From Halostella salina (GTDB lineage: Archaea > Halobacteriota > Halobacteria > Halobacteriales > Natronoarchaeaceae): DNA of 64,000 nt. Location of the stretch: positions 248,001 to 312,000 of the forward strand of contig NZ_RCIH01000001.1 in the NCBI RefSeq assembly GCF_003675855.1, written 5' to 3'. A program made the translations under genes and the position numbers. Positions within the stretch are counted from its first letter, which is position 1; the number at the start of each line of letters is the position of its first letter. Below are positions 1 through 64,000 of this stretch, piece after piece. A model generated the notes under the pieces. It searched no databases. It worked only from the letters and a program-made list of their open reading frames with translations, and was not told where the DNA came from.

Positions 1-240
1 GTCCAGCGCTTCCTGGGGTTCGCCGCCGGTGATGGACGTGCCCAGCGCGTCCATCCGTTTTGCCTCGGCGATCACGTCCTCGTCGGACTCGACCTTCCGC
101 TCGTTGGCGTACACGTCGGTGACGTTCTTGCGGTTCTCGCCGAGGGGGCAGTAGAAGCAGTCGCGCTGGTCACAGTAGCCGTAGACGAACATGACCATCT
201 TGCCGCCTTTCGCGCACTGCTCACAGCCCTTCGATATCAT
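1..240 (-). CDS. Radical SAM protein, N-terminal fragment
   Basis: Eighty codons read leftward from an ATG at 240 and run off the window edge, so the C-terminus is missing. Cysteines at residues 23, 28 and 31 (CDQRDCFYC) look like a radical-SAM [4Fe-4S] ligand set with CX4CX2C spacing, wider than the usual CX3CX2C. A GGEP motif near residue 74 is the typical SAM-binding strand of the superfamily. An extra pair of cysteines (GCEQC) lies at residues 5-9. The protein would cleave S-adenosylmethionine to start a radical reaction; the substrate cannot be told. It diverges from the DUF373 gene across a 150-bp gap. Confidence 0.8.
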   Translation of the reverse strand, partial: MISKGCEQCAKGGKMVMFVYGYCDQRDCFYCPLGENRKNVTDVYANERKVESDEDVIAEAKRMDALGTSITGGEPQEALD

Positions 241-361
241 TCGTTGCACCGTCCTACCGCCCCGAGCGTCAAAAGCGGACCGGAACAGCGACGGCGGCCG
301 TGCGGTCGCGGCGTCGCCGGTGGACCACGGTGCGGGCCGGCGACCGTCACCCCCAAAGGCA

Positions 362-371
362 GATAAACATC
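362..371 (+). promoter_or_regulatory. TATA box for DUF373 gene
   Basis: AGATAAACAT-like A/T-rich box centred about 25 bp before the ATG at 391, in otherwise GC-rich DNA. This fits a leaderless haloarchaeal transcript. Confidence 0.5.
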
Positions 372-390
372 GTCCGCGAACTACCGCCCG

Positions 391-1491
391 ATGCTGCTGG
401 TGCTCTGTGTCGACCTCGACGACGACCTCGGCCGCAAGACCGACGTGGAGACGCCGGTCGTCGGCCGCGACGCCGTCGAGGACGCCGCCGTCGCGCTGGC
501 GACCGAGGACCCCGAGGACAGCGACGTGAACGTACTGTTCCAGGGCATCCACGTCGCGAACGAGGTGACCGACGAGGAGGTCACCGTCGCGGCCGTCACC
601 GGCAACGACGGCGGCGACGTGAGCGCCAACCGCGAGGTCGGCGAGGAGGTCGACGAGGTGCTGGCCGGCCTCTCGACCGGCGAGGGCGTCACCGCGCTGA
701 TCGTCACGGACGGCGCGCAGGACGAGAGCGTCGTCCCGGTGATCCGCTCGCGGGTCACCGTCGACGGCGTCCGCCGGGTCGTCGTCCGGCAGGCACAGGA
801 CCTCGAATCGGTGTACTACACGATGAAGCAGGTGCTTGACGACCCGGAGACACGCGGGACGATCCTCATCCCGATGGGCATTCTCCTGCTCATCTATCCC
901 CTCGCCGTGATCGCTAGCATGTTCGAACTGCCCGGCGGCGTGGTGTTCGGCGTCGTCTCGGCGCTGCTCGGTTTCTACCTCCTCTCGCGGGGACTCGGCC
1001 TGATGCAGACGATGGACGCGCTCGTCGGCCGGGCGCGAAACAGCCTCTACGCCGGCCGGGTGACGATAATCACCTACCTCGTCGCGGCCGTTCTGCTGGT
1101 GATCGGTGGCGTCAGCGGCGTGGGCAGGCTGGAAACCGTCCGGATGGACGCCGCCGGCACGCTCGGCGCGCTGGAGGTGCTTGCGGCACTCGTCTACGGC
1201 GCTGTCCAGTGGTTCGCCGCCGCCGGGATCACCACGAGCCTCGGCCAGATCACCGACGAGTACCTCGCGGACCGCCTTGAGTGGCGCTACCTGAACGCCC
1301 CGTTCTACGTCCTCTCCATCGCCGTCGTGCTGGACGCGGTCAGCGCCTACTTCCTCGACCTGGTGAACCTCTCGTACCTCGCCGCGGCGCTGACCGGTGG
1401 GACGCTGCTGGGACTGGTGAGCACGCTCGCCTTCGCGGTCGCGGAGTCGCGGTTCCCGAGAAACGCCGAGCGGGACCGGGACCCGGCCTGA
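391..1491 (+). CDS. DUF373 family membrane protein
   Basis: A 366-residue protein with a soluble N-terminal domain (about residues 1-155) that opens MLLVLCVDLDDDLG, the start typical of the archaeal DUF373 family. About six hydrophobic helices follow between residues 160 and 350. The DLDDD motif and the following DAVEDAA segment suggest a Rossmann-like fold. No biochemical role is established for the family as far as I know. It is a single-gene unit: TATA upstream and a converging prenyl synthase gene 31 bp downstream. Family call is confident; function unknown. Confidence 0.8.
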   Translation: MLLVLCVDLDDDLGRKTDVETPVVGRDAVEDAAVALATEDPEDSDVNVLFQGIHVANEVTDEEVTVAAVTGNDGGDVSANREVGEEVDEVLAGLSTGEGVTALIVTDGAQDESVVPVIRSRVTVDGVRRVVVRQAQDLESVYYTMKQVLDDPETRGTILIPMGILLLIYPLAVIASMFELPGGVVFGVVSALLGFYLLSRGLGLMQTMDALVGRARNSLYAGRVTIITYLVAAVLLVIGGVSGVGRLETVRMDAAGTLGALEVLAALVYGAVQWFAAAGITTSLGQITDEYLADRLEWRYLNAPFYVLSIAVVLDAVSAYFLDLVNLSYLAAALTGGTLLGLVSTLAFAVAESRFPRNAERDRDPA

Positions 1492-1522
1492 CGGCGCGCT
1501 GGTCGGTCCTGCCGACCGCGCC

Positions 1523-2365
1523 CTACCGCTCCCGCACGACGACGAACCGCGCGAGGTCCTGCAGGTACTCGCGGGCCTGCGTGTCCGCGGTGTCGACACG
1601 ATCTAGCGCCGACAGCGCCCGGTCGGCCTCCTCGCGGGCGCGGTCGTTTGCCTCCTCCGGCGTCAGGTCGGTCACCTGCACCACGGAGGGGCGGTCCATC
1701 TCCGCGTCGATCCCCGTCGGCTTCCCGAGGTCCTCGGCGTCGGCGGTCGCGTCGAGCACGTCGTCCCGGATCTGGAAGGCGACGCCGACGCGCTCGGCGT
1801 ACTCGCCGAACGCCTCGACCGCGAACGGGTCGGCGTCGGCGGCGATGGCACCGAGTTCGGCGGCAGCCCGGAACAGCGCGCCCGTCTTCCGGCGGGCCAG
1901 TTCCATGTACTCCTCCTCGTTCGTCGGCTGGGCGACGAGTTCGGTCGCCTCGCCCTCGCCGAGTTCGACCATCGACTCGGCGACGACCTGCATCGCCGCG
2001 GGGCTGGTCGAGAACAGCGCGAACGCCTCCCCCAGCAGGCCGTCGCTCGACACGATGGCGGGACCATAGCCGTACTTCGTCCACGAGCTGTCGACGCCTC
2101 TGCGGACGTCCGACCGGTCGATGATGTCGTCGATAACGAGCGAGGCGTTGTGGACGAGTTCGACGCCGACGCCGAAGTCGACGGCGTCCTCGGCGTCGCC
2201 GCCCGCGGCCTCGCAGGCGAGCAAGGTCACCATCGGCCGCACGCGCTTCCCCCCGGAGAGCGCGACGTGGCGGACCTCGTCTTCGAGCTCCGCCGGTTCG
2301 ACGCCGTCGACGACCGCCGTGAGGCGGTCCTCGACGAGCGACTGTCGGCGTTCGAGGAACTCCAT
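1523..2365 (-). CDS. idsA: Polyprenyl (geranylgeranyl-type) diphosphate synthase
   Basis: A 280-residue trans-isoprenyl diphosphate synthase that condenses isopentenyl diphosphate with allylic diphosphates in the cytosol, supplying chains for archaeal ether lipids, carotenoids and quinones. The GGKRVRP substrate loop is at residues 38-44, the first aspartate-rich motif DDIID at 79-83 and the second DDVLD at 201-205. The ATG at 2365 (MEFLERRQ) is chosen because upstream in-frame sequence is Arg/Pro/Gly-rich and unlike the family. Final chain length (C15, C20 or C25) cannot be fixed; C20 is the usual haloarchaeal product. Confidence 0.9.
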   Translation of the reverse strand: MEFLERRQSLVEDRLTAVVDGVEPAELEDEVRHVALSGGKRVRPMVTLLACEAAGGDAEDAVDFGVGVELVHNASLVIDDIIDRSDVRRGVDSSWTKYGYGPAIVSSDGLLGEAFALFSTSPAAMQVVAESMVELGEGEATELVAQPTNEEEYMELARRKTGALFRAAAELGAIAADADPFAVEAFGEYAERVGVAFQIRDDVLDATADAEDLGKPTGIDAEMDRPSVVQVTDLTPEEANDRAREEADRALSALDRVDTADTQAREYLQDLARFVVVRER

Positions 2366-2450
2366 TACTGCCGGCTTAGGACCGCCCCCGCAAGTACGTG
2401 ACGGAACTGGTCGTGCCCACACCTATGCCGCTGGCGTCCCTAGCGCGTGT

Positions 2451-3677
2451 ATGTCTTCGACAGACGTGCTCGTCGTCGGCGGCGGCGCGACCGGTGTGGG
2501 GATCGCACGCGACCTCGCGATCCGCGGCGTCGACGCCACGCTGGTCGACCGCGACGGCCTGAACGGCGGCACGACCGGGCGATCGCACGGCCTGCTCCAC
2601 AGCGGCGCGCGCTACGCCGAGAACGACCCCGAAGGTGCCCGCGAGTGCATCGCGGAGAGTCGGGTCCTCCGCGAGATAGCGCCCCACTGCCTCGGCGGCG
2701 ACGGCGGCTACTTCGTCGCGCTTGCCGACGACGATCCGGACTACTTCGACGAGAAGGTAGCCGCCTGCCGCGACCTCGACATCCCGGTCGACGTGCTCGA
2801 CGGCGAGGCGGCCCGCGAGACCGTCCCCGACCTCGCGGCGACCGTCGACCGCGTGGCGGCGGTCCCCGACCGGGTGATCCACCCCTCAGCGCTCGTCGCG
2901 GCGACGGCGGCCGACGCCCGTGACCACGGGGCGACGATCCGGCCGCACACGCCGGTCCGCGACCTGCTCGTCGAGGGCGGGCGAGTCGCCGGCGCGGCCG
3001 TCGAAGCCGAGGCCGCCGTCGAGACGATCCGCGCGGACCACGTCGTCAACGCGACCGGCGCGTGGGCCGGCGAACTGGCCGAACTGGCCGGGGTCGACGT
3101 GGAGATGCGGCCCAGTCGCGGCGTGATGGTCGCGGTCGACTACGGGGGCCTGCCGGTCGTCCTGAACCGCTGTCGGCCGCCCGCGGACGGCGACATCGTC
3201 GTCCCCCACGCCGACCAGGCCGTGCTCGGCACGACCAGCGTCGACGTCGACGACCCCGACGACTACCCGCAGGAGGACTGGGAGGTCGAACGCTGCATCG
3301 AGGAGTGCGCCCGCCTCCTGCCGCCGGTTGCCGACGCGACGGTCGAACGGGTCTGGTGGGGCGTCCGCCCGCTGTACGGCCCGGACGAGGACGAACGCCC
3401 GGGCGGCCGTGGCATCTCGCGGGGCTTTTTCGTCCTCGACCACGCCGACCGCGACGGCGTCGCCGGCTTCACCACCGTCGTCGGCGGGAAGCTGACCACA
3501 CACAGACAGATGGCCGAAGCCGTCGCGGACCGCGTCTGCGAGCGCCTCGGCGTCGACGCCGACTGCCGGACCGCCGACGAACCGCTCCCGTTCCGCGACG
3601 ACCCCGAGGGTCTCGCGGCGGCCGTCGGCGAGTTCGACGCGGCCGCGCCGTCGGACGTTGACGTCGATCCGCACTGA
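2451..3677 (+). CDS. GlpA-like FAD-dependent oxidoreductase (short form)
   Basis: A 408-residue DAO-family flavoprotein. The N-terminal dinucleotide fold is GGGATG at residues 9-14, followed by a DRDGLNGGTTGRSHG loop and a C-terminal FAD segment (TTVVGGKLTTHRQMAE). These resemble subunit A of anaerobic glycerol-3-phosphate dehydrogenase, which oxidises glycerol-3-phosphate to dihydroxyacetone phosphate and feeds quinones. Full haloarchaeal GlpA is nearer 550-600 residues; this protein stops right after the FAD domain and has no Cys-rich C-terminal region. No glpB, glpC or glpK lies nearby. It may act on another 2-hydroxy acid or polyol phosphate. The ATG at 2451 fits the Rossmann motif. Confidence 0.75.
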   Translation: MSSTDVLVVGGGATGVGIARDLAIRGVDATLVDRDGLNGGTTGRSHGLLHSGARYAENDPEGARECIAESRVLREIAPHCLGGDGGYFVALADDDPDYFDEKVAACRDLDIPVDVLDGEAARETVPDLAATVDRVAAVPDRVIHPSALVAATAADARDHGATIRPHTPVRDLLVEGGRVAGAAVEAEAAVETIRADHVVNATGAWAGELAELAGVDVEMRPSRGVMVAVDYGGLPVVLNRCRPPADGDIVVPHADQAVLGTTSVDVDDPDDYPQEDWEVERCIEECARLLPPVADATVERVWWGVRPLYGPDEDERPGGRGISRGFFVLDHADRDGVAGFTTVVGGKLTTHRQMAEAVADRVCERLGVDADCRTADEPLPFRDDPEGLAAAVGEFDAAAPSDVDVDPH

Positions 3678-3713
3678 CGAATATCTGCGCTACGCGCTCG
3701 TTCGGTCTCGTCG

Positions 3714-4301
3714 TCAGTAGCTCGGAAGTCCGCGTTCCTCGCGCCCGCGTTCGCTCGTGGCCCCCGTGTTGCCGTGGCGCTGCTGGCCGCCGGCTCGGTT
3801 GCCGCCGCCACGTCCTGCCCTGCGGCGCTGCTCGTTGGCCGGGGTGTCCCCCTGCCGTCCGTGCTGCTGTCGTTGCTGCCGGCGCGACGATCCACCGTGT
3901 CGGCGGCCGGGGTTTCCACGCTGGCCACCTTGCTGGCTGTGCCGTCCCTGTCCGTACCGCTTCCCCTGCTGCTGACTTCGCTGCTGGCCTCGCTGTTGCC
4001 CGGCCTCCCCGGACTGCTGGGCGCGCTGGTGGCTGTGCTGCTGGCGCTCGCCGCCCCGGCCGCGCTGCTGGCCGCCTCGCGACCGGTGCTGCTGTGTCTG
4101 TCCCTGCTGGTGCTGCTGTGCCTGCCCGCGCTCGGTTCGCTGCTGCCCCCGGTTCCCCTGTTGCTGTCCCCGGTGTTCCTGCTGGTATTGCTGTCCGTGC
4201 TTCCCCTGGTTCTGCCGGCCCGATTGCCCCTTACGGGACCCTCGCTGGCTGGTTTCCGCTCGGTCCGTTCCTCGCTCGCTTCGGCTGTGGTATCGCGCCA
4301 T
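3714..4301 (-). CDS. Gln/Gly/Arg-rich low-complexity basic protein
   Basis: A 195-residue protein from the ATG at 4301 (a TTG 15 bp further out would add five residues). Counting the 200-residue version gives about 47 Gln, 41 Gly and 37 Arg (over 60 percent together), but only 12 Asp/Glu and 3 Lys. It is almost free of aliphatic residues and rich in QQ, RGG-like and GQQR units. It is therefore strongly basic and presumably disordered, the opposite of a normal acidic halophile protein. A TTAAT box about 30 bp upstream supports expression. RGG/Q-rich tracts often bind RNA or DNA, but no function is known here. A hydrophobic ORF on the other strand is considered a shadow. Confidence 0.6.
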   Translation of the reverse strand: MARYHSRSERGTDRAETSQRGSRKGQSGRQNQGKHGQQYQQEHRGQQQGNRGQQRTERGQAQQHQQGQTQQHRSRGGQQRGRGGERQQHSHQRAQQSGEAGQQRGQQRSQQQGKRYGQGRHSQQGGQRGNPGRRHGGSSRRQQRQQHGRQGDTPANEQRRRAGRGGGNRAGGQQRHGNTGATSERGREERGLPSY

Positions 4302-4330
4302 TGCAGTCCCGGGCAACGACGAGGTCCGGG

Positions 4331-4338
4331 ATTAACCG
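4331..4338 (-). promoter_or_regulatory. TATA-like box for Q/G/R-rich gene
   Basis: Read on the minus strand this is GGTTAAT, 30-37 bp before the ATG at 4301. It is the only A/T-rich patch in a GC-rich stretch and would give a nearly leaderless mRNA. Confidence 0.4.
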
Positions 4339-4496
4339 CGCCGGTCGTTCGCGCCGTTTCGCGTGAAAGCGCCGTCGTCGCCGACGGTAAGCCCGGCCAA
4401 GCGGCGGGAAAGTGGCTTCGTGGACGGCCGTAACCCCGGCTTGCAATCGGTCATCGGACAGAAACCGTGGCGTACTCCGGGCGTCGTCCCGCGTCA

Positions 4497-4583
4497 GTCG
4501 CCCGCGGTGACCACTCGTTGCGAAACGCCCGCGAAAAACAGCGAACCCCTACTCGAACTCCTCGATCAGCGCCGGCACCACGT
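4497..4583. repeat. Tandem repeat copy 1 (degenerate etfA 3' end)
   Basis: This segment recurs 109 bp further right at 4606-4692. Both begin GTCGCCCGCGG, carry a similar GACCACTCG block, and end with an identical stretch that in copy 2 encodes the last residues and stop codon of EtfA. Copy 1 lies outside the gene and has diverged in its middle. Confidence 0.8.
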
Positions 4584-4605
4584 GCGACCACCTTTTCCGA
4601 CTCGG

Positions 4606-4692
4606 GTCGCCCGCGGCGACCACTCGTCGCAAAACGTGGGCGAAAAACCGCCGGACTCTACTCGAACTCCTCGATCAGCGCCGGCACCACGT
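4606..4692. repeat. Tandem repeat copy 2 (functional etfA 3' end)
   Basis: Second copy of the 109-bp-period repeat. It contains the etfA stop codon (4658-4660) and the codons for its C-terminal PALIEEFE. The last about 35 bp are identical to copy 1; the 5' part has several substitutions. Confidence 0.8.
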
Positions 4693-5614
4693 CGAACAGG
4701 TCGTCGACGATGCCGTAGTCGGCCAGGTCGAAGATGGGGGCGTTCGGGTCGGTGTTGATCGCGACGATGGTGTCGCTGCCTTTCATCCCGGCGACGTGCT
4801 GGACCGCGCCGGAGATGCCGATGGCGATGTACACGTCGGGGGTGACGACCTTCCCGGACTGGCCGACCTGCCGGTTCTTCGGGAGCCAGCCGTTGTCGAC
4901 GATCGGCCGCGAGGACGACAGCGTCGCGTCCAGCGCGTCGGCCAGATCCTGCACGAGTTCGATGTTCTCCTCCTCCTCGATGCCGCGGCCGACGCTGACG
5001 AGCACGTCGGCCTCGCTGATGTCCACGTCGCCGCCGCCGGCCTCCTCGAAGCCGGTGACCGTCGAGCGGACCGCGGACTCGTCGATGTCGGCGTCGAACG
5101 CCGTCACGTCGGCGTCGCCGGTGCCCTCGGCGGGCGGCCACTCCGCGCCGCGGATCGTGACGACGGCGCGGTCGGCGTCGAGTTCGACGGTCGTCTCGAC
5201 CTTCGAACCGTACATCTCGCGGGTCGCGACGAGGCCGTCGCCCGAGGCGTCCAGACCGATCACGTCCGTGACCACCGGGAGGTCGAGCCGGTTCGCCACC
5301 GCGGGCGCGTAGTCGAGCCCGTTGACGCTGTTGGGCGTCACGACGTAGCCGGCGTCGGTCGTGTCGTACAGCTGTGCGACCGCCTGGGTGTACACGCCGT
5401 GGTTGAACTCCTCGCCGTGGTCGACGGTGTGGATCGCGTCGACGCCCTCGCGGTTCAGGTCCTCGGCGAAGGCGTCCACGTCGCCGCCGATGACGGCCAG
5501 GTGGAGGTCGCCGCCGGTCTCGTCGGCGAGTTCGCGCCCGACGGTGATGACCTCGTAGCTCACGTCGCGCAGGTCGCCGCGGCGGTGCTCGGCGACGGCG
5601 AGCACGTCCGTCAT
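4658..5614 (-). CDS. etfA: Electron transfer flavoprotein, alpha subunit
   Basis: A 318-residue ETF alpha subunit. The C-terminal FAD domain (about residues 195-318) has the family signature: SVGRGIEEEEN, then LPKNRQVGQSGKVVTPDVYIAIGISGAVQH, and INTDPNAPIF. With EtfB it carries electrons from acyl-CoA and related dehydrogenases to an ETF:quinone oxidoreductase. Its ATG overlaps the etfB stop by 4 bp (ATGA), so the two are one operon and probably translationally coupled. Its 3' end is tandemly duplicated downstream. Confidence 0.95.
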   Translation of the reverse strand: MTDVLAVAEHRRGDLRDVSYEVITVGRELADETGGDLHLAVIGGDVDAFAEDLNREGVDAIHTVDHGEEFNHGVYTQAVAQLYDTTDAGYVVTPNSVNGLDYAPAVANRLDLPVVTDVIGLDASGDGLVATREMYGSKVETTVELDADRAVVTIRGAEWPPAEGTGDADVTAFDADIDESAVRSTVTGFEEAGGGDVDISEADVLVSVGRGIEEEENIELVQDLADALDATLSSSRPIVDNGWLPKNRQVGQSGKVVTPDVYIAIGISGAVQHVAGMKGSDTIVAINTDPNAPIFDLADYGIVDDLFDVVPALIEEFE

Positions 5615-6402
5615 TCTGCCACCCCCTTGTCGCGGAGCAGGTCAGCGAGCTGTCCGGCCTCCTCCTCGGGACCGCCGTCGAAGTACGTCGCGTCGCTCTC
5701 GGTTTCCGGCTCGTACATCTCGGTCAGCCGCAGGTCGCTCTCCACGTCGGCCGCCGAGAGGCCCAGGTCGTCGAGGTCCTTCGGCGCGATCTCCTTGCTC
5801 TGGGCCTGCCGGATGCCCCGCAGGCTGGCGTAGCGCGGCTCGTTGATACCCGTCTGGATCGTCAGGACGGCGGGCAGTTCCACGTCGGTCACCTCGTCGA
5901 CGCCCCCTTCCAGTTCGCGGTGGACGTGGGCGACGCCCGCGTCGGCGTCGAGGTCCAGCTGGTTCACGACGGCGGCCCACTCGAAGCCGATCTCGTCGGC
6001 CAGCGCCACGCCGGTCGCGCCGAACGCGTCGTCGCCGGCCTGCACGCCGGACAGCACGAGATCCGGGTCCTCTTCCTCGACGACCGCCTCCAGCAGGCGA
6101 ACCTTCGCGTCCACGTCGAGCAGGTCGGTCCCTTCCAGGGACTCGTCCCAGACGCGCACCGCCCGGTCCGCACCCTTCGCCAGCGCCATGCGGATCGTCT
6201 CCTCGCTGCGCTCCGGGCCGATCGTGACCGCGACGACCTCCACGTCGTCGCCGTCCTCGGCGATCTGGACGCCCTCCTCGACGGCGTAGTCGTCCCACTC
6301 GTTCAAGTCGTAGGTGAGATACTGCGACCCGATCTCGGTCCCCTCGATCTCGAAGTCGTCCTCGACTTCGGCGACCTCCTTGACCGTTACGAGAACTTTC
6401 AT
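5611..6402 (-). CDS. etfB: Electron transfer flavoprotein, beta subunit
   Basis: A 263-residue ETF beta subunit opening MKVLVTVKEVAEVEDDFEI. The adenine-nucleotide binding fold includes the DLVLSGVQAGDDAFGATG segment around residues 115-135, and the LRGIRQAQSKEI signature is near residue 200. It pairs with EtfA to form the soluble flavoprotein heterodimer. An adjacent ATG at 6405 gives an MM start; 6402 matches the family. First gene of the etfBA operon, with a TATA box 26-35 bp upstream. Confidence 0.95.
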   Translation of the reverse strand: MKVLVTVKEVAEVEDDFEIEGTEIGSQYLTYDLNEWDDYAVEEGVQIAEDGDDVEVVAVTIGPERSEETIRMALAKGADRAVRVWDESLEGTDLLDVDAKVRLLEAVVEEEDPDLVLSGVQAGDDAFGATGVALADEIGFEWAAVVNQLDLDADAGVAHVHRELEGGVDEVTDVELPAVLTIQTGINEPRYASLRGIRQAQSKEIAPKDLDDLGLSAADVESDLRLTEMYEPETESDATYFDGGPEEEAGQLADLLRDKGVAE

Positions 6403-6427
6403 CATCGTTGTTGTTCCATCGTCGCGG

Positions 6428-6437
6428 AGATAAACGT
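6428..6437 (-). promoter_or_regulatory. TATA box for etfBA
   Basis: Minus-strand CGTTTATCTC about 26-35 bp before the etfB start. Standard haloarchaeal spacing for a leaderless or near-leaderless mRNA. Confidence 0.55.
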
Positions 6438-6488
6438 TTTCGAAACCCTGCGTGCCGGACGAGCCGTTTCCGTGGGCGTGGGTCCGAG

Positions 6489-6881
6489 TCAGAGGTCCGT
6501 CCGTCGGAGCCAGACCCCGGCTGCCGTCAGAAGCGCCCCCACCAGAAGCCAGCCACTCAATCTCGTTGCGGCGGCCACCAGCGACTCCGTGCTCCCGCCG
6601 GCCACGACCTGATACACCTGTAGCATGAAGAGACCGACCGCCAGCAGGCCCGGCCCGTAGGCGCTGGCCGCCAGCATCTCCCGGCCGCTCCCCCGCGTGT
6701 AGAGGTACGCGGCCAACCCGCCGGCCAGGGGGATCGGGAGGACTCCCAGATGGTCGCCCGCCGTCAACTCGACGCCCAGCAGAAAAGCCAACGAGACGCC
6801 GAACGCGGCCGCGGCGCGCCGGGAACCGCTCGTGTGTACGTAGTCGACGGCGCGGGCAACCGCGGCCCGGACTCGGCTCAT
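6489..6881 (-). CDS. Small integral membrane protein
   Basis: A 130-residue hydrophobic protein with about four predicted membrane helices (roughly residues 23-40, 46-64, 74-92 and 103-120), a short Arg-rich cytosolic N-terminus and an RRTDL C-terminus. The ATG at 6881 is preferred over a GTG 9 bp upstream. No family recognised. It lies between the etfBA promoter and the membrane-bound HTH gene, all on the same strand but with gaps, so probably transcribed on its own. Confidence 0.7.
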   Translation of the reverse strand: MSRVRAAVARAVDYVHTSGSRRAAAAFGVSLAFLLGVELTAGDHLGVLPIPLAGGLAAYLYTRGSGREMLAASAYGPGLLAVGLFMLQVYQVVAGGSTESLVAAATRLSGWLLVGALLTAAGVWLRRTDL

Positions 6882-6942
6882 ACGGGACACAGGACTCCCC
6901 GGACAAAGGTCTCTCGCATGTTCGATAGTTCGCGGGCGGCCG

Positions 6943-8115
6943 TCAGTCGATGTCGCCGATGTCCTCGTCCGGGAGCGTGATCAGGTTCTCCCGGCCGATC
7001 CGGAGCTTGTCGATCCGGTCGTCGTCGTCCATCGAGGAGAGCAACTGGGACACCTTCGCGTTCGACCACCCCGTCTCGGAGACGATCTTCGCCTGCTTCA
7101 TCCGGCCGCCGTTCTCCTCCAGCAGCCGAGTTACACGCTCCTCGTCGGACAGCAGCGTCTCGTCGATCGTGTCGTCGTCCGCCGGCTCGTCCTCGTCAGC
7201 GTCGGCCGCGTCCCCATCCGCGTCGGCTCCGGCGTCCGGTTCGGTCACCGCGCCGGTCTCGGTGGCGGGGGCGGTGTCTGCGACCACGCCGCCACTCCCC
7301 CCGTTCTGTCGGCGGGCGAGGAGGTAGCCGCCGGTGCCGACGGCGACGACCAGCGCGACGACCCCGACGCCGAGCAGCGCCATCGGGATCGGTTCGTCGG
7401 CGTCGCCGCCGGGACCGGTCGTTTCGCCGCCACCGCCGTTGGTCCCGTTGCCGTCCGAGCCGCTCGGGGTGTAGACGATCGTGATCTCGTTCCGGTTGAA
7501 CTCGTACGGACCGTTCCACTCGAACGTCCCGTTCTCGTGGCCGCGGGGGGCGGTGGACGGGATGTGGCCGTCGGGTGGCTCGATGACGAGCCGCTGCCCG
7601 TCGTCGAGCTGGGGGAACCACGTCCCGGAGGTCCCGTTGAACGCGTCGCCGACGGCGATCCGGTCGTCGCCGTTCACGCTGGCGAAGTTCGTCCAGGTGA
7701 AATGAAACGCGATGATCCCGGTGTCGTTCGCGACCCGGCCGGTGTATCGGCCGTTCCGGATCGTCATGTTGCGACCGGTCGCCGCCGACGCCTCGTCGGC
7801 GAACTGCTGGAACGTCGATTCGGTCACCGGCGGGCGCTCCTCGCCGGCGACGATCTCGTCCCGATAGTCGCGGAACGCCTCGGTGTCGTTCTCTGTCTCG
7901 AGGTGTTGTCGGAACTCGACCGTCCAGTTCGCGTGGCCGGACTCGGTGATCCGGACCCGGAACACGGTCTCCGGGTCCGGCGGATCGGCCGTCTGCTGGG
8001 CGGCGGCCGGCGGTCGGCCGGGGTCGGTTCCTAGCGGCATCGCTGCTGCCGCACCGACCGGGGCGAGGACCAGGGAGACGAGGAGGGCAAACGAAACGGC
8101 GGCACGTAACCGCAT
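6943..8115 (-). CDS. Membrane-anchored winged-helix regulator with exported sensor domain
   Basis: A 390-residue protein. Residues 1-26 form a signal peptide. A predicted exported domain (about 40-225) is followed by a Gly/Thr/Asn-rich linker and one membrane helix (about 240-265) ending LLARRQNGG. A highly acidic linker leads to a C-terminal winged helix (about 325-375: TRLLEENGGRMKQAKIV, WSNAKVSQLLSSM). This layout is common for haloarchaeal one-component membrane regulators. An external signal would be passed to a DNA-binding domain at the inner face. The target is unknown. Confidence 0.75.
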   Translation of the reverse strand: MRLRAAVSFALLVSLVLAPVGAAAAMPLGTDPGRPPAAAQQTADPPDPETVFRVRITESGHANWTVEFRQHLETENDTEAFRDYRDEIVAGEERPPVTESTFQQFADEASAATGRNMTIRNGRYTGRVANDTGIIAFHFTWTNFASVNGDDRIAVGDAFNGTSGTWFPQLDDGQRLVIEPPDGHIPSTAPRGHENGTFEWNGPYEFNRNEITIVYTPSGSDGNGTNGGGGETTGPGGDADEPIPMALLGVGVVALVVAVGTGGYLLARRQNGGSGGVVADTAPATETGAVTEPDAGADADGDAADADEDEPADDDTIDETLLSDEERVTRLLEENGGRMKQAKIVSETGWSNAKVSQLLSSMDDDDRIDKLRIGRENLITLPDEDIGDID

Positions 8116-8327
8116 ACGTGGCCACTGGTTCCCCCGGGGAGAAAATGCTTTCTATCCCCGATAAAACGTCAGCGCCGGCTTTGAACGGTCTCCGGACCGC
8201 TCGAAGGCTCCCGTCCCCGGCGGAATCCGTCGTTGCAGGGGGCAGTTGCCGCTCCCTGTCCGCGATAAGCACCCGTTTCAGCGACGAGGTGCCGGGGCCG
8301 AATGGTTCCTCTCCGAGTGCCGACCGG

Positions 8328-8336
8328 TTTTTGTAT
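8328..8336 (+). promoter_or_regulatory. TATA box for secreted protein gene
   Basis: TTTTTGTAT box 23-31 bp before the ATG at 8359, in the 243-bp divergent region shared with the membrane-anchored regulator. Confidence 0.5.
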
Positions 8337-8358
8337 CAGTAGCATGTAGCACCCCCCG

Positions 8359-9561
8359 ATGAAGCGTATCACGGCCCTGGTCATGGTCCTGATCCTCGCC
8401 GTGCCGGCCCCTGCCCTCGCCCTCGCGGCTCCGGCGGACGGCTCCCCGCCGACCGGAGCGCCGGCCGCCGTCGACGACCGAGCGGAATCGAACTCCACCG
8501 AACGCCTCTCCCTCCCGGGCGACGTGACGTCCACGACCGTCAAGCCGTCGGCCGACATGGCCCAGGTCGTCGGTGACGCCGACGACACGTTCGCCGCGCG
8601 CTTCCGAACCCGCGCGGCGAACGTGTCGGTCCAGGCCGCTGGCTCCACGACGGCCCGTGTGGCGGCCGCCCAGGCGATGCTTGACGACATCGAGACCCGG
8701 GCCGACCGCCTCCAGCGGACCGAACGGACGGCCGTCCGCTCGTACGTCAACGGTACGAGTTCGGCGACCGAACTGCTCCGGACGCTCGCGTCGGTCCACA
8801 CCCGCGCGGAAGCCCTCGACCAGTCGCTGTACGCACACGGCCAGCTGGCCGCCACCATCGACGGCTACGACGCCGTCGACCGGCGCGGCGAGATCAGAAC
8901 GCAGCTCACGATGCTCCGGTCGCCCGCCAGACAGCGCGTCGGCGAGGCGTTCGCCGGCACCGGCGACGTCGACGACATCACGCGGGTCGCGGCATCCGAG
9001 TCGGGCGTCGTCGTCGGAACGCTGGCGGACGGCCAGTACCACCGTGAGGCGATCCGGTTCGACAACCGGGACGACAACACGACCGACACGTTCGACGGCG
9101 ACCTCGCGGCGGTGCTCGACTACGCCAGGACCGACCTGTACCCCTGGGCCACCGCGAACCAGCAGGGGAACCTCGCACTCTCGGGGACGTACGAGGGCCA
9201 GTACCGCCTTGCGATCCCACACACCCACGGAAGCCTCACGATCTACCTCGACGGCACCACCCGGGGGGTGTTCCGTGAGTTCCAGGCGCTCAACGTCGAC
9301 CGGCTCCCCCGGAGCTCCGTACTCAACGACACCGATGGGAACCTCACGATGCGGATCGAGCGGACGCCGGATGACGGCCCGGCCCGGTTCAACGTGACCG
9401 ATGCCGCCGGCGAGCCGGTCGATGCAGTGGTTCGGATCAACGGCGAGCGGGTCGGCACGACGGGCGACGACGGCCTCCTGTGGACGCTCCCGCCGCGCTC
9501 GTACTACCTCGCCTCGGCCACTGCGGGCGGGACGACGGTGAATTCGACCGTCGGAGCCTGA
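8359..9561 (+). CDS. Secreted protein of unknown function
   Basis: A 400-residue protein with a clear signal peptide (residues 1-24, ending ALALAAP). A mostly helical middle region (about 70-200) is rich in Ala/Arg/Thr. The C-terminal region (about 270-400) resembles a beta-sandwich and includes a carboxypeptidase-regulatory-like loop (AAGEPVDAVVRINGERVGTTGDDGLLWTLPP). It is presumably exported and possibly cell-surface associated. It diverges from the membrane-anchored HTH regulator and precedes a pilin gene, so these may be surface-related neighbours. I do not recognise the family. Confidence 0.7.
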   Translation: MKRITALVMVLILAVPAPALALAAPADGSPPTGAPAAVDDRAESNSTERLSLPGDVTSTTVKPSADMAQVVGDADDTFAARFRTRAANVSVQAAGSTTARVAAAQAMLDDIETRADRLQRTERTAVRSYVNGTSSATELLRTLASVHTRAEALDQSLYAHGQLAATIDGYDAVDRRGEIRTQLTMLRSPARQRVGEAFAGTGDVDDITRVAASESGVVVGTLADGQYHREAIRFDNRDDNTTDTFDGDLAAVLDYARTDLYPWATANQQGNLALSGTYEGQYRLAIPHTHGSLTIYLDGTTRGVFREFQALNVDRLPRSSVLNDTDGNLTMRIERTPDDGPARFNVTDAAGEPVDAVVRINGERVGTTGDDGLLWTLPPRSYYLASATAGGTTVNSTVGA

Positions 9562-9650
9562 CGCTGTCCGCAGCTGCGTCCCGATGCGTCGGAGCCCGTC
9601 TCGGACGCACGGCCTGGGGTTTTTGTCGGGAGCCGCGGCCACACCCGGCC

Positions 9651-10157
9651 GTGTCACGTCCCCCGACCGATCACTCCCGGCCGCGCTGCCGACGGGTCGC
9701 GGGCCAGTCCCGCGGGGTCGCCCCCGTCGTCGGCGTCGTGTTGCTGGTCGTCTGTACCGTCGTCCTCGGCGGCGCGGTCGCGTTCGCAGCCGACCGACCG
9801 TCCGACCCACCGCCGACGGCCGCGTTCACGCTCTCGGCGGACGCGGACGACGACCGGATAGCGGTCACCCACCGCGCCGGCGACGCCGTCGACGTGACGG
9901 ATCTGGACGTCCACGTCACGGTCGACGACGAACCGCTCGACCGCCAGCCGCCGGTCCCGTTCTTCTCCGGGCTGGGGTTCCACAGCGGCCCGACCGGGCC
10001 GTTCAACCCCGCCGGGGGCACGACGTGGCGGCCCGGCGAGACGGCGTCGTTCAGGGTGGCGACCACGAACGACCCGACGGTCGACCCCGGCGACGACGTG
10101 ACGGTCAGGCTCTCGGTTCGGGGGTCGACGGTGGCGACGCTGACGACCACCGCGTGA
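9651..10157 (+). CDS. Type IV pilin-like protein
   Basis: A 168-residue protein from a GTG at 9651, just after a TTTTTG box. The N-terminus is the archaeal prepilin type: a basic leader, then RGVAPVVGVVLLVV, a single hydrophobic helix (about residues 24-47). It would be cleaved by prepilin peptidase and assembled through the helix. The remainder (about 55-165) looks like a beta-rich extracellular domain. It resembles the haloarchaeal pilin N-terminal (DUF1628) family. No pilus ATPase or platform gene is nearby, so it may be one of several scattered pilins. An ATG start is absent. Confidence 0.8.
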   Translation: MSRPPTDHSRPRCRRVAGQSRGVAPVVGVVLLVVCTVVLGGAVAFAADRPSDPPPTAAFTLSADADDDRIAVTHRAGDAVDVTDLDVHVTVDDEPLDRQPPVPFFSGLGFHSGPTGPFNPAGGTTWRPGETASFRVATTNDPTVDPGDDVTVRLSVRGSTVATLTTTA

Positions 10158-10190
10158 ACGGCGGCCGGCCTGCCACCGTCGGGGCTCCCC

Positions 10191-10814
10191 TTACTCGGGG
10201 GCGCGGGCGACCGTCGTGATCGCCACGTCGGGGTCGTAGCTCGGCCCCATCAGCCGGTGTTCGATCCCCTCGAACCCGGCCTCGGAGAACATCCGGTCGG
10301 CCTCCTCGGCGTCGTAAAACAGCATGATGCTGTCGGCGACCTTCTGCATGATCCCCGTCTCGGGGTAGTTCGGCCCGACGACGAGCACCTGCCCGCCCGG
10401 CTTCAGGACGCGCCGGAACTCCCGGAGCGCCCGCACGGGATGGGGCCAGTACTCGATGGAGCCCGAGGACCAGATCACGTCGAAGCTGTCGGTCTTGAAC
10501 GGCAGACGCTCGGCGTCGCCGCGGTAGAACCGGACCGGGCCGTCGGTCTTGCCGAACTTCGCCCACGCCTTCTCCATCTGGTGGACGCTCTGGTCCAGCC
10601 CGTGGACCTCGTCGACGTGGTCGAGCAGGCCTTCGGTGCCGAACCCGGTGCCACAGCCCACGTCCAGCACCCGGTCGTCCGGCTCGATGTCGAGCAGGCC
10701 GAGCGCCTCGCTGCGCATCTCCTCGTTCCAGACGAACGGGTTCACCTGGTCGTACACCTTCGAGAGGTACTTGTAGAACAGCCTCGCGCGGGCCTTGTTC
10801 TCGAGGATTCCCAT
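10191..10814 (-). CDS. SAM-dependent methyltransferase (UbiE/quinone-type)
   Basis: A 207-residue class I methyltransferase. The SAM-binding motif VLDVGCGTG lies at about residues 46-54. Acidic loop GLDQS and motif GDAERLPF follow, and the post-motif is VLKPGGQVLVVGP. The MGILENKARARLFYKYLSKVYDQVNPFVW start resembles methyltransferases of quinone ring modification (UbiE/MPBQ-like), so menaquinone tailoring is a reasonable guess, not shown. Start taken at the ATG at 10814; the TTG two codons upstream is less likely. The gene diverges from the ATP synthase operon. Confidence 0.75.
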   Translation of the reverse strand: MGILENKARARLFYKYLSKVYDQVNPFVWNEEMRSEALGLLDIEPDDRVLDVGCGTGFGTEGLLDHVDEVHGLDQSVHQMEKAWAKFGKTDGPVRFYRGDAERLPFKTDSFDVIWSSGSIEYWPHPVRALREFRRVLKPGGQVLVVGPNYPETGIMQKVADSIMLFYDAEEADRMFSEAGFEGIEHRLMGPSYDPDVAITTVARAPE

Positions 10815-10989
10815 CGGCAACCTGTTCGGTCGCCCGGCAAATAACCCTGCTGTTCCGGTCGAGCGCCCGGTACACGTCGTCCTCGTCCGCCGGCATCCCC
10901 GGAGTCGACCGGACCGCCGCGCTCCGCCCGGCCAGCCGTGCCGCCCGGTTCGACCGGAAGCGACCCGTCGCCGGTTCCTTTCGCAACTA

Positions 10990-10998
10990 CCTTATAGA
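10990..10998 (+). promoter_or_regulatory. Promoter of the ATP synthase operon
   Basis: CCTTATAGA box 30-38 bp before the atpH ATG (11028), preceded by a purine-rich BRE-like stretch. Likely the main promoter for atpHIKECFAB. Confidence 0.6.
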
Positions 10999-11027
10999 CG
11001 CTTCCGCAAGTCACGCCCGATAACAGT

Positions 11028-11339
11028 ATGCCGAGGCCAGAGGTTCTGGAACGAATACAGGACGTCGAACAGGAGGCCGACGAGATCGTCGAGCTGGCCG
11101 AGGAGGAGCGCGAGGAGCGCATCGCCGACGCCCGCGAGGAGGCCGAGGAGGAGGCCCGCGAACTCCGCGAGCGTCGTCTCGAGGAGGCCCGCGAGGAGAT
11201 CGAGGCGGAGCGCGAGGAGATCCTCGAGGAGGGCGTCGAGGCCCGCGAGGAGCTCGTCGAACGCGCCGAGTTCCGGAAAGACGAGGTGATCGAGTACGTC
11301 GTCGACACGTTCACGGAGGCGGTGCATGCTCAGACCTGA
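11028..11339 (+). CDS. atpH: A-type ATP synthase subunit H
   Basis: A 103-residue, almost fully helical protein of Glu/Arg/Ala heptads (residues about 5-90): the coiled-coil peripheral stalk subunit H (AhaH). It pairs with subunit E and links the catalytic head to subunit I in the membrane. First gene of the operon. Its 3' end overlaps atpI by 14 bp, implying tight coupling. Confidence 0.9.
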   Translation: MPRPEVLERIQDVEQEADEIVELAEEEREERIADAREEAEEEARELRERRLEEAREEIEAEREEILEEGVEAREELVERAEFRKDEVIEYVVDTFTEAVHAQT

Positions 11340-13542
11340 GCGGATGAGCAAGGTGTCCGTGACCGGCTCCAAGGCCGTCATGGACGACGTGATCGAGACG
11401 GTCCACGACCTGAACCTGCTCCACCTGAGCGACTACGACGGCTCGTGGGAGGGGTTCACGAACGGCGACCCGGCCGAGGGGGCCGACGACGCCTCCGAGA
11501 AGCTCGTCACCGTCCGCTCGCTGGAGAGCATCCTCGACGTCGACGCGGACGACGCCGGCCCGAGCCGGATCGTCTCCGACGAGGCGCTCGACACGGAACT
11601 GGAGGAGATCCGCGTCGAGGCCAACGAGCTCGACGACCGGCTCGACGAGCTCGACGACGAGCTTCGCGCCGTCGAGGAGGAGATAGACGCCGTCGAACCG
11701 TTCGCCGACCTCGGGATCGACCTCGACCTGCTGTCGGGGTACGACAACCTTCAGGTCGCCGTCGGCGAGGGCGACGAGGAAGCCGTCGCCGCCGCGGTGG
11801 CCGACGCTGACGGGATCGAGACGTTCGATACGTTCACCGGGGACCGCGTCGTCGCCGTCTTCGCCTACCCGGCCGACGGCGCGGACGACGACGTCCTCGA
11901 AGACGCCCTCGTCGGCGTCGACTTTGCGACCGTCGAGATCCCGGACGCCGAGGGCAGTCCCGGAGAGTACGTCGAGGAGCTTCGCCACGAGAAACAGCGC
12001 CTCGAATCCGAGCGGTCGACCGTCGAAGGGGAGCTGGAGGAGCTTCGCCTCGACGCGGCCGGCTTCCTGCTGGCCGCCGAGGAGAAGCTCACCATCGAGG
12101 TCCAGAAGTCCGAAGCGCCGCTCCAGTTCGCCACGACCGAGAACAGCTTCGTGGCCGAGGGATGGATCCCGACCGGCGAGTACGACGAACTCGTCGCGGC
12201 GCTCGAATCGGCCGTCGGCGACCGCGTCGAGGTCGACGAACTCGAACGCGCCGAGTACCGCGAGGGGCACCCGACCAGTACCGAGTCGGTCGGAGACCAG
12301 GCGGCCGCGGGCGGCGCTGCCGAGACGGCCACGGACGGCGGGGCGGTGACCGTCGGCGACGACCCGCCGGTCGTCCAGAGCAACGACGGGCCCGTCGAGC
12401 CGTTCGAGTTCCTGCTGAAGATGATCAACCGGCCGAAGTACACCGAACTCGACCCGACGGTGATCATCTTCCTCACGTTCCCGGCCTTCTTCGGGTACAT
12501 GATCGGCGACCTCGGGTACGGGCTGCTGTACCTGGGCATCGGCTTCCTGCTGTACAGCCGCCTCGACGACGACGTGTTCCGCAGCCTCGGCGCGATCGGG
12601 ATGTGGATCGGCGGCTTCACCGCGCTGTTTGGCGTGTTGTACGGCGAGATGTTCGGACTCCACTTCCTCGGCGACGTGGTGTTCGGCGACGCCGGACCGC
12701 CGATGCACAAGGGGCTGCAGCCGGCCTACGGCGCGTACGCCAGCACGTGGCTGATGCTGAGCGTCCTGCTCGGCCTGCTCCATCTGACGCTTGGCTACGT
12801 GTTCGGGTTCGTCAACGAACTCGACCACGGCGTCGTCGACGCCTACCTTGAGAAGGGGTCGTGGGCGACGCTGATGATCGGGCTCTGGGTCTGGATCTTC
12901 AGCCGTCACGCCTCGGGGATCAAGCCCGACTTCCTGTTCACGGCGCTGAACGAGGGGCAGGAAGCGGCCTACGCCCTCGGCTTCAGCGGGCTCCCGGCGA
13001 GCGTCGGCGTCAACGTCGGGCTGCCGCTGGCCGCCGTCGGCTTCGTCACGATGGTGTACGGTGAGGTCCAGCACTACGGTGGCCTCGGCATCCTCGTCGG
13101 CGCGCTGGAGAGCTTCAGCGTGTTCGGCGACGCGCTCTCGTACCTCCGGATCGCCGCGGTGATCCTGGCGAAGGCGGGGATGGCGTTCGTCGTCAACCTC
13201 CTGTTCTTCGGCGTGTACGTCGTCGAGACGGACACGGGCGCGGAGTGGCACTTCGGCATGAACCACTCGCCGCAGTACATGCTCGAACAGGGGACCTACC
13301 ACGGCCACGAGGTCTCCGAAGTGATGTTCGGCGGCCTGATGCACATGGGTGTCGTCGGCGTCGTCGCCGGCGTTCTCGTGTTCGTCGTCGGCCATCTGAT
13401 CGTCCTGGCGCTCGGCCTCACGAGCGCCGGCCTGCAGGGGATCCGCCTCGAGTACGTCGAGTTCTTCGACAAGTTCTACGAGGGCGGCGGCCGCGTCTTC
13501 GAACCGTTCGGCTACGACCGCGAACACACGGCCGAGGACTGA
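11326..13542 (+). CDS. atpI: A-type ATP synthase subunit I (membrane stator)
   Basis: A 738-residue a/I subunit. The N-terminal cytosolic half (to about residue 370) has coiled-coil acidic segments. About seven or eight membrane helices follow from residue 375, including the LGYGLLYLGIGF region and the conserved ESFSVFGDALSYLRIAAVILAKAGMAF helix that carries the essential arginine. It forms the proton half-channels against the K ring and anchors the peripheral stalks. The ATG at 11326 lies inside atpH; an ATG at 11344 (MSKVSVTG) would also fit and remove the overlap. Confidence 0.93.
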   Translation: MLRPERMSKVSVTGSKAVMDDVIETVHDLNLLHLSDYDGSWEGFTNGDPAEGADDASEKLVTVRSLESILDVDADDAGPSRIVSDEALDTELEEIRVEANELDDRLDELDDELRAVEEEIDAVEPFADLGIDLDLLSGYDNLQVAVGEGDEEAVAAAVADADGIETFDTFTGDRVVAVFAYPADGADDDVLEDALVGVDFATVEIPDAEGSPGEYVEELRHEKQRLESERSTVEGELEELRLDAAGFLLAAEEKLTIEVQKSEAPLQFATTENSFVAEGWIPTGEYDELVAALESAVGDRVEVDELERAEYREGHPTSTESVGDQAAAGGAAETATDGGAVTVGDDPPVVQSNDGPVEPFEFLLKMINRPKYTELDPTVIIFLTFPAFFGYMIGDLGYGLLYLGIGFLLYSRLDDDVFRSLGAIGMWIGGFTALFGVLYGEMFGLHFLGDVVFGDAGPPMHKGLQPAYGAYASTWLMLSVLLGLLHLTLGYVFGFVNELDHGVVDAYLEKGSWATLMIGLWVWIFSRHASGIKPDFLFTALNEGQEAAYALGFSGLPASVGVNVGLPLAAVGFVTMVYGEVQHYGGLGILVGALESFSVFGDALSYLRIAAVILAKAGMAFVVNLLFFGVYVVETDTGAEWHFGMNHSPQYMLEQGTYHGHEVSEVMFGGLMHMGVVGVVAGVLVFVVGHLIVLALGLTSAGLQGIRLEYVEFFDKFYEGGGRVFEPFGYDREHTAED

Positions 13543-13730
13543 GTTCGCCGGCGGTCCGTTCGGAGCGTTTTCTTCGTCTCCTGTCGACTACGCCCGTCAG
13601 CACCGCACAGGCCGCCCCGTTTCGGCAGTTCGAGGCCCCGGTCGCCGCCGGCAGAAACCGAAACTATAATGCCCGTTGAATCCCCGATAGAGCGGTCCAG
13701 ACGGGCGATAGCGGCGGTTTCGTTTGGGAA

Positions 13731-13740
13731 GTTTTATGAA
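13731..13740 (+). promoter_or_regulatory. Candidate internal promoter before atpK
   Basis: GTTTTATGAA box 55-64 bp before the atpK ATG; a second box, AACTATAAT, lies at 13662-13670. The 252-bp gap between atpI and atpK is the only large gap among the first eight atp genes. An extra promoter would raise output of the proteolipid, which is needed in many copies per complex. Confidence 0.45.
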
Positions 13741-13794
13741 CACTGGCGGGCGAAGTGGAGTCTGTTCGGTTACAACTACGAGGTACGCATAAAC

Positions 13795-14076
13795 ATGTTC
13801 GAAGCTCTCGCCGACATCGGACCGCTCGCACTGGACAATCTGAACGAAACCGCCCTGCAGCTCCAGGGTGACGCCCAGCCCGCCATCACATCCGACGGCG
13901 CGGCCGCCCTCGGTATCGGCCTGGCCGCCATCGGTGCCGGCTACGCGGAGCGCGGTATCGGTGCCGCCGCCGTCGGCGCACTCGCGGAGGACTCCATCTC
14001 CACCGGTATCGGGATCGTCATGACGGTCCTGCCGGAGACGCTGGTGATCTTCGCGCTGGTCGCGCTCTTCGTCTAA
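13795..14076 (+). CDS. atpK: A-type ATP synthase subunit K (proteolipid)
   Basis: A 93-residue rotor-ring subunit with two membrane helices. The first is glycine-rich (AALGIGLAAIGAGYAERGIG, about residues 37-56). The second contains the proton-binding carboxylate in TVLPETLVIFALV (Glu about residue 83). The ATG at 13795 is chosen because in-frame codons upstream encode an unrelated basic segment and two TATA boxes lie between. Preceded by its own candidate promoters. Confidence 0.93.
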   Translation: MFEALADIGPLALDNLNETALQLQGDAQPAITSDGAAALGIGLAAIGAGYAERGIGAAAVGALAEDSISTGIGIVMTVLPETLVIFALVALFV

Positions 14077-14096
14077 ACCGCCCCCACTTTCTCACA

Positions 14097-14681
14097 ATGA
14101 GTTTGGACACAGTCGTTGAGGACATCCGAGACGAAGCCCGCGCGCGTGCGGAGGAGATTCGCGCGGAGGGTGAAGAGCGCGCCGAGGAGATCGTCGCCGA
14201 GGCCGAGGCCGACGCCGAGGAGACGGTCGCGGAGGCCGAGCGCGAGGTCGAGGCCGAGATCGAGCAGGAGCGCGAGCAGCGCCTCTCCAGCGCGAAGCTC
14301 GAGGCCAAGCAGGAGCGCCTCGAAGCCCGCCGGGACGTGCTGCAGGAGGTCCGCGAGTCGGTCGAGGACGAACTCGCCGCCCTCGACGGCGACGAGCGCG
14401 AGGAGCTCACCCGCGCCCTGCTGGACGCCGCGGCCGTCGAGTTCGACGAGGGGTCGGACGTGCTCGTCTACGCCCGCCCCGACGACGAGGAACTCGTCAC
14501 GGACATCCTGGACGACTACGACGGCTACGAGCACGCCGGCGAGGTCGACTGCCTCGGCGGCGTCGTCGTCGAGAGCGACGCCAGCCGCGTCCGGGTCGAC
14601 AACACGTTCGACTCCGTGCTGGAGGACGTGTGGGAGGACAACCTGAAAGAGATCAGCGCCCGTCTGTTCGAGGAGCAATGA
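14097..14681 (+). CDS. atpE: A-type ATP synthase subunit E
   Basis: A 194-residue peripheral stalk subunit. The N-terminal two thirds is a long Glu/Ala/Arg helix (residues about 1-105) that coils with subunit H. The C-terminal globular domain (about 110-194) has the GGVVVESDASRVRVDNTFDSVL signature and contacts subunit B. Starts 20 bp after atpK; its stop overlaps the atpC ATG by 4 bp. Confidence 0.93.
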   Translation: MSLDTVVEDIRDEARARAEEIRAEGEERAEEIVAEAEADAEETVAEAEREVEAEIEQEREQRLSSAKLEAKQERLEARRDVLQEVRESVEDELAALDGDEREELTRALLDAAAVEFDEGSDVLVYARPDDEELVTDILDDYDGYEHAGEVDCLGGVVVESDASRVRVDNTFDSVLEDVWEDNLKEISARLFEEQ

Positions 14682-15724
14682 GCGCGACCGGTTCGAACCC
14701 GGAGTACGTGAACGCTCGCGTCCGGGCTCGCCGGGCCAAGCTGTTCGCCGACGAGGACTACCGGAAGCTGGTCCGCATGGGGCCGGGCGAGATCGCCCGC
14801 TTCATGGAGGAGACGGAGTACGAAACCGAGATCAACGCGCTGGGGTCGCGCCACGAGGGCGTCGACCTCATCGAGTACGCGCTGAACCGGAACATGGCGA
14901 AGCATTTCGACGACCTGCTTCGCTGGTCCGGCGGGACCGTGTACGACCGGATCGCCAGCTACCTCCGGAAGTTCGACGCCTGGAACGTCAAGACGGTGCT
15001 GCGCGGCATCTACTCCGGCGCGGAGCCGGAAGCGATCCGCACCGACCTCATCGGGGCCGGCGAGTTCGACGACGACCTGCTCGACCGGCTGGTCAACGCC
15101 GGTGCGATCGAGGACGCCGTCGAACTGCTCGACGGCACCATCTTCGGCGAGCCGCTCGCCGCGGCGTTCGAGGAGTACGAGGAGACCGGCGTGCTGGTCC
15201 CGCTTGAGAACGCCGTCGACCGCGCGTTCTACGAGCATCTGCTCGACGACGTGTCGGGCACCGACGAGGCGACGCAGCTGTACGTCGAGGTCCTGCAGGC
15301 CGAGATCGACTTCCGGAACGTCCGGAACGCGCTCCGGCTCGCCCGGAGCGGCGCGGAGATGGACCCCGCCGAGTACTACATCGCCGGCGGCAAGCTGTTC
15401 GACGAGAACGAGCTGTCCCGGCTGGTGGGCGACACCGACCAGCTCGTCACCCACGTTCGCGACAGCGACTACGGCGACGAGCTGTCCGCCGCGCTCGACG
15501 GCCTCGAGGACGCGGACAGCCTCATGGGGTTCGAGCAGGCCCTCGACGCGGCGCTGCTGGAGTACTCCCGCGTCCTGTCGAGCAGGTTCCCCCTCTCCAT
15601 CTGCCCGGTGCTGGCGTACGTCCTCGCCAAGGAGCGCGAGGTCGACAACATCCGCGCCGTCGCCCGCGGCAGGGAGGCGGGGCTGAGCGAGGCCGAGATC
15701 GAGGAGGAGCTGGTGATAGTATGA
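14678..15724 (+). CDS. atpC: A-type ATP synthase subunit C
   Basis: A 348-residue C/d subunit of the central stalk, which couples the K ring to subunits D and F. The protein is helical throughout, with three similar helical domains. The N-terminus (YVNARVRARRAKLF) and the C-terminal YVLAKEREVDNIRAVARGREAGL motif are family signatures. The ATG at 14678 overlaps the atpE stop (ATGA) and its own stop overlaps the atpF ATG. Confidence 0.93.
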   Translation: MSATGSNPEYVNARVRARRAKLFADEDYRKLVRMGPGEIARFMEETEYETEINALGSRHEGVDLIEYALNRNMAKHFDDLLRWSGGTVYDRIASYLRKFDAWNVKTVLRGIYSGAEPEAIRTDLIGAGEFDDDLLDRLVNAGAIEDAVELLDGTIFGEPLAAAFEEYEETGVLVPLENAVDRAFYEHLLDDVSGTDEATQLYVEVLQAEIDFRNVRNALRLARSGAEMDPAEYYIAGGKLFDENELSRLVGDTDQLVTHVRDSDYGDELSAALDGLEDADSLMGFEQALDAALLEYSRVLSSRFPLSICPVLAYVLAKEREVDNIRAVARGREAGLSEAEIEEELVIV

Positions 15725-16044
15725 GCCAGGAGATCGCCGTCGTCGGCAGCCCCGAGTTCACGACCGGGTTCCGGCTCGCCGGCGTCCGCGAGTTCGAGAA
15801 CGTCCCCGAGGACCGCAAGGCCGAGGAGTTAGACGAGGCGGTCGAGCGCGTCCTCGGCGACGAGAACATCGGGATCGTCGTTATGCACGCCGAGGACCTA
15901 GACCACCTGTCCCGAACGGTGCGCGAGTCGGTCGAGACGAGCGTCGAACCGACCGTCGTCACGCTCGGCGGCGGTGCCGGGAGCGGGGGGCTCCGCGACA
16001 AGATCAAGCGTGCGATCGGTATCGACCTGATGGAGGAAGACTAA
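15721..16044 (+). CDS. atpF: A-type ATP synthase subunit F
   Basis: A 107-residue central stalk subunit with a Rossmann-like fold: [18 protein letters not shown] at residues 4-21 and the [12 protein letters not shown] strand near residue 45. Subunit F sits on the rotor with D and modulates catalysis. Overlaps atpC by 4 bp and precedes atpA by 7 bp. Confidence 0.93.
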
Positions 16045-16051
16045 CGCAACT

Positions 16052-17818
<1,767 letters not shown>

Positions 17819-17821
17819 ACC

Positions 17822-19246
17822 ATGAAAGAGTACAAAACCATCACGGAGATCAGCGGCCCGCTGGTGTTCGCCGAGGTCGACGAGCCGATCGGCTACGACG
17901 AGATCGTCGAGATCGAGACGCCGGACGGCGACACCAAGCGCGGGCAGGTACTGGAATCGAGCGACGGCATCGTCTCCATTCAGGTGTTCGAGGGGACCGA
18001 AGGGATCGACCGCGACTCGTCGGTCCGCTTCCTGGGCGAGACGATGAAGATGCCGGTCACGGAGGACCTGCTCGGGCGCGTCCTCGACGGCTCGGGCAAC
18101 CCGATCGACGGCGGGCCGGAGATCGTCCCCGACGAGCGCCGCGACATCGTCGGCGCGGCGATCAACCCCTACGCCCGCGAGTACCCCGAGGAGTTCATCC
18201 AGACCGGCGTGTCGGCCATCGACGGCATGAACACGCTGGTCCGCGGGCAGAAGCTCCCCATCTTCTCGGCGTCGGGCCTGCCGCACAACGACCTGGCGCT
18301 GCAGATCGCACGGCAGGCGACGGTGCCGGAGGAGGACGAGACCGACGAGGACGGCGACGGCTCCGAGTTCGCGGTGATCTTCGGCGCGATGGGGATCACC
18401 CAGGAGGAGGCCAACGAGTTCATGGACGACTTCGAGCGCACCGGCGCGCTGGAGCGCTCTGTCGTGTTCATGAACCTCGCGGACGACCCCGCAGTCGAGC
18501 GGACGGTCACGCCGCGGATGGCCCTGACCACCGCCGAGTACCTCGCGTTCGACAAGGGGTACCACGTGCTGGTCATCCTCACCGACATGACCAACTACTG
18601 TGAGGCGCTGCGCGAGATCGGTGCCGCCCGCGAGGAGGTCCCGGGGCGCCGGGGCTACCCCGGGTACATGTACACCGACCTCGCCCAGCTGTACGAGCGC
18701 GCCGGCCGCATCGAGGGCCGCGAGGGGTCGGTGACGCAGATCCCCATCCTGACGATGCCCGGCGACGACGACACGCACCCGATCCCCGACCTGACCGGCT
18801 ACATCACCGAGGGCCAGATCATGATGGACCGGGACCTCAACAGCCAGGGGATCGAGCCGCCGGTCGACGTGCTGCCGAGCCTCTCCCGGCTGATGGACGA
18901 CGGGATCGGCGAGGGGCTGACCCGCGCCGACCACGGCGACGTGTCCGACCAGATGTACGCCGCGTACGCGGAGGGCGAGGACCTGCGCGACCTGGTGAAC
19001 ATCGTCGGCCGCGAGGCGCTCTCCGAGCGCGACAACAAGTTCCTCGACTTCGCCGACCGCTTCGAGGAGGAGCTGGTCCAGCAGGGGTTCGACACGAACC
19101 GCGACATCGACGAGACGCTCGAACTCGGCTGGGACCTGCTGTCGATGCTCCCGAAGGCCGAGCTGAACCGCGTCGACGAGGAGCTCATCGAGGAGCACTA
19201 CCGCGAGGACGAGGACGCCGCCGCCGAGGAAGTCACGGCCGACTGA
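17822..19246 (+). CDS. atpB: A-type ATP synthase regulatory subunit B
   Basis: A 474-residue non-catalytic nucleotide-binding subunit. It has the [22 protein letters not shown] segment where the catalytic P-loop is degenerate, and the [22 protein letters not shown] signature. Starts 3 bp after atpA. In most haloarchaea atpD follows directly; here a terminator-like T tract and the bat-bop block follow, and atpD is 4.8 kb downstream. Confidence 0.97.
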
Positions 19247-19283
19247 CGGTTCCGGGCGACGCGCGGCACCGCGCCGGCTGACT

Positions 19284-19297
19284 GATTTTTCTGTTTG
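19284..19297 (+). terminator. T-rich terminator after atpB
   Basis: GATTTTTCTGTTT tract 40-50 bp after the atpB stop, in GC-rich surroundings. T-rich tracts commonly end haloarchaeal transcripts, so the main operon may stop here before bat. Confidence 0.45.
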
Positions 19298-19304
19298 CCG
19301 CGGG

Positions 19305-19333
19305 CACAGGCTTACGGGTCTTCGGGCCCTGTG
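19305..19333. promoter_or_regulatory. Inverted repeat around the bat promoter
   Basis: Perfect 6-bp inverted repeat CACAGG/CCTGTG with a 17-nt spacer containing CTTACGGG. It ends 7 bp before the bat ATG. The position fits an operator, or an RNA hairpin over the start. No regulator is identified. Confidence 0.35.
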
Positions 19334-19340
19334 ATTGTTC

Positions 19341-21359
19341 ATGACAGACAGCGGGGGCCGGCGAGTGCTGTACGTCGACTCCGACGCGGCCGCGCGGCGG
19401 CGCGTGGCGTCGGCGCTCGCCGCGGAGGGGCTGGACGTACGGACGGCGGCGACGGCGGCCGAGGCGCTGGGCGGCCTCCGCAGCAGGGGTGTCGACTGTG
19501 TGGTCACCGCTTACGACCTGTCGGACGACCACGGGGGAGCCCTCGTTCGCGGCGTCCGAACGATCGCGCCCGGTCTGGCCGTGACCCTGTTCGCCGACGC
19601 GGGCGTCGACCCGCCGGACGCGGCGGCGACCGGCGACCTGCCGGCGCTGGTACCGCGAAGCGAGGGGCCTGCCGGACTCGCCGAACGGGTCGCAGGCGAA
19701 CTGCGGTCGGGGGGCGGGTGGGCCCCAGGCGATCCCGGCCGTGCGGTGCCCGAGGCGCTCAAGGAGCGGGCGATGGACGAGGCCCCCGTCGGGATCACGA
19801 TATCCGACCCGTCGCTGCCCGACAACCCGCTGATCTACGTCAACCAGGCGTACGTCGAGATGACCGGCTACCGGGAGGACGAGGTACTGGGCCGGAACTG
19901 CCGGCTCCTCCAGGGAGAGGGGACGAACGAGGACCGCGTCGCGGAGATGGCGGCGGCGATAGCGCGGGACGAGCCGGTAACCGTCGAACTGCGCAACTAC
20001 CGGAAGGACGGAACGGAGTTCTGGAACCGCGTCGACATCGCCCCGATCGTCGAGGACGGCGCGGTCACCAACTACGTCGGCTTCCAGACGGATATCACGG
20101 AGCGAAAGCGGGCAGAGCGCCGTGCCGAGCGTAACGCCGTCGCCGCGCGGCGGGAGCAGGCCAACCTGGAGCACCTGGTCGACCGGGTCCAGGGGCTCAT
20201 GCGGGACGTGACCGCGACGACCGTGCGGGCGGAGAGCCGCGACGAGATGGAGCGGGAGGTGTGTGCCCGGATCGCGGCGACCGACAACTACGTCGCGGCC
20301 TGGGTCGGCGACCTCGTCCCGACCCTGGATCGGGTCGAGGCGCGCGCGAGCGCGGGCGAGTCGGCCGACCGGCTCGCCGACCTCTCGGTCGACGTCGAGG
20401 CGGCTTCGGGTCCGACCGCCGAGGCGGCGACGACCGACGCCGTCCGCGCCGTGGTGCGGGCCAGCGACCCGCTCCATGCCGGGGCGTCGGCCGTCGCACC
20501 GCCGTCGGCTGAGGCGCTGGCGGCGGTGCCGCTCGCGTACCGCGACTCCCGGTACGGCGTGCTCAACGTGTACGCGGCGGACGCCGAGGCGTTCGACGAC
20601 CGCGAGACGGTCGTGCTCGAATCGCTCGCCCGGGCGGTCGCGTCGGCGGTCGCACGGTTCGAGAGCCGCCGGGTGCTCACCAGCCACACCGTCACCGAGT
20701 TGACCGTCGGGTTCTCGGACGAGACGAACCCCTTCGTCGCCCTGGCCACCGACGCGGACGCACGCCTGGAGTACGAGGGGGGACTGCTCGACGACGAGGG
20801 CCGCTGGGTCACCTTCTTCGCCGTCGACGGGGCCGACCCCGAGCGCGTCTGCGCCGCCGCGTCGACCGACCCGGCCGTCGCGGCCGCGACCCCGCTCTCG
20901 ACGGCCGACGACGGCGGGGTCGTCGAGATAACCGTCGCCGACCCGACGCTCGTCGAACTGCTCGCCGACAGCGGCGCGCGGACGACCGGTGTCACCGTGA
21001 CCCCGGACGGCCACGCCCGGCTCCGGCTCGACGTGGCCGACAGGGACGCGGTTCGCACCGTCGTCGAGTCGGTCGCCGCGGTGTACGACGGGACGGAGCT
21101 GCTGGCGACCCACGAGCGCGACCGCCCCTCCCGCACCCCCCGGGAGTTCCGGTCGAACGTGATAGACCAGCTGACCGAACGCCAGCGCGTGGCGCTCCAG
21201 AAGGCGTATCTCGGCGGCTTCTTCGAGTGGCCACACGAGGTCTCCGGCGACGAACTCGCCGAGTCAATGGGGATCTCACGCTCCACGTTCCACCAGCATC
21301 TCCGTGCCGCGGAGCGCAAGATCGTCGCCGAACTGTTCGCCGACGCGGTCCCTGACTAG
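19341..21359 (+). CDS. bat: Bacterioopsin activator Bat (pseudo-receiver, LOV/PAS, GAF, HTH_10)
   Basis: A 672-residue regulator. Residues 7-120 form a response-regulator-like domain in which the phospho-acceptor position is Ala57 (TAYDLS where active receivers have an Asp). A PAS domain (about 145-255) has the LOV signature GRNCRLLQG with Cys187 plus NYRKDGTEFWN. A coiled linker and a GAF-like domain (about 275-435) follow, then a Bat-type domain and a C-terminal HTH_10 helix-turn-helix (about 610-665, LTERQRVALQKAYLGGFFEWP). By homology it activates bop and retinal/carotenoid genes in response to light and/or low oxygen. It sits directly before bop. Confidence 0.92.
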   Translation: MTDSGGRRVLYVDSDAAARRRVASALAAEGLDVRTAATAAEALGGLRSRGVDCVVTAYDLSDDHGGALVRGVRTIAPGLAVTLFADAGVDPPDAAATGDLPALVPRSEGPAGLAERVAGELRSGGGWAPGDPGRAVPEALKERAMDEAPVGITISDPSLPDNPLIYVNQAYVEMTGYREDEVLGRNCRLLQGEGTNEDRVAEMAAAIARDEPVTVELRNYRKDGTEFWNRVDIAPIVEDGAVTNYVGFQTDITERKRAERRAERNAVAARREQANLEHLVDRVQGLMRDVTATTVRAESRDEMEREVCARIAATDNYVAAWVGDLVPTLDRVEARASAGESADRLADLSVDVEAASGPTAEAATTDAVRAVVRASDPLHAGASAVAPPSAEALAAVPLAYRDSRYGVLNVYAADAEAFDDRETVVLESLARAVASAVARFESRRVLTSHTVTELTVGFSDETNPFVALATDADARLEYEGGLLDDEGRWVTFFAVDGADPERVCAAASTDPAVAAATPLSTADDGGVVEITVADPTLVELLADSGARTTGVTVTPDGHARLRLDVADRDAVRTVVESVAAVYDGTELLATHERDRPSRTPREFRSNVIDQLTERQRVALQKAYLGGFFEWPHEVSGDELAESMGISRSTFHQHLRAAERKIVAELFADAVPD

Positions 21360-21363
21360 TTTG
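21350..21363 (+). promoter_or_regulatory. bop upstream activating sequence (Bat site)
   Basis: CCCTGACTAGTTTG matches the Halobacterium bop UAS consensus (ACC-c-n-actag-TT-n-G) at 11 of 13 defined positions. It lies 41-54 bp before the bop ATG, the spacing expected for a transcript with a 2-nt leader. The site overlaps the bat stop codon (TAG at 21357-21359). Confidence 0.8.
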
Positions 21364-21372
21364 GTACGTCGT

Positions 21373-21380
21373 CTATTGTT
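21373..21380 (+). promoter_or_regulatory. bop TATA-like box
   Basis: CTATTGTT, a poor TATA match, centred about 27 bp before the bop ATG. A weak core promoter fits a gene that depends on an activator. Confidence 0.4.
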
Positions 21381-21403
21381 GATTATCACCAAAAACCGAT
21401 CGT

Positions 21404-22135
21404 ATGCCACAACCCGGCTCCGAATCGATATGGCTGTGGATAGGCACCGCAGGAATGACGCTCGGTATGCTGTACTTCATCGGGAGAGGCTGGGGAGTAC
21501 GCGACACCGAGCAGGAACAGTTCTACGTCATCACGATATTCATCACCGCGATCGCGGCGGCGTCGTACTTCTCAATGGCGACGGGCTTCGGGCTCACGGA
21601 GATCGAGGTCGCAGGGGACACCCTCGACATCTACTGGGCCCGGTACGCCGACTGGCTGTTCACCACGCCGCTCCTGTTGCTCGACCTCGCGTTGCTGGCA
21701 CGGGTCGACAGGAACACGATAGCCACCCTGATCGGGCTGGACGTGTTCATGATCGTCACCGGGCTGGTCGGCGCGCTGGTGACCGAGTCGGTCGCGTTCC
21801 GCCTCGCCTGGTGGGGGATCAGCACCGCCGCGCTGCTGTTCCTGCTGTACTTCCTGGTGCAGGGGCTCTCGGAGATGGCCGACGAGCGCCCCGCCGAGGT
21901 GAACAGCCTCGTCAGCACGCTCCAGGGAATACTGGTCGTGCTGTGGATCGCGTATCCGATCGTGTGGATCGTCGGCACCGAGGGGCTGGGGTACGTCCCG
22001 CTGTACGCCGAGACGGCGGCGTTCATGGTGCTTGACCTCTCGGCGAAGGTCGGCTTCGGCTTCGTCCTGCTGCGGAGCCGCTCGGTGCTCGACGCCGCGA
22101 CCGACGTGCAGCCAGCCTCGCCGACGGCCGACTGA
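21404..22135 (+). CDS. bop: Bacteriorhodopsin apoprotein (bacterio-opsin)
   Basis: A 243-residue seven-helix opsin. All proton-pump residues of Halobacterium bacteriorhodopsin are present: Arg80 (R82), Asp83 (D85, Schiff-base proton acceptor), Thr87 (T89), Asp94 (D96, proton donor), Asp113 (D115), release-group Glu193 and Glu203 (E194/E204), Asp211 (D212) and the retinal lysine Lys215 (K216). The D-T-D triad at 85/89/96 marks an outward proton pump rather than a halorhodopsin or sensory rhodopsin. It sits next to its activator and retinal genes and inside the atp cluster. Confidence 0.97.
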   Translation: MPQPGSESIWLWIGTAGMTLGMLYFIGRGWGVRDTEQEQFYVITIFITAIAAASYFSMATGFGLTEIEVAGDTLDIYWARYADWLFTTPLLLLDLALLARVDRNTIATLIGLDVFMIVTGLVGALVTESVAFRLAWWGISTAALLFLLYFLVQGLSEMADERPAEVNSLVSTLQGILVVLWIAYPIVWIVGTEGLGYVPLYAETAAFMVLDLSAKVGFGFVLLRSRSVLDAATDVQPASPTAD

Positions 22136-22150
22136 CCGCGGCCGTTCCCC

Positions 22151-22167
22151 GGCCGTCCCGGACGGCC
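22151..22167 (+). terminator. GC-rich hairpin after bop
   Basis: Perfect 8-bp inverted repeat GGCCGTCC/GGACGGCC with one central base, 15 bp after the bop stop. It would form a stable RNA hairpin that could end or protect the abundant bop mRNA and separate it from crtY. Confidence 0.5.
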
Positions 22168-22230
22168 CGCCCGTAGCAGCGCCGCCGGTCGCTCCCGGCG
22201 GGAAACTGACCTCTCACCCGTCGCTCACCC

Positions 22231-22965
22231 ATGCTCCACCCCCTGATCGTCGTCACGTACTTCGGGTTTCACCTGACGTTCGTCGTTCCGCCGGCGGTCG
22301 GCCTGACGGCCGCGTCGCTGTCCCGCCCGGCTCGCGAGGGCGCGGACGTGCCGGTCGGCGGTCTGGCCGCCATCGTCGTGCTGGCGCTTTTGTACACGAC
22401 GCCGTGGGACAACTACCTCATCGAGCAGGGGGTCTGGCACTACGGCGAGGGCGTCGTCGCCGGGACCATCTGGCACGCGCCGGTCGAGGAGTACCTGTTC
22501 ATCGCGCTCCAGCCGCTCGTGACGGCGCTGTGGCTGTCCCGGGTCCACGACGGCGGCGACCCCGGCCCGACAGCGACCGTCCGAAACCGGGTCGCCGGTC
22601 TGCTCGCCGGCGTCGCCGTCGGCGGCGTCGGCGCGGTCCTGCTGTCGAGCGACCCCACGTTCTACCTCGGCGCGATCCTGCTGTGGGCCGCGCCGGTGCT
22701 GGCCATCCAGTGGGCGTTCGGCTGGCCGTACCTCTGGCACCACCGACGGGTCGTCGCCGTCGGCGTCGCGGTGCCGACGCTGTACTTCTGGGTGGCCGAC
22801 CGGATCGCGCTGGCACAGGGGATCTGGGTGATCTCCGAGACGTACACGGTCGGGGTCGACATCCTCGGCCTGCCCGTCGAGGAGGCGCTCTTTTTCCTCG
22901 TGACGAACCTCTTCATCGTGCAGGGGCTGGTCCTGTACGAGTGGGTGATCGAGCGGTGGCGGTAG
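22231..22965 (+). CDS. crtY: Lycopene beta-cyclase (CrtYcd/CarR type)
   Basis: A 244-residue, seven-helix membrane protein of the fused CrtYc-CrtYd type. It has two related halves: PWDNYLI with HAPVEEYLFI in the first, and WVISETYTVG with LPVEEALFFLVTN in the second. The enzyme cyclises lycopene to beta-carotene, the precursor of retinal. It lies between bop and brp/blh and overlaps the latter by 10 bp, so the two retinal-synthesis steps are co-transcribed. No UAS was seen in the 95-bp gap after bop. Confidence 0.92.
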   Translation: MLHPLIVVTYFGFHLTFVVPPAVGLTAASLSRPAREGADVPVGGLAAIVVLALLYTTPWDNYLIEQGVWHYGEGVVAGTIWHAPVEEYLFIALQPLVTALWLSRVHDGGDPGPTATVRNRVAGLLAGVAVGGVGAVLLSSDPTFYLGAILLWAAPVLAIQWAFGWPYLWHHRRVVAVGVAVPTLYFWVADRIALAQGIWVISETYTVGVDILGLPVEEALFFLVTNLFIVQGLVLYEWVIERWR

Positions 22966-24017
22966 ACCGGCCGACCATCCCGACCCGGGCGGTCCGGCGG
23001 ACGCTCAGGACGGCGGTGTTGCGCCCATCGTGGGCGGTCCTCGGCGCGCTCGCAGTCGTTTTCGCCGCCGGCGCGACGCTGCCGCCGCGGCTCCGGTACG
23101 CGCCGCTCGCGCTGTCGGTCGTCCTCTTCGGCCTGCCACACGGCGCGGTCGACCACCTTGCCGTCCCGCGGGCTCGCGGCCGGTCGCCGTCGGCGCGGGC
23201 GGCGCTGGCCGTCGGTACGCTGTATCTCGTGCTCGGGGCGGCCTACGCCGCGCTGTGGGCCGTCGCGCCGGTGCCCGCGGCCGTCGGGTTCGTCGCCCTC
23301 ACCTGGCTCCACTGGGGACAGGGCGACCTCCACGCCGCCGTGGCGCTCGCGGGGGCCGACCACCTCCGGACGCGTGCACAGCGCGGGCTGTTCGTCGCCG
23401 TCCGTGGCGGCCTGCCGATGCTGGTCCCGCTGCTCGCGTTTCCGGGCGAGTACCGCCGCGTGCTGTCGGCGTTCGTCGCGCTGTTCGGCGACGGGTCGCT
23501 GGGGGCCTGGGCGCGGCTGTTCGCTCCGGAGGTTCGCCTCGCCCTCGGTGTCGGCTTCCTCGGGCTGACGGTCGCCAGCCTCGCACTCGGTCGGGCCCGT
23601 ACCGGCCCGGACGCCGGCGGGTGGCGGGTCGATGCCGGCGAGACGGCCCTGCTGTGGGCGTACTTCCTGACGGTGCCGCCGCTGTTCGCCATCGGCGCGT
23701 ACTTCCCGCTGTGGCACTCGCTCCGGCACGTCGCCCGCCTCATGCTGGTCGACGACGACGCCGCGGACCTGCTCGCCGACGGCCGGTGGCGTCCCGCACT
23801 CGCCCGGTTCGCGCGGGATGCCGCCCCGCTGACCGCGCTCTCCCTCGTCTTCCTCGCCGCGTTCGCGGTCGCCGTGCCGGGCGACCCCCGTTCGGAACTG
23901 GGCGTCGCGGCGCTGTATCTCGTCTTTATCGCCGTGTTGACCCTCCCCCACGTGGTCGTGGTCTCCGCGATGGACCGCGCCGAGGGCGTCTGGCGACCCG
24001 GGCACGCGGGGCGCTGA
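22956..24017 (+). CDS. brp: Beta-carotene 15,15'-dioxygenase, Brp/Blh family
   Basis: A 353-residue multi-helix membrane protein with the conserved histidines of the Brp/Blh family: GLPHGAVDH near residue 53, LHWGQGDLH near 112, PLWHSLRH near 255 and LPHVVVVSAMD near the C-terminus. It cleaves beta-carotene to two retinals for bacterio-opsin. The GTG at 22956 is preferred (overlapping the crtY end); another in-frame GTG at 22941 is possible. Whether it is the brp or blh orthologue cannot be told; only one copy is here. Confidence 0.9.
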   Translation: MAVDRPTIPTRAVRRTLRTAVLRPSWAVLGALAVVFAAGATLPPRLRYAPLALSVVLFGLPHGAVDHLAVPRARGRSPSARAALAVGTLYLVLGAAYAALWAVAPVPAAVGFVALTWLHWGQGDLHAAVALAGADHLRTRAQRGLFVAVRGGLPMLVPLLAFPGEYRRVLSAFVALFGDGSLGAWARLFAPEVRLALGVGFLGLTVASLALGRARTGPDAGGWRVDAGETALLWAYFLTVPPLFAIGAYFPLWHSLRHVARLMLVDDDAADLLADGRWRPALARFARDAAPLTALSLVFLAAFAVAVPGDPRSELGVAALYLVFIAVLTLPHVVVVSAMDRAEGVWRPGHAGR

Positions 24018-24030
24018 CGGCTAATCTGTA

Positions 24031-24040
24031 AACAGTTATC
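24031..24040 (+). promoter_or_regulatory. Candidate promoter for atpD
   Basis: AACAGTTATC box 28-37 bp before the atpD ATG in the 50-bp gap after brp. It would let the displaced atpD be expressed without the light-regulated genes before it. Confidence 0.45.
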
Positions 24041-24067
24041 CGTGCGGGCGCGCAAGGCCGAACCAAG

Positions 24068-24757
24068 ATGGCCAAGGACGTCAAACCCACTCGGAAGGAG
24101 CTGATGCAGATCGAGGACCGCATCGAACTCTCCGAGCGGGGCCACGACACGCTGGAGAAAAAGCGGGACGGCCTCATCATGGAGTTCATGGACATCCTCG
24201 ACCAGGCACAGGACGTTCGGGGGAACGTCGAGGAGAACTACGAGGACGCCCAGAAGAAGATGGACATGGCCCGCGCGATGGAGGGCGACGTGGCCGTCCG
24301 CGGGGCCGCCGCCGCGCTGAAGGAACATCCCGAGATCACGACGGAGTCCCACAACATCATGGGCGTCGTCGTCCCGCAGATCGAGTCGAGCAAGGTGAAA
24401 AAGAGCCTCGACGAGCGCGGCTACGGCGTCGTCGGCACCAGCGCCCGCATCGACGAGGCCGCCGAGGCCTACGAGGAACTGCTCGACTCCATCATCCTCG
24501 CCGCCGAGGTCGAGACGGCGATGAAGAAGATGCTGGACGAGATCGAGAAGACAAAGCGCCGCGTCAACGCCCTGGAGTTCACGCTCCTGCCCGAACTGTA
24601 CTCGAACCAGGAGTACATCGAGCAGAAGCTGGAGGAGCAGGAGCGCGAGGAGATCTTCCGCATGAAGAAGATCAAGGACAAGAAAGAGGAGGAGGAGGCC
24701 GAGGCCCGCAAGGCCGCCGAGGAGACGGAGCAAGAGACCGTCACGGCCGACGACTGA
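24068..24757 (+). CDS. atpD: A-type ATP synthase subunit D (displaced)
   Basis: A 229-residue central rotor shaft subunit. The family start [15 protein letters not shown] and the GRINALE-like [15 protein letters not shown] motif near residue 172 are present. Both ends form the long coiled coil inserted in the A3B3 head. The complex needs exactly one copy. Here it is separated from atpB by bat, bop, crtY and brp. A long acidic/basic tail ([15 protein letters not shown]) ends the protein. Confidence 0.93.
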
Positions 24758-24844
24758 GGGCGCGACCCGACCGTCAAGCGCTCGGGCGACCGTCACGACG
24801 ACGCGCCGCCGTATCTTTTTCACCTCGCTGCCCGACGCTCCGGT

Positions 24845-25234
24845 ATGGACTGCCCGGACTGTGGCGCGCCGACCGTTCGCTTCGCCGTGCCGTCGGACCT
24901 GCGGGACCACGCGCCCGACGACGGCGACGCGGCGGCGATCTGTACCGACTGTCTCCGCGTCCATCCGGCGGCGGAGCCGGCCGACGATCCGGAGTTCGGC
25001 GCGGTGAGCGACGCGTTCCCGACGGCGGCGAGCGCGGCGGTGCCGGCGGCGCTGCTGCTCGGGGTGCTCCCGTCGCTGGCGCTCAACCGCGAGTCGATCA
25101 CCGTCCTCGTCGGGCGCGTCGAAGCCGCCGGCACCGACCCGCTCCTGCTCTGTGACCGCCTCGCCGCGGACCCGACGCTGTCGCCGTCGGTGGATCTGGA
25201 GCGCCGCCGCCACCAGCTAGAACAGTTGCTCTAG
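24845..25234 (+). CDS. Zinc-ribbon protein (DUF6276-like)
   Basis: A 129-residue protein with an N-terminal metal-binding fold of two CxxC pairs (CPDC at residues 3-6, CTDC near 39-42). An Ala/Leu-rich helical region of about 85 residues follows. It resembles the haloarchaeal DUF6276 family, whose function is unknown. It has a TATCTTTTT box upstream, and its stop codon overlaps that of the converging regulator gene (shared CTAG). Confidence 0.65.
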   Translation: MDCPDCGAPTVRFAVPSDLRDHAPDDGDAAAICTDCLRVHPAAEPADDPEFGAVSDAFPTAASAAVPAALLLGVLPSLALNRESITVLVGRVEAAGTDPLLLCDRLAADPTLSPSVDLERRRHQLEQLL

Positions 25235-26004
25235 AACGCCGGCGAGATGTCGGCGGCGTGGCTCCGGTAGCTCCGGAACACGTCCCAGGCCCACGCGGCC
25301 GCTGCCGGGCGGTCGTTGCTGACGACGCCCCGGAGGTCGCCCCCGTCGTCGTAGGTCACCACCCGCGTCTTCCACCCCTCGTCGGTCCTGCCCAGCACCA
25401 TGCCGAACGGCACGCTGTCGACGGTCAGCGGCCGGAACCCCCGGTCGACCATGGCGCTCGCCCGGTCGCCGAGGATCTCCCGCAGCCGTTCGGCCAGCGT
25501 GGCGTCGAAGACGAACTCGGCGGTCGCGCCGCGTTCGCGGACGGCGTCGTCGACGAGGTCGACGATCCGCGCCCGGCTGATCACCGTCGAGAGCCCGTAC
25601 AGGCGGGAGGCATCGCGGAGCACCGATTCGACGGCCCCCAGCGAATCGCGCCGGTTCCTGTCGTCGACTGTCGCCCCGCGGAGCAGGCGGAGGTCGAGCG
25701 GCGCATCCGGGGGCAGAGGGGACAGCACGTCGGTAGCCGTCTGCAGGTCCCGCGTCGCGGCGAACAGGCTGTCGGCGATCGATGCCGCCAGCCGGCCGAC
25801 GGCGGTCAGCCGGTAGCCCCGGTCCGTCTCCTCGGCCAGCCCGGCGGACCACAGTTCGCGGAGGGCGCGGTCGACGGTGGACCGCGAGACGTCGAGGTCG
25901 TCGACGAGGGACCGTTTCTCGCATGGTCCGGCGCGGAGGGCGACGAGAAAATCGTGTCTGTTGCACAGCGTCCGTACGAGCGCCATCGCGTCCTCGCGGT
26001 CCAT
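25231..26004 (-). CDS. Winged-helix regulator A (FilR1-like)
   Basis: A 257-residue regulator. The N-terminal winged helix (about residues 10-75) has the recognition segment DVSRSTVDRALREL. The C-terminal domain (about 120-250) resembles the methanogen FilR1-type domain common in haloarchaeal ArsR-like proteins. It is a paralogue of the gene just upstream, sharing SRSTVDRALREL exactly. Own TATA box; target unknown. Confidence 0.75.
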   Translation of the reverse strand: MDREDAMALVRTLCNRHDFLVALRAGPCEKRSLVDDLDVSRSTVDRALRELWSAGLAEETDRGYRLTAVGRLAASIADSLFAATRDLQTATDVLSPLPPDAPLDLRLLRGATVDDRNRRDSLGAVESVLRDASRLYGLSTVISRARIVDLVDDAVRERGATAEFVFDATLAERLREILGDRASAMVDRGFRPLTVDSVPFGMVLGRTDEGWKTRVVTYDDGGDLRGVVSNDRPAAAAWAWDVFRSYRSHAADISPAF

Positions 26005-26031
26005 TCAGTTCTCCGATACTTCGGGCAGCGT

Positions 26032-26042
26032 GTTATGTATGG
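26032..26042 (-). promoter_or_regulatory. TATA box for regulator A
   Basis: Minus-strand ATACATAACAC 28-38 bp before the ATG at 26004. Confidence 0.5.
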
Positions 26043-26063
26043 TGGCCGACTCGACGGCGGGCG

Positions 26064-26846
26064 TCACGACCGGCCGAACTCGTCGGCGGCCGCCCGGTAG
26101 CGCTCGAAGGTCGCCTCGCCCCACTCGACGGCCGCCGGGGAGTCGTTGACGACGACCCCGCGAAGCTCCGACTCCGGGCCGTAGACGGCGACGGCGACCC
26201 GCTCCGTGTCGCCGTCCCGGGTGAGCGCAAGCCCGAAGGGGAGCGTGTCGGTCTCGTACACATCGACCCCGCTCTCGACTGTTCCGCTGACCACGTCGGG
26301 GTACGACTCCCGGAGGTGGTCGGCGACGGACGCCGCGAGGACGATCTCGGTCCGAACCTCGCCGTCCAGCGTCGCGGCGGCGATGCGCTCGACCGACTCC
26401 GGAGCGGTCACTGCGGCCGCGAGGCCGCGGAACTCGTCGGCGGCCGTGACCAGTTCGGTGAGGCGCTCGACCGGCCGGTACGGCGTCGGTGGCTGCGCAC
26501 GGTGGACGGTCCCGCCGCGAACGGCGTCGAGGGTGATCGGCGCGTCGGCCGGCAGTTCCGCCAGCAGCGGTCCGGCTTCGTCGACCGCGTCCAGCGCGTC
26601 GACGAACTCCCGGTAGCTCCGGACCGCGAGCCGTCCGCTGGCCGACACCGTGTACCCACCGTCGACCCGTGTGACGAACCCGGCACCCTCGAGTTCGCGC
26701 AGCGCCCGGTCGACCGTCGACCGGGACACCGACAGGTCGGCGGCGAGCGTCCCCTTGTCCGCGACCGCCCCGTCGAGCCGCTCCAGCGTCTCGACGCGTC
26801 GGGTGACGAGGTCGATCACGTCCGGCTCGACGTCCGTTCGTGCCAT
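26064..26846 (-). CDS. Winged-helix regulator B (FilR1-like)
   Basis: A 260-residue paralogue of regulator A with the same layout: winged helix about residues 15-80 (LSVSRSTVDRALREL) and a FilR1-like sensor domain about 120-255 (DTLPFGLALTRDGD; the paralogue has DSVPFGMVLGRTDE). The two genes are in tandem, 59 bp apart, and look like a local duplication that has since diverged. The conserved wHTH helix suggests related operators. Own TATA box upstream. Confidence 0.75.
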   Translation of the reverse strand: MARTDVEPDVIDLVTRRVETLERLDGAVADKGTLAADLSVSRSTVDRALRELEGAGFVTRVDGGYTVSASGRLAVRSYREFVDALDAVDEAGPLLAELPADAPITLDAVRGGTVHRAQPPTPYRPVERLTELVTAADEFRGLAAAVTAPESVERIAAATLDGEVRTEIVLAASVADHLRESYPDVVSGTVESGVDVYETDTLPFGLALTRDGDTERVAVAVYGPESELRGVVVNDSPAAVEWGEATFERYRAAADEFGRS

Positions 26847-26870
26847 CCCGTCGATGTATTCCCAGTCTGA

Positions 26871-26880
26871 CGTATAAATC
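26871..26880 (-). promoter_or_regulatory. TATA box for regulator B
   Basis: Minus-strand GATTTATACG 25-34 bp before the ATG at 26846. Confidence 0.6.
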
Positions 26881-26906
26881 TGACTACTGGCCGCCGTCGG
26901 CGTCGC

Positions 26907-28160
26907 TTACACGCCCGTTGAGTACCGCAGCAGGCCGGCGACCCCGCCGAAGGCGTCGTACAGCTGTTCGCCCTTCTCGAAGTCCGTCGAGATGAACTTC
27001 GTCTCCGTGCCGCGCTGCTCGGCGATGGCGATGAGGTGGTCGATGGCGTCCTCGCGCTCGCCCTCGTCGGCCGGCACCTCCTCGCCACACTCCGAACAGG
27101 TGTGGTCGGGCGTGTTCTTCCGGCGGTCGATGACCTCGCGCTCCTCGTGGCCGTTGGAACACTCGTAGGTGATCACGTCCTCGCGGAGGTCCTCGCTGAT
27201 GAGCAGCGTCTCCACCGACCCCATGATCAGGTTCCGCCGGGTCTGCTCGAACCCGTAGGTGGCTTCGTCGCCCGCGTGAAGCTCCTTGAAGAAGTCCTGC
27301 ATCAGGTTCTTGTCCTTCATCACCTCGGCGTCGGCGAGCGCGTCCTCCGCCGCGTCGACGAGGTCGTACAGCCCGGACTCGTCGGTGTAGGACACGTCGA
27401 ACTTCCCGAGCACCGTGTCCTGCAGCTCGTGGTGGAGGTAGTCGCCGTCGAGGAACTCGTCTTTCGTCGGCGAGGGACCGCCGACGAGGATGCCGTCTAA
27501 CTCGTGGCGCTGCTCGACGAACAGGTCGTTGGCCATCCCGGCGACCTCCTGGTAGAAGTTGTCGATCGCTTCGAGGCGCAGGCGGGCGAACCGCTGGGCG
27601 GACTGGCCGCCTTTGCGCTGTTTGCCCGGCACCAGCGAGGTGGCGGACTTGACGGGTTCGACGCGCTTGCCCCGGAGCCAGCCGACGTTGGCCTCGCGCC
27701 GGTCGAGCACGATGAGGCCGTACAGCCCCTTGTCCGCGAGCATGTCCTCCAGCGGTTCGGTGAGGAACTCCGAGTCGCAGTGGTAGCGGAACGACTCGAT
27801 GGCCATCGGCGGGCTCTCCAGGACCTTCGTGATCATGTCGGTCTGGCCGCCGCCGGAATCGACCGCGCCGGAGAAGATGACGACGCCGTTCTCGGGCGGG
27901 TAGTTGTCGAAGTAGCGCAGGCGCGACTTGATAGAGGAGAGGGCGTCCTGCACGTTCGTCCGCGTCTGCTTGGATTTGATGTTGCTCGCTTCGCTGTGCT
28001 CCTGTGTGACGTGCTGGACGACGGAGCTGATCTGCTTGTCGTCGGGGATGTAGATCGTGACGAGCTGCGTGCCCGACCCCTCGTACTCCTTCAGGTCCTC
28101 GATGACCTTCCGGAACTCGTATTTCTTCCGGTCGGACTGCTCGCTCTCCTGCTGACTCAT
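26907..28160 (-). CDS. prf1: Peptide chain release factor aRF1
   Basis: A 417-residue archaeal/eukaryal-type class I release factor that recognises all three stop codons. NIKS at residues 60-63 and YHCDSEF near 126 (the YxCxxxF motif) read the stop codon in domain 1. GGQ at residues 184-186 triggers peptidyl-tRNA hydrolysis. A Cys cluster near 330-365 (CSNGH, CSECG) forms the minidomain of domain 3. Diverges from the minD-like gene. Confidence 0.96.
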   Translation of the reverse strand: MSQQESEQSDRKKYEFRKVIEDLKEYEGSGTQLVTIYIPDDKQISSVVQHVTQEHSEASNIKSKQTRTNVQDALSSIKSRLRYFDNYPPENGVVIFSGAVDSGGGQTDMITKVLESPPMAIESFRYHCDSEFLTEPLEDMLADKGLYGLIVLDRREANVGWLRGKRVEPVKSATSLVPGKQRKGGQSAQRFARLRLEAIDNFYQEVAGMANDLFVEQRHELDGILVGGPSPTKDEFLDGDYLHHELQDTVLGKFDVSYTDESGLYDLVDAAEDALADAEVMKDKNLMQDFFKELHAGDEATYGFEQTRRNLIMGSVETLLISEDLREDVITYECSNGHEEREVIDRRKNTPDHTCSECGEEVPADEGEREDAIDHLIAIAEQRGTETKFISTDFEKGEQLYDAFGGVAGLLRYSTGV

Positions 28161-28185
28161 TATCGTGTGTACGCCCCGGAGCGGC

Positions 28186-28196
28186 TAAGTATTCTT
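28186..28196 (-). promoter_or_regulatory. TATA box for prf1
   Basis: Minus-strand GAATACTTAG-type box 26-36 bp before the prf1 ATG. Confidence 0.55.
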
Positions 28197-28295
28197 TGTC
28201 TTTGTGGGGGTCCGTCCGCCGCGGACCTCGGTTCCGGGCGTCGCCGTCGTGTTTCGGCGGTTCGCTCGCCGTTCCGACGTCTCGGAGTCTGACGA

Positions 28296-28304
28296 TGTTT
28301 TATT
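28296..28304 (+). promoter_or_regulatory. TATA box for the minD-like gene
   Basis: TGTTTTATT box 31-39 bp before the ATG at 28335. Confidence 0.55.
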
Positions 28305-28334
28305 ACCCGGCCACGTCTTGACACGGGTAGCAAC

Positions 28335-29537
28335 ATGGCATCGGACACAGTGTACGCCGTCGCGAGCGGCAAGGGCGGCGTCGGAAAGACGACGACGACG
28401 GTGAACGTCGGCACGGCGCTTGCCGGTGCCGGCAACAGCGTCGCCGTCGTCGACGCGGACATGGGGATGGCGAACCTCGCGGGGCTGGTCAGCCTCTCGC
28501 CCGACGCGACGACGCTCCACGAGGTGCTCGCCGGGGAGGCGTCGGTCGAGGAGGCGACGTACGAACTCGCCGACGGGATCGTGGCGGTCCCGAGCGGCGC
28601 GGACCTGGAGAGCTACGCGGACGTCGACGCCACGGGGCTGGGGGACGTCGTCGACCGCCTCCGCGAGAAGTTCGACTACGTCCTGCTCGACGTGGGGGCG
28701 GGCATCAGCCACGAGTCGGTGCTCCCGCTCGGACTGGCCGACGAGGTGGTGCTCGTGACGACGCCCGAACCCGCGTCAGTGAAGGACGCCTCGAAGACGG
28801 CCGACCTGACCGAGCGCGCCGACGGGAGCGTCGCGGGCCTCGTCATCACCCGGGTCCGCGACGACCGGAACTTCGACTTCGAGGGGATCGCCGACCGCGT
28901 CGGCGTCCCCCTGCTCGGCACCGTCCCGGAGGACGACGCGGTCCGTGACTCGGTGTACACCGGGACGCCGGTGGTCGTCGACTCGCCCGAGAGCCCTGCC
29001 GCGGTCGCGTACCGACGGCTGGCGAAGCGGCTCGTCGGCGACGACGACGACCCCGCTGCCGGTTCTGAGGCGGCGGCCGCGACTTCCGACGCCGAGGATG
29101 CGGACGACGAGGACGACGGCGTCGACGAGGAGGACGACACGGAGCCGACAGCCGACGACGCGGACGAGGAGACGGCGTCGCACACCGAGGTGTCCAGCGC
29201 CATCGAGGACGTGGACGACGGTGATACGGGAAACCGGCACACTGACGACGACTCGGCCGCTTCCGCCACCCCGGACGCCGGGGCGTCGTCAGCGGATAGG
29301 GACGGCGAGACGGACGACGACGGCGTGACGATCCCCGACGCGGAAGGAACCGACGGCGGCGAGGACGACGGCGACGAGGACCGGATCGCCTTCGAGGAGG
29401 ACGACGAGGCGGTCCCGTTCAGCGACCGGGACCCGTCCGGGGCGGGCGACGACGCGGACGAGGACGGCGAGGATGGGGACGGGGATGACGACGAAGACGA
29501 TGACGGCGGCGGCATCCTCGGTGGGCTGCTTGGCTGA
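28335..29537 (+). CDS. minD4: MinD-like ATPase with long acidic C-terminal extension (MinD4-like)
   Basis: A 400-residue protein. Residues 1-235 are a ParA/MinD ATPase with deviant Walker A GKGGVGKT (12-19), switch I VVDADMGMANL (about 37-47) and Walker B YVLLDVGAG. Residues 236-390 form a disordered tail of Asp/Glu/Gly, and the last residues are hydrophobic (GGGILGGLLG). In Haloferax volcanii, MinD4 has such an extension and oscillates to place archaella and chemosensory arrays. I infer the same class from architecture; orthology is not proven. The tail may recruit partners, and the terminal patch could touch the membrane. Confidence 0.8.
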   Translation: MASDTVYAVASGKGGVGKTTTTVNVGTALAGAGNSVAVVDADMGMANLAGLVSLSPDATTLHEVLAGEASVEEATYELADGIVAVPSGADLESYADVDATGLGDVVDRLREKFDYVLLDVGAGISHESVLPLGLADEVVLVTTPEPASVKDASKTADLTERADGSVAGLVITRVRDDRNFDFEGIADRVGVPLLGTVPEDDAVRDSVYTGTPVVVDSPESPAAVAYRRLAKRLVGDDDDPAAGSEAAAATSDAEDADDEDDGVDEEDDTEPTADDADEETASHTEVSSAIEDVDDGDTGNRHTDDDSAASATPDAGASSADRDGETDDDGVTIPDAEGTDGGEDDGDEDRIAFEEDDEAVPFSDRDPSGAGDDADEDGEDGDGDDDEDDDGGGILGGLLG

Positions 29538-29627
29538 CGGCCGCTGCAGTCACCGACGTACTCGTTCTTCCGAACGTCTTCGCACGAAACGGGAAAGTTG
29601 AACACGGAGTCCCGTCAATCGCGGCGT

Positions 29628-29738
29628 ATGTCCGACTCCGACAACTCCGTGCCGTTCATCTGGATACTGCTGTTCGTGCTGCTCGTGATCGGTGGGATGG
29701 TGCTGGCGATCAACTTCGTCGGCGGCAGCGTGTTCTGA
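29628..29738 (+). CDS. 36-residue single-pass membrane peptide
   Basis: A short ORF, MSDSDNSVPFIWILLF..., with an acidic N-terminus (3 Asp in the first six residues), one hydrophobic helix (about residues 9-29) and a short C-terminus ending VF. Starts 90 bp after the minD-like gene, on the same strand, and ends 36 bp before the converging argS. Codon composition and the clean start-helix-stop layout suggest a real small membrane protein. No family recognised. Confidence 0.55.
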   Translation: MSDSDNSVPFIWILLFVLLVIGGMVLAINFVGGSVF

Positions 29739-29774
29739 GGCGGCCAGTCCGTCTATGGCCGGCGATCGCCCGAC

Positions 29775-31553
29775 CTACATCGACTCGGGCGCGTCCACGC
29801 CGAGCACGTCGAGCGCGTTGCCGACGGCGTGTTTCGACGCCGTGACGAGCGCGAGGCGGGCGTCCCGCAGTTCGGGGTCCACGTCGTCGGCGAGCACCGG
29901 GCACTCGCGGTAGAAGGCGTTGAACCGCTCGGCGAGCGTCCGGGTGTAGGTGGCGACGACGTGGGGCTCGAGGTCCGCAGCGGCCTCCTCGACGACCGCC
30001 GGGAAGCGGGCGACCGCGCGGAGCAGGTCCCGCTCGTACTCGGTGTCGAGCAGGTCGGCGTCTACGTCCCCGAGGGCGGCCGCCGCGTCGCCCCCGGCGG
30101 CTCCGTCCGCCTCGTCCAGAATGCCACAGCATCTGGCGTGGACGTACTGGACGTACGGCGCGGACTGTGCCTCGAAGTCCAGCGCGCGCTCCCACTCGAA
30201 GGTGATCGCCTTGGCGGGCTGTTTCGAGACGATGTCGTAGCGGACCGCGCCGACGCCGACCTGCCGGGCGATGCGCTCGACGTCCTCGTCGGTCAGGTCG
30301 TCGTCGCGGATACGGTCGTCGAGGCGGTCCTCGACCTCGTCGCGGGCGCGGTCGATCGCCTCGTCCAGCAGGTCGTCCAGGTCGACGCCGGTGCCCTCGC
30401 GCGTGCTCATCTTCCCTTCGGGGAGGTTGACGTAGGAGTACAGCACCTGCTCAAGCTGGTCGGTGTCGTTGCCGAGCAGTTCCAGCGTCGTCCGGAGCTG
30501 GTCGGCCTGCAGGCGATGGTCCTCGCCCAGCACCGTCACCGCGCGGTCGTAGTTGTCGAACTTCCACTCGTGGTGGGCGAGGTCGCGGGTCGGGTAGAGG
30601 CTGGTGCCGTCCGAGCGCAGGAAGACGAGGTTCTTGTCGATGCCGTGGTCCTCTAAGTCGAGCTGCCAGGCGTCCTCCTCGTAGACGGCCTCGTCGAGGT
30701 CCTTGAGGCGGTCGACCACGTCGTCGGTCGAGCCGTCGAACATGAACCGCGTCTCCTTGACGAACTCGTCGAACTCGGCGGGGAGCCGGGCGAGGCAGTC
30801 CTGCATCCCGCCGAGCACCTGGTCGACCACCTCGCTGACGCGCTCGTAGGTTTCCTCGTCGCCGGCTTCGAGGCCCTGCATGATCGACTCTATCTCCGCC
30901 TCGGCCTCGGCGACCGCCTCGTCGTCGGCGTCCTCCAGAAACGCGTTGCCTTTCCGGTAGTAGCGCACGAGGTCGTACTCGACCCGGTCGCGTTCGGGTT
31001 CCCCGTCGAGGTCGTCCTCGTCGAACCGCTCGTACGCCCAGGTGAACACCGCCATCTGCCGGCCGGCGTCGTTGACGTAGTAGTGGCGGTCGACGTCGTA
31101 GCCGGCGTAGTCCAGCGAGTTGGCGACTGCGTCGCCGACGATGGGGTTGCGCGCCCGCCCGACGTGGACCGGGCCGGTGGGGTTCGCGCTCGTGTGCTCG
31201 ACGACGACCGAGGTGTCCTTCGGGTCGAGCCGGCCGTACGACTCGCTGCGTGCCGCGTCGAGCGCGTCGGCGAAGTAGCGCTCGCTCGGCAGGAAGTTGA
31301 CGTACGGCCCCTGCGTGTCGACGCGGTCGACGTACTCGCAGTCGCCGACGTCGACGGCGTCGGCCACGTCGGCGGCCACCTTCGGCGGCGGCGCGCCGAC
31401 CTCGCCGGCCAGCCGGAAGGCGACGCTCGAGGCCAGCACGGCGTCGACGTCTTCCGGCGGCTCCTCGATACCGAGGTCGTCGGTCGGGAGGTCGAGCGCG
31501 GCCAGCGCGTCGGCCAGCACGGCCTCGACCTCCTCGCGGACGGCTAGGAACAT
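29775..31553 (-). CDS. argS: Arginyl-tRNA synthetase
   Basis: A 592-residue class I synthetase that charges tRNA-Arg. N-terminal Add-1-type domain (about 1-110), HIGH-like signature in [14 protein letters not shown] (about 126-139), KMSK-like loop GKMSTREG (about 382-389), and a C-terminal DALR anticodon-binding domain with [13 protein letters not shown] near residue 475. The ATG at 31553 ([13 protein letters not shown]) is chosen; upstream in-frame sequence is not family-like. Own TATA box. Confidence 0.96.
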
Positions 31554-31576
31554 ACGCGCTCGTTTTCGGGCCGGGA

Positions 31577-31586
31577 GTATAGGGGT
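31577..31586 (-). promoter_or_regulatory. TATA box for argS
   Basis: Minus-strand CCTATACTCC 24-33 bp before the argS ATG; supports the chosen start. Confidence 0.55.
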
Positions 31587-31648
31587 GACGGGTTGCGGTC
31601 GGGGTGTGGCGGCTGAACACGGTCTCCGCCGGGCGTCGCGTCCGAACC

Positions 31649-31657
31649 GCTTTACTG
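31649..31657 (+). promoter_or_regulatory. TATA-like box for TRAM gene
   Basis: CGCTTTACT box 23-31 bp before the ATG at 31680. Confidence 0.45.
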
Positions 31658-31679
31658 TCCGCCCTGCGACCGGCCGGAC

Positions 31680-32036
31680 ATGCAGTACATCTGGGCGGCT
31701 GCCGCGGTCGGGGTCGGCGTCGTCGGCGTCGCGCTGGCGGCGCTCGTGCTCCGTCGGCGCGGGTCGACCGACGCACGGGAGTCCCGGCGGGCACACGAGG
31801 CGGCACAGGAGCGCGAACCGCCGGTCGAGATCGGCGGGACCTACGAGTTCGGCGTGACGGAGTTCACGGACCACCACTCCGGCGAGCGCGTCGCCGTGGG
31901 GAAAGTCGAGGGGTTCGTGCTGTTCGTCGAGGACGTGCCGGACTCGCTCTCGGCGGGCGACGTGATCCGCGCGAAGGTGCTGTCGTTCAACGAGGGCCGG
32001 ACCTCGGCGGACGCGACGTTCGTCGAGCGGGCCTGA
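31680..32036 (+). CDS. Membrane-anchored TRAM-domain protein
   Basis: A 118-residue protein. One hydrophobic helix at residues 3-25 is followed by RRRG and a charged linker (26-50), then a C-terminal TRAM-type beta barrel (about 52-118; [27 protein letters not shown]). TRAM domains bind RNA, especially tRNA, and free-standing archaeal TRAM proteins act as RNA chaperones. The N-terminal helix would fix this one to the membrane with TRAM in the cytosol. Starts 126 bp from the divergent argS. Confidence 0.75.
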
Positions 32037-32039
32037 CGG

Positions 32040-33374
32040 TCACGAGTCCGGGCTTCGAGTCGCGTCCGTCGACCCCCGAACCCGGCGGGGGTCGTGCTCG
32101 AACCCGATGCGACCGCCGGGACCGTACTGTTCCAGTTGCCGCGCTATCTCCGTTACGTCGGCGACCCCGGTGAACGCGAAGAGCCCGTCGACGAAGGGGA
32201 GCGCCGCCGCCATGCCGGCGACCGTCGGTTCGTACGCCGGGCTGGCCGCCAGGGGGTTGAGCCACAGCACCGCTGGTGCGCGCCGCGAGACCCACGCCAG
32301 CCCGTCCGTGAGCGCCGACTGGTCGCCCGTCTCGATCCCGTCGCTCACCACGACGACGACCGTCCGGCGGTCGACTGCGGTGGGGTGGTCCCGCCGAACC
32401 GTGTCGACTGCGTGGCCGATCCGCGTCCCGCCGCCCCAGGCCGTCTCGGCGCGTTCGAGTTCGCGGAGCGCGTCGGCGGTCGTCGGCGCGTCGAACGCGG
32501 CGCTCACCTCGCGCACCTCGCTGTCGAAGAAGAACACCCGGCTCCGCCGGAGGCGCGCGGCGACGGCCCGCAGGAACCGCAGCAGGAAGCCGCGGTCGAC
32601 GGTGTCCAGCACGGACCGCGACACGTCCGCGAGGACGAGCGCGCGGAGGGCCGACGCCCGGCGGTCGCGCTCGGGGACCGACGCGACGGCCCCGCCCGTC
32701 GCGACGCTCCGGCGGAGCGCCCGGCGAGCGTCGGCCTGCCGGCCCGTCGACGCCGGCTGCCAGCGGCGGCCGCGCAGCGTCGCGAGCGCGTCCACCAGCC
32801 GGTCCACGGCTGCGTCGAGCGTCCCGTCCTCCGCGACCGGGGCGGCGTCGACGGTCACCCGTTCCGGGCGGCCGGCGGGGCTGTAGGTGGCCGTCGTCGC
32901 GTCCTCGTCGGCCGTGCCGGGGCCGTGTCCGAGCGCGCTGGTCATGATGGAGACGGCCGCGTCGTTCCCCCCGTCGCCGTCCGAATCCGCCGTTCCTTCC
33001 TCGTCGGCTGTCGCCCCGTCGGCGGGGTCGTCGGCTCCCAGCGGGGCGAGCGCGCCGTCCGGGCGGTCATCGGCCAGTCCCCCGGCTCCGTCGCCGTCGA
33101 GGTGGGCGTCGAGGCGACGCCAGAACTCCGCGAACATGCGGTCGAACGCGTCGATGTCCTCGGCGCGGGTGACGAGCGCCGCCCGGAGCGCCGCCCGCGC
33201 GCGGTCCTCGTCGTCGAAGCCGACCTCGACCAGCGCGCGGGCGGCGACGAGCGGGGCGTTCGCGGGGACGTCCACGCCGGCCCGGCGGAGCGTGCGGACG
33301 AACGTCAGCAGGGCGTCGACCACGTCGTCGCGGACGCCCGCCACGTCCGGCACGTCGCCGGCTGGCTCGCGCAT
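32040..33374 (-). CDS. coxE: VWA-domain protein, CoxE-like
   Basis: A 444-residue protein. N-terminal helical region (about 1-110), an acidic disordered segment (about 110-190), then a C-terminal von Willebrand A domain with the metal-ion site DVSRS (about residues 268-272) and a later VVSDGIETGD loop. With the adjacent MoxR-type ATPase it forms the AAA/VWA pair that matures the molybdenum-copper or molybdenum hydroxylase in cox clusters. The ATG at 33374 lies 2 bp after the AAA gene stop. Last gene of the operon. Confidence 0.82.
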   Translation of the reverse strand: MREPAGDVPDVAGVRDDVVDALLTFVRTLRRAGVDVPANAPLVAARALVEVGFDDEDRARAALRAALVTRAEDIDAFDRMFAEFWRRLDAHLDGDGAGGLADDRPDGALAPLGADDPADGATADEEGTADSDGDGGNDAAVSIMTSALGHGPGTADEDATTATYSPAGRPERVTVDAAPVAEDGTLDAAVDRLVDALATLRGRRWQPASTGRQADARRALRRSVATGGAVASVPERDRRASALRALVLADVSRSVLDTVDRGFLLRFLRAVAARLRRSRVFFFDSEVREVSAAFDAPTTADALRELERAETAWGGGTRIGHAVDTVRRDHPTAVDRRTVVVVVSDGIETGDQSALTDGLAWVSRRAPAVLWLNPLAASPAYEPTVAGMAAALPFVDGLFAFTGVADVTEIARQLEQYGPGGRIGFEHDPRRVRGSTDATRSPDS

Positions 33375-33376
33375 CG

Positions 33377-34309
33377 TCAGCCGTCCGCCCGCGCCTCGCG
33401 GGCGGCCTCGACGAGCGTCTCCAGCAGCGTTTCGTCGACTCGTTCCACGTCCTCGACCTCCTTCAGCAGACAGCCGATGGTGTGTTCGATCTCGGCCGTC
33501 GTGAGCGGCTCGTCGTCGCCGTTCCGCCGCAGGTCCGCGACGGCGCGCGCCCAGTCCAGCGTCTCCGCGACGCCGGGCTGCTTGCGGAACGGCTCCTCGC
33601 GCAGCCGCTCGGTGACCGCACACAGCTCCGCGGCGACCGCGCCGTCCAGTTCGGGTACCTTCCGCTCGACGATCGCTCGCTCCTTCTCGAAGCTCGGCGG
33701 CTCGACGTGGAGGAACAGACACCGGCGCTTCAGCGCGTCGCTCAGCCCGCGCGTCCGGTTCGAGGTGATGACCACGACCGGCGGCGTCTCCGCACGGACC
33801 GTCCCGAGCTCCGGCACCGACACCTGGAAGTCCGACAGCACCTCCAGCAGGAGCGCCTCGAACTCCTCGTCGGCCCGGTCCACCTCGTCGATGAGCAACA
33901 CCGGCGGCCGGTCACCCTCGCTCGACAGCGCCGTCAGCAGCGGCCGTTCCAGCAGGTACTCCTCGGAGAACACCGACGCGTCGGGGTCGTCGACGCCGCC
34001 CTCGTCGGCCTGGACCGCGAGCAGTTGCTTGGTGTAGTTCCACTCGTACAGCGCGTTCTCGGCCGCCAGCCCCTCGTAACACTGGAGCCTGACGAGGTCG
34101 GTGCCGAAGCCCTCGGCCAGCACCTTCGCGAGCTCGGTCTTGCCGGCCCCCGGTTCGCCCTCGACGAGCAGCGGGCGGCCGAGCCGGAGCGAGAGCAGGA
34201 CCGTGGTCACGATGTCGTCGTCGGCGACGTAGTCCGTCGCCTCGAACGCAGCCCGGAGTTCGTCCTCGGTCACGTCGCCGAAGCCGTCGCCGTCGCTCAC
34301 GCTCCACAC
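33377..34309 (-). CDS. coxD: MoxR/CoxD-type AAA+ ATPase
   Basis: About 310 residues. Walker A GEPGAGKT (about residues 50-57), Walker B LLIDEVDRAD (about 139-148), sensor-1 ITSNRTRGLSD and an arginine-rich ALKRRC segment. MoxR-type ATPases remodel or load cofactors into partner enzymes; here the neighbours are Mo hydroxylase subunits and a VWA protein. No ATG is near the N-terminus; GTG at 34309 or GTG at 34300 are both possible. The 116-bp gap from coxM is short enough for one operon. Confidence 0.85.
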   Translation of the reverse strand: MWSVSDGDGFGDVTEDELRAAFEATDYVADDDIVTTVLLSLRLGRPLLVEGEPGAGKTELAKVLAEGFGTDLVRLQCYEGLAAENALYEWNYTKQLLAVQADEGGVDDPDASVFSEEYLLERPLLTALSSEGDRPPVLLIDEVDRADEEFEALLLEVLSDFQVSVPELGTVRAETPPVVVITSNRTRGLSDALKRRCLFLHVEPPSFEKERAIVERKVPELDGAVAAELCAVTERLREEPFRKQPGVAETLDWARAVADLRRNGDDEPLTTAEIEHTIGCLLKEVEDVERVDETLLETLVEAAREARADG

Positions 34310-34439
34310 CTCCCGGACCGTCGCCGGCAGCGCGTTCGTCCTCGGCAGCCCGGCCGTCGCCGAAACCGTCGCTTGCCGACGGCTCGTCGCCGCCGTCGCG
34401 CGTCGCGCGGCGGCACGGCTGGCGTCCGGTCGGGCCGGA

Positions 34440-35324
34440 TCACGCCGGCACGATGGCCCCGGCGCGTTCGGCCGCCCGGCCCAGCGCCCGCTCGGTGTAC
34501 ACTTCGAGCAGGTGGGCGCGGTACTCCCCGGACGCCTGCAGGTCGTCCATCATCATCGAGGTGTCGAGGTCGTCGGCCACGCGCTCGGCCGCCGCCGCGA
34601 TGGCGTCCTCGCCCAGCTGCTCGCCCTCGATGGCGTCCTCGACGGGGTCTAAGCGGACGCCGTGGTCCATCGCGCCGTTCGCGCCGACGCGGGCGTCCGT
34701 GACCGTCCCGTCGTCGACCTGCAGTCTGGCGGCGACGCCGATCAGCGCGTAGCCGGAGGACGGGCTGGGTTTTTTCACGTACGCGCCGCCCGCCGAGCCG
34801 TCGACGCGGGGCACCTCGACCCGCGTGAGGAGTTCGTCCTCAGCGAGGTCGGTCATGTACATCGCGACGAAGAAGTCGTCGGCGTCGATCCGACGCTCCC
34901 CGTCCCGGCCCTCCGCGACGAGCGTGAGGTCGCTGGCGATGGCCGCGCCCGGCAGGTCCGACGCCGGGTCGGCGTGTGCGAGGTTGCCGCCGATGGTGCC
35001 GCGGTTGCGCACCTGCGTGTCGCCGATCTCGCTCGCGGCCTCGGCGAGCGCCGTCGCGCCGTCCCACAGCTCGTCCGTGTCGTCGATCTCGGCGTAGGTC
35101 GTCAGCGCGCCGACGCTGGTCGTGTCGCCGTTGTGGTCGATCCCCTGCATCGCGTCGATGTGGCCAATGTCCACGACGACGTCGGGGTCCGCCAGCCCGC
35201 TTTTCATTGTCGGGAGCAGGCTGTGGCCGCCGGCCAGCACCTCCGCGTCCGGGTGTTCGTCGAGCAGGTCGAGCGCGTCCTCGACGCTCTCGGCGCGCAG
35301 GTAGTCGAACTCGCCGGGGTACAT
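34440..35324 (-). CDS. coxM: Molybdenum hydroxylase FAD subunit (CoxM-like)
   Basis: A 294-residue medium subunit. FAD-binding motifs AGGHSLLP (about 32-39) and TIGGN (about 110-114) are typical of the xanthine oxidase/CO dehydrogenase family. It passes electrons from the 2Fe-2S subunit to FAD. The ATG at 35324 overlaps the coxL stop by one base; a GTG one codon earlier would give a 4-bp overlap. Gene order S-L-M fits form II clusters. Confidence 0.9.
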   Translation of the reverse strand: MYPGEFDYLRAESVEDALDLLDEHPDAEVLAGGHSLLPTMKSGLADPDVVVDIGHIDAMQGIDHNGDTTSVGALTTYAEIDDTDELWDGATALAEAASEIGDTQVRNRGTIGGNLAHADPASDLPGAAIASDLTLVAEGRDGERRIDADDFFVAMYMTDLAEDELLTRVEVPRVDGSAGGAYVKKPSPSSGYALIGVAARLQVDDGTVTDARVGANGAMDHGVRLDPVEDAIEGEQLGEDAIAAAAERVADDLDTSMMMDDLQASGEYRAHLLEVYTERALGRAAERAGAIVPA

Positions 35325-37702
35325 CACGCACCACCCCCGTTCTCCCGCATCGCGCGCCAGACCTTCTCGTCCTTCAGCGGCATGTCGATGTGGTCCACGT
35401 CGAACGGCTCCAGCGCGTCGACGACCGCGTTGACGACGGCCTGCGGCGCGGCGATCGTGCCGGCCTCGCCGACGCCCTTGACGCCGAGCGGGTTGTGCGG
35501 CGAGGGCGTCACCGTCGAGTCGGTCTCCATCTCGGGGATGTGCTCGGCCTTCGGCACGGCGTAGTCCTGCATCGACCCCGTCAGCAGCTGGCCGTTCTCG
35601 TCGTACTCGGCGGCCTCGTAGAGCGCCTGCCCGATGCCCTGGGCGACGCCGCCGTGGATCTGCCCCTCGACGATCTTGGGGTTGATCTGGTTGCCCACGT
35701 CGTCGACGGCGACGTACTGTTCGAACTCGATCTCGCCGGTGTCGGGGTTGACCTCGACGACGGCGGCGTGCATGCCGAAGGGGAACACGAAGTTGTCCGG
35801 GTCGTAGAAGCTCGTCGCCTCCAGCCCCGGCTCCGTCTCCGCGGGCATGTCGTGGGCGAGGTACGCCTGCTGTGCGACCTCCTTGATGTGGAGCGACCGG
35901 TCCGGTGCCCCCGAGATGTGGAACTCGCCGTTCTCGAACTCGATGTCGTCCTCGGTGGCCTCTAACTGGTGGGCCGCGATCGATTTCGCCTTCTCGACGA
36001 CCTTCTGGGAGCTCTTGACGAGCGAACTCCCGCCGACTGCGGCCGACCGCGAGCCGTAGGTGCCCATCCCATGCGGGATCTCGTCGGTGTCGCCCTCGAC
36101 CACGTCCACGTCCTCGTAGTCGATGCCGAGTTCGTTGGCGACGATCTGGGCGTAGGTGGTGTCGTGGCCCTGCCCGTGGCCGGACGTGCCACAGAACGCG
36201 GTCACCGTCCCCGACGGGTGGAATCGGACGAGCGAGGACTCCCAGAGCCCGGCCTGCGCGCCGAGCTGCCCGGCCAGCTCCGACGGCGCGAGGCCGCAGG
36301 CCTCGATGTACGCCGAGAAGCCGATCCCGAGGTATTTGCCCTCCTCGCGCGCCCGCTCCTGGCGCTCGCGGAACGAGTCGTAGTCGACCATCTCCAGCGC
36401 CCGGTCGAGCGTCTTCTCGTACTCGCCGCTGTCGTAGACGACCGCGACCTGCGTCTGGTACGGGAACGCGTCGTCTGGCACGAAGTTCTGCCGCCGGAAC
36501 TCGACGGGGTCCATCTCCATCTCCTTCGCGCCGAGGTGGATCAGGCGCTCGACGAGGTACGACGCCTCCGGGCGGCCGGCACCGCGGTAGGCGTCGACCG
36601 GCGGGACGTTCGTGAACGCCCCGGTCACCTCACAGTGGATCGCAGGGATGTCGTACTGCCCCGAGAGCAGCGTGCCGTAGAGGTAGGTCGGGACGGCGGG
36701 GGCGAAGGTCGAGAGGTACGCGCCGAGGTTCGCCTCGGTCTCGACCTGCAGGCCGACGATGTTGCCGTCGTCGTCCATCGCGATCTCGCCGTGGCTCTCG
36801 TGGCCCCGGCCCTGCGCGTCGGTCAGATACGTCTCCGAGCGCGTGGCGATCCACTTCACCGGGCGCTCGACCTGCTTTGCCGCCCACGCGGCCAGCGCCT
36901 CGTCGGCGTAGTGGTGGATCTTGCTCCCGAAGCCGCCGCCCACGTCGGGGGCGCGGATCTGGAGCTTGTGTTCCGGGTGGTCGATGACACCCGACATGAG
37001 CAGGCGGTGGAGATGCGGGTTCTGCGTCGTCATCGCCACCTCCAGCTCCTCTGTCGAGGGGTTGTAGTCCGCGACCGCGCCGCGCGGCTCCATCGCGTTG
37101 GGGATCAGCAGCTGGTTCTCCAGGTCGACGCTCGCGGTGTGGCTTGCCTCCTCGAACGCCTCCGCGGTCCGCTCGGCGTCGCCGATCTCCCACTCGAAGG
37201 CGGTGTTGCCCGGCGCGTCCTCGTGGAGGTCGGGCGCGCCGTTCAACGCCTCGTTCGGGCTGGTCGCGGCGTCGAGGCGGTCGTACTCGACGTCGATAGC
37301 GTCGACGGCGTCGTGGGCGGCGTACCGCTCCTCCGCGATCACGATGGCCGTCGCGTCGCCTTGGTACCGGACGCGCTCGCCGGCGAGCATCGGGTGGTCG
37401 ACCTGCCGGAGCGAGTCCAGCAGCCACCCCACCGGGAGGTTCCCCGGCACGTCGACGTCCTCGGCGGTGAACACGGCGATCACGTCGTCCATCGCCTCGG
37501 CGGCGCTGGTGTCGACGCCCTCGATCTTCGCGTGGGCGTGCTGGCTCCGCTTGACCGCCATGTGGGTCATCCCCGGGAGCTGGATGTCGTCTGTGTACTC
37601 GGCATCGCCGGTGAGCAGGGCGGGGTCCTCCCGGCGCTCGATGGCCGAGCCGAGGATGTCCGCGGCGTCGACGTCGTCCGGGTCGACGGATTCGACGCTC
37701 AT
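35324..37702 (-). CDS. coxL: Molybdenum hydroxylase large subunit, form II CoxL
   Basis: A 792-residue molybdopterin-cytosine-dinucleotide-binding large subunit. The active-site loop is AYRGAGR at residues 371-377. True (form I) CO dehydrogenases carry AYXCSFR with the Cu-binding cysteine, so this protein lacks that ligand and belongs to form II. The catalytic glutamate region near the C-terminus is [11 protein letters not shown]. The substrate is uncertain: an aldehyde, heterocycle or other compound is more likely than CO. Starts 1 bp after coxS. Confidence 0.92.
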
Positions 37703-37703
37703 C

Positions 37704-38198
37704 TCAGTCGTCCCCCTGGGCGGCCGCCCCGCCCATCTTCTCCGCGGCGTTCTCGACCGCGTTGACGATGTTCTGGTAGCCGGTGCAGCGACAGAGGTTC
37801 CCCTCCAGCGCCTCGCGGATCTCCTCGTCGTCGGGGTCGGGGTTCTCGTCCAGCAACTGCGTGGCGGTCATCATCATCCCCGGCGTGCAGTAGCCACACT
37901 GCAGGCCGTGTTCCTCCTGGAACCCCTCCTGAATCGGGTGGAACTCGCCGTCGTCGGCGAGCCCCTCGACCGTGGTGATCTCCCCGCCGTCGGCCTGTGC
38001 CGCGAGCACGGTGCAGGACTTGACGGCGTCCCCGCCGAGGTGGACCGTACAGGCCCCGCACATGGTGCTCTCGCACCCCACGTTGAGCCCGGTGTACCCG
38101 AGCTGGTCCCGCAACGCGTGGACCAGCAACTCCCGTGATTCGACTGTCAGTTCGTGTTCCGTCCCGTTTACCGTGAGCGTAATGTCGTGTTCTGCCAT
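37704..38198 (-). CDS. coxS: Molybdenum hydroxylase 2Fe-2S subunit (CoxS)
   Basis: A 164-residue small subunit with two [2Fe-2S] clusters. The plant-ferredoxin-type N-terminal cluster is bound by Cys42, Cys47, Cys50 and Cys62; the C-terminal cluster by Cys101, Cys104, Cys136 and Cys138. It carries electrons from the Mo centre in CoxL to FAD in CoxM. Confidence 0.95.
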
Positions 38199-38297
38199 GA
38201 CTGGGTGCGGCCGGTCGGGCCGCGTGGTTGCGGACCGGCGCGGTCCATCGTTCGGCCGACGTGGCCGGACTGTGCGACTGCCGCGAGCGCGTGGCGA

Positions 38298-38900
38298 CTA
38301 CAGCAGGTTTCGGACGCGGTCGCGAAGCCCCTCGGAGTCGTCCTCCTCGGCGACTTCCGTCAGCCGGTCCTCGACGCTGCCGAAGAACCGGTTGACGACC
38401 CGGTTCGCGACCGGGTTGATGACGCGCTGTCCCATCTGTGCGACCTTGCCGAACACGTCGGCCTCGGCCTCCCACTCGATGTCGACGCCCTCGTCGGTGT
38501 CGACCAGGGTCATGCCCGAGGACATCTCGAACGAGGAGTCGCTCGCGCTGCCCTCGCCCGAGGCGTTCATCGACGGGAACTCCCGCTCGTCGATGGTGAT
38601 CACCGTCCGGAAGCTCGGCTTGACGCTGCCGACGCCGAGCTGCATCAGCGCCGCGTAGTGGCCGCCCTCGACGAACGCCCGTTCCGAGATGTCCTCCGGA
38701 TCGGCCTCCGGCAGCGTCGGCGGGTCGTCCTCGGCGTCGGCCTCCCCGAGCGCGTCGAAGTCCACGTCGTCCGGGTCCTCGACCCGCGTCAGGAACTGAC
38801 AGCCCGGCAACGACTGCTTGATCAGGACCGGGTCCGACAGCGCGAGCCACACCTCCTCCGTCGACACGTCCTCGATAGTGAACGTCCCGTCGAACTCCAC
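38298..38900 (-). CDS. coxG: CoxG-like SRPBCC protein
   Basis: A 200-residue member of the CoxG family (SRPBCC/START-like fold). The start [34 protein letters not shown] is the family signature. Residues about 45-70 hold an acidic insert, and the C-terminus (about 165-200) has an amphipathic region. In Oligotropha, CoxG helps attach CO dehydrogenase to the membrane. As first gene of the operon it probably has the same accessory role. It is 99 bp before coxS. Confidence 0.82.
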
Positions 38901-39264
38901 GGTCAGCTCACCCCGACCCGTCTCGTGTGTCGTGTTATCGTGGTTCTTGGTACCATTCTACTGTGAGAAACAGGCTCGCTCACGTAATAAACTTTAGTGA
39001 GGGTTGGGCTCCGGAGCCGGCCCTAACTCGATGCACGCCGGCCGTGGACGGGGAACGCGTGACGTGTCGTCGCTGCTCGCCGAGACCGGCGCTCGCCTGG
39101 CGGCGGTAGCTTCTTTCCGATTCGTGCCGTAGCGTTCGAGGGCACTCGTCCGGTGGGGGAAGCGTCCAGTCGTGCTGTCGGACTCCAGGAGCACGGTGTC
39201 CCGAACCCGTCGAGGCAGTCGTCTACCGGATACGAGGGGCCGACACACTCGACTACCACGCACC
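38901..39264. other. Intergenic region between coxG and metallophosphoesterase
   Basis: A 364-bp divergent gap. The left part (38930-39010) is relatively A/T-rich and carries an inverted repeat and TATA-like boxes for the cox operon. The right part (39030-39240) holds short frames with no start/stop logic and no recognisable RNA. Confidence 0.5.
38979..39001. promoter_or_regulatory. Inverted repeat in the cox upstream region
   Basis: CTCAC/GTGAG half sites separated by an A/T-rich 13-nt core (GTAATAAACTTTA). On the minus strand the core reads TAAAGTTTATTAC, a good TATA box 85-95 bp before coxG. Palindrome plus TATA suggests a regulated cox promoter. Confidence 0.4.
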
Positions 39265-40638
39265 ATGAGCACGGAGTCACAGGGGGATTCGACGCGGTAC
39301 TACTTCATCAGCGACCTGCACATCGGCGGCGACGAGACTCTGCAGGAAGTCGAGTTCATGGACGAACTCCTCGCCTTCCTCCGGGAGTTGGAGGCGAGCG
39401 ACGAGGACGCCGAACTCATCGTCAACGGCGACGCGTTCGGGCTCTGGGAGTTCACCGAACTGGAGGGGATGGCCAAGTTCGACGCGCTCCTCGAACGCTA
39501 TCCGGAACTGTTCGAACAGCTCCGGAAGACCGGCGAGCGCATCCCGATCACGTTCATCCCCGGGAACCACGACTACGAACTCGCGTGTCACGCCGAGTAC
39601 GTCGACCGCCTCGCCGAGTACAACGTCACCCTCGAACAGGAGGTCGTAATCACCCGCGAAGTCGCCGACCGCGAGATCTGGATCGAGCACGGCCAGCAGC
39701 GCGACCCGAACAACGAGAGTCCCGACTTCGGCAACCCGTACGCGAACCCGCCGGGGTACTACGTGAACCGCCACATCACGAGCAGAGCCGGCCGGCTCTC
39801 GAAGCGCGGGAAGTTCAACTGGCTGAAGGACATCCAGTCGGTGACGCCGACGACGCAGATCCCCGACTGGCTGGTCTCCCAGTACTTCTACCGGGAAATG
39901 AGTCCCCTGCTGCGGTACGCCGCGGTGCCGTTCCTCCTGCTCTTTCAGGTGAGCGTGCTCTATCTCCTCGCGGTGGTGCTCGACGCCGTCGGCGTCTGGT
40001 CGCTGCCGGACGCGGTCGTGACGTTCGTGCTCACTCGCCTGAGCGTCGTCGGTACGCTCATCGACTTCGTGCTCGTCGTGAACGCCGTCGTCATTGCCGT
40101 TCTCGCCATCCTCGCGGTGCCGCTCTTTTTCCTCGTCCGGGACGTGCGGAGGACGCTCGACCGGTTCGGCCTGATCGGCGGCGACGACCCGGAGGACACC
40201 AACGACAGGTACCTCGACGCCGCCCAGGGGGTGTTCGACGCGCACCCCGAGGTCGCCGTGTTCGTCTACGGGCACACCCACCGCGCATCTGTCACCGAGG
40301 TCGATGACCGCGTCGTCGTGAACACGGGGACGTGGCTGCGACGGCTCCACCGAAAGCCGGTGGTGCTCGGGCTGATCCCGCACGTGTTCTACCCCTCGTA
40401 CCGCCTGAACTACGTGTGCATCTCCGAGGCGGACGGGTCGGTCGTCGTCGAGTACGAGGTCATCCCGAAGCCGGACCCGGCGGACCTGACGCTGCTGGAG
40501 CGACTGCTCGCTCGACGGGGACGGGTCAACCAGTCGATCCCGGAGCGGACGAGCGTCGACGGCGAACGGCCGACGGTGTACCAGTCCGAGCGCTCCGACG
40601 ACGACGTGGCCGTGAGCGGGGAGAACGCGGACGGCTGA
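39265..40638 (+). CDS. Membrane-embedded metallophosphoesterase
   Basis: A 457-residue calcineurin-like phosphoesterase. Metal motifs: DLHIGGDE (about 16-23), NGDAFGLWE (about 53-61), GNHDYEL (about 103-109) and GHTHRA (about 336-341). Between the third and fourth motifs lies a membrane region of two or three helices (about residues 215-290), followed by a short basic loop. The catalytic domain is therefore interrupted by membrane segments. The motif layout resembles UDP-diacylglucosamine hydrolases, but the lipid substrate in an archaeon is unknown. Single gene. Confidence 0.8.
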   Translation: MSTESQGDSTRYYFISDLHIGGDETLQEVEFMDELLAFLRELEASDEDAELIVNGDAFGLWEFTELEGMAKFDALLERYPELFEQLRKTGERIPITFIPGNHDYELACHAEYVDRLAEYNVTLEQEVVITREVADREIWIEHGQQRDPNNESPDFGNPYANPPGYYVNRHITSRAGRLSKRGKFNWLKDIQSVTPTTQIPDWLVSQYFYREMSPLLRYAAVPFLLLFQVSVLYLLAVVLDAVGVWSLPDAVVTFVLTRLSVVGTLIDFVLVVNAVVIAVLAILAVPLFFLVRDVRRTLDRFGLIGGDDPEDTNDRYLDAAQGVFDAHPEVAVFVYGHTHRASVTEVDDRVVVNTGTWLRRLHRKPVVLGLIPHVFYPSYRLNYVCISEADGSVVVEYEVIPKPDPADLTLLERLLARRGRVNQSIPERTSVDGERPTVYQSERSDDDVAVSGENADG

Positions 40639-40862
40639 CCCGTGCTTCGACAGGTCGCAGTCCGACGCTCCGTCCGAGTTCGTCCTCACACGCAAGCCCA
40701 TGGAGCATACCACGCACTGGTCCCGAGAACACGTACGCCATCCAACGAACGCCCCTGGGAAAAGAGAGGGTTCAGCCAGTTGTTGCTTCCAGGGTCCCCC
40801 ACCCCTGGCAGTCGTCCAGTTGCGGGCGGTCGGGCTTGGATCGGATTCGTGTGGCCGATCGA

Positions 40863-41603
40863 TCACCGATTTCGCGACTCGTCGTTCGCGTCCGAACCCT
40901 TCCAGTCGCCCTCCGTTCCTTTGCGGAATTCGCCTTTCGCCTGGCGTTCCCGCGGCCACACCGCGGTCGCGAGCAGCGCCACGTAGAACACGACGACGAC
41001 CGCGATCACGACCGGTCCCTGGATTCGAGCGATCGCGGCGGCTCCGATCCAGTCATCGCGCACCGCGAACGCGGTTACTCTGAACACCCACGCAACGAGG
41101 AGAACGCCGAGCAACGCGAGATACACGCGCCGCAGGCGGTTTGCGAGGGCCTCCTGCATCGACACTTTCACGGTCGGCTCACGGTAGTCCTGACTCAGTT
41201 CTACTCGCCAGTCGGCGCGTTCGACGTCCCGTGACGGGTCCAGGGCAGTTGCGATCAGGTTCTCCTGAAGCATCCGAGCGCGTGCCCGAAAGACGTCGTA
41301 GTCCCGGTACCGCCGCGCCTCGATGCCGAGGAAGACCGTGACGACCACGATCCCGATCAACAGGATGTAGTGAGGGTTGTCGGGGCTCGCGAACGCCCAC
41401 GTCAGGATCGCTGCCATCACCGTCACCGCCCACGTCGTCGTCTGGTCGAGGCGCTGTCGCCACGTGTCCACCCGGCCGAGTTCCCCCCGGTACGCGTGGG
41501 CCATCACCGAGCCGAGACCCGTGCTCTCGTCGACCATCTCGCGACCGATCTCCCGCTGTTCGGGCGTCGTCGGATCAAACGTATCGTCGTTCGAGTCCCC
41601 CAT
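40863..41603 (-). CDS. DUF2270 membrane protein
   Basis: A 246-residue protein with an acidic N-terminus (TPEQREIGREMVDESTGLGSVMAHAYRGELGRVDTWRQRLDQTT) typical of DUF2270. Four membrane helices lie at about residues 62-78, 84-100, 165-183 and 197-215. The ATG at 41603 is chosen; earlier codons are not family-like. Function unknown. It diverges from a PiT-family transporter gene 142 bp away. Confidence 0.8.
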   Translation of the reverse strand: MGDSNDDTFDPTTPEQREIGREMVDESTGLGSVMAHAYRGELGRVDTWRQRLDQTTTWAVTVMAAILTWAFASPDNPHYILLIGIVVVTVFLGIEARRYRDYDVFRARARMLQENLIATALDPSRDVERADWRVELSQDYREPTVKVSMQEALANRLRRVYLALLGVLLVAWVFRVTAFAVRDDWIGAAAIARIQGPVVIAVVVVFYVALLATAVWPRERQAKGEFRKGTEGDWKGSDANDESRNR

Positions 41604-41708
41604 GCGCGACGAACACCGCGGCGTCTCATAAGCGAATGCGGCGCGGACGTGAAACGTGTCCGCGACCGCGAAGCCGACCACAGCACGCTACCCAGCAAGG
41701 GCGCGTAC

Positions 41709-41717
41709 CTATATCAA
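41709..41717 (+). promoter_or_regulatory. TATA box for the first PiT-family gene
   Basis: CTATATCAA 29-37 bp before the ATG at 41746. It implies a leaderless transcript and supports that start over upstream in-frame codons. Confidence 0.6.
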
Positions 41718-41745
41718 CGAGGGCATCGAAGCCACGGATGGCACG

Positions 41746-42990
41746 ATGGTGTCGCTACTTGCTGTCGCCGGGGTCGCGGTCGCCGTCTTTGTCGGATTCA
41801 ACATCGGCGGTTCGTCGACGGGCGTGGCGTTCGGGCCGGCCGTCGGCGCCCGCCTCCTCAGGAAAGCGACCGCGGCAGCCCTGTTCGTCGGGTTCGCGTT
41901 CCTCGGGGCCTGGACCGTCGGCCGGAACGTCATCGCGACGATGAGCAGCAGTATCGTTCCGGCGGCGCAGTTCACCCCGGTCGCGAGCGTCGCCGTCCTG
42001 TTTTTCACCGGCGGCTCGCTGCTGATCTCGAATCTCTACGGCGTTCCGGCGTCGACGTCGATGACGGCGGTCGGGGCCATCGTCGGCCTCGGCCTCGCGA
42101 CGGACTCGCTCAATCAGGCGCTGATGTTCACGATCCTCTCGGCGTGGATCGTCGCACCGCTGCTGAGTTTCCTCGTCGGACTCGTGGTCGGTCGCTACGC
42201 GTACCCGTATCTCGACCGCTACGTCGCGTTCACGCAGTTCGACCTGCACTTCGTGCAGCTCGACCGGTCCGGACGGGTTCCGCGACCGTACCTGAATCCG
42301 CGTGCGTCACCGCGGGACGTGGTCGGGTCGGTATCCGTCGTGGTCATCGCGTGTTACATGGCGTTCTCCGCGGGGGCGTCGAACGCGGCGAACGCCGTGG
42401 CCCCCCTCGTCGGTGAGGGCGGGACGCTCACCGTCGACCAGGGCGTCCTGCTCGCGGTGCTGGCTTTCGGGCTGGGTGGGTTCACCATCGCCCGTCGGAC
42501 GCTGGAGACGGTCGGGGACGACATCACCGAGCTGCCGGTGCTCGCGTCGCTGATCGTCTCGGTCGTCGGCGGAACGGTGATCACGATCCTGTCCGCCTAT
42601 GGGATCCCCGCTAGCCTCGCGGTGAGTACGACCTCGACGATCATCGGGCTCGGCTGGGGGCGTGCAAGCCGGGCGAGGACGCTCGCGGAGCTAGCGACGC
42701 CGACACCCGAGCCGTCGGACGTCGAGGTCTCGACCGGTGCGCTCGTCACGTCCCGCGCCGAGGACGCGCCGACCGGCCCAACCATCGGTGATGTCGCCCG
42801 CCAGGAGGCCACGGCCGAGAAACCCGACGAACTCCCGGACATCCCAGACGTCGGTGCGGAGGGCCCGGCGGACCTCGACGAGAAGAGCCTGTTTGACCCG
42901 ATGGCGGCCAAACGCATCGTGACGATGTGGGTGCTGACGCCGTCGCTGGCAGTCGCCACCTCCTACCCGGTGTTCATGTTCTTGCTGTAA
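41746..42990 (+). CDS. PiT-family anion transporter 1
   Basis: A 414-residue integral membrane protein with two inverted repeats of PiT-type helices (about residues 1-150 and 200-305), a cytosolic acidic loop (about 320-390) and a final C-terminal helix. Canonical phosphate transporters have a GANDxA signature in each repeat. Here repeat 1 reads GFNIGGSSTGVAFGPAVG and repeat 2 reads FSAGASNAANAVAPLVG, so the signature Asp is missing in both. The family call is firm; phosphate as substrate is not. Sulfate (as for CysP) or another anion is possible. Confidence 0.75.
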   Translation: MVSLLAVAGVAVAVFVGFNIGGSSTGVAFGPAVGARLLRKATAAALFVGFAFLGAWTVGRNVIATMSSSIVPAAQFTPVASVAVLFFTGGSLLISNLYGVPASTSMTAVGAIVGLGLATDSLNQALMFTILSAWIVAPLLSFLVGLVVGRYAYPYLDRYVAFTQFDLHFVQLDRSGRVPRPYLNPRASPRDVVGSVSVVVIACYMAFSAGASNAANAVAPLVGEGGTLTVDQGVLLAVLAFGLGGFTIARRTLETVGDDITELPVLASLIVSVVGGTVITILSAYGIPASLAVSTTSTIIGLGWGRASRARTLAELATPTPEPSDVEVSTGALVTSRAEDAPTGPTIGDVARQEATAEKPDELPDIPDVGAEGPADLDEKSLFDPMAAKRIVTMWVLTPSLAVATSYPVFMFLL

Positions 42991-43103
42991 GCGGTCGTGG
43001 AACCCCGACGAATACAGGTAGAGCGAACGGTTGGCCGAAAGCGGGAACCGGACGCTGGGACCGACGTACTTCAGCGTTGCCGGAGTAGGGCAGACGCTCA
43101 ACG

Positions 43104-43415
43104 ATGGCCACAGACACACCCTCCCGTGAAGCGATCGAAGACCGGATCGAGCATGTCGGGCGATACGCCCGCCTGATCCGGGCCGGATTGGTCGTTATCG
43201 TCAGCGCCTTTCTCCTCGCGCTCGGCGGTGTGCTCCCGGCCCATCTCGACAGCCCAGCACGGGCGATCCAGTCGGTACTCATGCCGCTCACGTTCGTCGG
43301 CCTGGGCCTCATCCTCTACGGGATCGGGATGCATCTTCACCTCATGCACCTGAACATCGTCCGGCAGCTCCAGCCGGCGAGCGAGGACGACTCAGCGGGT
43401 CCGGAGACGAAGTGA
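43104..43415 (+). CDS. Small two-helix membrane protein
   Basis: A 103-residue protein with an acidic N-terminus, two membrane helices (about residues 26-46 and 58-79) and a His/Met-containing segment (GMHLHLMHLN) just after the second helix, then an acidic tail. No family recognised. It lies 113 bp after the PiT-like gene on the same strand and may be an accessory of it, but this is only positional. Confidence 0.6.
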   Translation: MATDTPSREAIEDRIEHVGRYARLIRAGLVVIVSAFLLALGGVLPAHLDSPARAIQSVLMPLTFVGLGLILYGIGMHLHLMHLNIVRQLQPASEDDSAGPETK

Positions 43416-43521
43416 GGCCCGACCGAAACGGACGAACAGTGGCGGAGTGCGTATGCGGTGGCTGGGTGGTCTGCTCCGCTTGCTTGCGTACTTTGAAGAC
43501 CGGACGGTCGGGAGGCAACGT

Positions 43522-43989
43522 ATGGAACTCGTCGAAGCCACCCGCGACGACCTCGATGCGCTCGTCGCTCGCTGGGCTGCGCTCGCGGAGTCGATGGAGT
43601 CGTTCGATGAGTTGAACGAACTCGTCGACGCGGCCGCCGACGACGTCGCCGAAGCCGGCTTCCGCGAGCAGCTCGACGACGAACGCGTCACCGACTACCT
43701 CGTCGTCCACGAGGACGAGCCCATCGGCTACGTGAAACTCCGCGAGGACCACCACCCCTCCCGACAGTACGCACACGCCCTTCGCATCGTCGACCTGTAC
43801 ATCGACGAGGCCCGACGAAACCGCGGCCACGGCACGGACGTCGTCGAACGCGTCAAAGCGGTGGCCCGGCGACGAGGCTGTGACCACCTCAAAGTCGCCT
43901 GTGACTGGCGGAACGACGCTGCGCGACGCTTCTACCGAGACACGGGGTTCCGACCGAAGCAAGTCGAATACGCGCAACCGTTGGAGTGA
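43522..43989 (+). CDS. GNAT-family N-acetyltransferase
   Basis: A 155-residue GNAT fold. The acetyl-CoA motif A reads IDEARRNRGHGTDVVERVKAVARRRGC (R/Q-x-x-G-x-G/A form RNRGHG, about residues 97-102). Motif B ends RFYRDTGFRPKQVEY. The acceptor is unknown (protein N-terminus, amine or small molecule). The ATG at 43522 (MELVEATRDDL) is chosen over an upstream start that adds a Trp/Leu-rich segment. A GTACTTTG box lies about 34 bp upstream. Confidence 0.82.
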   Translation: MELVEATRDDLDALVARWAALAESMESFDELNELVDAAADDVAEAGFREQLDDERVTDYLVVHEDEPIGYVKLREDHHPSRQYAHALRIVDLYIDEARRNRGHGTDVVERVKAVARRRGCDHLKVACDWRNDAARRFYRDTGFRPKQVEYAQPLE

Positions 43990-44010
43990 GACGCCACGGA
44001 GAGGAAAGAA

Positions 44011-44019
44011 CGTTTTACC
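44011..44019 (+). promoter_or_regulatory. TATA box for twy1
   Basis: CGTTTTACC 23-31 bp before the ATG at 44042. Confidence 0.5.
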
Positions 44020-44041
44020 CTCGGCGGCCTTGCATCCTCCA

Positions 44042-45019
44042 ATGAGCGACTCGGACGGGCCGAAACAGGTCGGCAACCCCGACTACCACAGCGAGAACCA
44101 CACGGCCGCCCAGACGTGTGGCTGGACGGCCAACGCCCTGCGCGGCGAGGGGAAGTGTTACAAGTACATCTTCTACGGCATCGAGTCCCACCGCTGCATG
44201 CAGATGACGCCGGTCGTCAAGTGCAACGAGCGCTGCGTGTTCTGCTGGCGCGACCACGCGGGCCACGCGTACGAACTCGGCGACGTGGAGTGGGACGACC
44301 CCGCCGCCGTCGCGGACGCGAGCGTCGAACTCCAGCAGAAACTGCTCTCGGGCTTCGGCGGCAACGACGAGGTGCCCCGAGAGGTGTTCGAGCAGGCGAT
44401 GGAGCCCCGGCACGTCGCCATCAGCCTGGACGGCGAGCCGACGCTGTACCCGCACCTCCCGGAACTGATCGAGGAGTTCCACGACCGCGACATCACCACG
44501 TTCCTCGTCTCGAACGGGACGAACCCGGAGATGCTGGATCGCTGTGACCCCACCCAGCTGTACGTCAGCGTCGACGCGGCCGAGCGGCACACGTTCGACG
44601 AGGTGGTCAAGCCCGTCGACGACGACGCCTGGGAGCGCCTCGTCGACACGATGGACGTGCTGGCCGACAAGGACGACACCCGGACCGTCCTGCGGACGAC
44701 GCTCGTGAACGGACAAAACATGCGCGACCCGGACTGGTACGCCGGGTTCTACCGGAGGGCCGACCCCGACTTCGTGGAGCTGAAGGCGTACATGCACGTC
44801 GGCCACTCCCAGGGGCGGCTCGACCGCGACTCGATGCCCGACCACGAGGACGTGCTGGCCTTCGCCGAGGACGTGGCCGAGCACATGCCCGACCACGACG
44901 AGATCCGCGGCGTGCCGGAGTCCCGCGTCGCGCTGCTCGCCCGCGAGCAGGACACCTGGGTGCCGAAGCTGAAGAAGGGCAGCGAGTTCTGGGAGCGCGA
45001 CCCGGTCGTCGGCGACTGA
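44042..45019 (+). CDS. twy1: tRNA 4-demethylwyosine synthase Taw1/TYW1
   Basis: A 325-residue radical SAM enzyme. Cys cluster CNERCVFC (CX3CX2C) at about residues 60-67, preceded by conserved CGWTAN and GKCYKYIFYG with further cysteines for a second Fe-S site, and motif SLDGEPTLYP near 130. It builds the tricyclic imidazopurine of wyosine on m1G37 of tRNA-Phe using pyruvate. Full length for the archaeal form, without the flavodoxin domain of eukaryotic TYW1. Confidence 0.93.
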   Translation: MSDSDGPKQVGNPDYHSENHTAAQTCGWTANALRGEGKCYKYIFYGIESHRCMQMTPVVKCNERCVFCWRDHAGHAYELGDVEWDDPAAVADASVELQQKLLSGFGGNDEVPREVFEQAMEPRHVAISLDGEPTLYPHLPELIEEFHDRDITTFLVSNGTNPEMLDRCDPTQLYVSVDAAERHTFDEVVKPVDDDAWERLVDTMDVLADKDDTRTVLRTTLVNGQNMRDPDWYAGFYRRADPDFVELKAYMHVGHSQGRLDRDSMPDHEDVLAFAEDVAEHMPDHDEIRGVPESRVALLAREQDTWVPKLKKGSEFWERDPVVGD

Positions 45020-45103
45020 ACGCGTCCGGCCACGGCGTCGGACCGGTGCGTTTAGGTGACCGCCGCGCGAAGCAACGAACAACGCGCTCTTCGTTCCCTA
45101 CCG

Positions 45104-45117
45104 TTCCAAAACTGGAA
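45104..45117. promoter_or_regulatory. Candidate RbkR operator
   Basis: Perfect inverted repeat TTCCA-AAAC-TGGAA directly upstream of the ribK TATA box, extended by CG/TG flanks. A third GTTCC follows at 45121. The downstream gene encodes an HTH-riboflavin kinase of the RbkR type, which is known to autoregulate, so this is the likely operator. Confidence 0.5.
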
Positions 45118-45135
45118 TGCGTTCCACATCCGTCA

Positions 45136-45143
45136 TGCTTATG
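45136..45143 (+). promoter_or_regulatory. TATA-like box for ribK-ribB
   Basis: TGCTTATG 25-32 bp before the ribK ATG and 19 bp after the inverted repeat. Confidence 0.45.
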
Positions 45144-45167
45144 CCGGCAGGCCGACTACCGTCGCGT

Positions 45168-45872
45168 ATGTCAGACGCAGCGTCGGTCGCGGTCGGGCCC
45201 GACGAACTCGCGGTGTTGAAGCTGCTCGCCCTCGACGGCGGACTGGGCGGTGAGTTCAAAACGTCCTGCGGGGCCGTCGCGAACCGGCTGGACGCCTCGG
45301 ACCAGACGGCCTCCCGCCGCCTCCAGCGGCTGGAGGACGCCGGCTACGTCGAACGCGACACCGTCTCGGACGGCCAGTGGGTCGCGGTCACCGACGCCGG
45401 CGAGCGCGCGCTCCGCAGGGAGTACGAGGACTACCGTCGCGTGTTCGAGGCCGACGCCGGCGTCGAACTCGCCGGCACCGTCACCGGGGGAATGGGCGAG
45501 GGCCGCCACTACATCTCGCTGCCCGGCTACATGGAGCAGTTCGTCGACCGCCTCGGCTACGAGCCGTTCGCCGGCACGCTGAACGTCGACCTGACCGACG
45601 AGAGCGTCCGGCGGCGCTCGGCCATGGCGTCGCTCGACCCGGTCCACATCGACGGCTGGGAGGACGAGGAGCGGACGTACGGCCCGGCGGTCTGTTACCC
45701 CGCGACGGTCGAGACGGCGGCGGGCGAGCGGTTCGAGGACTGCCACGTCATCGCGCCCGAGCGCACCCACCACGACGAGGACCAGCTGGAGGTGATCGCG
45801 CCGGTCAAACTGCGCGACGAACTCGGGATCGACGACGAGGACCGCCTGACGGTCCGGGTGTCGGAGCGATGA
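45168..45872 (+). CDS. ribK: Bifunctional CTP-dependent riboflavin kinase / regulator (RbkR)
   Basis: A 234-residue protein. The N-terminal winged helix (about residues 10-75; [24 protein letters not shown]) is fused to an archaeal CTP-dependent riboflavin kinase domain (about 100-230). That domain has [28 protein letters not shown] and the ELEV-like [13 protein letters not shown] motifs. It makes FMN from riboflavin and CTP and probably represses or tunes rib genes. The ATG at 45168 fits the TATA spacing. Its stop overlaps the ribB ATG by 4 bp. Confidence 0.92.
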
Positions 45873-46522
45873 AACAGCAGCAGAGCACAGTCGAGCGCGC
45901 GGTCGAGGCGTTCCGCGCCGGCGAGCCCGTCCTGATCCACGACGCGGCCGACCGGGAGGGCGAGACGGACCTGGTCTACCCGGCGGCCGTCGTGACCGCT
46001 GCAGACGTGGCGCGCATGCGAAACGACGCCGGCGGGCTGGTGTGTACGGCGCTCGCCGACGAGGTGGCCGACGCCTTCGACCTCCCCTTCCTTGCGTCGG
46101 CGGTCGACCACCCCGTCACCGGCGACCACGACCTGGGGTACGACGACCGGTCGTCGTTCTCGCTGACGGTGAACCACCGCGACACGTACACCGGGATCAC
46201 GGACAACGACCGCGCGCTGACGATCAGCGAACTCGGGAAGGCGGCCGCCGATCCCGAAGGGACCGACTTCGCCGACGTGTTCCGGTCGCCCGGCCACGTC
46301 CACCTGCTGCGGGCCGCGCCCGGCCTCGTCGCGGACCGCGGCGGCCACACGGAGTACGCCGTCGCGCTGGCGCTGGCGGCCGACCGCGAACCCGCCGCGG
46401 TCGTCTGTGAGATGCTGGACGACGAGACCGGCGAGGCGCTCGCTCCCGAGGCCGCCCGCCGGTACGGCGAGCGGACGGGGACGCCGTTCGTCGAGGGCGA
46501 GCGGCTCGCCGACGAACTGTAA
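45869..46522 (+). CDS. ribB: 3,4-dihydroxy-2-butanone 4-phosphate synthase
   Basis: A 217-residue RibB that converts ribulose 5-phosphate to DHBP plus formate for riboflavin synthesis. The acidic metal site [12 protein letters not shown] is at about residues 28-39, and [11 protein letters not shown] with [11 protein letters not shown] in the C-terminal half are catalytic signatures. The ATG overlaps the ribK stop (ATGA), making a two-gene riboflavin operon with kinase and synthesis coupled. Confidence 0.95.
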
Positions 46523-46558
46523 CGCGGTCGGCTCGACGAGCGCCTCGCCGACCGGCCC

Positions 46559-46966
46559 TCACTCGCGGATGGTGATGCCGGTCCGGTTGAGGTAGGCCCG
46601 GAACGTCTCCGTGTCGCCCGTGATGATGCGGCCGATGTTGGCCTCGTACTGCGAGATGGTGTACTGTCCCCCCTGAGCCTGGGGCGGGGTCGGCTCGGGG
46701 ACGAACGCACGCCCGTCGTCGACGCTGACGACGACGTGGTACTCGACGGGGGAGTCCCCGTAGTAGACGTAGTAGCCAAAGCGGGCGTTCGACCCCTGGA
46801 TCTGGGCGGTCCAGTGGGCGTCGTAGCGCTTGTCGAGCTGGTCCTCCCGGCTCAGCCGGAGCGCCACGTCCGGCTTGTACGTCCAGGTGCCCCGGTTCGC
46901 GAACTGGATCCAGTCGTTGAACTCCGAGGCGTCGATCATCTCCCGAACCTCCTCGTACGTCGTCAT
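46559..46966 (-). CDS. Conserved-looking hypothetical protein
   Basis: A 135-residue soluble, acidic protein. It has a helical N-terminus (EEVREMIDASEFNDWIQFANRGTWTYKP) followed by alternating strand-like segments rich in Tyr/Trp (NARFGYYVYYGDSPVEYHVVVSVDDGR) and a C-terminal GDTETFRAYLNRTG. No family recognised. A strong TATA box lies upstream. Converges on ribB with a 36-bp gap. Confidence 0.65.
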   Translation of the reverse strand: MTTYEEVREMIDASEFNDWIQFANRGTWTYKPDVALRLSREDQLDKRYDAHWTAQIQGSNARFGYYVYYGDSPVEYHVVVSVDDGRAFVPEPTPPQAQGGQYTISQYEANIGRIITGDTETFRAYLNRTGITIRE

Positions 46967-46990
46967 ATCCCACGTTTCCGAACCGGATTA

Positions 46991-47000
46991 CATAAACCTA
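46991..47000 (-). promoter_or_regulatory. TATA box for the hypothetical gene at 46966
   Basis: Minus-strand TAGGTTTATG 25-34 bp before the ATG. Confidence 0.55.
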
Positions 47001-47107
47001 ATTACAACTGTCGCCGCCCGGGTGCACGGTCCGACGTCGGTATACGATGAAACGACCCTGATCGAAAACCGTGAACACTCATTAGGGTGGGTGACAACTC
47101 CCCGAAC

Positions 47108-48037
47108 ATGAGCTTCGAGGACATGGACGTGGACACGATCTGGATGGACGGGGAGTTCGTCGACTGGGAGGACGCCCAGATCCACGTGCTGACCCACGGC
47201 CTGCACTACGGGAGCGGTATCTTCGAAGGCGTTCGCTGTTACGACACCGAGGAGGGGCCCGCGATCTTCCGGTGGGAGGAACACCTGGACCGGTTCTACG
47301 AGTCGGCCAAGCCCTACGACATGGAGATCGACTACTCCCGCGAGGAGCTGACCGAGGCGACCGAGACGCTGATCCGCGAGCAGGACCTGGAGTCCTGCTA
47401 CATCCGCCCCATCGCCTTCTACGGCTACGACAGCCTCGGCGTCAGCCCGGGCGACTGCCCGACCCGGGTCGCCATCGCCTGCTGGCCGTGGGGGACGTAC
47501 CTCGGCGAGGACGCCCTCGAAAACGGCGTCGAGGTCATGGTCTCCTCGTGGCGCAAGCACGCCTCAAGTCAGATCCCGACCAACGCCAAGACGACCGGGC
47601 TGTACGTCAACAGTATGCTCGCCGGCGAGGAAGCCCGCCGCAACGGCTTCACCGAGGCCATCGTGCTGAACAAGGAGGGCCAGGTCGCCGAGGGACCGGG
47701 TGAGAACCTGTTTCTCGTCCGCGACGGCGAACTGTACACGCCCGGCCTCGCCGAGAGCATCCTCGACGGGATCACCCGCCGGAGCGTGATCGAGGTCGCC
47801 CGCGATCTCGGCTACACCGTCCACGACGACGCCACCATCTCCCGGGGCGAACTCAACACCGCCGACGAACTGTTCTTCACCGGCACCGCCGCGGAGGTCA
47901 CGCCGATCCGGCAGGTCGACAACGTCGAGATCGGCTCCGGGACCCGTGGCCCCGTTACCGAGGAGATCCAGTCGGCGTTCTTCGACGTCGTCGAACGCCG
48001 CACCGACGAGTACGAGGACTGGTTCAGCTACGTGTAG
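47108..48037 (+). CDS. ilvE: Branched-chain amino acid aminotransferase
   Basis: A 309-residue class IV PLP aminotransferase that makes Leu, Ile and Val from their 2-oxo acids with glutamate. HGLHYGSGIFEGVRCY is at about residues 28-43, the PLP-binding lysine is in NAKTTGLYVNSMLA (about 159), and the EGPGENLFLV signature is near 198. Start at the ATG (MSFEDMDVDTIWMDG), with a CATTAGGG box about 25 bp upstream. Confidence 0.95.
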   Translation: MSFEDMDVDTIWMDGEFVDWEDAQIHVLTHGLHYGSGIFEGVRCYDTEEGPAIFRWEEHLDRFYESAKPYDMEIDYSREELTEATETLIREQDLESCYIRPIAFYGYDSLGVSPGDCPTRVAIACWPWGTYLGEDALENGVEVMVSSWRKHASSQIPTNAKTTGLYVNSMLAGEEARRNGFTEAIVLNKEGQVAEGPGENLFLVRDGELYTPGLAESILDGITRRSVIEVARDLGYTVHDDATISRGELNTADELFFTGTAAEVTPIRQVDNVEIGSGTRGPVTEEIQSAFFDVVERRTDEYEDWFSYV

Positions 48038-48127
48038 GCGGTCTCGCCCGCGTTAGCGTTTGCTTTCGCTACTTCCCGGTAAGCGTCCGCGCCGCTAGGC
48101 GATTACCGGTACCGGCGAGCAGCGCTA

Positions 48128-48799
48128 TCAGTCGTCGTCCGGTGTGCCATCGTTCGCGTCGCCGTCGCGGGCGTTCTCGATGACGTCGATCGGGATCCCG
48201 TTCTCGCCGCGGTCGGAGTCGCCGAAGCCGGCGCTGAGGATGCGCGTGAGGGCGTCTTCGACGCGCTCGTCGGTTTCGTTGATATCTTCGGGGGCGACCT
48301 CGATCACGAACCCGCTCGTGATGTTCGGCGCGGTCGGGAGGAAGATGATCTCGCGGCCGTCGTCGGTCGTGCGTCCGGTTTTGAACGCCGTCATTCGCAT
48401 CCCGGGCACCGGTTCGAGCTTCACGGGCGTCTGGAGCTGTTCGGTGCCGCCGAGCGCCGTCTCGGCGGCCATCTTCGACGCGTTGTACACCACGCGAAGC
48501 CCCGGGACCCGGTTTGCCACGTCGTCGACCGCCGCCTCGAAGAACCCGCCGATCGCCGTCCGCATGAGGTAGCCGACGGCGAACACGAGGATGATGAAGA
48601 CGGTGAGCGTCACCAGCACGCGGAGGGGGTCGAGGTAGTCCGTGCTGATACCGTACGCCCGGAGCAGGTCCGCGCTGACGATCATCTCGGGGGTGACGGA
48701 GGCGATCAGCCCGTACACCCACGCGATGACGTACGCCGAGATGATCACGGGGACGAGAACGATGAGTCCGCTCGCGAAGTCCCGCTTCCAGGAGGCCAT
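48128..48799 (-). CDS. DUF502 membrane protein
   Basis: A 223-residue protein with two N-terminal membrane helices (about 9-32 and 60-80) and a soluble domain with VPGLRVVYNASKMAAETALG and a PTAPNITSGFVIEV segment typical of DUF502. An acidic tail ends the protein. Plant homologues (LAZ1/COV types) are membrane proteins of unclear role; function is unknown here. The ATG at 48799 is 42 bp from the proline dehydrogenase stop. Confidence 0.82.
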   Translation of the reverse strand: MASWKRDFASGLIVLVPVIISAYVIAWVYGLIASVTPEMIVSADLLRAYGISTDYLDPLRVLVTLTVFIILVFAVGYLMRTAIGGFFEAAVDDVANRVPGLRVVYNASKMAAETALGGTEQLQTPVKLEPVPGMRMTAFKTGRTTDDGREIIFLPTAPNITSGFVIEVAPEDINETDERVEDALTRILSAGFGDSDRGENGIPIDVIENARDGDANDGTPDDD

Positions 48800-48841
48800 G
48801 TACGTCCCCCTTCAGAACCGGGGCTAATCAGCGCTTCCCAT

Positions 48842-49678
48842 TCACCCGGTCAGAACCGCCCGGGCGGCGAACAGCAGGTTCTCCTTGCGTTCGGCGACCC
48901 GCCGGTAGAAGTAGGAGAGCCACTTGTCGCCGTAGGGGACGTACTGCCACACTTCGTACTCCTCCGCGAGGTCGAACTGCGCGTCCTCGCGGACGCCCAT
49001 CAGCATCTGGATCTCGAAGTCGGTGCCGTACTCGTCGTGGAGGTCGGTCGCGTACTCGATCATCTCGGGGTCGTGGCTCCCGACGGCGACGCCGCGGTCG
49101 TACTCCCGGAACGCGAGTTCGAGCAGGTCGCGGTACGCCTCGTTGACCCGCGCCTTGTCGGTGTAGGCCACGTCGCCCGGTTCGTCGTACGCGCCCTTGA
49201 CCAGTCGGACCTTCCCGGGCACGTCGGCGAGCCGTTTCACGTCCTCGGTGGTCCGCTTCAGGTTCGCCTGGAGGCAGACGCCGACGCCGCCGCCGTGTTC
49301 CCGCGCCAGGTCCTCGTAGGCGTCGAGCGTCGCGTCGGTCGTCGTGTGGTCCTCCATGTCGACCCAGACGAACACGTCGCGCTCGGCGGCGTGGTCGACG
49401 ACCGCCCGGAGGTTCTCTCGGAACGTCTCCTCGCCCACGTCGAGGCCGACCTGCGAGGGCTTGACCGAGATGCAGACGTCGCCGGCGGTTGCCGCGATGT
49501 CCTCGACGAGGTCGCGGTACGCGTCGCGGTCGTCGGCAGCGGGGGCGGGGTTGTCGTAGTGCTCCCCGAGCAGGTTCAGGATGGCCCCCACGTCCCGGTC
49601 GTTGAGCCGTCGCGCGTGGTCCAGCGCCGCCGCGGGCGTCTCGCCCGCGACGAAGTTGCTCGCGATGGGCGGTATCAT
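48842..49678 (-). CDS. putA: Proline dehydrogenase
   Basis: A 278-residue single-domain PRODH (FAD TIM barrel), oxidising proline to pyrroline-5-carboxylate and feeding quinones. Conserved features: SVKPSQVGLD (about 71-80), VWVDMEDHTTTD (about 104-115), LQANLKRT, RLVKGAYDEP (about 158-167) and the C-terminal YVPYGDKWLSYFYRRVAER. No P5C dehydrogenase is fused or adjacent. The length matches the archaeal/Gram-positive monofunctional type. A TATA box lies 24-33 bp upstream. Confidence 0.92.
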   Translation of the reverse strand: MIPPIASNFVAGETPAAALDHARRLNDRDVGAILNLLGEHYDNPAPAADDRDAYRDLVEDIAATAGDVCISVKPSQVGLDVGEETFRENLRAVVDHAAERDVFVWVDMEDHTTTDATLDAYEDLAREHGGGVGVCLQANLKRTTEDVKRLADVPGKVRLVKGAYDEPGDVAYTDKARVNEAYRDLLELAFREYDRGVAVGSHDPEMIEYATDLHDEYGTDFEIQMLMGVREDAQFDLAEEYEVWQYVPYGDKWLSYFYRRVAERKENLLFAARAVLTG

Positions 49679-49701
49679 AGTCGACGCTTGGCGGCCGTTC
49701 C

Positions 49702-49711
49702 TTTTAGTTGA
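49702..49711 (-). promoter_or_regulatory. TATA-like box for proline dehydrogenase
   Basis: Minus-strand AACTAAAAGG 24-33 bp before the ATG at 49678. Confidence 0.45.
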
Positions 49712-49792
49712 TTACAAATCGGTCGCGGGCGGGTGCCCCCCGCCAAGAGACCGCTGCCGACCCGTGCCGCGGCGTTCGCCGAAACCACGCCC

Positions 49793-49800
49793 GATTAAGG
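49793..49800 (+). promoter_or_regulatory. TATA-like box for carS
   Basis: GATTAAGG 24-31 bp before the carS ATG. Confidence 0.4.
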
Positions 49801-49823
49801 GCCGGGGGTGTCTGTCGCCCCAC

Positions 49824-50369
49824 ATGAACATCGTCGACGCCATCGTCCTCGCGTTCTGGGTGATGTTGCCCGCCTACGTGCCGAACAACGCCGCGGTGCT
49901 CGCTGGCGGCGGCCGCCCCATCGACGGCGGCCGAACCTGGGGCGGCCGCCGCGTGCTGGGCGACGGCAAAACGTGGCGCGGCACGCTGGTCGGCACGCTC
50001 GCCGGCGCGGCGCTGGCGCTGGCCCTCTCGGCGGTCGCCGGGGATGTGGGGGACGTGCTCGGCGTCGCCCTCCCGACGTTCCCCGCGCCCGTCGTCGTCG
50101 CGCTTCCGTTCGGCGCGATGCTCGGCGACATCGCCGCCTCCTTCCTCAAGCGCCGCACCGGGCGCGAGCGCGGCGCGGCGTTCCCCGGCGTCGACCAGCT
50201 CGACTTCGCGGTGGCGGCCCTCGCGCTCGCGTTCCTCGCGGCCCCCGGGTGGGCGACCGAGACGTTCACGCTCCCGGTGCTTGCGGTGATCTTCGTACTC
50301 ACCCCCCTGTTGCACGTGACGACGAACATCGGCGCGTACTGGCTCGGGCTGAAAAACGAGCCGTGGTGA
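49824..50369 (+). CDS. carS: CDP-archaeol synthase
   Basis: A 181-residue membrane enzyme (former DUF46) with about five helices. It transfers CMP from CTP to unsaturated archaetidic acid (DGGGP), giving CDP-archaeol for polar lipid synthesis. Typical motifs: LPAYVPNNAAVLAGGG, RRVLGDGKTWRGT (about 42-54), GDIAASFLKRRTGRERGAAFPGVDQLDF (about 99-126) and LHVTTNIGAYWLGLK. Confidence 0.94.
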   Translation: MNIVDAIVLAFWVMLPAYVPNNAAVLAGGGRPIDGGRTWGGRRVLGDGKTWRGTLVGTLAGAALALALSAVAGDVGDVLGVALPTFPAPVVVALPFGAMLGDIAASFLKRRTGRERGAAFPGVDQLDFAVAALALAFLAAPGWATETFTLPVLAVIFVLTPLLHVTTNIGAYWLGLKNEPW

Positions 50370-50375
50370 GACGAC

Positions 50376-50383
50376 CTTTTTCC
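50376..50383 (+). terminator. T tract after carS
   Basis: CTTTTTCC beginning about 6 bp after the carS stop; a plausible haloarchaeal transcription end. Confidence 0.4.
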
Positions 50384-50455
50384 CGGTCGGGTGTCCTCGC
50401 TTGCCTCCGGCGCGCTGCGGGCACCCTCCCGGCAAAAAGCTCGGCCAAAAAACCC

Positions 50456-50482
50456 GGACGCGGCCGACGGCCGCGTCCGGCG
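50456..50482 (+). repeat. Perfect 12-bp hairpin in the carS-pyrE gap
   Basis: CCGGACGCGGCC / GGCCGCGTCCGG, all 12 pairs perfect, with a GAC loop. It follows an A-rich stretch (50436-50454). Very stable as RNA or DNA cruciform. Confidence 0.8.
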
Positions 50483-50486
50483 AAAC

Positions 50487-50505
50487 GGCGGCGAAGCCGC
50501 CGTAT
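50487..50505 (+). repeat. Perfect 8-bp hairpin following the first
   Basis: ACGGCGGC / GCCGCCGT with a GAA loop, beginning four bases after the 12-bp hairpin. The two form a tandem stem-loop pair. Confidence 0.75.
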
Positions 50506-50654
50506 GATCGACCACAGACGGCCAGCCCTCCCCCGTCCTCGCGCGGTGCTCGCCGGCGCGGCTCGCACCCGCTCGCGGCCCTGATAACGGTTCGAGGGAG
50601 TCCACACGATCGCATTCCACGGCGCTTAAGCCCCGGCGTCGCGCGGGAACGCCT

Positions 50655-51179
50655 ATGGCAAACGCCGACCTCATCGAGGCGCTCCGGGACGCCGACGCGG
50701 TGAAGTTCGGGGAGTTCGAGCTGTCCCACGGCGGGACGAGCGACTACTACGTCGACAAGTACCTCTTCGAGACGGACCCGCGCTGTCTCGAACTCATCGC
50801 CGAGGCCTTCGCCGAGCGCGTCGGCGACGCGAAGCTCGGCGGCGTGGCGCTCGGCGGGGTCCCGCTCGTCGCCGTGACCGCGGTGAAGGCGGGCAACCCC
50901 TACGTCATCGCCCGGAAGCAGCAGAAGGAGTACGGCACGGCGAACCTGATCGAGGGACGGCTCGACGAGGGTGAGGAGGTCGTCGTCATCGAGGACATCG
51001 CCACGACGGGCCAGAGCGCGGTCGATGCCGTCGAGGCGCTCCGGGACGCCGGCGCGACGGTCGAGCGGGCGCTCGTCGTCGTCGACCGCGAGGAGGGCGG
51101 CCGGGAGAACCTCGCGGACCACGGCGTCGAACTGGAAGCGCTGGTCACCGCCGAGGAACTGCTCGCCGCGCGCGACTAG
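50655..51179 (+). CDS. pyrE: Orotate phosphoribosyltransferase
   Basis: A 174-residue PyrE that joins orotate and PRPP to give OMP in pyrimidine synthesis. [19 protein letters not shown] lies near the N-terminus, a catalytic Lys-rich loop [10 protein letters not shown] is near residue 80, and the PRPP motif [13 protein letters not shown] is at about 109-121. Its stop shares CTAG with the converging small membrane gene. Confidence 0.95.
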
Positions 51180-51361
51180 GCCAACCGACTGTACAGCGTC
51201 CACGCGACTGCGAGCGCGGCGAAGCCGACGCCCAGCGCCGTCGCGGTCGGGGGACTGTCGCTAAAGCTCCAGCCGTACGCGAGGGAGCCGACGATGGCGA
51301 CGACGAACGCGACCGCACCGAGTATCTTGAGGACCGGCTGGTTGGATGCTCGTCCGGGCAT
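51176..51361 (-). CDS. Small two-helix membrane protein
   Basis: A 61-residue protein from the ATG at 51361 ([16 protein letters not shown]). Two hydrophobic helices at about residues 12-29 and 39-57 are joined by a short SDSPPTA loop. In-frame codons upstream of the ATG encode an unrelated basic stretch. No family recognised. Stop codon overlaps that of pyrE by 4 bp. Confidence 0.6.
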
Positions 51362-51518
51362 ACGCCGGACTTCGCCGGCGACCTTCATAAAGCGGTCGTC
51401 CGGTTTCAGCGCGAGAAACCGGTCCGTGGCGGCGGATCTCGCTGTCGTCCCATCCGTGTGCTCCCCCGGCGGCAGCATCGCAACGCTTTTTCGCTCCCCT
51501 TGCAAAGTGAGGACCACG

Positions 51519-51563
51519 ATGGCAGGTGTCCACTTTACAGGTCGGGCCTTCGCCCGCAACTAA
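51519..51563 (+). CDS. Possible 14-residue upstream ORF in the thrS leader
   Basis: ATG at 51519, stop TAA at 51561; the peptide is MAGVHFTGRAFARN. An ACGCTTTTT box lies 28-36 bp upstream, so a leaderless mRNA could begin at this ATG. Its coding sequence is part of the inverted-repeat structure before thrS. Only one Thr codon, so not a classical threonine attenuator. Could be chance. Confidence 0.25.
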   Translation: MAGVHFTGRAFARN

Positions 51564-51579
51564 CAACCACCGACACCTG
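51523..51579 (+). promoter_or_regulatory. Nested stem-loop in the thrS leader
   Basis: Outer 8-bp arms CAGGTGTC (51523-51530) and GACACCTG (51572-51579) enclose an inner 5-bp hairpin CGGGC-CTTC-GCCCG (51543-51556). The structure ends 44 bp before the thrS ATG and could control transcription or translation. Confidence 0.4.
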
Positions 51580-51623
51580 TCCGTTCTCTCGCTGGCGCTC
51601 GTCGACCAGCCAGGGGTGTAACC

Positions 51624-53573
51624 ATGTCACAGGAACCAGATTCACAGGGAGACCGGATCGCAGTCGTACTGCCGGATGGCTCGGAACTCGAAGTCGACCG
51701 GGGCGCGACCGTCGAGGACGTCGCCTTCGAGATCGGCCCGGGGCTGGGCCGGGACACTGTCGGCGGCCGGATCGACGGCGAACTCGTCGGCAAGGAGGTG
51801 CCGATCCACGAGGACGGTGCCGAGATCGAGATCGTCACCGCCGACAGCGACGAGTACGTGCGCGTCCTGCGCCACACCGCCTCGCACTGCCTCGCGCAGG
51901 CCGTCCAGCGCCTGTACGACGACGTCGACCTCGCGATCGGCCCGCCGACCGACGACGGCTTCTACTACGACTTCGACGACCTCGACGTCGACGAGGACGA
52001 CCTGGACGACATCCTCGCGGAGATGGAGGAGATAATCGACGCCGACTACGACGTTGTGTACGAGGAGGTGTCGGTCGAGGACGCCCGCGAGCGCCTGGCC
52101 GACCAGCCGTACAAGCTCGAACTGCTGGAGGAACTCGCCGACGAGGGCGAGACGGTCTCGTTCTACAGTCAGGGCGAATGGGAAGACCTCTGCAAGGGCC
52201 CCCACGTCGACTCGACCGGCGAGATCGGCGCGGTCGAACTGCTGGAGATCGCTGCCGCGTACTGGCGGGGCGACGAGGACAACCCGATGCAGACCCGCAT
52301 CTACGGCACCGCCTTCGAGTCCGAAGACGATCTGGAGGCGTTCAAGGAGCGCCGCCGCGAGGCCGAGCGACGGGACCACCGGAAGATCGGCCGCGAGATG
52401 GACCTGTTCTCGATCCAGGACGTGACCGGGCCGGGGCTGCCGCTGTACCACCCACCGGGCAAGACCATCCTCCGCGAACTGGAGTCGTTCGTCGAGGACC
52501 TCAACCTCGACGCGGGCTACGAGTACGTCGAGACGCCCCACGTGTTCAAGACCGACCTCTGGAAGGAGAGCGGGCACTACGAGAACTACCGGGACGACAT
52601 GTTCGTCTTCGACGTCGACGACGACGAGTACGGACTCAAGCCGATGAACTGCCCGGGCCACGCGACGATCTTCGACGACAGCTCCTGGTCCTACCGCGAC
52701 CTGCCGATGCGGTACGCCGAGAACGGGAAGGTGTACCGCAAGGAGCAGCGCGGCGAACTCTCCGGGCTCTCGCGGGTCTGGGCGTTCACCATCGACGACG
52801 GCCACCTGTTCGTCCGCCCCGACCAGATCGAGCGCGAGGTCGAGCAGACGATGGACATGATAGACGAGGTGCTCTCGACGTTCGACCTCGACTACGAGGT
52901 CGCGCTCGCCACCCGCCCCGAGAAGAGCGTCGGCTCCGACGAGATCTGGGAGCGCGCCGAGTCCCAGCTGGAGTCCGTCCTCGAATCCCGGAACTTCGAC
53001 TACGAGGTCGAGGAGGGTGACGGCGCGTTCTACGGCCCGAAGATCGACTTCGCGTTCGAGGACGCCATCGGCCGCCGGTGGGACGGGCCCACGGTCCAGC
53101 TCGACTTCAACATGCCCGAGCGCCTCGACCTGAGCTACGCCGGCGAGGACAACGAGGACCACCGTCCGGTGATGATCCACCGCGCGCTGTACGGCAGCTA
53201 CGAGCGATTCTTCATGGTGCTCATCGAGCACTTCGCCGGCAACTTCCCGCTGTGGCTCGCGCCCGAGCAGGTCCGCGTCCTGCCGATCAGCGACGACAAC
53301 CTCGGCTACGCCCACCGCGTGAAAAACGAGTTCGACGGGTTCCGCGTCGAGGTCGACGACCGCGACGGCACCATCGAGCGCAAGATCCGCGCGGCCCACG
53401 ACGACCGCGTCCCCTACATGATCATCGTCGGCGACGACGAGGAAGAAGACGGGAACATCTCCGTGCGCGACCGCGAGGAGCGCCAGGAGTACGACGTCGA
53501 GATCGACGCGTTCCGCGACCACCTGCGCGCGGAACGCGACGAGAAGCGCACCGACGCCGACTTCCTGGCGTAG
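51624..53573 (+). CDS. thrS: Threonyl-tRNA synthetase, bacterial-type
   Basis: A 649-residue class II synthetase. TGS domain (about 10-70), tRNA_SAD editing domain with [12 protein letters not shown] (HxxxH, about 82-88) and [12 protein letters not shown], catalytic core with [10 protein letters not shown] (zinc Cys) and the later class II motifs, then an anticodon-binding domain (about 540-640). This is the bacterial domain plan; most archaeal ThrRS have a different D-amino-acid-deacylase-like N-terminal editing domain. That points to ancient transfer from bacteria. Leader contains a stem-loop. Confidence 0.95.
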
Positions 53574-53663
53574 ACCCGTCTGCCCCTTACAGTTCGGCTG
53601 GACTGCCGGATCAGCCGATCCTCACAGCCTGCGACCGAAACGGGTGCCGTCGATGGGAAATAG

Positions 53664-53673
53664 TATTTATATC
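53664..53673 (+). promoter_or_regulatory. Strong TATA box for the 62-residue membrane protein
   Basis: TATTTATATC, the best TATA match in the window, 21-30 bp before the ATG at 53694, inside an unusually A/T-rich stretch. Confidence 0.65.
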
Positions 53674-53693
53674 TTGAATTGAATCTCGGAATT

Positions 53694-53882
53694 ATGGGTG
53701 TGCTTCGACGACTTCCCGTTCACGTACTGCTGTTTGCCGCCATCGTCGTAACTGGGTTTTCCGTGTTTTTGCTGTTCGAAACCGGTTCGGCGGAGTCTCT
53801 CCTCGTGGTACTATCGCTGTACGGCGGTCTCTCGATCATCCTTGCAGTGAGGTTACTCCGGGTCTCGAAGGATCATGCGTAG
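53694..53882 (+). CDS. Small two-helix membrane protein
   Basis: A 62-residue protein (MGVLRRLPVHVLLFAAIV...) with two hydrophobic helices at about residues 8-28 and 36-54, a short acidic loop (ETGSAES) and a basic C-terminus (RVSKDHA). Strong TATA box supports the ATG start. Base composition is less GC-rich than its neighbours, hinting at a newer or transferred gene. No family recognised. Confidence 0.65.
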   Translation: MGVLRRLPVHVLLFAAIVVTGFSVFLLFETGSAESLLVVLSLYGGLSIILAVRLLRVSKDHA

Positions 53883-53983
53883 TTCAACCCCTCACGGTGT
53901 GCGAGAGTGCCGGAGGTCGTCCGCTGTCGTTTCGGCGTTTGTGCAGGTGCTGCCGTGTTTTGCGCTCGGCTGACACCGATGTA

Positions 53984-53992
53984 TTCATATTT
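53984..53992 (+). promoter_or_regulatory. TATA box for gfcR
   Basis: TTCATATTT 21-29 bp before the ATG at 54013, which argues against an upstream GTG at 54001 as start. Confidence 0.55.
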
Positions 53993-54012
53993 GTGCAACT
54001 GTGACTATCGTC

Positions 54013-54723
54013 ATGAACCGCGCAGAGAAAGCCGGCCTCCAGTTGCAGGCCGTCTCGGTGTTGCGGATGCTGAAGGAGTCGCGGACGTACGACGAACTCG
54101 CCGACCTGACGGACCTCCCGGCGGGCGACCTCAACCGGTACGTGAACGGGCACGTGCTGCCGAGCGCCGAGCGCGCCCGCGAGGTGGTCGACGGCGTGGG
54201 CCGCGAGGCGCTGTCCCGCGAACTGGAGGAGCGCGTCCGCGTCGACGAGGAGGGGTACGTCGACAACTCCGGCGTCGTGTTCGACCAGTCGTTTCTCGAC
54301 CTCATCGCGCCCGTCGCGGCCGGCGCGTTCGACTTCGAGCGCCCGGACGTGGTGTTGACCGCGGCGACCGACGGCATCACGCTCGCCGCGGCGATGGCGA
54401 GCTACTTCGGCGCGCGCTCGGCGTACGCCAAGAAGTCCAAGGAGACGGCCGTCGAGGAGTTCATCGAGTCGCGCCAGCGCCTCCAGTCCGGCATCGAACT
54501 CACCTACTACCTCCCGGCGTCGGCCATCGAACCCGGCGAGACGGTGCTGGTCGTCGACGACCTCATCCGCTCCGGCGAGACCCAGGAGCTGCTGCTCGAC
54601 ATCGCCACCAGCGCCGACGCCGATGTCTGTGGCGTCTTCGCGCTCATCGCCGTCGGCGACGAAGGCGTCGCCCGCGCCCGCGACCGAACCGACGCGCCGG
54701 TCGGCGCGCTAACGCAGTATTAG
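54013..54723 (+). CDS. gfcR: GfcR-type sugar-catabolism regulator (PRTase-like)
   Basis: A 236-residue protein. N-terminal helix-turn-helix (about residues 1-65; TYDELADLTDLPAGDLNRYVNGHVLP) is fused to an orotate-phosphoribosyltransferase-like domain (about 80-236) with the PRPP-binding motif VLVVDDLIRSGETQE near residue 180. In Haloferax, GfcR activates glucose and fructose catabolism genes and is thought to sense a sugar-phosphate metabolite. Often misannotated as PyrE; the true pyrE is at 50655. Confidence 0.88.
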   Translation: MNRAEKAGLQLQAVSVLRMLKESRTYDELADLTDLPAGDLNRYVNGHVLPSAERAREVVDGVGREALSRELEERVRVDEEGYVDNSGVVFDQSFLDLIAPVAAGAFDFERPDVVLTAATDGITLAAAMASYFGARSAYAKKSKETAVEEFIESRQRLQSGIELTYYLPASAIEPGETVLVVDDLIRSGETQELLLDIATSADADVCGVFALIAVGDEGVARARDRTDAPVGALTQY

Positions 54724-56636
54724 GGCTGTCTGCTGCCTAACTTCGCCCGCGTCGCCCGGATCCGTTCTGTCACCGCACCGTCCTCGTCGACGCGCTCGGC
54801 CAGCGACGCCGTCGCGTTGAGCAGCCACTCGGCCCGCTCGGCGGTGCGGCGAACGTCGCCCGGGCCGACGCCGTAGCGCTCGGCGAGGTCGGCGGCGTCC
54901 GTTCCCCGGACCCAGTCGTCGAGCATCCGGGCGGTTTTCAGCGACGCGAGCCACGTCTGGAAGTCGCCGTCGAACTCCCGGACGGGCTTTGCGAGTTCGT
55001 CGGCGTGGTCCATCGCGAACTTCGTGAGGCGACCGGCCTCGCTGTTGCGGACGTAGGAGCCGCGCATGTCCGGCGTGTCACAGACGAGTTCGAGGACCGT
55101 CAGCGACGTGACCCGGTCCATGGTCGTCGCCCGCTCGATGGCCGCGAGCACGTCCGCACCGGTCAGCGGGTCGACGTACACCCGCGAGACGAGTTCGCCC
55201 AGATCCGTCGCCGCAAGCGACGCGCCGTCGTCGACCATCCCGTTGTCGTCGAGGTACGCGAGCGCGTCGTCGACGGCGTCCGACAGGTCCGCGTCCGGCC
55301 CCTGGTGGGCGTAGAACGTCGAGTCGAGCACGTCCAGCAGGTCCTCGCGCGACCGGGCGAACCCGCTGGCGACGGTCGCCAGAACGTGCGTCCGGAGCGC
55401 CTCCTCGCGGGCCAGTTTCGACGTGACCGCCTCTGGGTCCGCGCCGACGTAGCGCTCCCGGAGGTCGGCGGCGGCGTCCTCGTCGCCCACCAGCACCGCC
55501 TCGCCGTAGGGGTCGAGTCCGGGCCGCCCGGCCCGGCCGAACATCTGGTGGACCTCAAGCACCGGGAGCGGCTGGACGCCGTCGTCCGTATAGCGGACGG
55601 TGTCCCGCACCACGACGCGCCGCGCGGGCACGTTCACGCCCGCCGCGAGCGTCGGCGTCGCGACGATCACCGACAGCGCGCGGTCCCGGAAGGCGGCCTC
55701 GACGGCCGTGCGGTGGTCCGAGCGCAGGCCGGCGTGGTGGAAGGCGACGCCGTCCTCGGCGCGGTCCGCCAGGTCCGTCCCGGTGCCGGTGGTCGCCGTC
55801 TCGCGGAGGTCGGCGGCGGCGTCCCCGCCCGGCGGCTCCGGGACGACCCCCGCGTCGGTCAGGTCGCGGGCGAGTTCCTGCGTCCCCTGCCGGGAGTTGA
55901 CGAACACGAGACACTGGCCGCCCTCGGCGATTGCGTCCCGGACGAGCGCGACCGTCGGCGCGTCGCCCTCGGTCGGCAAGGGCCGGTCGTCGCCGTCCTC
56001 GAACGCGATCGCGCCGTCGGCGTACACGCCCGCCCGGAGGTCGACGGGCCGCCACGTCGAAGTGACGAGTTCGGCGTCCAGCCAGTCGGCGACGGCGTCC
56101 GCGTTGGCGACGGTCGCGGAGAGGCCGACCACCTGCAGGCCGGCGGTGAGCCGCTGGAGCTTCGCGATCGTCACCTCCAGCGTCGGGCCGCGGTCGACCG
56201 AGTCGAGCAGGTGGATCTCGTCTATCACCGCACAGCCGACGTTCTCGACCCACGAGGCCCCGTTGCGGATCGCCGAGTCGACCTTCTCGCTCGTGGCGAC
56301 GACCACGTCGTGTTCCCCGAGCTCCTCGTCCGGGGTGTCGAAGTCGCCGGTGGCGATGCCGACGCTCACGCCGGGCAGGTCCGCGAACGTCTCGTACTTC
56401 TCGGTCGCCAGCGCCCGGAGCGGGACGATGAAGAGGGCGGTCCCCTCGGCCGTGAGCATCGCCAGCTGCGCGACGAACGTCTTCCCGCTGGCGGTCGGCA
56501 CCGCGGCGACGACGGACTCGCCGTCGGCGACCCCCGCCTCGACCGCGGCGGCCTGGGGCGGGTACAGCTCCTCGATGCCCTGCTCGCGGTAGTGCTCGAC
56601 GAACTCGGGGTCGAGCGGGAGGTCGCCAACCTGCAT
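54720..56636 (-). CDS. Hel308-like SF2 DNA helicase
   Basis: A 638-residue superfamily 2 helicase. Motif I VPTASGKT (about residues 45-52), motif II DEIH (about 138-141), motif VI QMFGRAGRPG (about 370) and a C-terminal helical region ending with a short helix-hairpin-like segment. Similar to Hel308/Ski2-type helicases that act on stalled forks, but shorter than full Hel308 (about 700-800). The ATG at 56636 is chosen because a TATA box lies 26-33 bp upstream. Stop overlaps that of gfcR (TTAG). Confidence 0.82.
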   Translation of the reverse strand: MQVGDLPLDPEFVEHYREQGIEELYPPQAAAVEAGVADGESVVAAVPTASGKTFVAQLAMLTAEGTALFIVPLRALATEKYETFADLPGVSVGIATGDFDTPDEELGEHDVVVATSEKVDSAIRNGASWVENVGCAVIDEIHLLDSVDRGPTLEVTIAKLQRLTAGLQVVGLSATVANADAVADWLDAELVTSTWRPVDLRAGVYADGAIAFEDGDDRPLPTEGDAPTVALVRDAIAEGGQCLVFVNSRQGTQELARDLTDAGVVPEPPGGDAAADLRETATTGTGTDLADRAEDGVAFHHAGLRSDHRTAVEAAFRDRALSVIVATPTLAAGVNVPARRVVVRDTVRYTDDGVQPLPVLEVHQMFGRAGRPGLDPYGEAVLVGDEDAAADLRERYVGADPEAVTSKLAREEALRTHVLATVASGFARSREDLLDVLDSTFYAHQGPDADLSDAVDDALAYLDDNGMVDDGASLAATDLGELVSRVYVDPLTGADVLAAIERATTMDRVTSLTVLELVCDTPDMRGSYVRNSEAGRLTKFAMDHADELAKPVREFDGDFQTWLASLKTARMLDDWVRGTDAADLAERYGVGPGDVRRTAERAEWLLNATASLAERVDEDGAVTERIRATRAKLGSRQP

Positions 56637-56661
56637 TCGTCCACCGTTCGGGCGGCTCGAC

Positions 56662-56669
56662 ATATAAAC
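56662..56669 (-). promoter_or_regulatory. TATA box for the helicase gene
   Basis: Minus-strand GTTTATAT 26-33 bp before the ATG at 56636. Confidence 0.55.
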
Positions 56670-56730
56670 CTGCGCGCCGGCCCGACGGCACGGACCGAGG
56701 ACTGTTATATCCACGTTTGTGATTACTCTC

Positions 56731-56755
56731 CTGTGAATGCACACAGAAATACTTA
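56731..56755 (+). promoter_or_regulatory. Promoter and inverted repeat for purine permease
   Basis: TATA box AAATACTTA at 56747-56755, 31-39 bp before the ATG. It directly abuts a CTGTG-AATGCA-CACAG inverted repeat (56731-56746) that covers the BRE position, so a regulator bound there would block or assist TFB. Confidence 0.45.
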
Positions 56756-56785
56756 AGAGAAATCCGTAACGTCGCACAGACGTGC

Positions 56786-58213
56786 ATGGATCTGTCTAAG
56801 ACGCTGTCGGCGTACTTCGACCTCGACGAGCACGGCACGGACGTGGCCACGGAGGTCGTCGCCGGGGTCACGACGTTCCTGACGATGTCCTACATCATCG
56901 TGGTCAACCCCGCGGTGATGGCACAGTCGACCAACGACGCGGGCGAGGTCACGTCGCCCGGTGTCGCCATCGACGGCTACACGGAGGCCGAGGTGGTCCA
57001 GATGCTCGCCGTCGTCACGATACTGGCCTCGGCGGCGGCCATCTTCGTGATGGCGTTCTACGCCAACCGGCCGTTCGGGCAGGCTCCGGGCCTCGGCCTG
57101 AACGCCTTCTTCGCCTTCACCGTCGTCGGCGCGATGGGGATCCCCTGGCAGACGGCGCTGGCCGCCGTCGTGACCGAGGGCGTCCTGTTCATCCTGCTGA
57201 CTGCGGTCGGCGCGCGGGAGTACGTCATCCGCCTGTTCCCCGAACCCGTGAAGTTCGCAGTCGGGACCGGGATCGGCCTGTTCCTCGCGCTGATCGGGCT
57301 GGAGGCGATGCACGTCGTCGTCGGCGCGGACCAGGCCGGCACGATCCTCGCGCTCGGCGACCTCGCCGCGGACCCGGTCGCCGTGCTGTCGGTCGTCGGC
57401 CTCTTTGCGACGCTCGCGCTGTACGCCGCCGGGGTGCGGGGCGCGATCATCCTCGGCATCCTCGCCACGACGGTCGCGGGATGGGGGCTGACGATGGGCG
57501 GCGTGACCGCCGAGGGCGTCCTCGCCCCGGCGTCGCTGCCCGCGGCGCAGTACGACATCACGCCGCTCGCGGGCGCGTTCGTCGAAGGCTTCCGGAACGT
57601 CGAGGCGTTCACGTTCGCGCTGGTCGTGTTCACCTTCTTCTTCGTCGACTTCTTCGACACCGCCGGCACGCTCGTCGGCGTCGGGCAGGCCGGGGACTTC
57701 CTCGACGAGGACGGCAACCTGCCCGACATCGACAGGCCCCTGATGGCCGACGCGGTCGGCACCACGGTCGGCGGCATCCTCGGCACGTCGACGGTGACGA
57801 CGTACATCGAGTCCGCGACGGGCGTCGAGGAGGGCGGCCGCACCGGGCTGACCGCGCTGGTGATCGGCGTCCTCTTCCTGCTGTCGCTGGCCGTCGTCCC
57901 GCTGGCGGCCGCCATCCCGCAGTACGCCTCCCACATCGCGCTGGTCGTCGTCGCCATCATCATGCTCGGCAACGTCACCGAGGTCCAGTGGGACGACGTG
58001 ACCCACTCGGTCCCCGCGGGGATGACGATCATCGTGATGCCGCTGACGTTCTCCATCGCCTACGGCATCGCCGCCGGGATCATCAGCTACCCCGTGATCA
58101 AGGCGGCGACGGGCGAGGCCCGCGACGTGTCGCCCGGCCAGTGGGCGCTCGCGCTCGCCTTCGTCGGCTACTTCTTCGTCCGGACGAGCGGGGTCCTCAC
58201 CGGCCAGCTGTAG
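56786..58213 (+). CDS. Purine (guanine/hypoxanthine) permease, AzgA type
   Basis: A 475-residue NCS2/AzgA-type transporter with about 12-14 membrane helices. Family motifs: TEVVAGVTTFLTMSYIIVVNP (about 19-40), GQAPGLGLNAFFAFTVV (about 98-114), FFFVDFFDTAGTLVGVG (about 286-302) and STVTTYIESATGVEEGGRTGL (about 335-355). It imports purine bases, probably with protons. Adenine versus guanine/hypoxanthine/xanthine cannot be decided. Promoter carries an inverted repeat. Confidence 0.9.
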   Translation: MDLSKTLSAYFDLDEHGTDVATEVVAGVTTFLTMSYIIVVNPAVMAQSTNDAGEVTSPGVAIDGYTEAEVVQMLAVVTILASAAAIFVMAFYANRPFGQAPGLGLNAFFAFTVVGAMGIPWQTALAAVVTEGVLFILLTAVGAREYVIRLFPEPVKFAVGTGIGLFLALIGLEAMHVVVGADQAGTILALGDLAADPVAVLSVVGLFATLALYAAGVRGAIILGILATTVAGWGLTMGGVTAEGVLAPASLPAAQYDITPLAGAFVEGFRNVEAFTFALVVFTFFFVDFFDTAGTLVGVGQAGDFLDEDGNLPDIDRPLMADAVGTTVGGILGTSTVTTYIESATGVEEGGRTGLTALVIGVLFLLSLAVVPLAAAIPQYASHIALVVVAIIMLGNVTEVQWDDVTHSVPAGMTIIVMPLTFSIAYGIAAGIISYPVIKAATGEARDVSPGQWALALAFVGYFFVRTSGVLTGQL

Positions 58214-58297
58214 CCGGCCGGGTGTCCTCCGCCGGGCGTGCGCTCCCGGCACACACGGTCCGGCCGCTTTTTTGTCCGGGTCACCTACGTCGGCGTG

Positions 58298-58555
58298 ATG
58301 CCGAACCTCGAACTGTACGAACTGGCGGGCTGCCCGTACTGCGCGAAAGTCAAGGACAAGCTCGACGAACTCGGGCTGGACTACGAGTCCCACATGGTGC
58401 CCAGCTCCCACAGCGAGCGCACCGAAGTCGAGCAGGTGAGCGGTCAGACCGGCGTCCCGGTGCTGGTCGACTCCGACCACGGCGTCGAGGGGATGCCCGA
58501 GAGCGACGACATCGTGGAGTACCTCGAAGAGACGTACGGCGACGGCGCGGCGTAG
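58298..58555 (+). CDS. Glutaredoxin-like protein
   Basis: An 85-residue thioredoxin-fold protein with the redox motif CPYC (residues 12-15), cis-proline region TGVPVLVD (about 51-58) and a helix ending DDIVEYLEETYG. Likely uses gamma-glutamylcysteine or a small thiol, since haloarchaea lack glutathione. The ATG at 58298 is chosen by homology (MPNLELYELAGCPYC). A CTTTTTTGT box lies about 30 bp upstream. Confidence 0.88.
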   Translation: MPNLELYELAGCPYCAKVKDKLDELGLDYESHMVPSSHSERTEVEQVSGQTGVPVLVDSDHGVEGMPESDDIVEYLEETYGDGAA

Positions 58556-58672
58556 ACGGACGAACGCGGTTTCGCCGACTCGTTCGCCGTTTCGTCCCGG
58601 CCGGTCGTAGCCGCTGGACCGGCCCGGTTCGGAGAGGAAACGTTTCCGGGCTGGCGGACGACGACCGCACGA

Positions 58673-59029
58673 ATGTCGCTCGACAGGCCCCTCCCGCTCG
58701 CCGTCGCGTTCGGACTGCTCGTCGGCGCGTTCGTCAACTGGTTCCTCCTCACGCACTGGTTCCCGGCGCTCGGCGTCGCGGCCATCTACGCCGGCGCGGC
58801 GTACTTCTACCTCGCGTTCGATCTCTCCCTGCTCGGGACGCAGGTCGAGTTCGCCGAGCGCCGGGACAGGGTCGGCTACGCTGTCGGGCTGTTCGGGCTG
58901 AGCGTGAGTCCGCTGGCCATCGGCGAGTACGCCGGCCTGGGGGAGTCGACGGTGTACGGGCTGGTCGTCTGGGTCATGGGCGTGATCGCCTTCCTCCTCT
59001 TGTCGACAGCGGCGGCACACGGGGAGTAG
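58673..59029 (+). CDS. Small integral membrane protein
   Basis: A 118-residue protein with three or four membrane helices (about residues 9-29, 33-52, 65-84 and 91-112). The short loop between helices 2 and 3 contains GTQVEFAERRDR. No family recognised. Located between glutaredoxin and uspA genes on the same strand with gaps of over 100 bp, so likely an independent unit. Confidence 0.65.
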   Translation: MSLDRPLPLAVAFGLLVGAFVNWFLLTHWFPALGVAAIYAGAAYFYLAFDLSLLGTQVEFAERRDRVGYAVGLFGLSVSPLAIGEYAGLGESTVYGLVVWVMGVIAFLLLSTAAAHGE

Positions 59030-59139
59030 CGAGGGGATCCGCGGACGCCGGGTCGTCGATCCGTCACGAACTCTTCGAACCGGTCCCTGTCCCTTGCGGC
59101 AGGAGCGGATACATACCGGTCCGCGACGAACGTGATGGT

Positions 59140-59571
59140 ATGGAACCGTCGCACGTCCTCGTCCCGCTGGACGGCTCGCCGCTCGCGGACGACGCGCTGG
59201 CCCACGCGCTCGCGGTCCACGACTGCCGGGTCACCGTGCTGAACGTCGTCACGCCGCCGGACGCCGGGATGAGCGAGGGCGGCGTGCTGGAGGCCGGTGC
59301 GGAGCGTCGCGAGGCGGCCACGGAGCGCGCCGAGCGCCTCGTCGAGCGTGCCCGAAACCGCGCCGAGGCGGCGGACCGGTCCGTCGAGACGGCCGTCGAG
59401 TCGGGCGATCCCGCGGACGTCGTCGTGGCGTACGCCGAGGACCACGGGGTCGACCACATCGTCATGGGGAGCCACGGCGGCGAGCGCAGCGACCTCGCCC
59501 GGCGGCTGCTCGGGACGGTCGCGACGGCCGTCGTGAGCGAGGCCCCCGTCACCGTCACTGTCGTCCGCTAG
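59140..59571 (+). CDS. Universal stress protein UspA, single domain
   Basis: A 143-residue UspA-fold protein. VLVPLDGSPLADDAL at the N-terminus and the ATP-binding-type motif GSHGG(x9)LGTVATAVVSEAPVTVTVV at about residues 112-142 (GxHGx8-9GxV/S form). Nucleotide-binding stress protein of unknown specific role. Its stop shares CTAG with the converging transporter gene. Confidence 0.9.
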   Translation: MEPSHVLVPLDGSPLADDALAHALAVHDCRVTVLNVVTPPDAGMSEGGVLEAGAERREAATERAERLVERARNRAEAADRSVETAVESGDPADVVVAYAEDHGVDHIVMGSHGGERSDLARRLLGTVATAVVSEAPVTVTVVR

Positions 59572-60764
59572 CCGCCCAGTACGGCCGCGAAGACGCGGTA
59601 CAGCGCGAAGCCGACCGCCGTCGAGGAGACGAGCGTGATCAGCCAGAACGCGACGGTCCAGCCGATCTTCGACCGCGAGACGCCCGCGGAGCCGCCGGCC
59701 AGCCCGCCGCCGATCACCCCCGAGATGATGATGTTGTTGAAGGAGATGGGGATGCCGAGTGCGATGGCAAGCTGGGCGATGACGAAGCCCGGGACGAGCG
59801 CGGCGATCGAGCGCCGCAGGCCCAGTTGCGCGTACTCCCGCGAGGTCGCCTGCAGCAGCCGCGGCGCGCCCATCCACGCCCCGGCGAGGATGCCGGTGGC
59901 ACCGAGCGCCAGCAGGGCGACCCCTGGCAGGCCGAGCTGGTCCCGCGCGAGCGTCTCCAGCGGGCCCGTGGCGAGCCCGACCTGGCTGCCGCCGCTGGAG
60001 AAGGCGACGACGCTCCCGAGCGCGAGCAGGAACCACCGGATCCCGGCGTCGACCGACGCGCGCATCCGGCGGCGGATGACCGCGTAGCCAAGCACGGCGA
60101 ACGCGACCGTCGTGGCCGCCTCGGCGACCGGGACGCCGCCGGCGGTCGGCGCGCCGACGAGTCGGGCGAAAAAGCCCGCGAGGGTTCCCTGCGGGCCGGG
60201 CGACGGGATCACCCCCAGCGAGACGTTCGCCAGGATGCCGGCGACGACGCCGGCGAGCAGGGGGACGCCCACCGTGTCCGGCACGTCGTCGCGGCGGAGG
60301 AGCTTCGCCGTCAGGTAGGCGATGCCGCCGGACATGAACGGGACGGCCAGCCAGAACGCCCCGAGGCGGCGGTACGTGTCCCATGCCGGGCTCCCGCCCA
60401 GCGACAGGCCGACGCCGACGACCGCGCCGGAGGTGGCGAACGCCGCCGGAATCGGGTAGCCGGAGTAGACGCCGACGGTCATGAACACCGCGGCGGTGAG
60501 CAGTCCGGCCGAGGCGGCCAGCGGCGAGAGCGTCACGCCGTCGATCAGCCCGGTCCCGACCGTCTCGGAGATGCTCCCGCCCTGGGTGAGCGCGCCGAGC
60601 GCGGCGAACACGCCGATGAGGAAGGCGGCCCGCATCGTCGGGATGGCGTTCGCCCCGACCGCCGGGGCAAAGGGCGGCGAGTTGCTGTTCGCGCCCAGCG
60701 ACCACGCCATGAACAGCCCCGCGAGCGCGGCGAGCCCGACCAGCGCGGGAAACGCCGCGCTCAT
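59568..60764 (-). CDS. PiT-family anion transporter 2
   Basis: A 398-residue membrane protein with ten or more helices and the PiT two-repeat layout. Repeat 1 motif is WSLGANSNSPPFAPAVGANAI and repeat 2 is FSSGGSQVGLATGP. The Asp of the GANDxA phosphate signature is absent from both, as in the paralogue at 41746. Its start is fused to the stop of an upstream two-domain UspA gene (TGATG), so the pair is co-transcribed and the UspA protein probably regulates it. Substrate unproven. Confidence 0.78.
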   Translation of the reverse strand: MSAAFPALVGLAALAGLFMAWSLGANSNSPPFAPAVGANAIPTMRAAFLIGVFAALGALTQGGSISETVGTGLIDGVTLSPLAASAGLLTAAVFMTVGVYSGYPIPAAFATSGAVVGVGLSLGGSPAWDTYRRLGAFWLAVPFMSGGIAYLTAKLLRRDDVPDTVGVPLLAGVVAGILANVSLGVIPSPGPQGTLAGFFARLVGAPTAGGVPVAEAATTVAFAVLGYAVIRRRMRASVDAGIRWFLLALGSVVAFSSGGSQVGLATGPLETLARDQLGLPGVALLALGATGILAGAWMGAPRLLQATSREYAQLGLRRSIAALVPGFVIAQLAIALGIPISFNNIIISGVIGGGLAGGSAGVSRSKIGWTVAFWLITLVSSTAVGFALYRVFAAVLGG

Positions 60765-61645
60765 CAGCCCCTCCGGAACCCGGCGACCAGCCCCCGAAGC
60801 CCGGTCCGTGCGGCCTCCGAGGCGCGGGCGATCAGCACGGTCTGCCCGCTCCGCTCGGCGACTTCCCGGGGGATCGACCCGACCAGCCGCGCCTGCAGCG
60901 TTCCGCGCCTCGTCGCCCCGAAGACGACGAGGTCGTGCTCGTCCGCCGCCGTCACCAGCGCATCCGTCGCGTCGTCAGCCTCGCGGACGGCGGCCGTCAC
61001 CTCGACCGACGGCCCGGGCGCGGCCTCGACCGCGGCGCGACCGCCGGCGGCCCACTCCGCGGCGGCGTCGCTCCCGTCCTCCGGCGTCGCGACGGCAAGC
61101 GCCGTCACGCTCGCGTCGTTGGCGGCGGCGACGGCCTTCGCCATGGCCGCTGCCGGGCGGACGTGCGGGCCGCCGGCGACCGGGAGCAACACGGCGTCGA
61201 CGCCGTCGGCGATCCTTCCGATCCGCTCGACGTACACGTCACAGGCCGCCCGGCGGAGCACGGCGTCGACGCTGCTGCCGAGCACCACGCCCGAGCGCCG
61301 CCGCTCGCCGTGCCACCCCAGGACCAGCGCGGTGGGACCCAGTTCGGCGACCGCCCGGAGCAGTCCGTCCTCGGGCGACCGGGCGACGAACATCTCGGCG
61401 TCGACGGGCACGTCGTCGGGCACGACGCCGGAGGCGCGGTCGAGCATCGCCTGCCGGTCGCCGGAGTACTCCTCGATTATCGTCTCGTCGGAGAACACGC
61501 CGAAGGGGGAGTCGTGGGACTTGACGACGACGCTGACGACCCGTACGCCGCCGTCGACGACCCGGGCGAGGTCGCTCGCGGTCCGCACCAGCTGTTCGAC
61601 GTGGTCGGGGTTGCTGACCGCGACCAGCACCTCGGGGCTGTCCAT
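60764..61645 (-). CDS. Tandem UspA-domain protein coupled to transporter
   Basis: A 293-residue protein with two UspA-like domains (about residues 1-140 and 145-285). The first has LVLGWHGERRRSGVVLGSSVDAVLRRAACDVYV; the second has VVFGATRRGTLQARLVGSIPREVAERSGQTVLIAR. Such tandem Usp proteins are often linked to cation or anion transporters and may gate them in response to nucleotides. The ATG at 61645 (MDSPEVLVAVSNPDH) is chosen over a distant upstream start. A TATA-like box lies 23-32 bp upstream. Confidence 0.85.
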   Translation of the reverse strand: MDSPEVLVAVSNPDHVEQLVRTASDLARVVDGGVRVVSVVVKSHDSPFGVFSDETIIEEYSGDRQAMLDRASGVVPDDVPVDAEMFVARSPEDGLLRAVAELGPTALVLGWHGERRRSGVVLGSSVDAVLRRAACDVYVERIGRIADGVDAVLLPVAGGPHVRPAAAMAKAVAAANDASVTALAVATPEDGSDAAAEWAAGGRAAVEAAPGPSVEVTAAVREADDATDALVTAADEHDLVVFGATRRGTLQARLVGSIPREVAERSGQTVLIARASEAARTGLRGLVAGFRRG

Positions 61646-61667
61646 TACCCTAACTTCGACGTGGCGG

Positions 61668-61677
61668 TACAAAAGCT
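61668..61677 (-). promoter_or_regulatory. TATA-like box for the usp-PiT operon
   Basis: Minus-strand CTTTTGTACC 23-32 bp before the ATG at 61645. Confidence 0.4.
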
Positions 61678-61732
61678 TCGCGCGAGTGACGGGACTGAGA
61701 GCCGTCGCGGATCGCGACTGCGGCGGGCCGTC

Positions 61733-62698
61733 TCAGGCCGGTTCGCCGTCGGAGCGCTCGCGGATGAGGTCGCGCAGGGTGTCGGCGTCCCTGATGTCCT
61801 CGACCTCGTCGCGCTCGATGATCGCGGTGCCCTCGACGGAGTCGCGCTTGGCGCTGTCGACGAAGTACACCGACCGGGTCCGGGTGACGCGGCCGAGCGA
61901 CCCCATGATCCGGGCGCGCTTCTCGGCGGTGCGGGTGAACTCGGAGTGGCCCGTCAGCACCGTCTCCTCGCTCTCGTCGTCGTCCTCGCTGACGGCCTTG
62001 AACGGCGCGCGCAGCGTCGGGTGCACGTCGAAGCCGGCACGGGTCATGACGGCGACGATGCGCTCGTCGTCGGGGTCGGCTTCGGGGTCGTCGGGCGTGG
62101 GGTCGGCATCGTGGACCTCCTCGGCCCCGTCGAGGACGGAGACGGGGCTGGTCAGCGGCGCGTCGAACATCTCCTCTAACTCCATGGCGACCTCGACGGA
62201 GGCGTTCATGCCGTCCTCGTACTTCGAGACGGTGCGCCTAGAGACGCCGAGTTCGGAGGCCAGCTGGCCGAGGCTCCACCCCTTCTCCTCGCGCTCGTCG
62301 GCGAGCACGTCGCTGTCGATGTTGACGTAGAGGCCGCCGGGCGCGGCGTAGATGAGCGGCGGCACCTCCTCGACGAACAGGTTCATCGCGGTGTCCGGGC
62401 TCATCACCGGGACGCCGTGGCGGAAGTACACCACGTCCGGCTCCAGTTCCTCGTCGCGGGTGCGCAGGCCGACGACCATCGGTGTGCCGTTGAGATACGT
62501 GCCGAGCCGGCGCATCTCCGCGCCGGTCGCGCCGTCGAACGCGTCGATGTTGGCGAGGATCTTCAGCAACACGAGGTCCTCGCCGCGGCGCGCGGCGATG
62601 TCGAAGCTCTTCGGCCGGATCGCACACCGGTCGCTCACCGTGAAGCCGGCGTCCTCGAGCATGGCCGTGACGTTGCCGACCAGAGCGGACCGGGACAT
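61733..62698 (-). CDS. Archaeal HTH regulator with nuclease-like N-terminal domain
   Basis: A 321-residue protein. The N-terminal domain (about 1-120; [32 protein letters not shown]) resembles a restriction-endonuclease-like fold. A Cro/C1-type HTH (about 130-190; [24 protein letters not shown]) follows, then a C-terminal domain (about 215-321). This matches the family of putative archaeal HTH-type transcriptional regulatory proteins. Target unknown. The ATG at 62698 fits a TATA box 23-32 bp upstream. Confidence 0.85.
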
Positions 62699-62720
62699 AC
62701 CCGTACGTAAGCGATTCATC

Positions 62721-62730
62721 GCATATAGGC
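62721..62730 (-). promoter_or_regulatory. TATA box for the HTH regulator at 62698
   Basis: Minus-strand GCCTATATGC 23-32 bp before the ATG. Confidence 0.55.
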
Positions 62731-62846
62731 GTTGTGCCGAAGCGATCCCGGCCACTGCGGGCGATTTTCGGCTCACGAGCCGACAGTTACTTGTGCTCTC
62801 GGCGGACCCGAAAGCGGTTACACCGCCCCCGCCGTACCTGTCCGCG

Positions 62847-64000
62847 ATGACAGTCGTCGGCATCGACGACACCGACTCCCGCGAGCGCGGGATGTGCACG
62901 ACGTACGTCGCCCGCGAGGTGGCCGACCGGATCCGCGGGGCCGGCGGGACCGTCGAGCGACTGCTCCTGGTGCGCCTGAACCCCGCAGTCGAGCACAAGA
63001 CCCGTGGCAACGCCGCGCTCGCCGTCCACGTCGACGCCGACCCCGAGACGGCTTTCGCGGTCGCCCGCGAGGAACTCGACGCCGCGGCCGAGACCGACGA
63101 CCCGAACACCAACCCCGGCCTCGTCGTCGCGCCCGGCGACCCCGCCGACGTGCCCGACGACGTGGCCGCCTTCGCCCGCGACGCGATGCGGGACCACCAC
63201 GGAGTGGCGGACGCGACCGCGCTCGCCGACGCCCGTGGCTACCGCCGCGCCGGCTGGAAGAATGCCCGCGGGACGGTCGGCGCGCTGGCCGCCGTCGGCG
63301 CGTGGCGGGCGGTCCCCGAGTGGACCTACGAGTACATCTCCTACCGCCGCGCCGACGCACGCGGAACGCCCCGCGAGGTCGACCTCGACTCGGTGTTCGC
63401 TGCGGCCGACGACGCCTACCCCGACGCCTGGGACACCGTCGACCGCGGCGAGGGCGAGGCGGTCTGCGTCCCGCACACGCCCGGCCCGATCCTACACGGA
63501 ATTCGCGGCGACGACCCCGACACGGTGCGTGCGGTCGCCGAGCGGATCGAGAGCGAACCGGTCGAGTCGACGGCGCTGTTCCACACGAACCAGGGGACCG
63601 ACGCCCACCTCCGGGACGCCGCGCTGGCCGACGCCAGCGACGGTCGCTCGTACCGCGTCGACGGGACGGTCGCCGACCCACCCGAGACCCGCGAGGGCGG
63701 CCACGTGTTCCTGACGCTCGCCGAGGGCGACGCCGAACTTCCCTGCGCCGCCTTCGAGCCGACGAAGCGGTTCCGCGACCGCGTCCGCGCGCTCCGCGTC
63801 GGCGACCGGATCACCGCCTGCGGCGAGGTGAGCGACGGGACGCTCAAGCTGGAGAAGCTCGCCGTCCGCGACCTGAATGCGATCGAACTCGTCACGCCCG
63901 ACTGCCCCGACTGCGGCCGATCGATGGAGAGCGCCGGCGCGGACCAGGGCTACCGCTGCCGGGACTGTGGGACGAGCGCGCCCGGCAAGGTCGAGCGGCC
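62847..64000 (+). CDS. tiaS: tRNA(Ile2) 2-agmatinylcytidine synthetase TiaS, 3' truncated by window
   Basis: 384 codons are visible and the gene runs off the right edge. The start [22 protein letters not shown] is the TiaS signature. [24 protein letters not shown] (about 128-151) is the catalytic domain, an OB-fold-like region lies at about 270-345, and a zinc ribbon begins at CPDCG and CRDCG near the edge. TiaS attaches agmatine to C34 of tRNA-Ile2 so that it reads AUA. Essential in archaea. Confidence 0.93.

Follow-up and report, generated by a model that had tools for sequence, protein, structure and literature searches.

Hydrophilins form a class that is defined by composition, with Gly above 6% and high hydrophilicity; a strong positive charge and a Gln bias are not typical of them. 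RGG/RG-motif proteins of the FUS/FMRP kind are Arg/Gly/Gln-rich disordered chains recognized by closely spaced RGG triplets beyond what composition yields, and the hydrophilic KGG/GsiB/con-10 stress repeat proteins (PF10685) carry the repeat EARKGG-xxS. The cytosolic copper storage proteins (Csp; DUF326), which are relevant here only for candidate partners, adopt a four-helix fold. For a haloarchaeal protein class or element of the kind reported below, we found no description in the abstracts of the open-licence literature and no model in Pfam or NCBIfam, in line with the original prediction that no such haloarchaeal system had been described.

The stretch analyzed here (the window) comprises 64,000 nucleotides of the Halostella salina genome (G000). 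The features that matter at the locus are the following.

2451–3677, plus strand: FAD-dependent oxidoreductase (DAO, PF01266; GlpA-like by reading of the sequence), the convergent neighbor and second synteny anchor
3714–4301, minus strand: Q/G/R-rich protein of 195 aa, MARYHS...GLPSY, predicted to be disordered (from the ATG ORF, composition and structure model)
4302–4393, minus strand: upstream region alignable with that of relative G002 (75.6% over 127 nt including the gene start)
4329–4350, minus strand: upstream element GAACGACCGGCGCGGTTAATCC, matching RAACNRNYGNNNCGGTTNATYC, with a BRE/TATA-like 3' half, 27 nt before the ATG
4658–5614, minus strand: etfA (electron transfer flavoprotein alpha; named from reading of the sequence), the upstream neighbor and synteny anchor

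The ATG ORF has its boundaries exactly at 3714–4301; if an alternative TTG codon 15 nt further upstream were the start, the product would have 200 aa. The 195-aa product consists of 24.1% Q, 20.5% G and 19.0% R (63.6% together), followed by S (7.2%), H (5.6%), E (5.1%) and N (3.1%), with no Q run longer than three, the last two values bearing on a comparison with prion-like Q/N-rich proteins. It holds 40 K/R against 12 D/E (net charge about +28), neither I nor V, and one L, so that the strongly basic chain, more than 60% Q, G and R and nearly free of aliphatic residues, which had been predicted is indeed encoded. The disorder proposed with it agrees with an AlphaFold model built on a genus alignment, in which mean pLDDT is 42.7 and 0 of 195 residues reach 70; this is consistent with a fully disordered protein. 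Scans against Pfam and NCBIfam found no matching model up to an E of 10, and an Rfam scan gave chance matches only.

With 20.5% Gly, a GRAVY of -2.36 and predicted disorder, the protein falls within the composition of hydrophilins, hydrophilicity being judged here by GRAVY, and its orthologs are similar (Gly 23–30%, GRAVY -2.3 to -2.5). A hydrophilin-type protectant, shielding macromolecules against desiccation, osmotic or stationary stress with no specific partner, is a serious rival explanation, if on balance an unlikely one: the protein differs from hydrophilins in its strong positive charge and Q-richness and has no sequence family match, among them none in Pfam to KGG/GsiB-like or LEA families. 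The KGG/GsiB/con-10 proteins resemble it in hydrophilicity, and a module of its relatives (RGG-x-HS) is loosely like theirs, yet even the isolated module had no Pfam match at E up to 10.

The chain had also been read as RGG-like. RG pairs exceed the shuffled expectation in the window copy (13 versus 7.6) but not in the three orthologs, and in none of the four copies do three RGG lie within 4 residues of one another, the largest cluster being two in the window copy and one in each ortholog. Closely spaced RGG beyond composition is thus absent, and with RG no more frequent than in shuffled sequence for three of the four copies, the RGG reading is not supported; a folded RNA-binding domain is missing as well. 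These counts bear equally on whether the protein binds nucleic acid, in the nucleoid or as RNA, through Arg-rich disordered contacts. Its net charge and that of its orthologs (+33 to +37) speak for such a role, whereas the unremarkable RG/RGG content, a nearly neutral sister QGR protein in G001 (+42/-34) and the weakening of electrostatic contacts by molar salt speak against it, leaving a rival that is serious though rather improbable.

Because low-complexity handling hides relatives from sequence search, we used synteny for finding them. Indeed, a protein search with the 195-aa sequence in 59 relatives matched only itself, and tblastn in plasmids gave no match. Comparison of the etfA loci of the window genome and eight relatives from the family revealed an intact gene adjoining etfA in four of the five genus genomes searched (G000 included), the others being same-strand Q/G/R-rich ORFs downstream of etfA in G002 (268 aa), G004 (318 aa) and G001 (356 aa). 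All four intact proteins start with MAR and end in Tyr. In G003 the copy is broken by a frameshift and an internal TAA and has no end matching the other copies; here the gene is lost. The proposed checks by conservation and by frame disruption therefore gave a favorable answer for the former, close relatives keeping the gene, and a divided one for the latter, the frame being intact in four genomes and disrupted in G003. In the four family genomes outside the genus no Q/G/R-rich stretch was present in the regions examined, and the scan matched genus loci only. A profile (A1) run over 392 genomes at E up to 10 matched eight, of which only the genus ones are convincing, and missed the window genome's own copy. 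As a background measure, 80 etfA loci contained 865 ATG ORFs with a length of at least 150 aa, and none of these had 12% Q or more. By synteny, the ORF can be identified as the local copy of a genus-wide gene in the etfA–DAO interval.

The same interval shows two further peculiarities. In the window, an 87-nt direct repeat (4497–4583 and 4606–4692, 86% identical) duplicates the etfA 3' end downstream of that gene; G008 has a similarly duplicated etfA end (L110, about 5524 and 5677), and other relatives have one copy. In G001 (L107, 952–3071) and G003 (L108, 2018–4137), the QGR gene is immediately followed, on its own strand, by genes for a response regulator and a receiver-GAF-BAT-HTH_10 regulator, as judged by Pfam for the G001 pair and by reading for G003. 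This BAT/HTH_10 regulator, set aside as a candidate, adjoins the gene in two of five genus genomes and is missing from the interval in G000, G002 and G004.

ORF length alone is weak evidence for coding because CAG/GGN/CGN-rich DNA is open in several frames, and the region is indeed open in others, for example as a 219-aa Leu-rich ORF on the plus strand. In codon-blind DNA alignments, gap lengths were divisible by 3 in 6 of 6 (G000–G002), 12 of 12 (G002–G004) and 14 of 14 cases (G004–G001), and in 4 of 8 (G000–G004), 5 of 11 (G000–G001) and 11 of 15 (G002–G001) for the other pairs; these counts are no independent proof, because CAG periodicity favors in-phase alignment. Among the four intact genus copies, sense codon position 3 is the commonest substitution site in six of six pairs. 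The third position of the antisense hydrophobic ORF is sense position 1, and the position-3 excess therefore favors the minus-strand frame over it. On these sequence grounds, ORF 3714–4301 qualifies as a genuine protein-coding gene. The opposite reading, a nearly neutral low-complexity ORF driven by CAG/GGN/CGN slippage and open through composition rather than function, draws on the several open frames, on weak 12-nt and 9-nt tandem arrays, on the broken G003 copy and on a window copy that is short, Q-poorer and devoid of the module described below. We consider it very unlikely given the conserved start, 27-nt promoter spacing and terminal Tyr, the position-3 excess, and the presence of relatives with the module elsewhere in the order, outside this family.

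The module in question, RGGxHSAxxQQRDEQGQFxG (also written RGGxHSAxxQQRDQQGQFTG), is carried by relatives of the protein, in several of them repeatedly, and occurs once in the G004 copy (N-terminus) and once in the G002 copy (C-terminus). With an E cutoff of 0.01, a profile of 12 rows matched 17 of the 392 genomes from the order, some of them, including genus ones, having supplied rows; those without a row are G003, G010, G015, G097, G161, G175, G279, G311 and G353. Within the genus, the copies of G004, G002, G001 (all three profile rows) and G003 match, and that of G000 does not, so that the window copy has lost a module found in its relatives. What it shares with the class is Q/G/R-rich low complexity, genus synteny, the upstream element and the terminal Tyr. 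Its place there rests on synteny, promoter, ends and composition; the module alone would not file it there. A QQGGQQ codon pattern, present in 45 of 392 genomes and useful as a lead only, given many matches in the reversed control too, pointed to low-complexity proteins rich in Q/G that occur outside the family but within the order. Sequence comparison thus relates the gene to a haloarchaeal class of low-complexity proteins that are rich in Q/G and sporadic in occurrence. Pfam gave no match for seven Q-rich relatives at E up to 1, and neither Pfam nor NCBIfam held a model for the five genus copies (G003 scanned against Pfam only) or other scanned Q-rich proteins, sub-threshold matches to folded parts of L126 and L161 excepted. 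A viral origin was also considered and dropped, as a module scan of viral contigs yielded no confirmed relative.

Upstream of the gene, a plausible TATA box had been predicted, and a TATA-like GGTTAATCC does lie about 30 nt before the ATG. The upstream element at 4329–4350 has no other match in the window even when up to 2 mismatches are allowed. ACGACYGnCnCGGTTRATCC is common to the upstream regions of the five genus copies, and the element ends exactly 27 nt before the ATG in five of five, the broken one of G003 included. It forms an imperfect dyad (RAACnG....CnGTTT) that directly adjoins the TATA box, and its 3' half has the look of a BRE/TATA, placed where a leaderless haloarchaeal transcript would be expected to have one; we infer a short leader or a leaderless start.

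The element recurs upstream of several of the Q/G-rich genes from the wider class, although these look unrelated. Across 392 genomes, RAACNRNYGNNNCGGTTNATYC occurs at 64 sites in 45 genomes, compared with one site for the reversed pattern. Its free positions are biased over 63 distinct sites (G at position 5 in 42, T at position 7 in 43, C at position 12 in 37, T at position 18 in 49). A hand tally of the genes behind the 64 sites is partly circular, as some ten of the sites had given rise to the pattern. In this tally, 8 proteins are Q-rich and of low complexity throughout (one of them broken, in G003), 8 have a four-helix domain and a Q-rich or R-rich tail, 9 are disordered and hydrophilic in other ways, 14 seem to carry a signal sequence, and the remaining 25 sites have some other gene or none that is clear. 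The 9 hydrophilic disordered proteins add to what favors a protectant. When up to 1 mismatch is allowed, the five genus genomes have 21 sites, of which 13 stand before genes for Q/G/R-rich or tailed proteins, with none for the reversed control; the other eight do not, those in the window genome being G000:C2:462864 and G000:C3:233540. Free of circularity are the CBS-domain proteins with Q/G/R-rich N-terminal tails that the pattern newly found in G000, G002 and G004, and a second QGR gene of G001 (L201), found blindly about 2.8 kb from a four-helix gene. Equally free of it is a relative of L201 in G004, found via protein search, which has a site matching at 14 of 16 positions, also 27 nt before the ATG.

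Other data loosen the link between element and protein class. Seven module-bearing proteins (L130, L131, L139, L140, L217, L219 and L221) have no good site within 200 nt upstream, which counts against a tight association. Sharing the element need not mean physical partnership, because many secreted or unrelated genes also stand behind it, and no common pathway was seen in the neighborhoods of the putatively co-regulated sister genes. A link to PHA granules, where the repeat at which PhaR acts lies close to the TATA box, was not supported; passages of PMC6085418 and PMC10948481 contained no matching site.

Two groups of proteins were also noticed behind the element. A family of hydrophilic disordered proteins (L162, L169, L175, L178, L249, L252, L254, L255 and L258), mostly with MATDDxDTD... 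starts and RRYGSRPP motifs, has it 26–30 nt before the ATG, and L165, L171, L173, L177 and L247 are secreted proteins with a common domain that bears the motif DEQESDGEMLVVDSVTVPEGGFVVIHEE.

The tailed proteins behind the element, our candidate partners, are of two kinds.

L199, 723–1427 (G000:C10), with L161, L166, L196, L197, L211 and L246: four-helix proteins of Csp fold that carry long Q/G-rich tails, several with W or F as the last residue
L244, 5705–6757 (G000:C4), with L202 and L206: CBS-pair proteins with Q/G/R/P-rich N-terminal tails of about 200 residues and a near-match of the element upstream (Pfam confirmation of the CBS domains covers the G000 protein alone)

In the model of the G000:C10 four-helix protein, pLDDT exceeds 90 in much of residues 47–151 and stays below 50 in the tails. 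Its best PDB matches are the copper storage proteins 6q6b, 6ei0 and 5fig (TMt 0.76–0.89 for the leading Csp entries; best Foldseek E 1.8e-3), and DUF326 matched one homologue only at E 7.9. By their best PDB matches, these proteins are predicted to be copper-storage-like in fold; they differ from Csp in that the genus copies have few Cys and long Q-rich tails, and copper binding is putative. Within the genus, the last residue is Trp in Q-tailed four-helix proteins and Tyr in the QGR proteins of the etfA locus, and we conjecture that the terminal aromatic residue matters.

Altogether, the gene lies behind a specific putative promoter element that also fronts genes of disordered or Q/G-tailed proteins, namely copper-storage-like four-helix bundles and CBS pairs. 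This suggests a co-regulated set that has not been described before. We thus tentatively favor, at a likelihood somewhat short of even, an inducible disordered protein belonging to this set and perhaps scaffolding its tailed partners. A regulator or general factor may act at the dyad next to the TATA box and turn on all genes of the set at once, probably under stress or in a certain growth phase. Being fully disordered, the QGR protein could then serve as a multivalent scaffold, gathering Q/G-tailed partners into a salt-tolerant assembly by weak tail–tail contacts involving Q, G, R, H and the C-terminal aromatic residue. Phase separation driven by charge would be expected to fail where the cytoplasm holds molar KCl. 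The similarity of the tails could also be convergent composition. A more far-reaching version, to which we attach a low likelihood, is a haloarchaeal regulon run from one dedicated element, where the disordered Q/G/R scaffold and folded proteins with matching Q/G-rich tails (Csp-like bundles and nucleotide-sensing CBS pairs) would build a condensate or granule that is inducible, stable in salt and provided with clients it can recruit.

According to the usual view, the proteomes of salt-in archaea have to be acidic and folded; a conserved class of proteins that are basic, fully disordered and under a dedicated promoter does not fit this view. Such a class would be a natural test of which side-chain contacts, among those of Q, R, H and aromatic residues, work for assembly at molar KCl. 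Furthermore, the genes expected to be induced together can be predicted from a single element sequence, which has already led to an unannotated second member. The element may thereby offer a route to a haloarchaeal regulator or an alternative TFB not yet known.

Follow-up and report, generated by a model that had tools for sequence, protein, structure and literature searches.

A bacteriorhodopsin gene module between atpB and atpD of Halostella salina: the probable occupant of a tolerated slot in the ATP synthase cluster

In Halostella salina, four genes of a bacteriorhodopsin system (bat, bop, crtY and brp) are found within the gene cluster of the A-type ATP synthase, namely between the genes for its subunits B and D. 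The gene order resembles textbook photophosphorylation, and an operon is the reading that first suggests itself. The question is therefore whether the pump genes and atpD form one transcriptional and functional unit, or whether something else brought and kept them together; the comparison with other haloarchaeal genomes that is described below suggests another cause than an operon.

The window (i.e. the complete stretch of 64,000 nucleotides that was analysed) contains the four genes at positions 19247-24067, all on the + strand, and this interval is exactly the gap from the atpB stop (19246) to the atpD start (24068). Profile matches and exact borders bear out the layout given in the preliminary description (Table 1), and bop lies between an intact atpB and an intact atpD on one strand, as in the layouts that have been published. 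The other genes identified in the cluster were atpI, E, C, F and A (the match for K was weak), and the DUF6276 gene is the usual downstream neighbour, adjoining atpD in most of the sampled genomes. The overlap between crtY and brp is 10 nt; an open reading frame at 23030-24031 that was considered for brp was rejected because it lies in the wrong frame. Both the BAT and the HTH_10 domain, by which a protein of the Bat regulon is recognized, are present in Bat, and the score of its receiver domain was slightly below the Pfam cut-off. The PF01036 profile matched bop over its full length (residues 7-226), the closest solved structures were deltarhodopsin, cruxrhodopsin-3 and Haloarcula bacteriorhodopsin, and the positions equivalent to Asp85, Asp96 and Lys216 are kept in the alignment. 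The segments RYADWLFTTPLLLLD and DLSAKVGF align with solved proton pumps, the retinal lysine and the acceptor and donor carboxylates being present; the protein is a predicted light-driven outward proton pump.

Table 1. Features of the atpB-atpD interval and its borders (positions in the window)
Feature	Position	Strand	Basis
atpB, A-type ATP synthase subunit B, left border of the slot	17822..19246	+	TIGR01041, 859 bits
T5 run 3' of atpB, terminator-like	19286..19290	+	seen in sequence
bat, bacterio-opsin activator	19341..21359	+	PF15915, 127 bits; PF04967, 75 bits
bat domains: divergent receiver, LOV-type PAS, GAF, BAT domain, HTH_10			profile matches
LOV adduct-type cysteine codon, residue 187, motif GRNCRLLQ	19899..19901	+	alignment
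Bat-type upstream activator box, CCCTGACTAGTTTGGTA	21350..21366	+	1 mismatch to ACCNNACTAGTTNGGTA
bop, predicted bacteriorhodopsin-type proton pump	21404..22135	+	PF01036, 228 bits
crtY, CarR-type lycopene cyclase	22231..22965	+	TIGR03462, 141 bits
brp, beta-carotene 15,15'-dioxygenase (retinal formation)	22956..24017	+	PF15461, 271 bits
conserved promoter-like box of atpD, CTGTAAACAGTTATCC	24026..24041 (-42 to -27)	+	position, conservation
atpD, A-type ATP synthase subunit D, right border of the slot	24068..24757	+	PF01813, 200 bits
DUF6276 gene	24845..25234	+	PF19792, 167 bits

We collected 140 atpD regions from an order-level genome sample (the family level gave only 9 genomes), a sample that is biased towards genomes with an AtpD most like the query. 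Both border genes were in view in 131 intervals (named loci included): 37 of these contained bop, 53 contained other cargo (with pieces of bat or brp in 4 cases) and 41 were empty (median gap, 145 nt). Among the 90 occupied intervals bop was thus the commonest single occupant. A bacteriorhodopsin-like gene was present in 76 of the 129 genomes checked and was located at most 10 kb from atpD in 36. The other cargo was diverse and included: an AMP-binding enzyme, a solute-binding ABC transporter, PKD-repeat giants, a wax-ester synthase, a lanthionine-synthetase-like protein, a Yip1-domain protein and an OrfB transposase. The latter, an OrfB/IS605-type transposase gene (L164:12652-13887), sits in the slot beside other cargo. 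The linkage between pump and ATP synthase genes recurs in several families and is not the peculiarity of a single strain; the view from which the preliminary description had started, that in haloarchaea atpD directly follows atpB and bop is found elsewhere, is wrong as a generality, as appears from our survey and from an earlier one (PMC7755889).

Twelve genomes showed no atpB in the region retrieved 5' of atpD, a region that measured 14 kb for ten of the twelve. Within Halonotius and a genome of the same clade (L019, L027, L232 and L235) bop is positioned directly 5' of atpD and atpB is absent from the upstream stretch, so that bop would seem to remain next to atpD when the cluster is broken up. 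In a different genus of the family to which Halostella salina belongs (L153, G008) the set bat-bop-crtY-brp is found downstream of atpD and the DUF6276 gene, not upstream, and the bop concerned belongs to the other slot-type clade.

A conserved element lies in front of atpD. A box like CTGTAAAnAGTTATCC was recovered near -42 to -27 of atpD in every interval class, and the bases further upstream were barely conserved. A strict pattern was found in 99 of the 141 genomes and missed obvious variants; the relaxed pattern that was used instead matched in 133 of 141, as compared to 0.7% in shuffled sequences. Five of the 8 genomes that were missed carry near variants, which brings the box to 138 of 141 genomes, and the three that are without it (L220, L249 and L251) have atpB-atpD gaps of 6, 26 and 6 nt, respectively. 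Position and conservation suggest that the box is promoter-like, and an RNA-seq study on Haloquadratum walsbyi describes atpD as monocistronic and as the most expressed of the atp genes (PMC5496347). Since the box is kept whatever lies upstream, the interval looks like a tolerated slot: with its own promoter atpD would remain expressed when genes fill the interval. A run of five or more T residues within 100 nt after the atpB stop was observed in 50 of the 126 assessable genomes and in 2% of random 100-nt stretches, an excess that we use as supporting evidence only because the random stretches were mostly coding. The sequence suggests separate promoters for the inserted genes and for atpD, and not one light-controlled operon. 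We consider it probable that the interval tolerates insertions as a slot between genes with promoters of their own, and that its occupant in Halostella salina is the module of a slot-resident bop lineage.

A putative switch is also found in front of bop. The Bat-type box overlaps the bat stop codon, begins 54 nt 5' of the bop ATG and was recognized by means of the consensus ACCNNACTAGTTNGGTA of the Halobacterium literature. Boxes with at most 4 mismatches precede 34 of the 41 slot bops, mostly at -57, as compared to 0.8% in shuffles and 0 of 144 atpD upstream regions, although many slot bops are near copies within one genus and the first number therefore overstates independence. The same type of box occurs upstream of many other bops in the set. 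The slot bop thus appears to have its own switch, which argues against the notion of slot bops that lack a promoter of their own. In Haloarcula-like slot bops (e.g. L143, L145, L151, L156 and L181) the outer ACC...GGGTA is kept at about -57 and the ACTAGT core reads ATATTT; because of this divergence control by Bat is doubtful there, and the diverged core might go together with the constitutive expression that has been reported.

The signal that acts on this switch may be light. The best solved relatives of the PAS domain of Bat are structures of the blue-light photoreceptor YtvA (E 3e-36), and the domain contains the GXNCR(F/L)LQ motif with the cysteine as well as the flavin-contacting residues Asn, Asn and Gln. 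This cysteine was present in all 16 slot-linked Bats of the tree set (GRNCRFLQ type), in one Bat that is encoded just downstream of atpD and in 6 Bats linked to related bops elsewhere. It is replaced by Pro in 11 Halorubrum-type Bats (near Halorubrum archaerhodopsin genes) and by His in three Bats, of Halobacterium, Halohasta and Haloplanus. The other flavin-pocket residues are kept in 37 of 37 Bats, and the residue at the cysteine position requires two changes on the Bat tree, for which this column was masked. Our literature search recovered no published report of such a Cys/Pro/His split by bop type.

The genes could nevertheless be read as one unit, in which Bat-driven transcription continues through bop, crtY and brp into atpD, light or low oxygen raises the amount of the rotor subunit, and the whole is a selected photophosphorylation unit, as the preliminary description had proposed. 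The common strand and the short gaps agree with such read-through, as do the gap of 50 nt from brp to atpD, which contains no T-run, and the prominence of bop among the slot occupants. A T5 run in front of atpD was absent from all 13 modules with crtY or brp as the last gene and present in 17 of the 21 bop-only slots, where its place between bop and atpD would insulate the latter; this contrast is weak, since the bop-only slots come mostly from one genus and the comparison is confounded by relatedness. Against the proposal stand the box that atpD itself has in all these genomes and the slots with unrelated cargo, which show the same architecture. We therefore hold read-through to be unlikely: the physical linkage is real and recurrent, yet a single operon is unsupported in view of the separate boxes of atpD and bop and the unrelated cargo in sister species. 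We are similarly doubtful about a blue-light-gated energy unit, in which the LOV-type Bat senses light, bop-crtY-brp is turned on and transcription crosses the 50-nt gap into atpD. If it were true, light would raise the proton pump and the rotor subunit of the ATP synthase together, and the cysteine-less Bats of Halobacterium and Halorubrum would be derived forms that have lost direct blue-light input.

A different proposal is that bop landed between the B and D genes by chance and is driven by the ATP synthase promoter. Expression from that promoter has been proposed for HmBRI of Haloarcula, which is reported to be constitutive (PMC7755889, citing Fu et al. 2010 for the latter), and the acceptance of many unrelated genes by the slot is in line with random insertion. 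Repeated chance insertion would not, however, give the clustering that is seen on the bop tree (109 bops), where the slot label needs 3-4 changes versus 33 when shuffled; on the tree of atpB and atpD the slot bop needs 16 changes, the trees being unrooted so that gain and loss are indistinguishable. This pattern implies that the location travels with bop lineages and does not stem from random insertion, and the nearly fixed place of the Bat-type box in front of the 34 slot bops that carry it also speaks against this proposal, which we hold to be very unlikely. Judged by the two trees, the slot location is inherited with certain bop lineages, the presence of which flickers across hosts.

The sister species illustrate how the content of the slot differs between close relatives. 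In a genome of the same genus (L114) the atpB DNA is 95.7% identical and an ABC transporter replaces the module; the homology ends 2 nt past the atpB stop. It resumes about 60 nt before the atpD ATG, as does the homology to another genome of this genus, in which the site is empty (L116). Natrinema ejinorense has bop in the same slot, and this bop is 79-82% identical to that of the genus of Halostella salina, which tops the 396 cross-family pairs (mean 67%) and suggests a transfer into this very slot. Bop and the atp genes are congruent (r = 0.88), and part of this congruence fits vertical descent with many losses equally well as exchange between lineages. In L115 (G001), again of the genus of Halostella salina, the atpB-atpD interval is 749 nt long and some 4 kb are missing relative to the intact module in L117, with both ends left; no bop was found elsewhere in the L115 genome. 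A cassette for an ABC transporter with a solute-binding protein fills the slot both in L114 and in the Natrinema-type L236 (and L007), with a DNA identity of 85%. This shared cargo was considered as proof of transfer and was set aside as not decisive, because the identity equals that of the flanks.

An assembly or annotation artefact can practically be dismissed, as nothing in its favour was found, the order atpB-bat-bop-crtY-brp-atpD is identical in an independent assembly from the same genus (MAG QS_9_68_17, G004; 246-kb contig), which makes an assembly error very unlikely, similar layouts are present in named isolates (e.g. Salinigranum salinum, with bat-bop-crtY) and the contig around the window measures 312 kb or more. 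A second intact atpD, which the preliminary description had put forward as a possible objection, was searched for genome-wide: atpD, bop, crtY and brp each occur once in the genome (99% complete), and no further copy of any of the four was found.

With the interval taken as a tolerated slot, the various observations can be combined into the following scheme. The ATP synthase cluster of haloarchaea would have been broken long ago at the atpB-atpD interval, and the present occupant of the break would be a bacteriorhodopsin module that resides in the slot and belongs to a particular bop lineage. Bat would bind the box 5' of bop and switch bop on, with its LOV-type PAS domain, judging from the residues kept, providing an input from blue light or from flavin redox state; crtY and brp, which overlap and have the same direction, would yield beta-carotene and, from it, the retinal of the opsin; and a promoter of its own, at -42 to -27, would drive atpD. 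The link to the ATP synthase would then be mainly a matter of an inherited and exchangeable location, which lineages lose, replace or hand on to one another; recombination through the conserved atpB and atpD flanks would be a plausible route. An independently promoted atpD would thus leave a gap where genes settle, with the pump module as one of many, albeit persistent, occupants.

The arrangement is real, widespread and previously reported, and is found here in one more genus. The linkage of bop and ATPase genes was reported for Haloarcula in 2007 (PMC1885257), and a 2020 survey (PMC7755889) states that bop, in species that have it, is usually found between the genes for subunits B and D, at times accompanied by bat, crtY and blh, and that in other species the place is empty or taken by different genes. 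The position of bop is the same here, and accessory bat, crtY and blh genes, empty intervals and bop-free intervals are reported there as well; the genus of Halostella salina is not named in the available parts of the two accounts. The 2020 survey regards HmBRI as lacking its own promoter and its insertion as random, whereas the slot bop described here carries a Bat-type box. In the same parts there is no mention of the promoter box of atpD, the Bat-type box of the slot bops, the pattern on the bop tree, the breakpoints in the sister species or the LOV cysteine. With the bop-brp-bat regulon of Halobacterium salinarum the module shares the Bat activator, bop, brp and a Bat-type box before bop; that regulon differs in that it lies away from the atp genes, its bop belongs to another clade and its Bat is without the LOV cysteine (PMC4844311). 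The cysteine-less BAT-LOV* of halobacteria, the Pro type of which binds flavin (PMC4682037), is of the same protein family and has the same flavin pocket residues, and differs by having Pro where the slot-linked Bats keep the cysteine. The regulation of bacteriorhodopsin has been studied with a Bat that lacks this residue, and the species with a cysteine-bearing slot Bat now offer the opportunity to examine whether blue light directly controls a proton pump gene.
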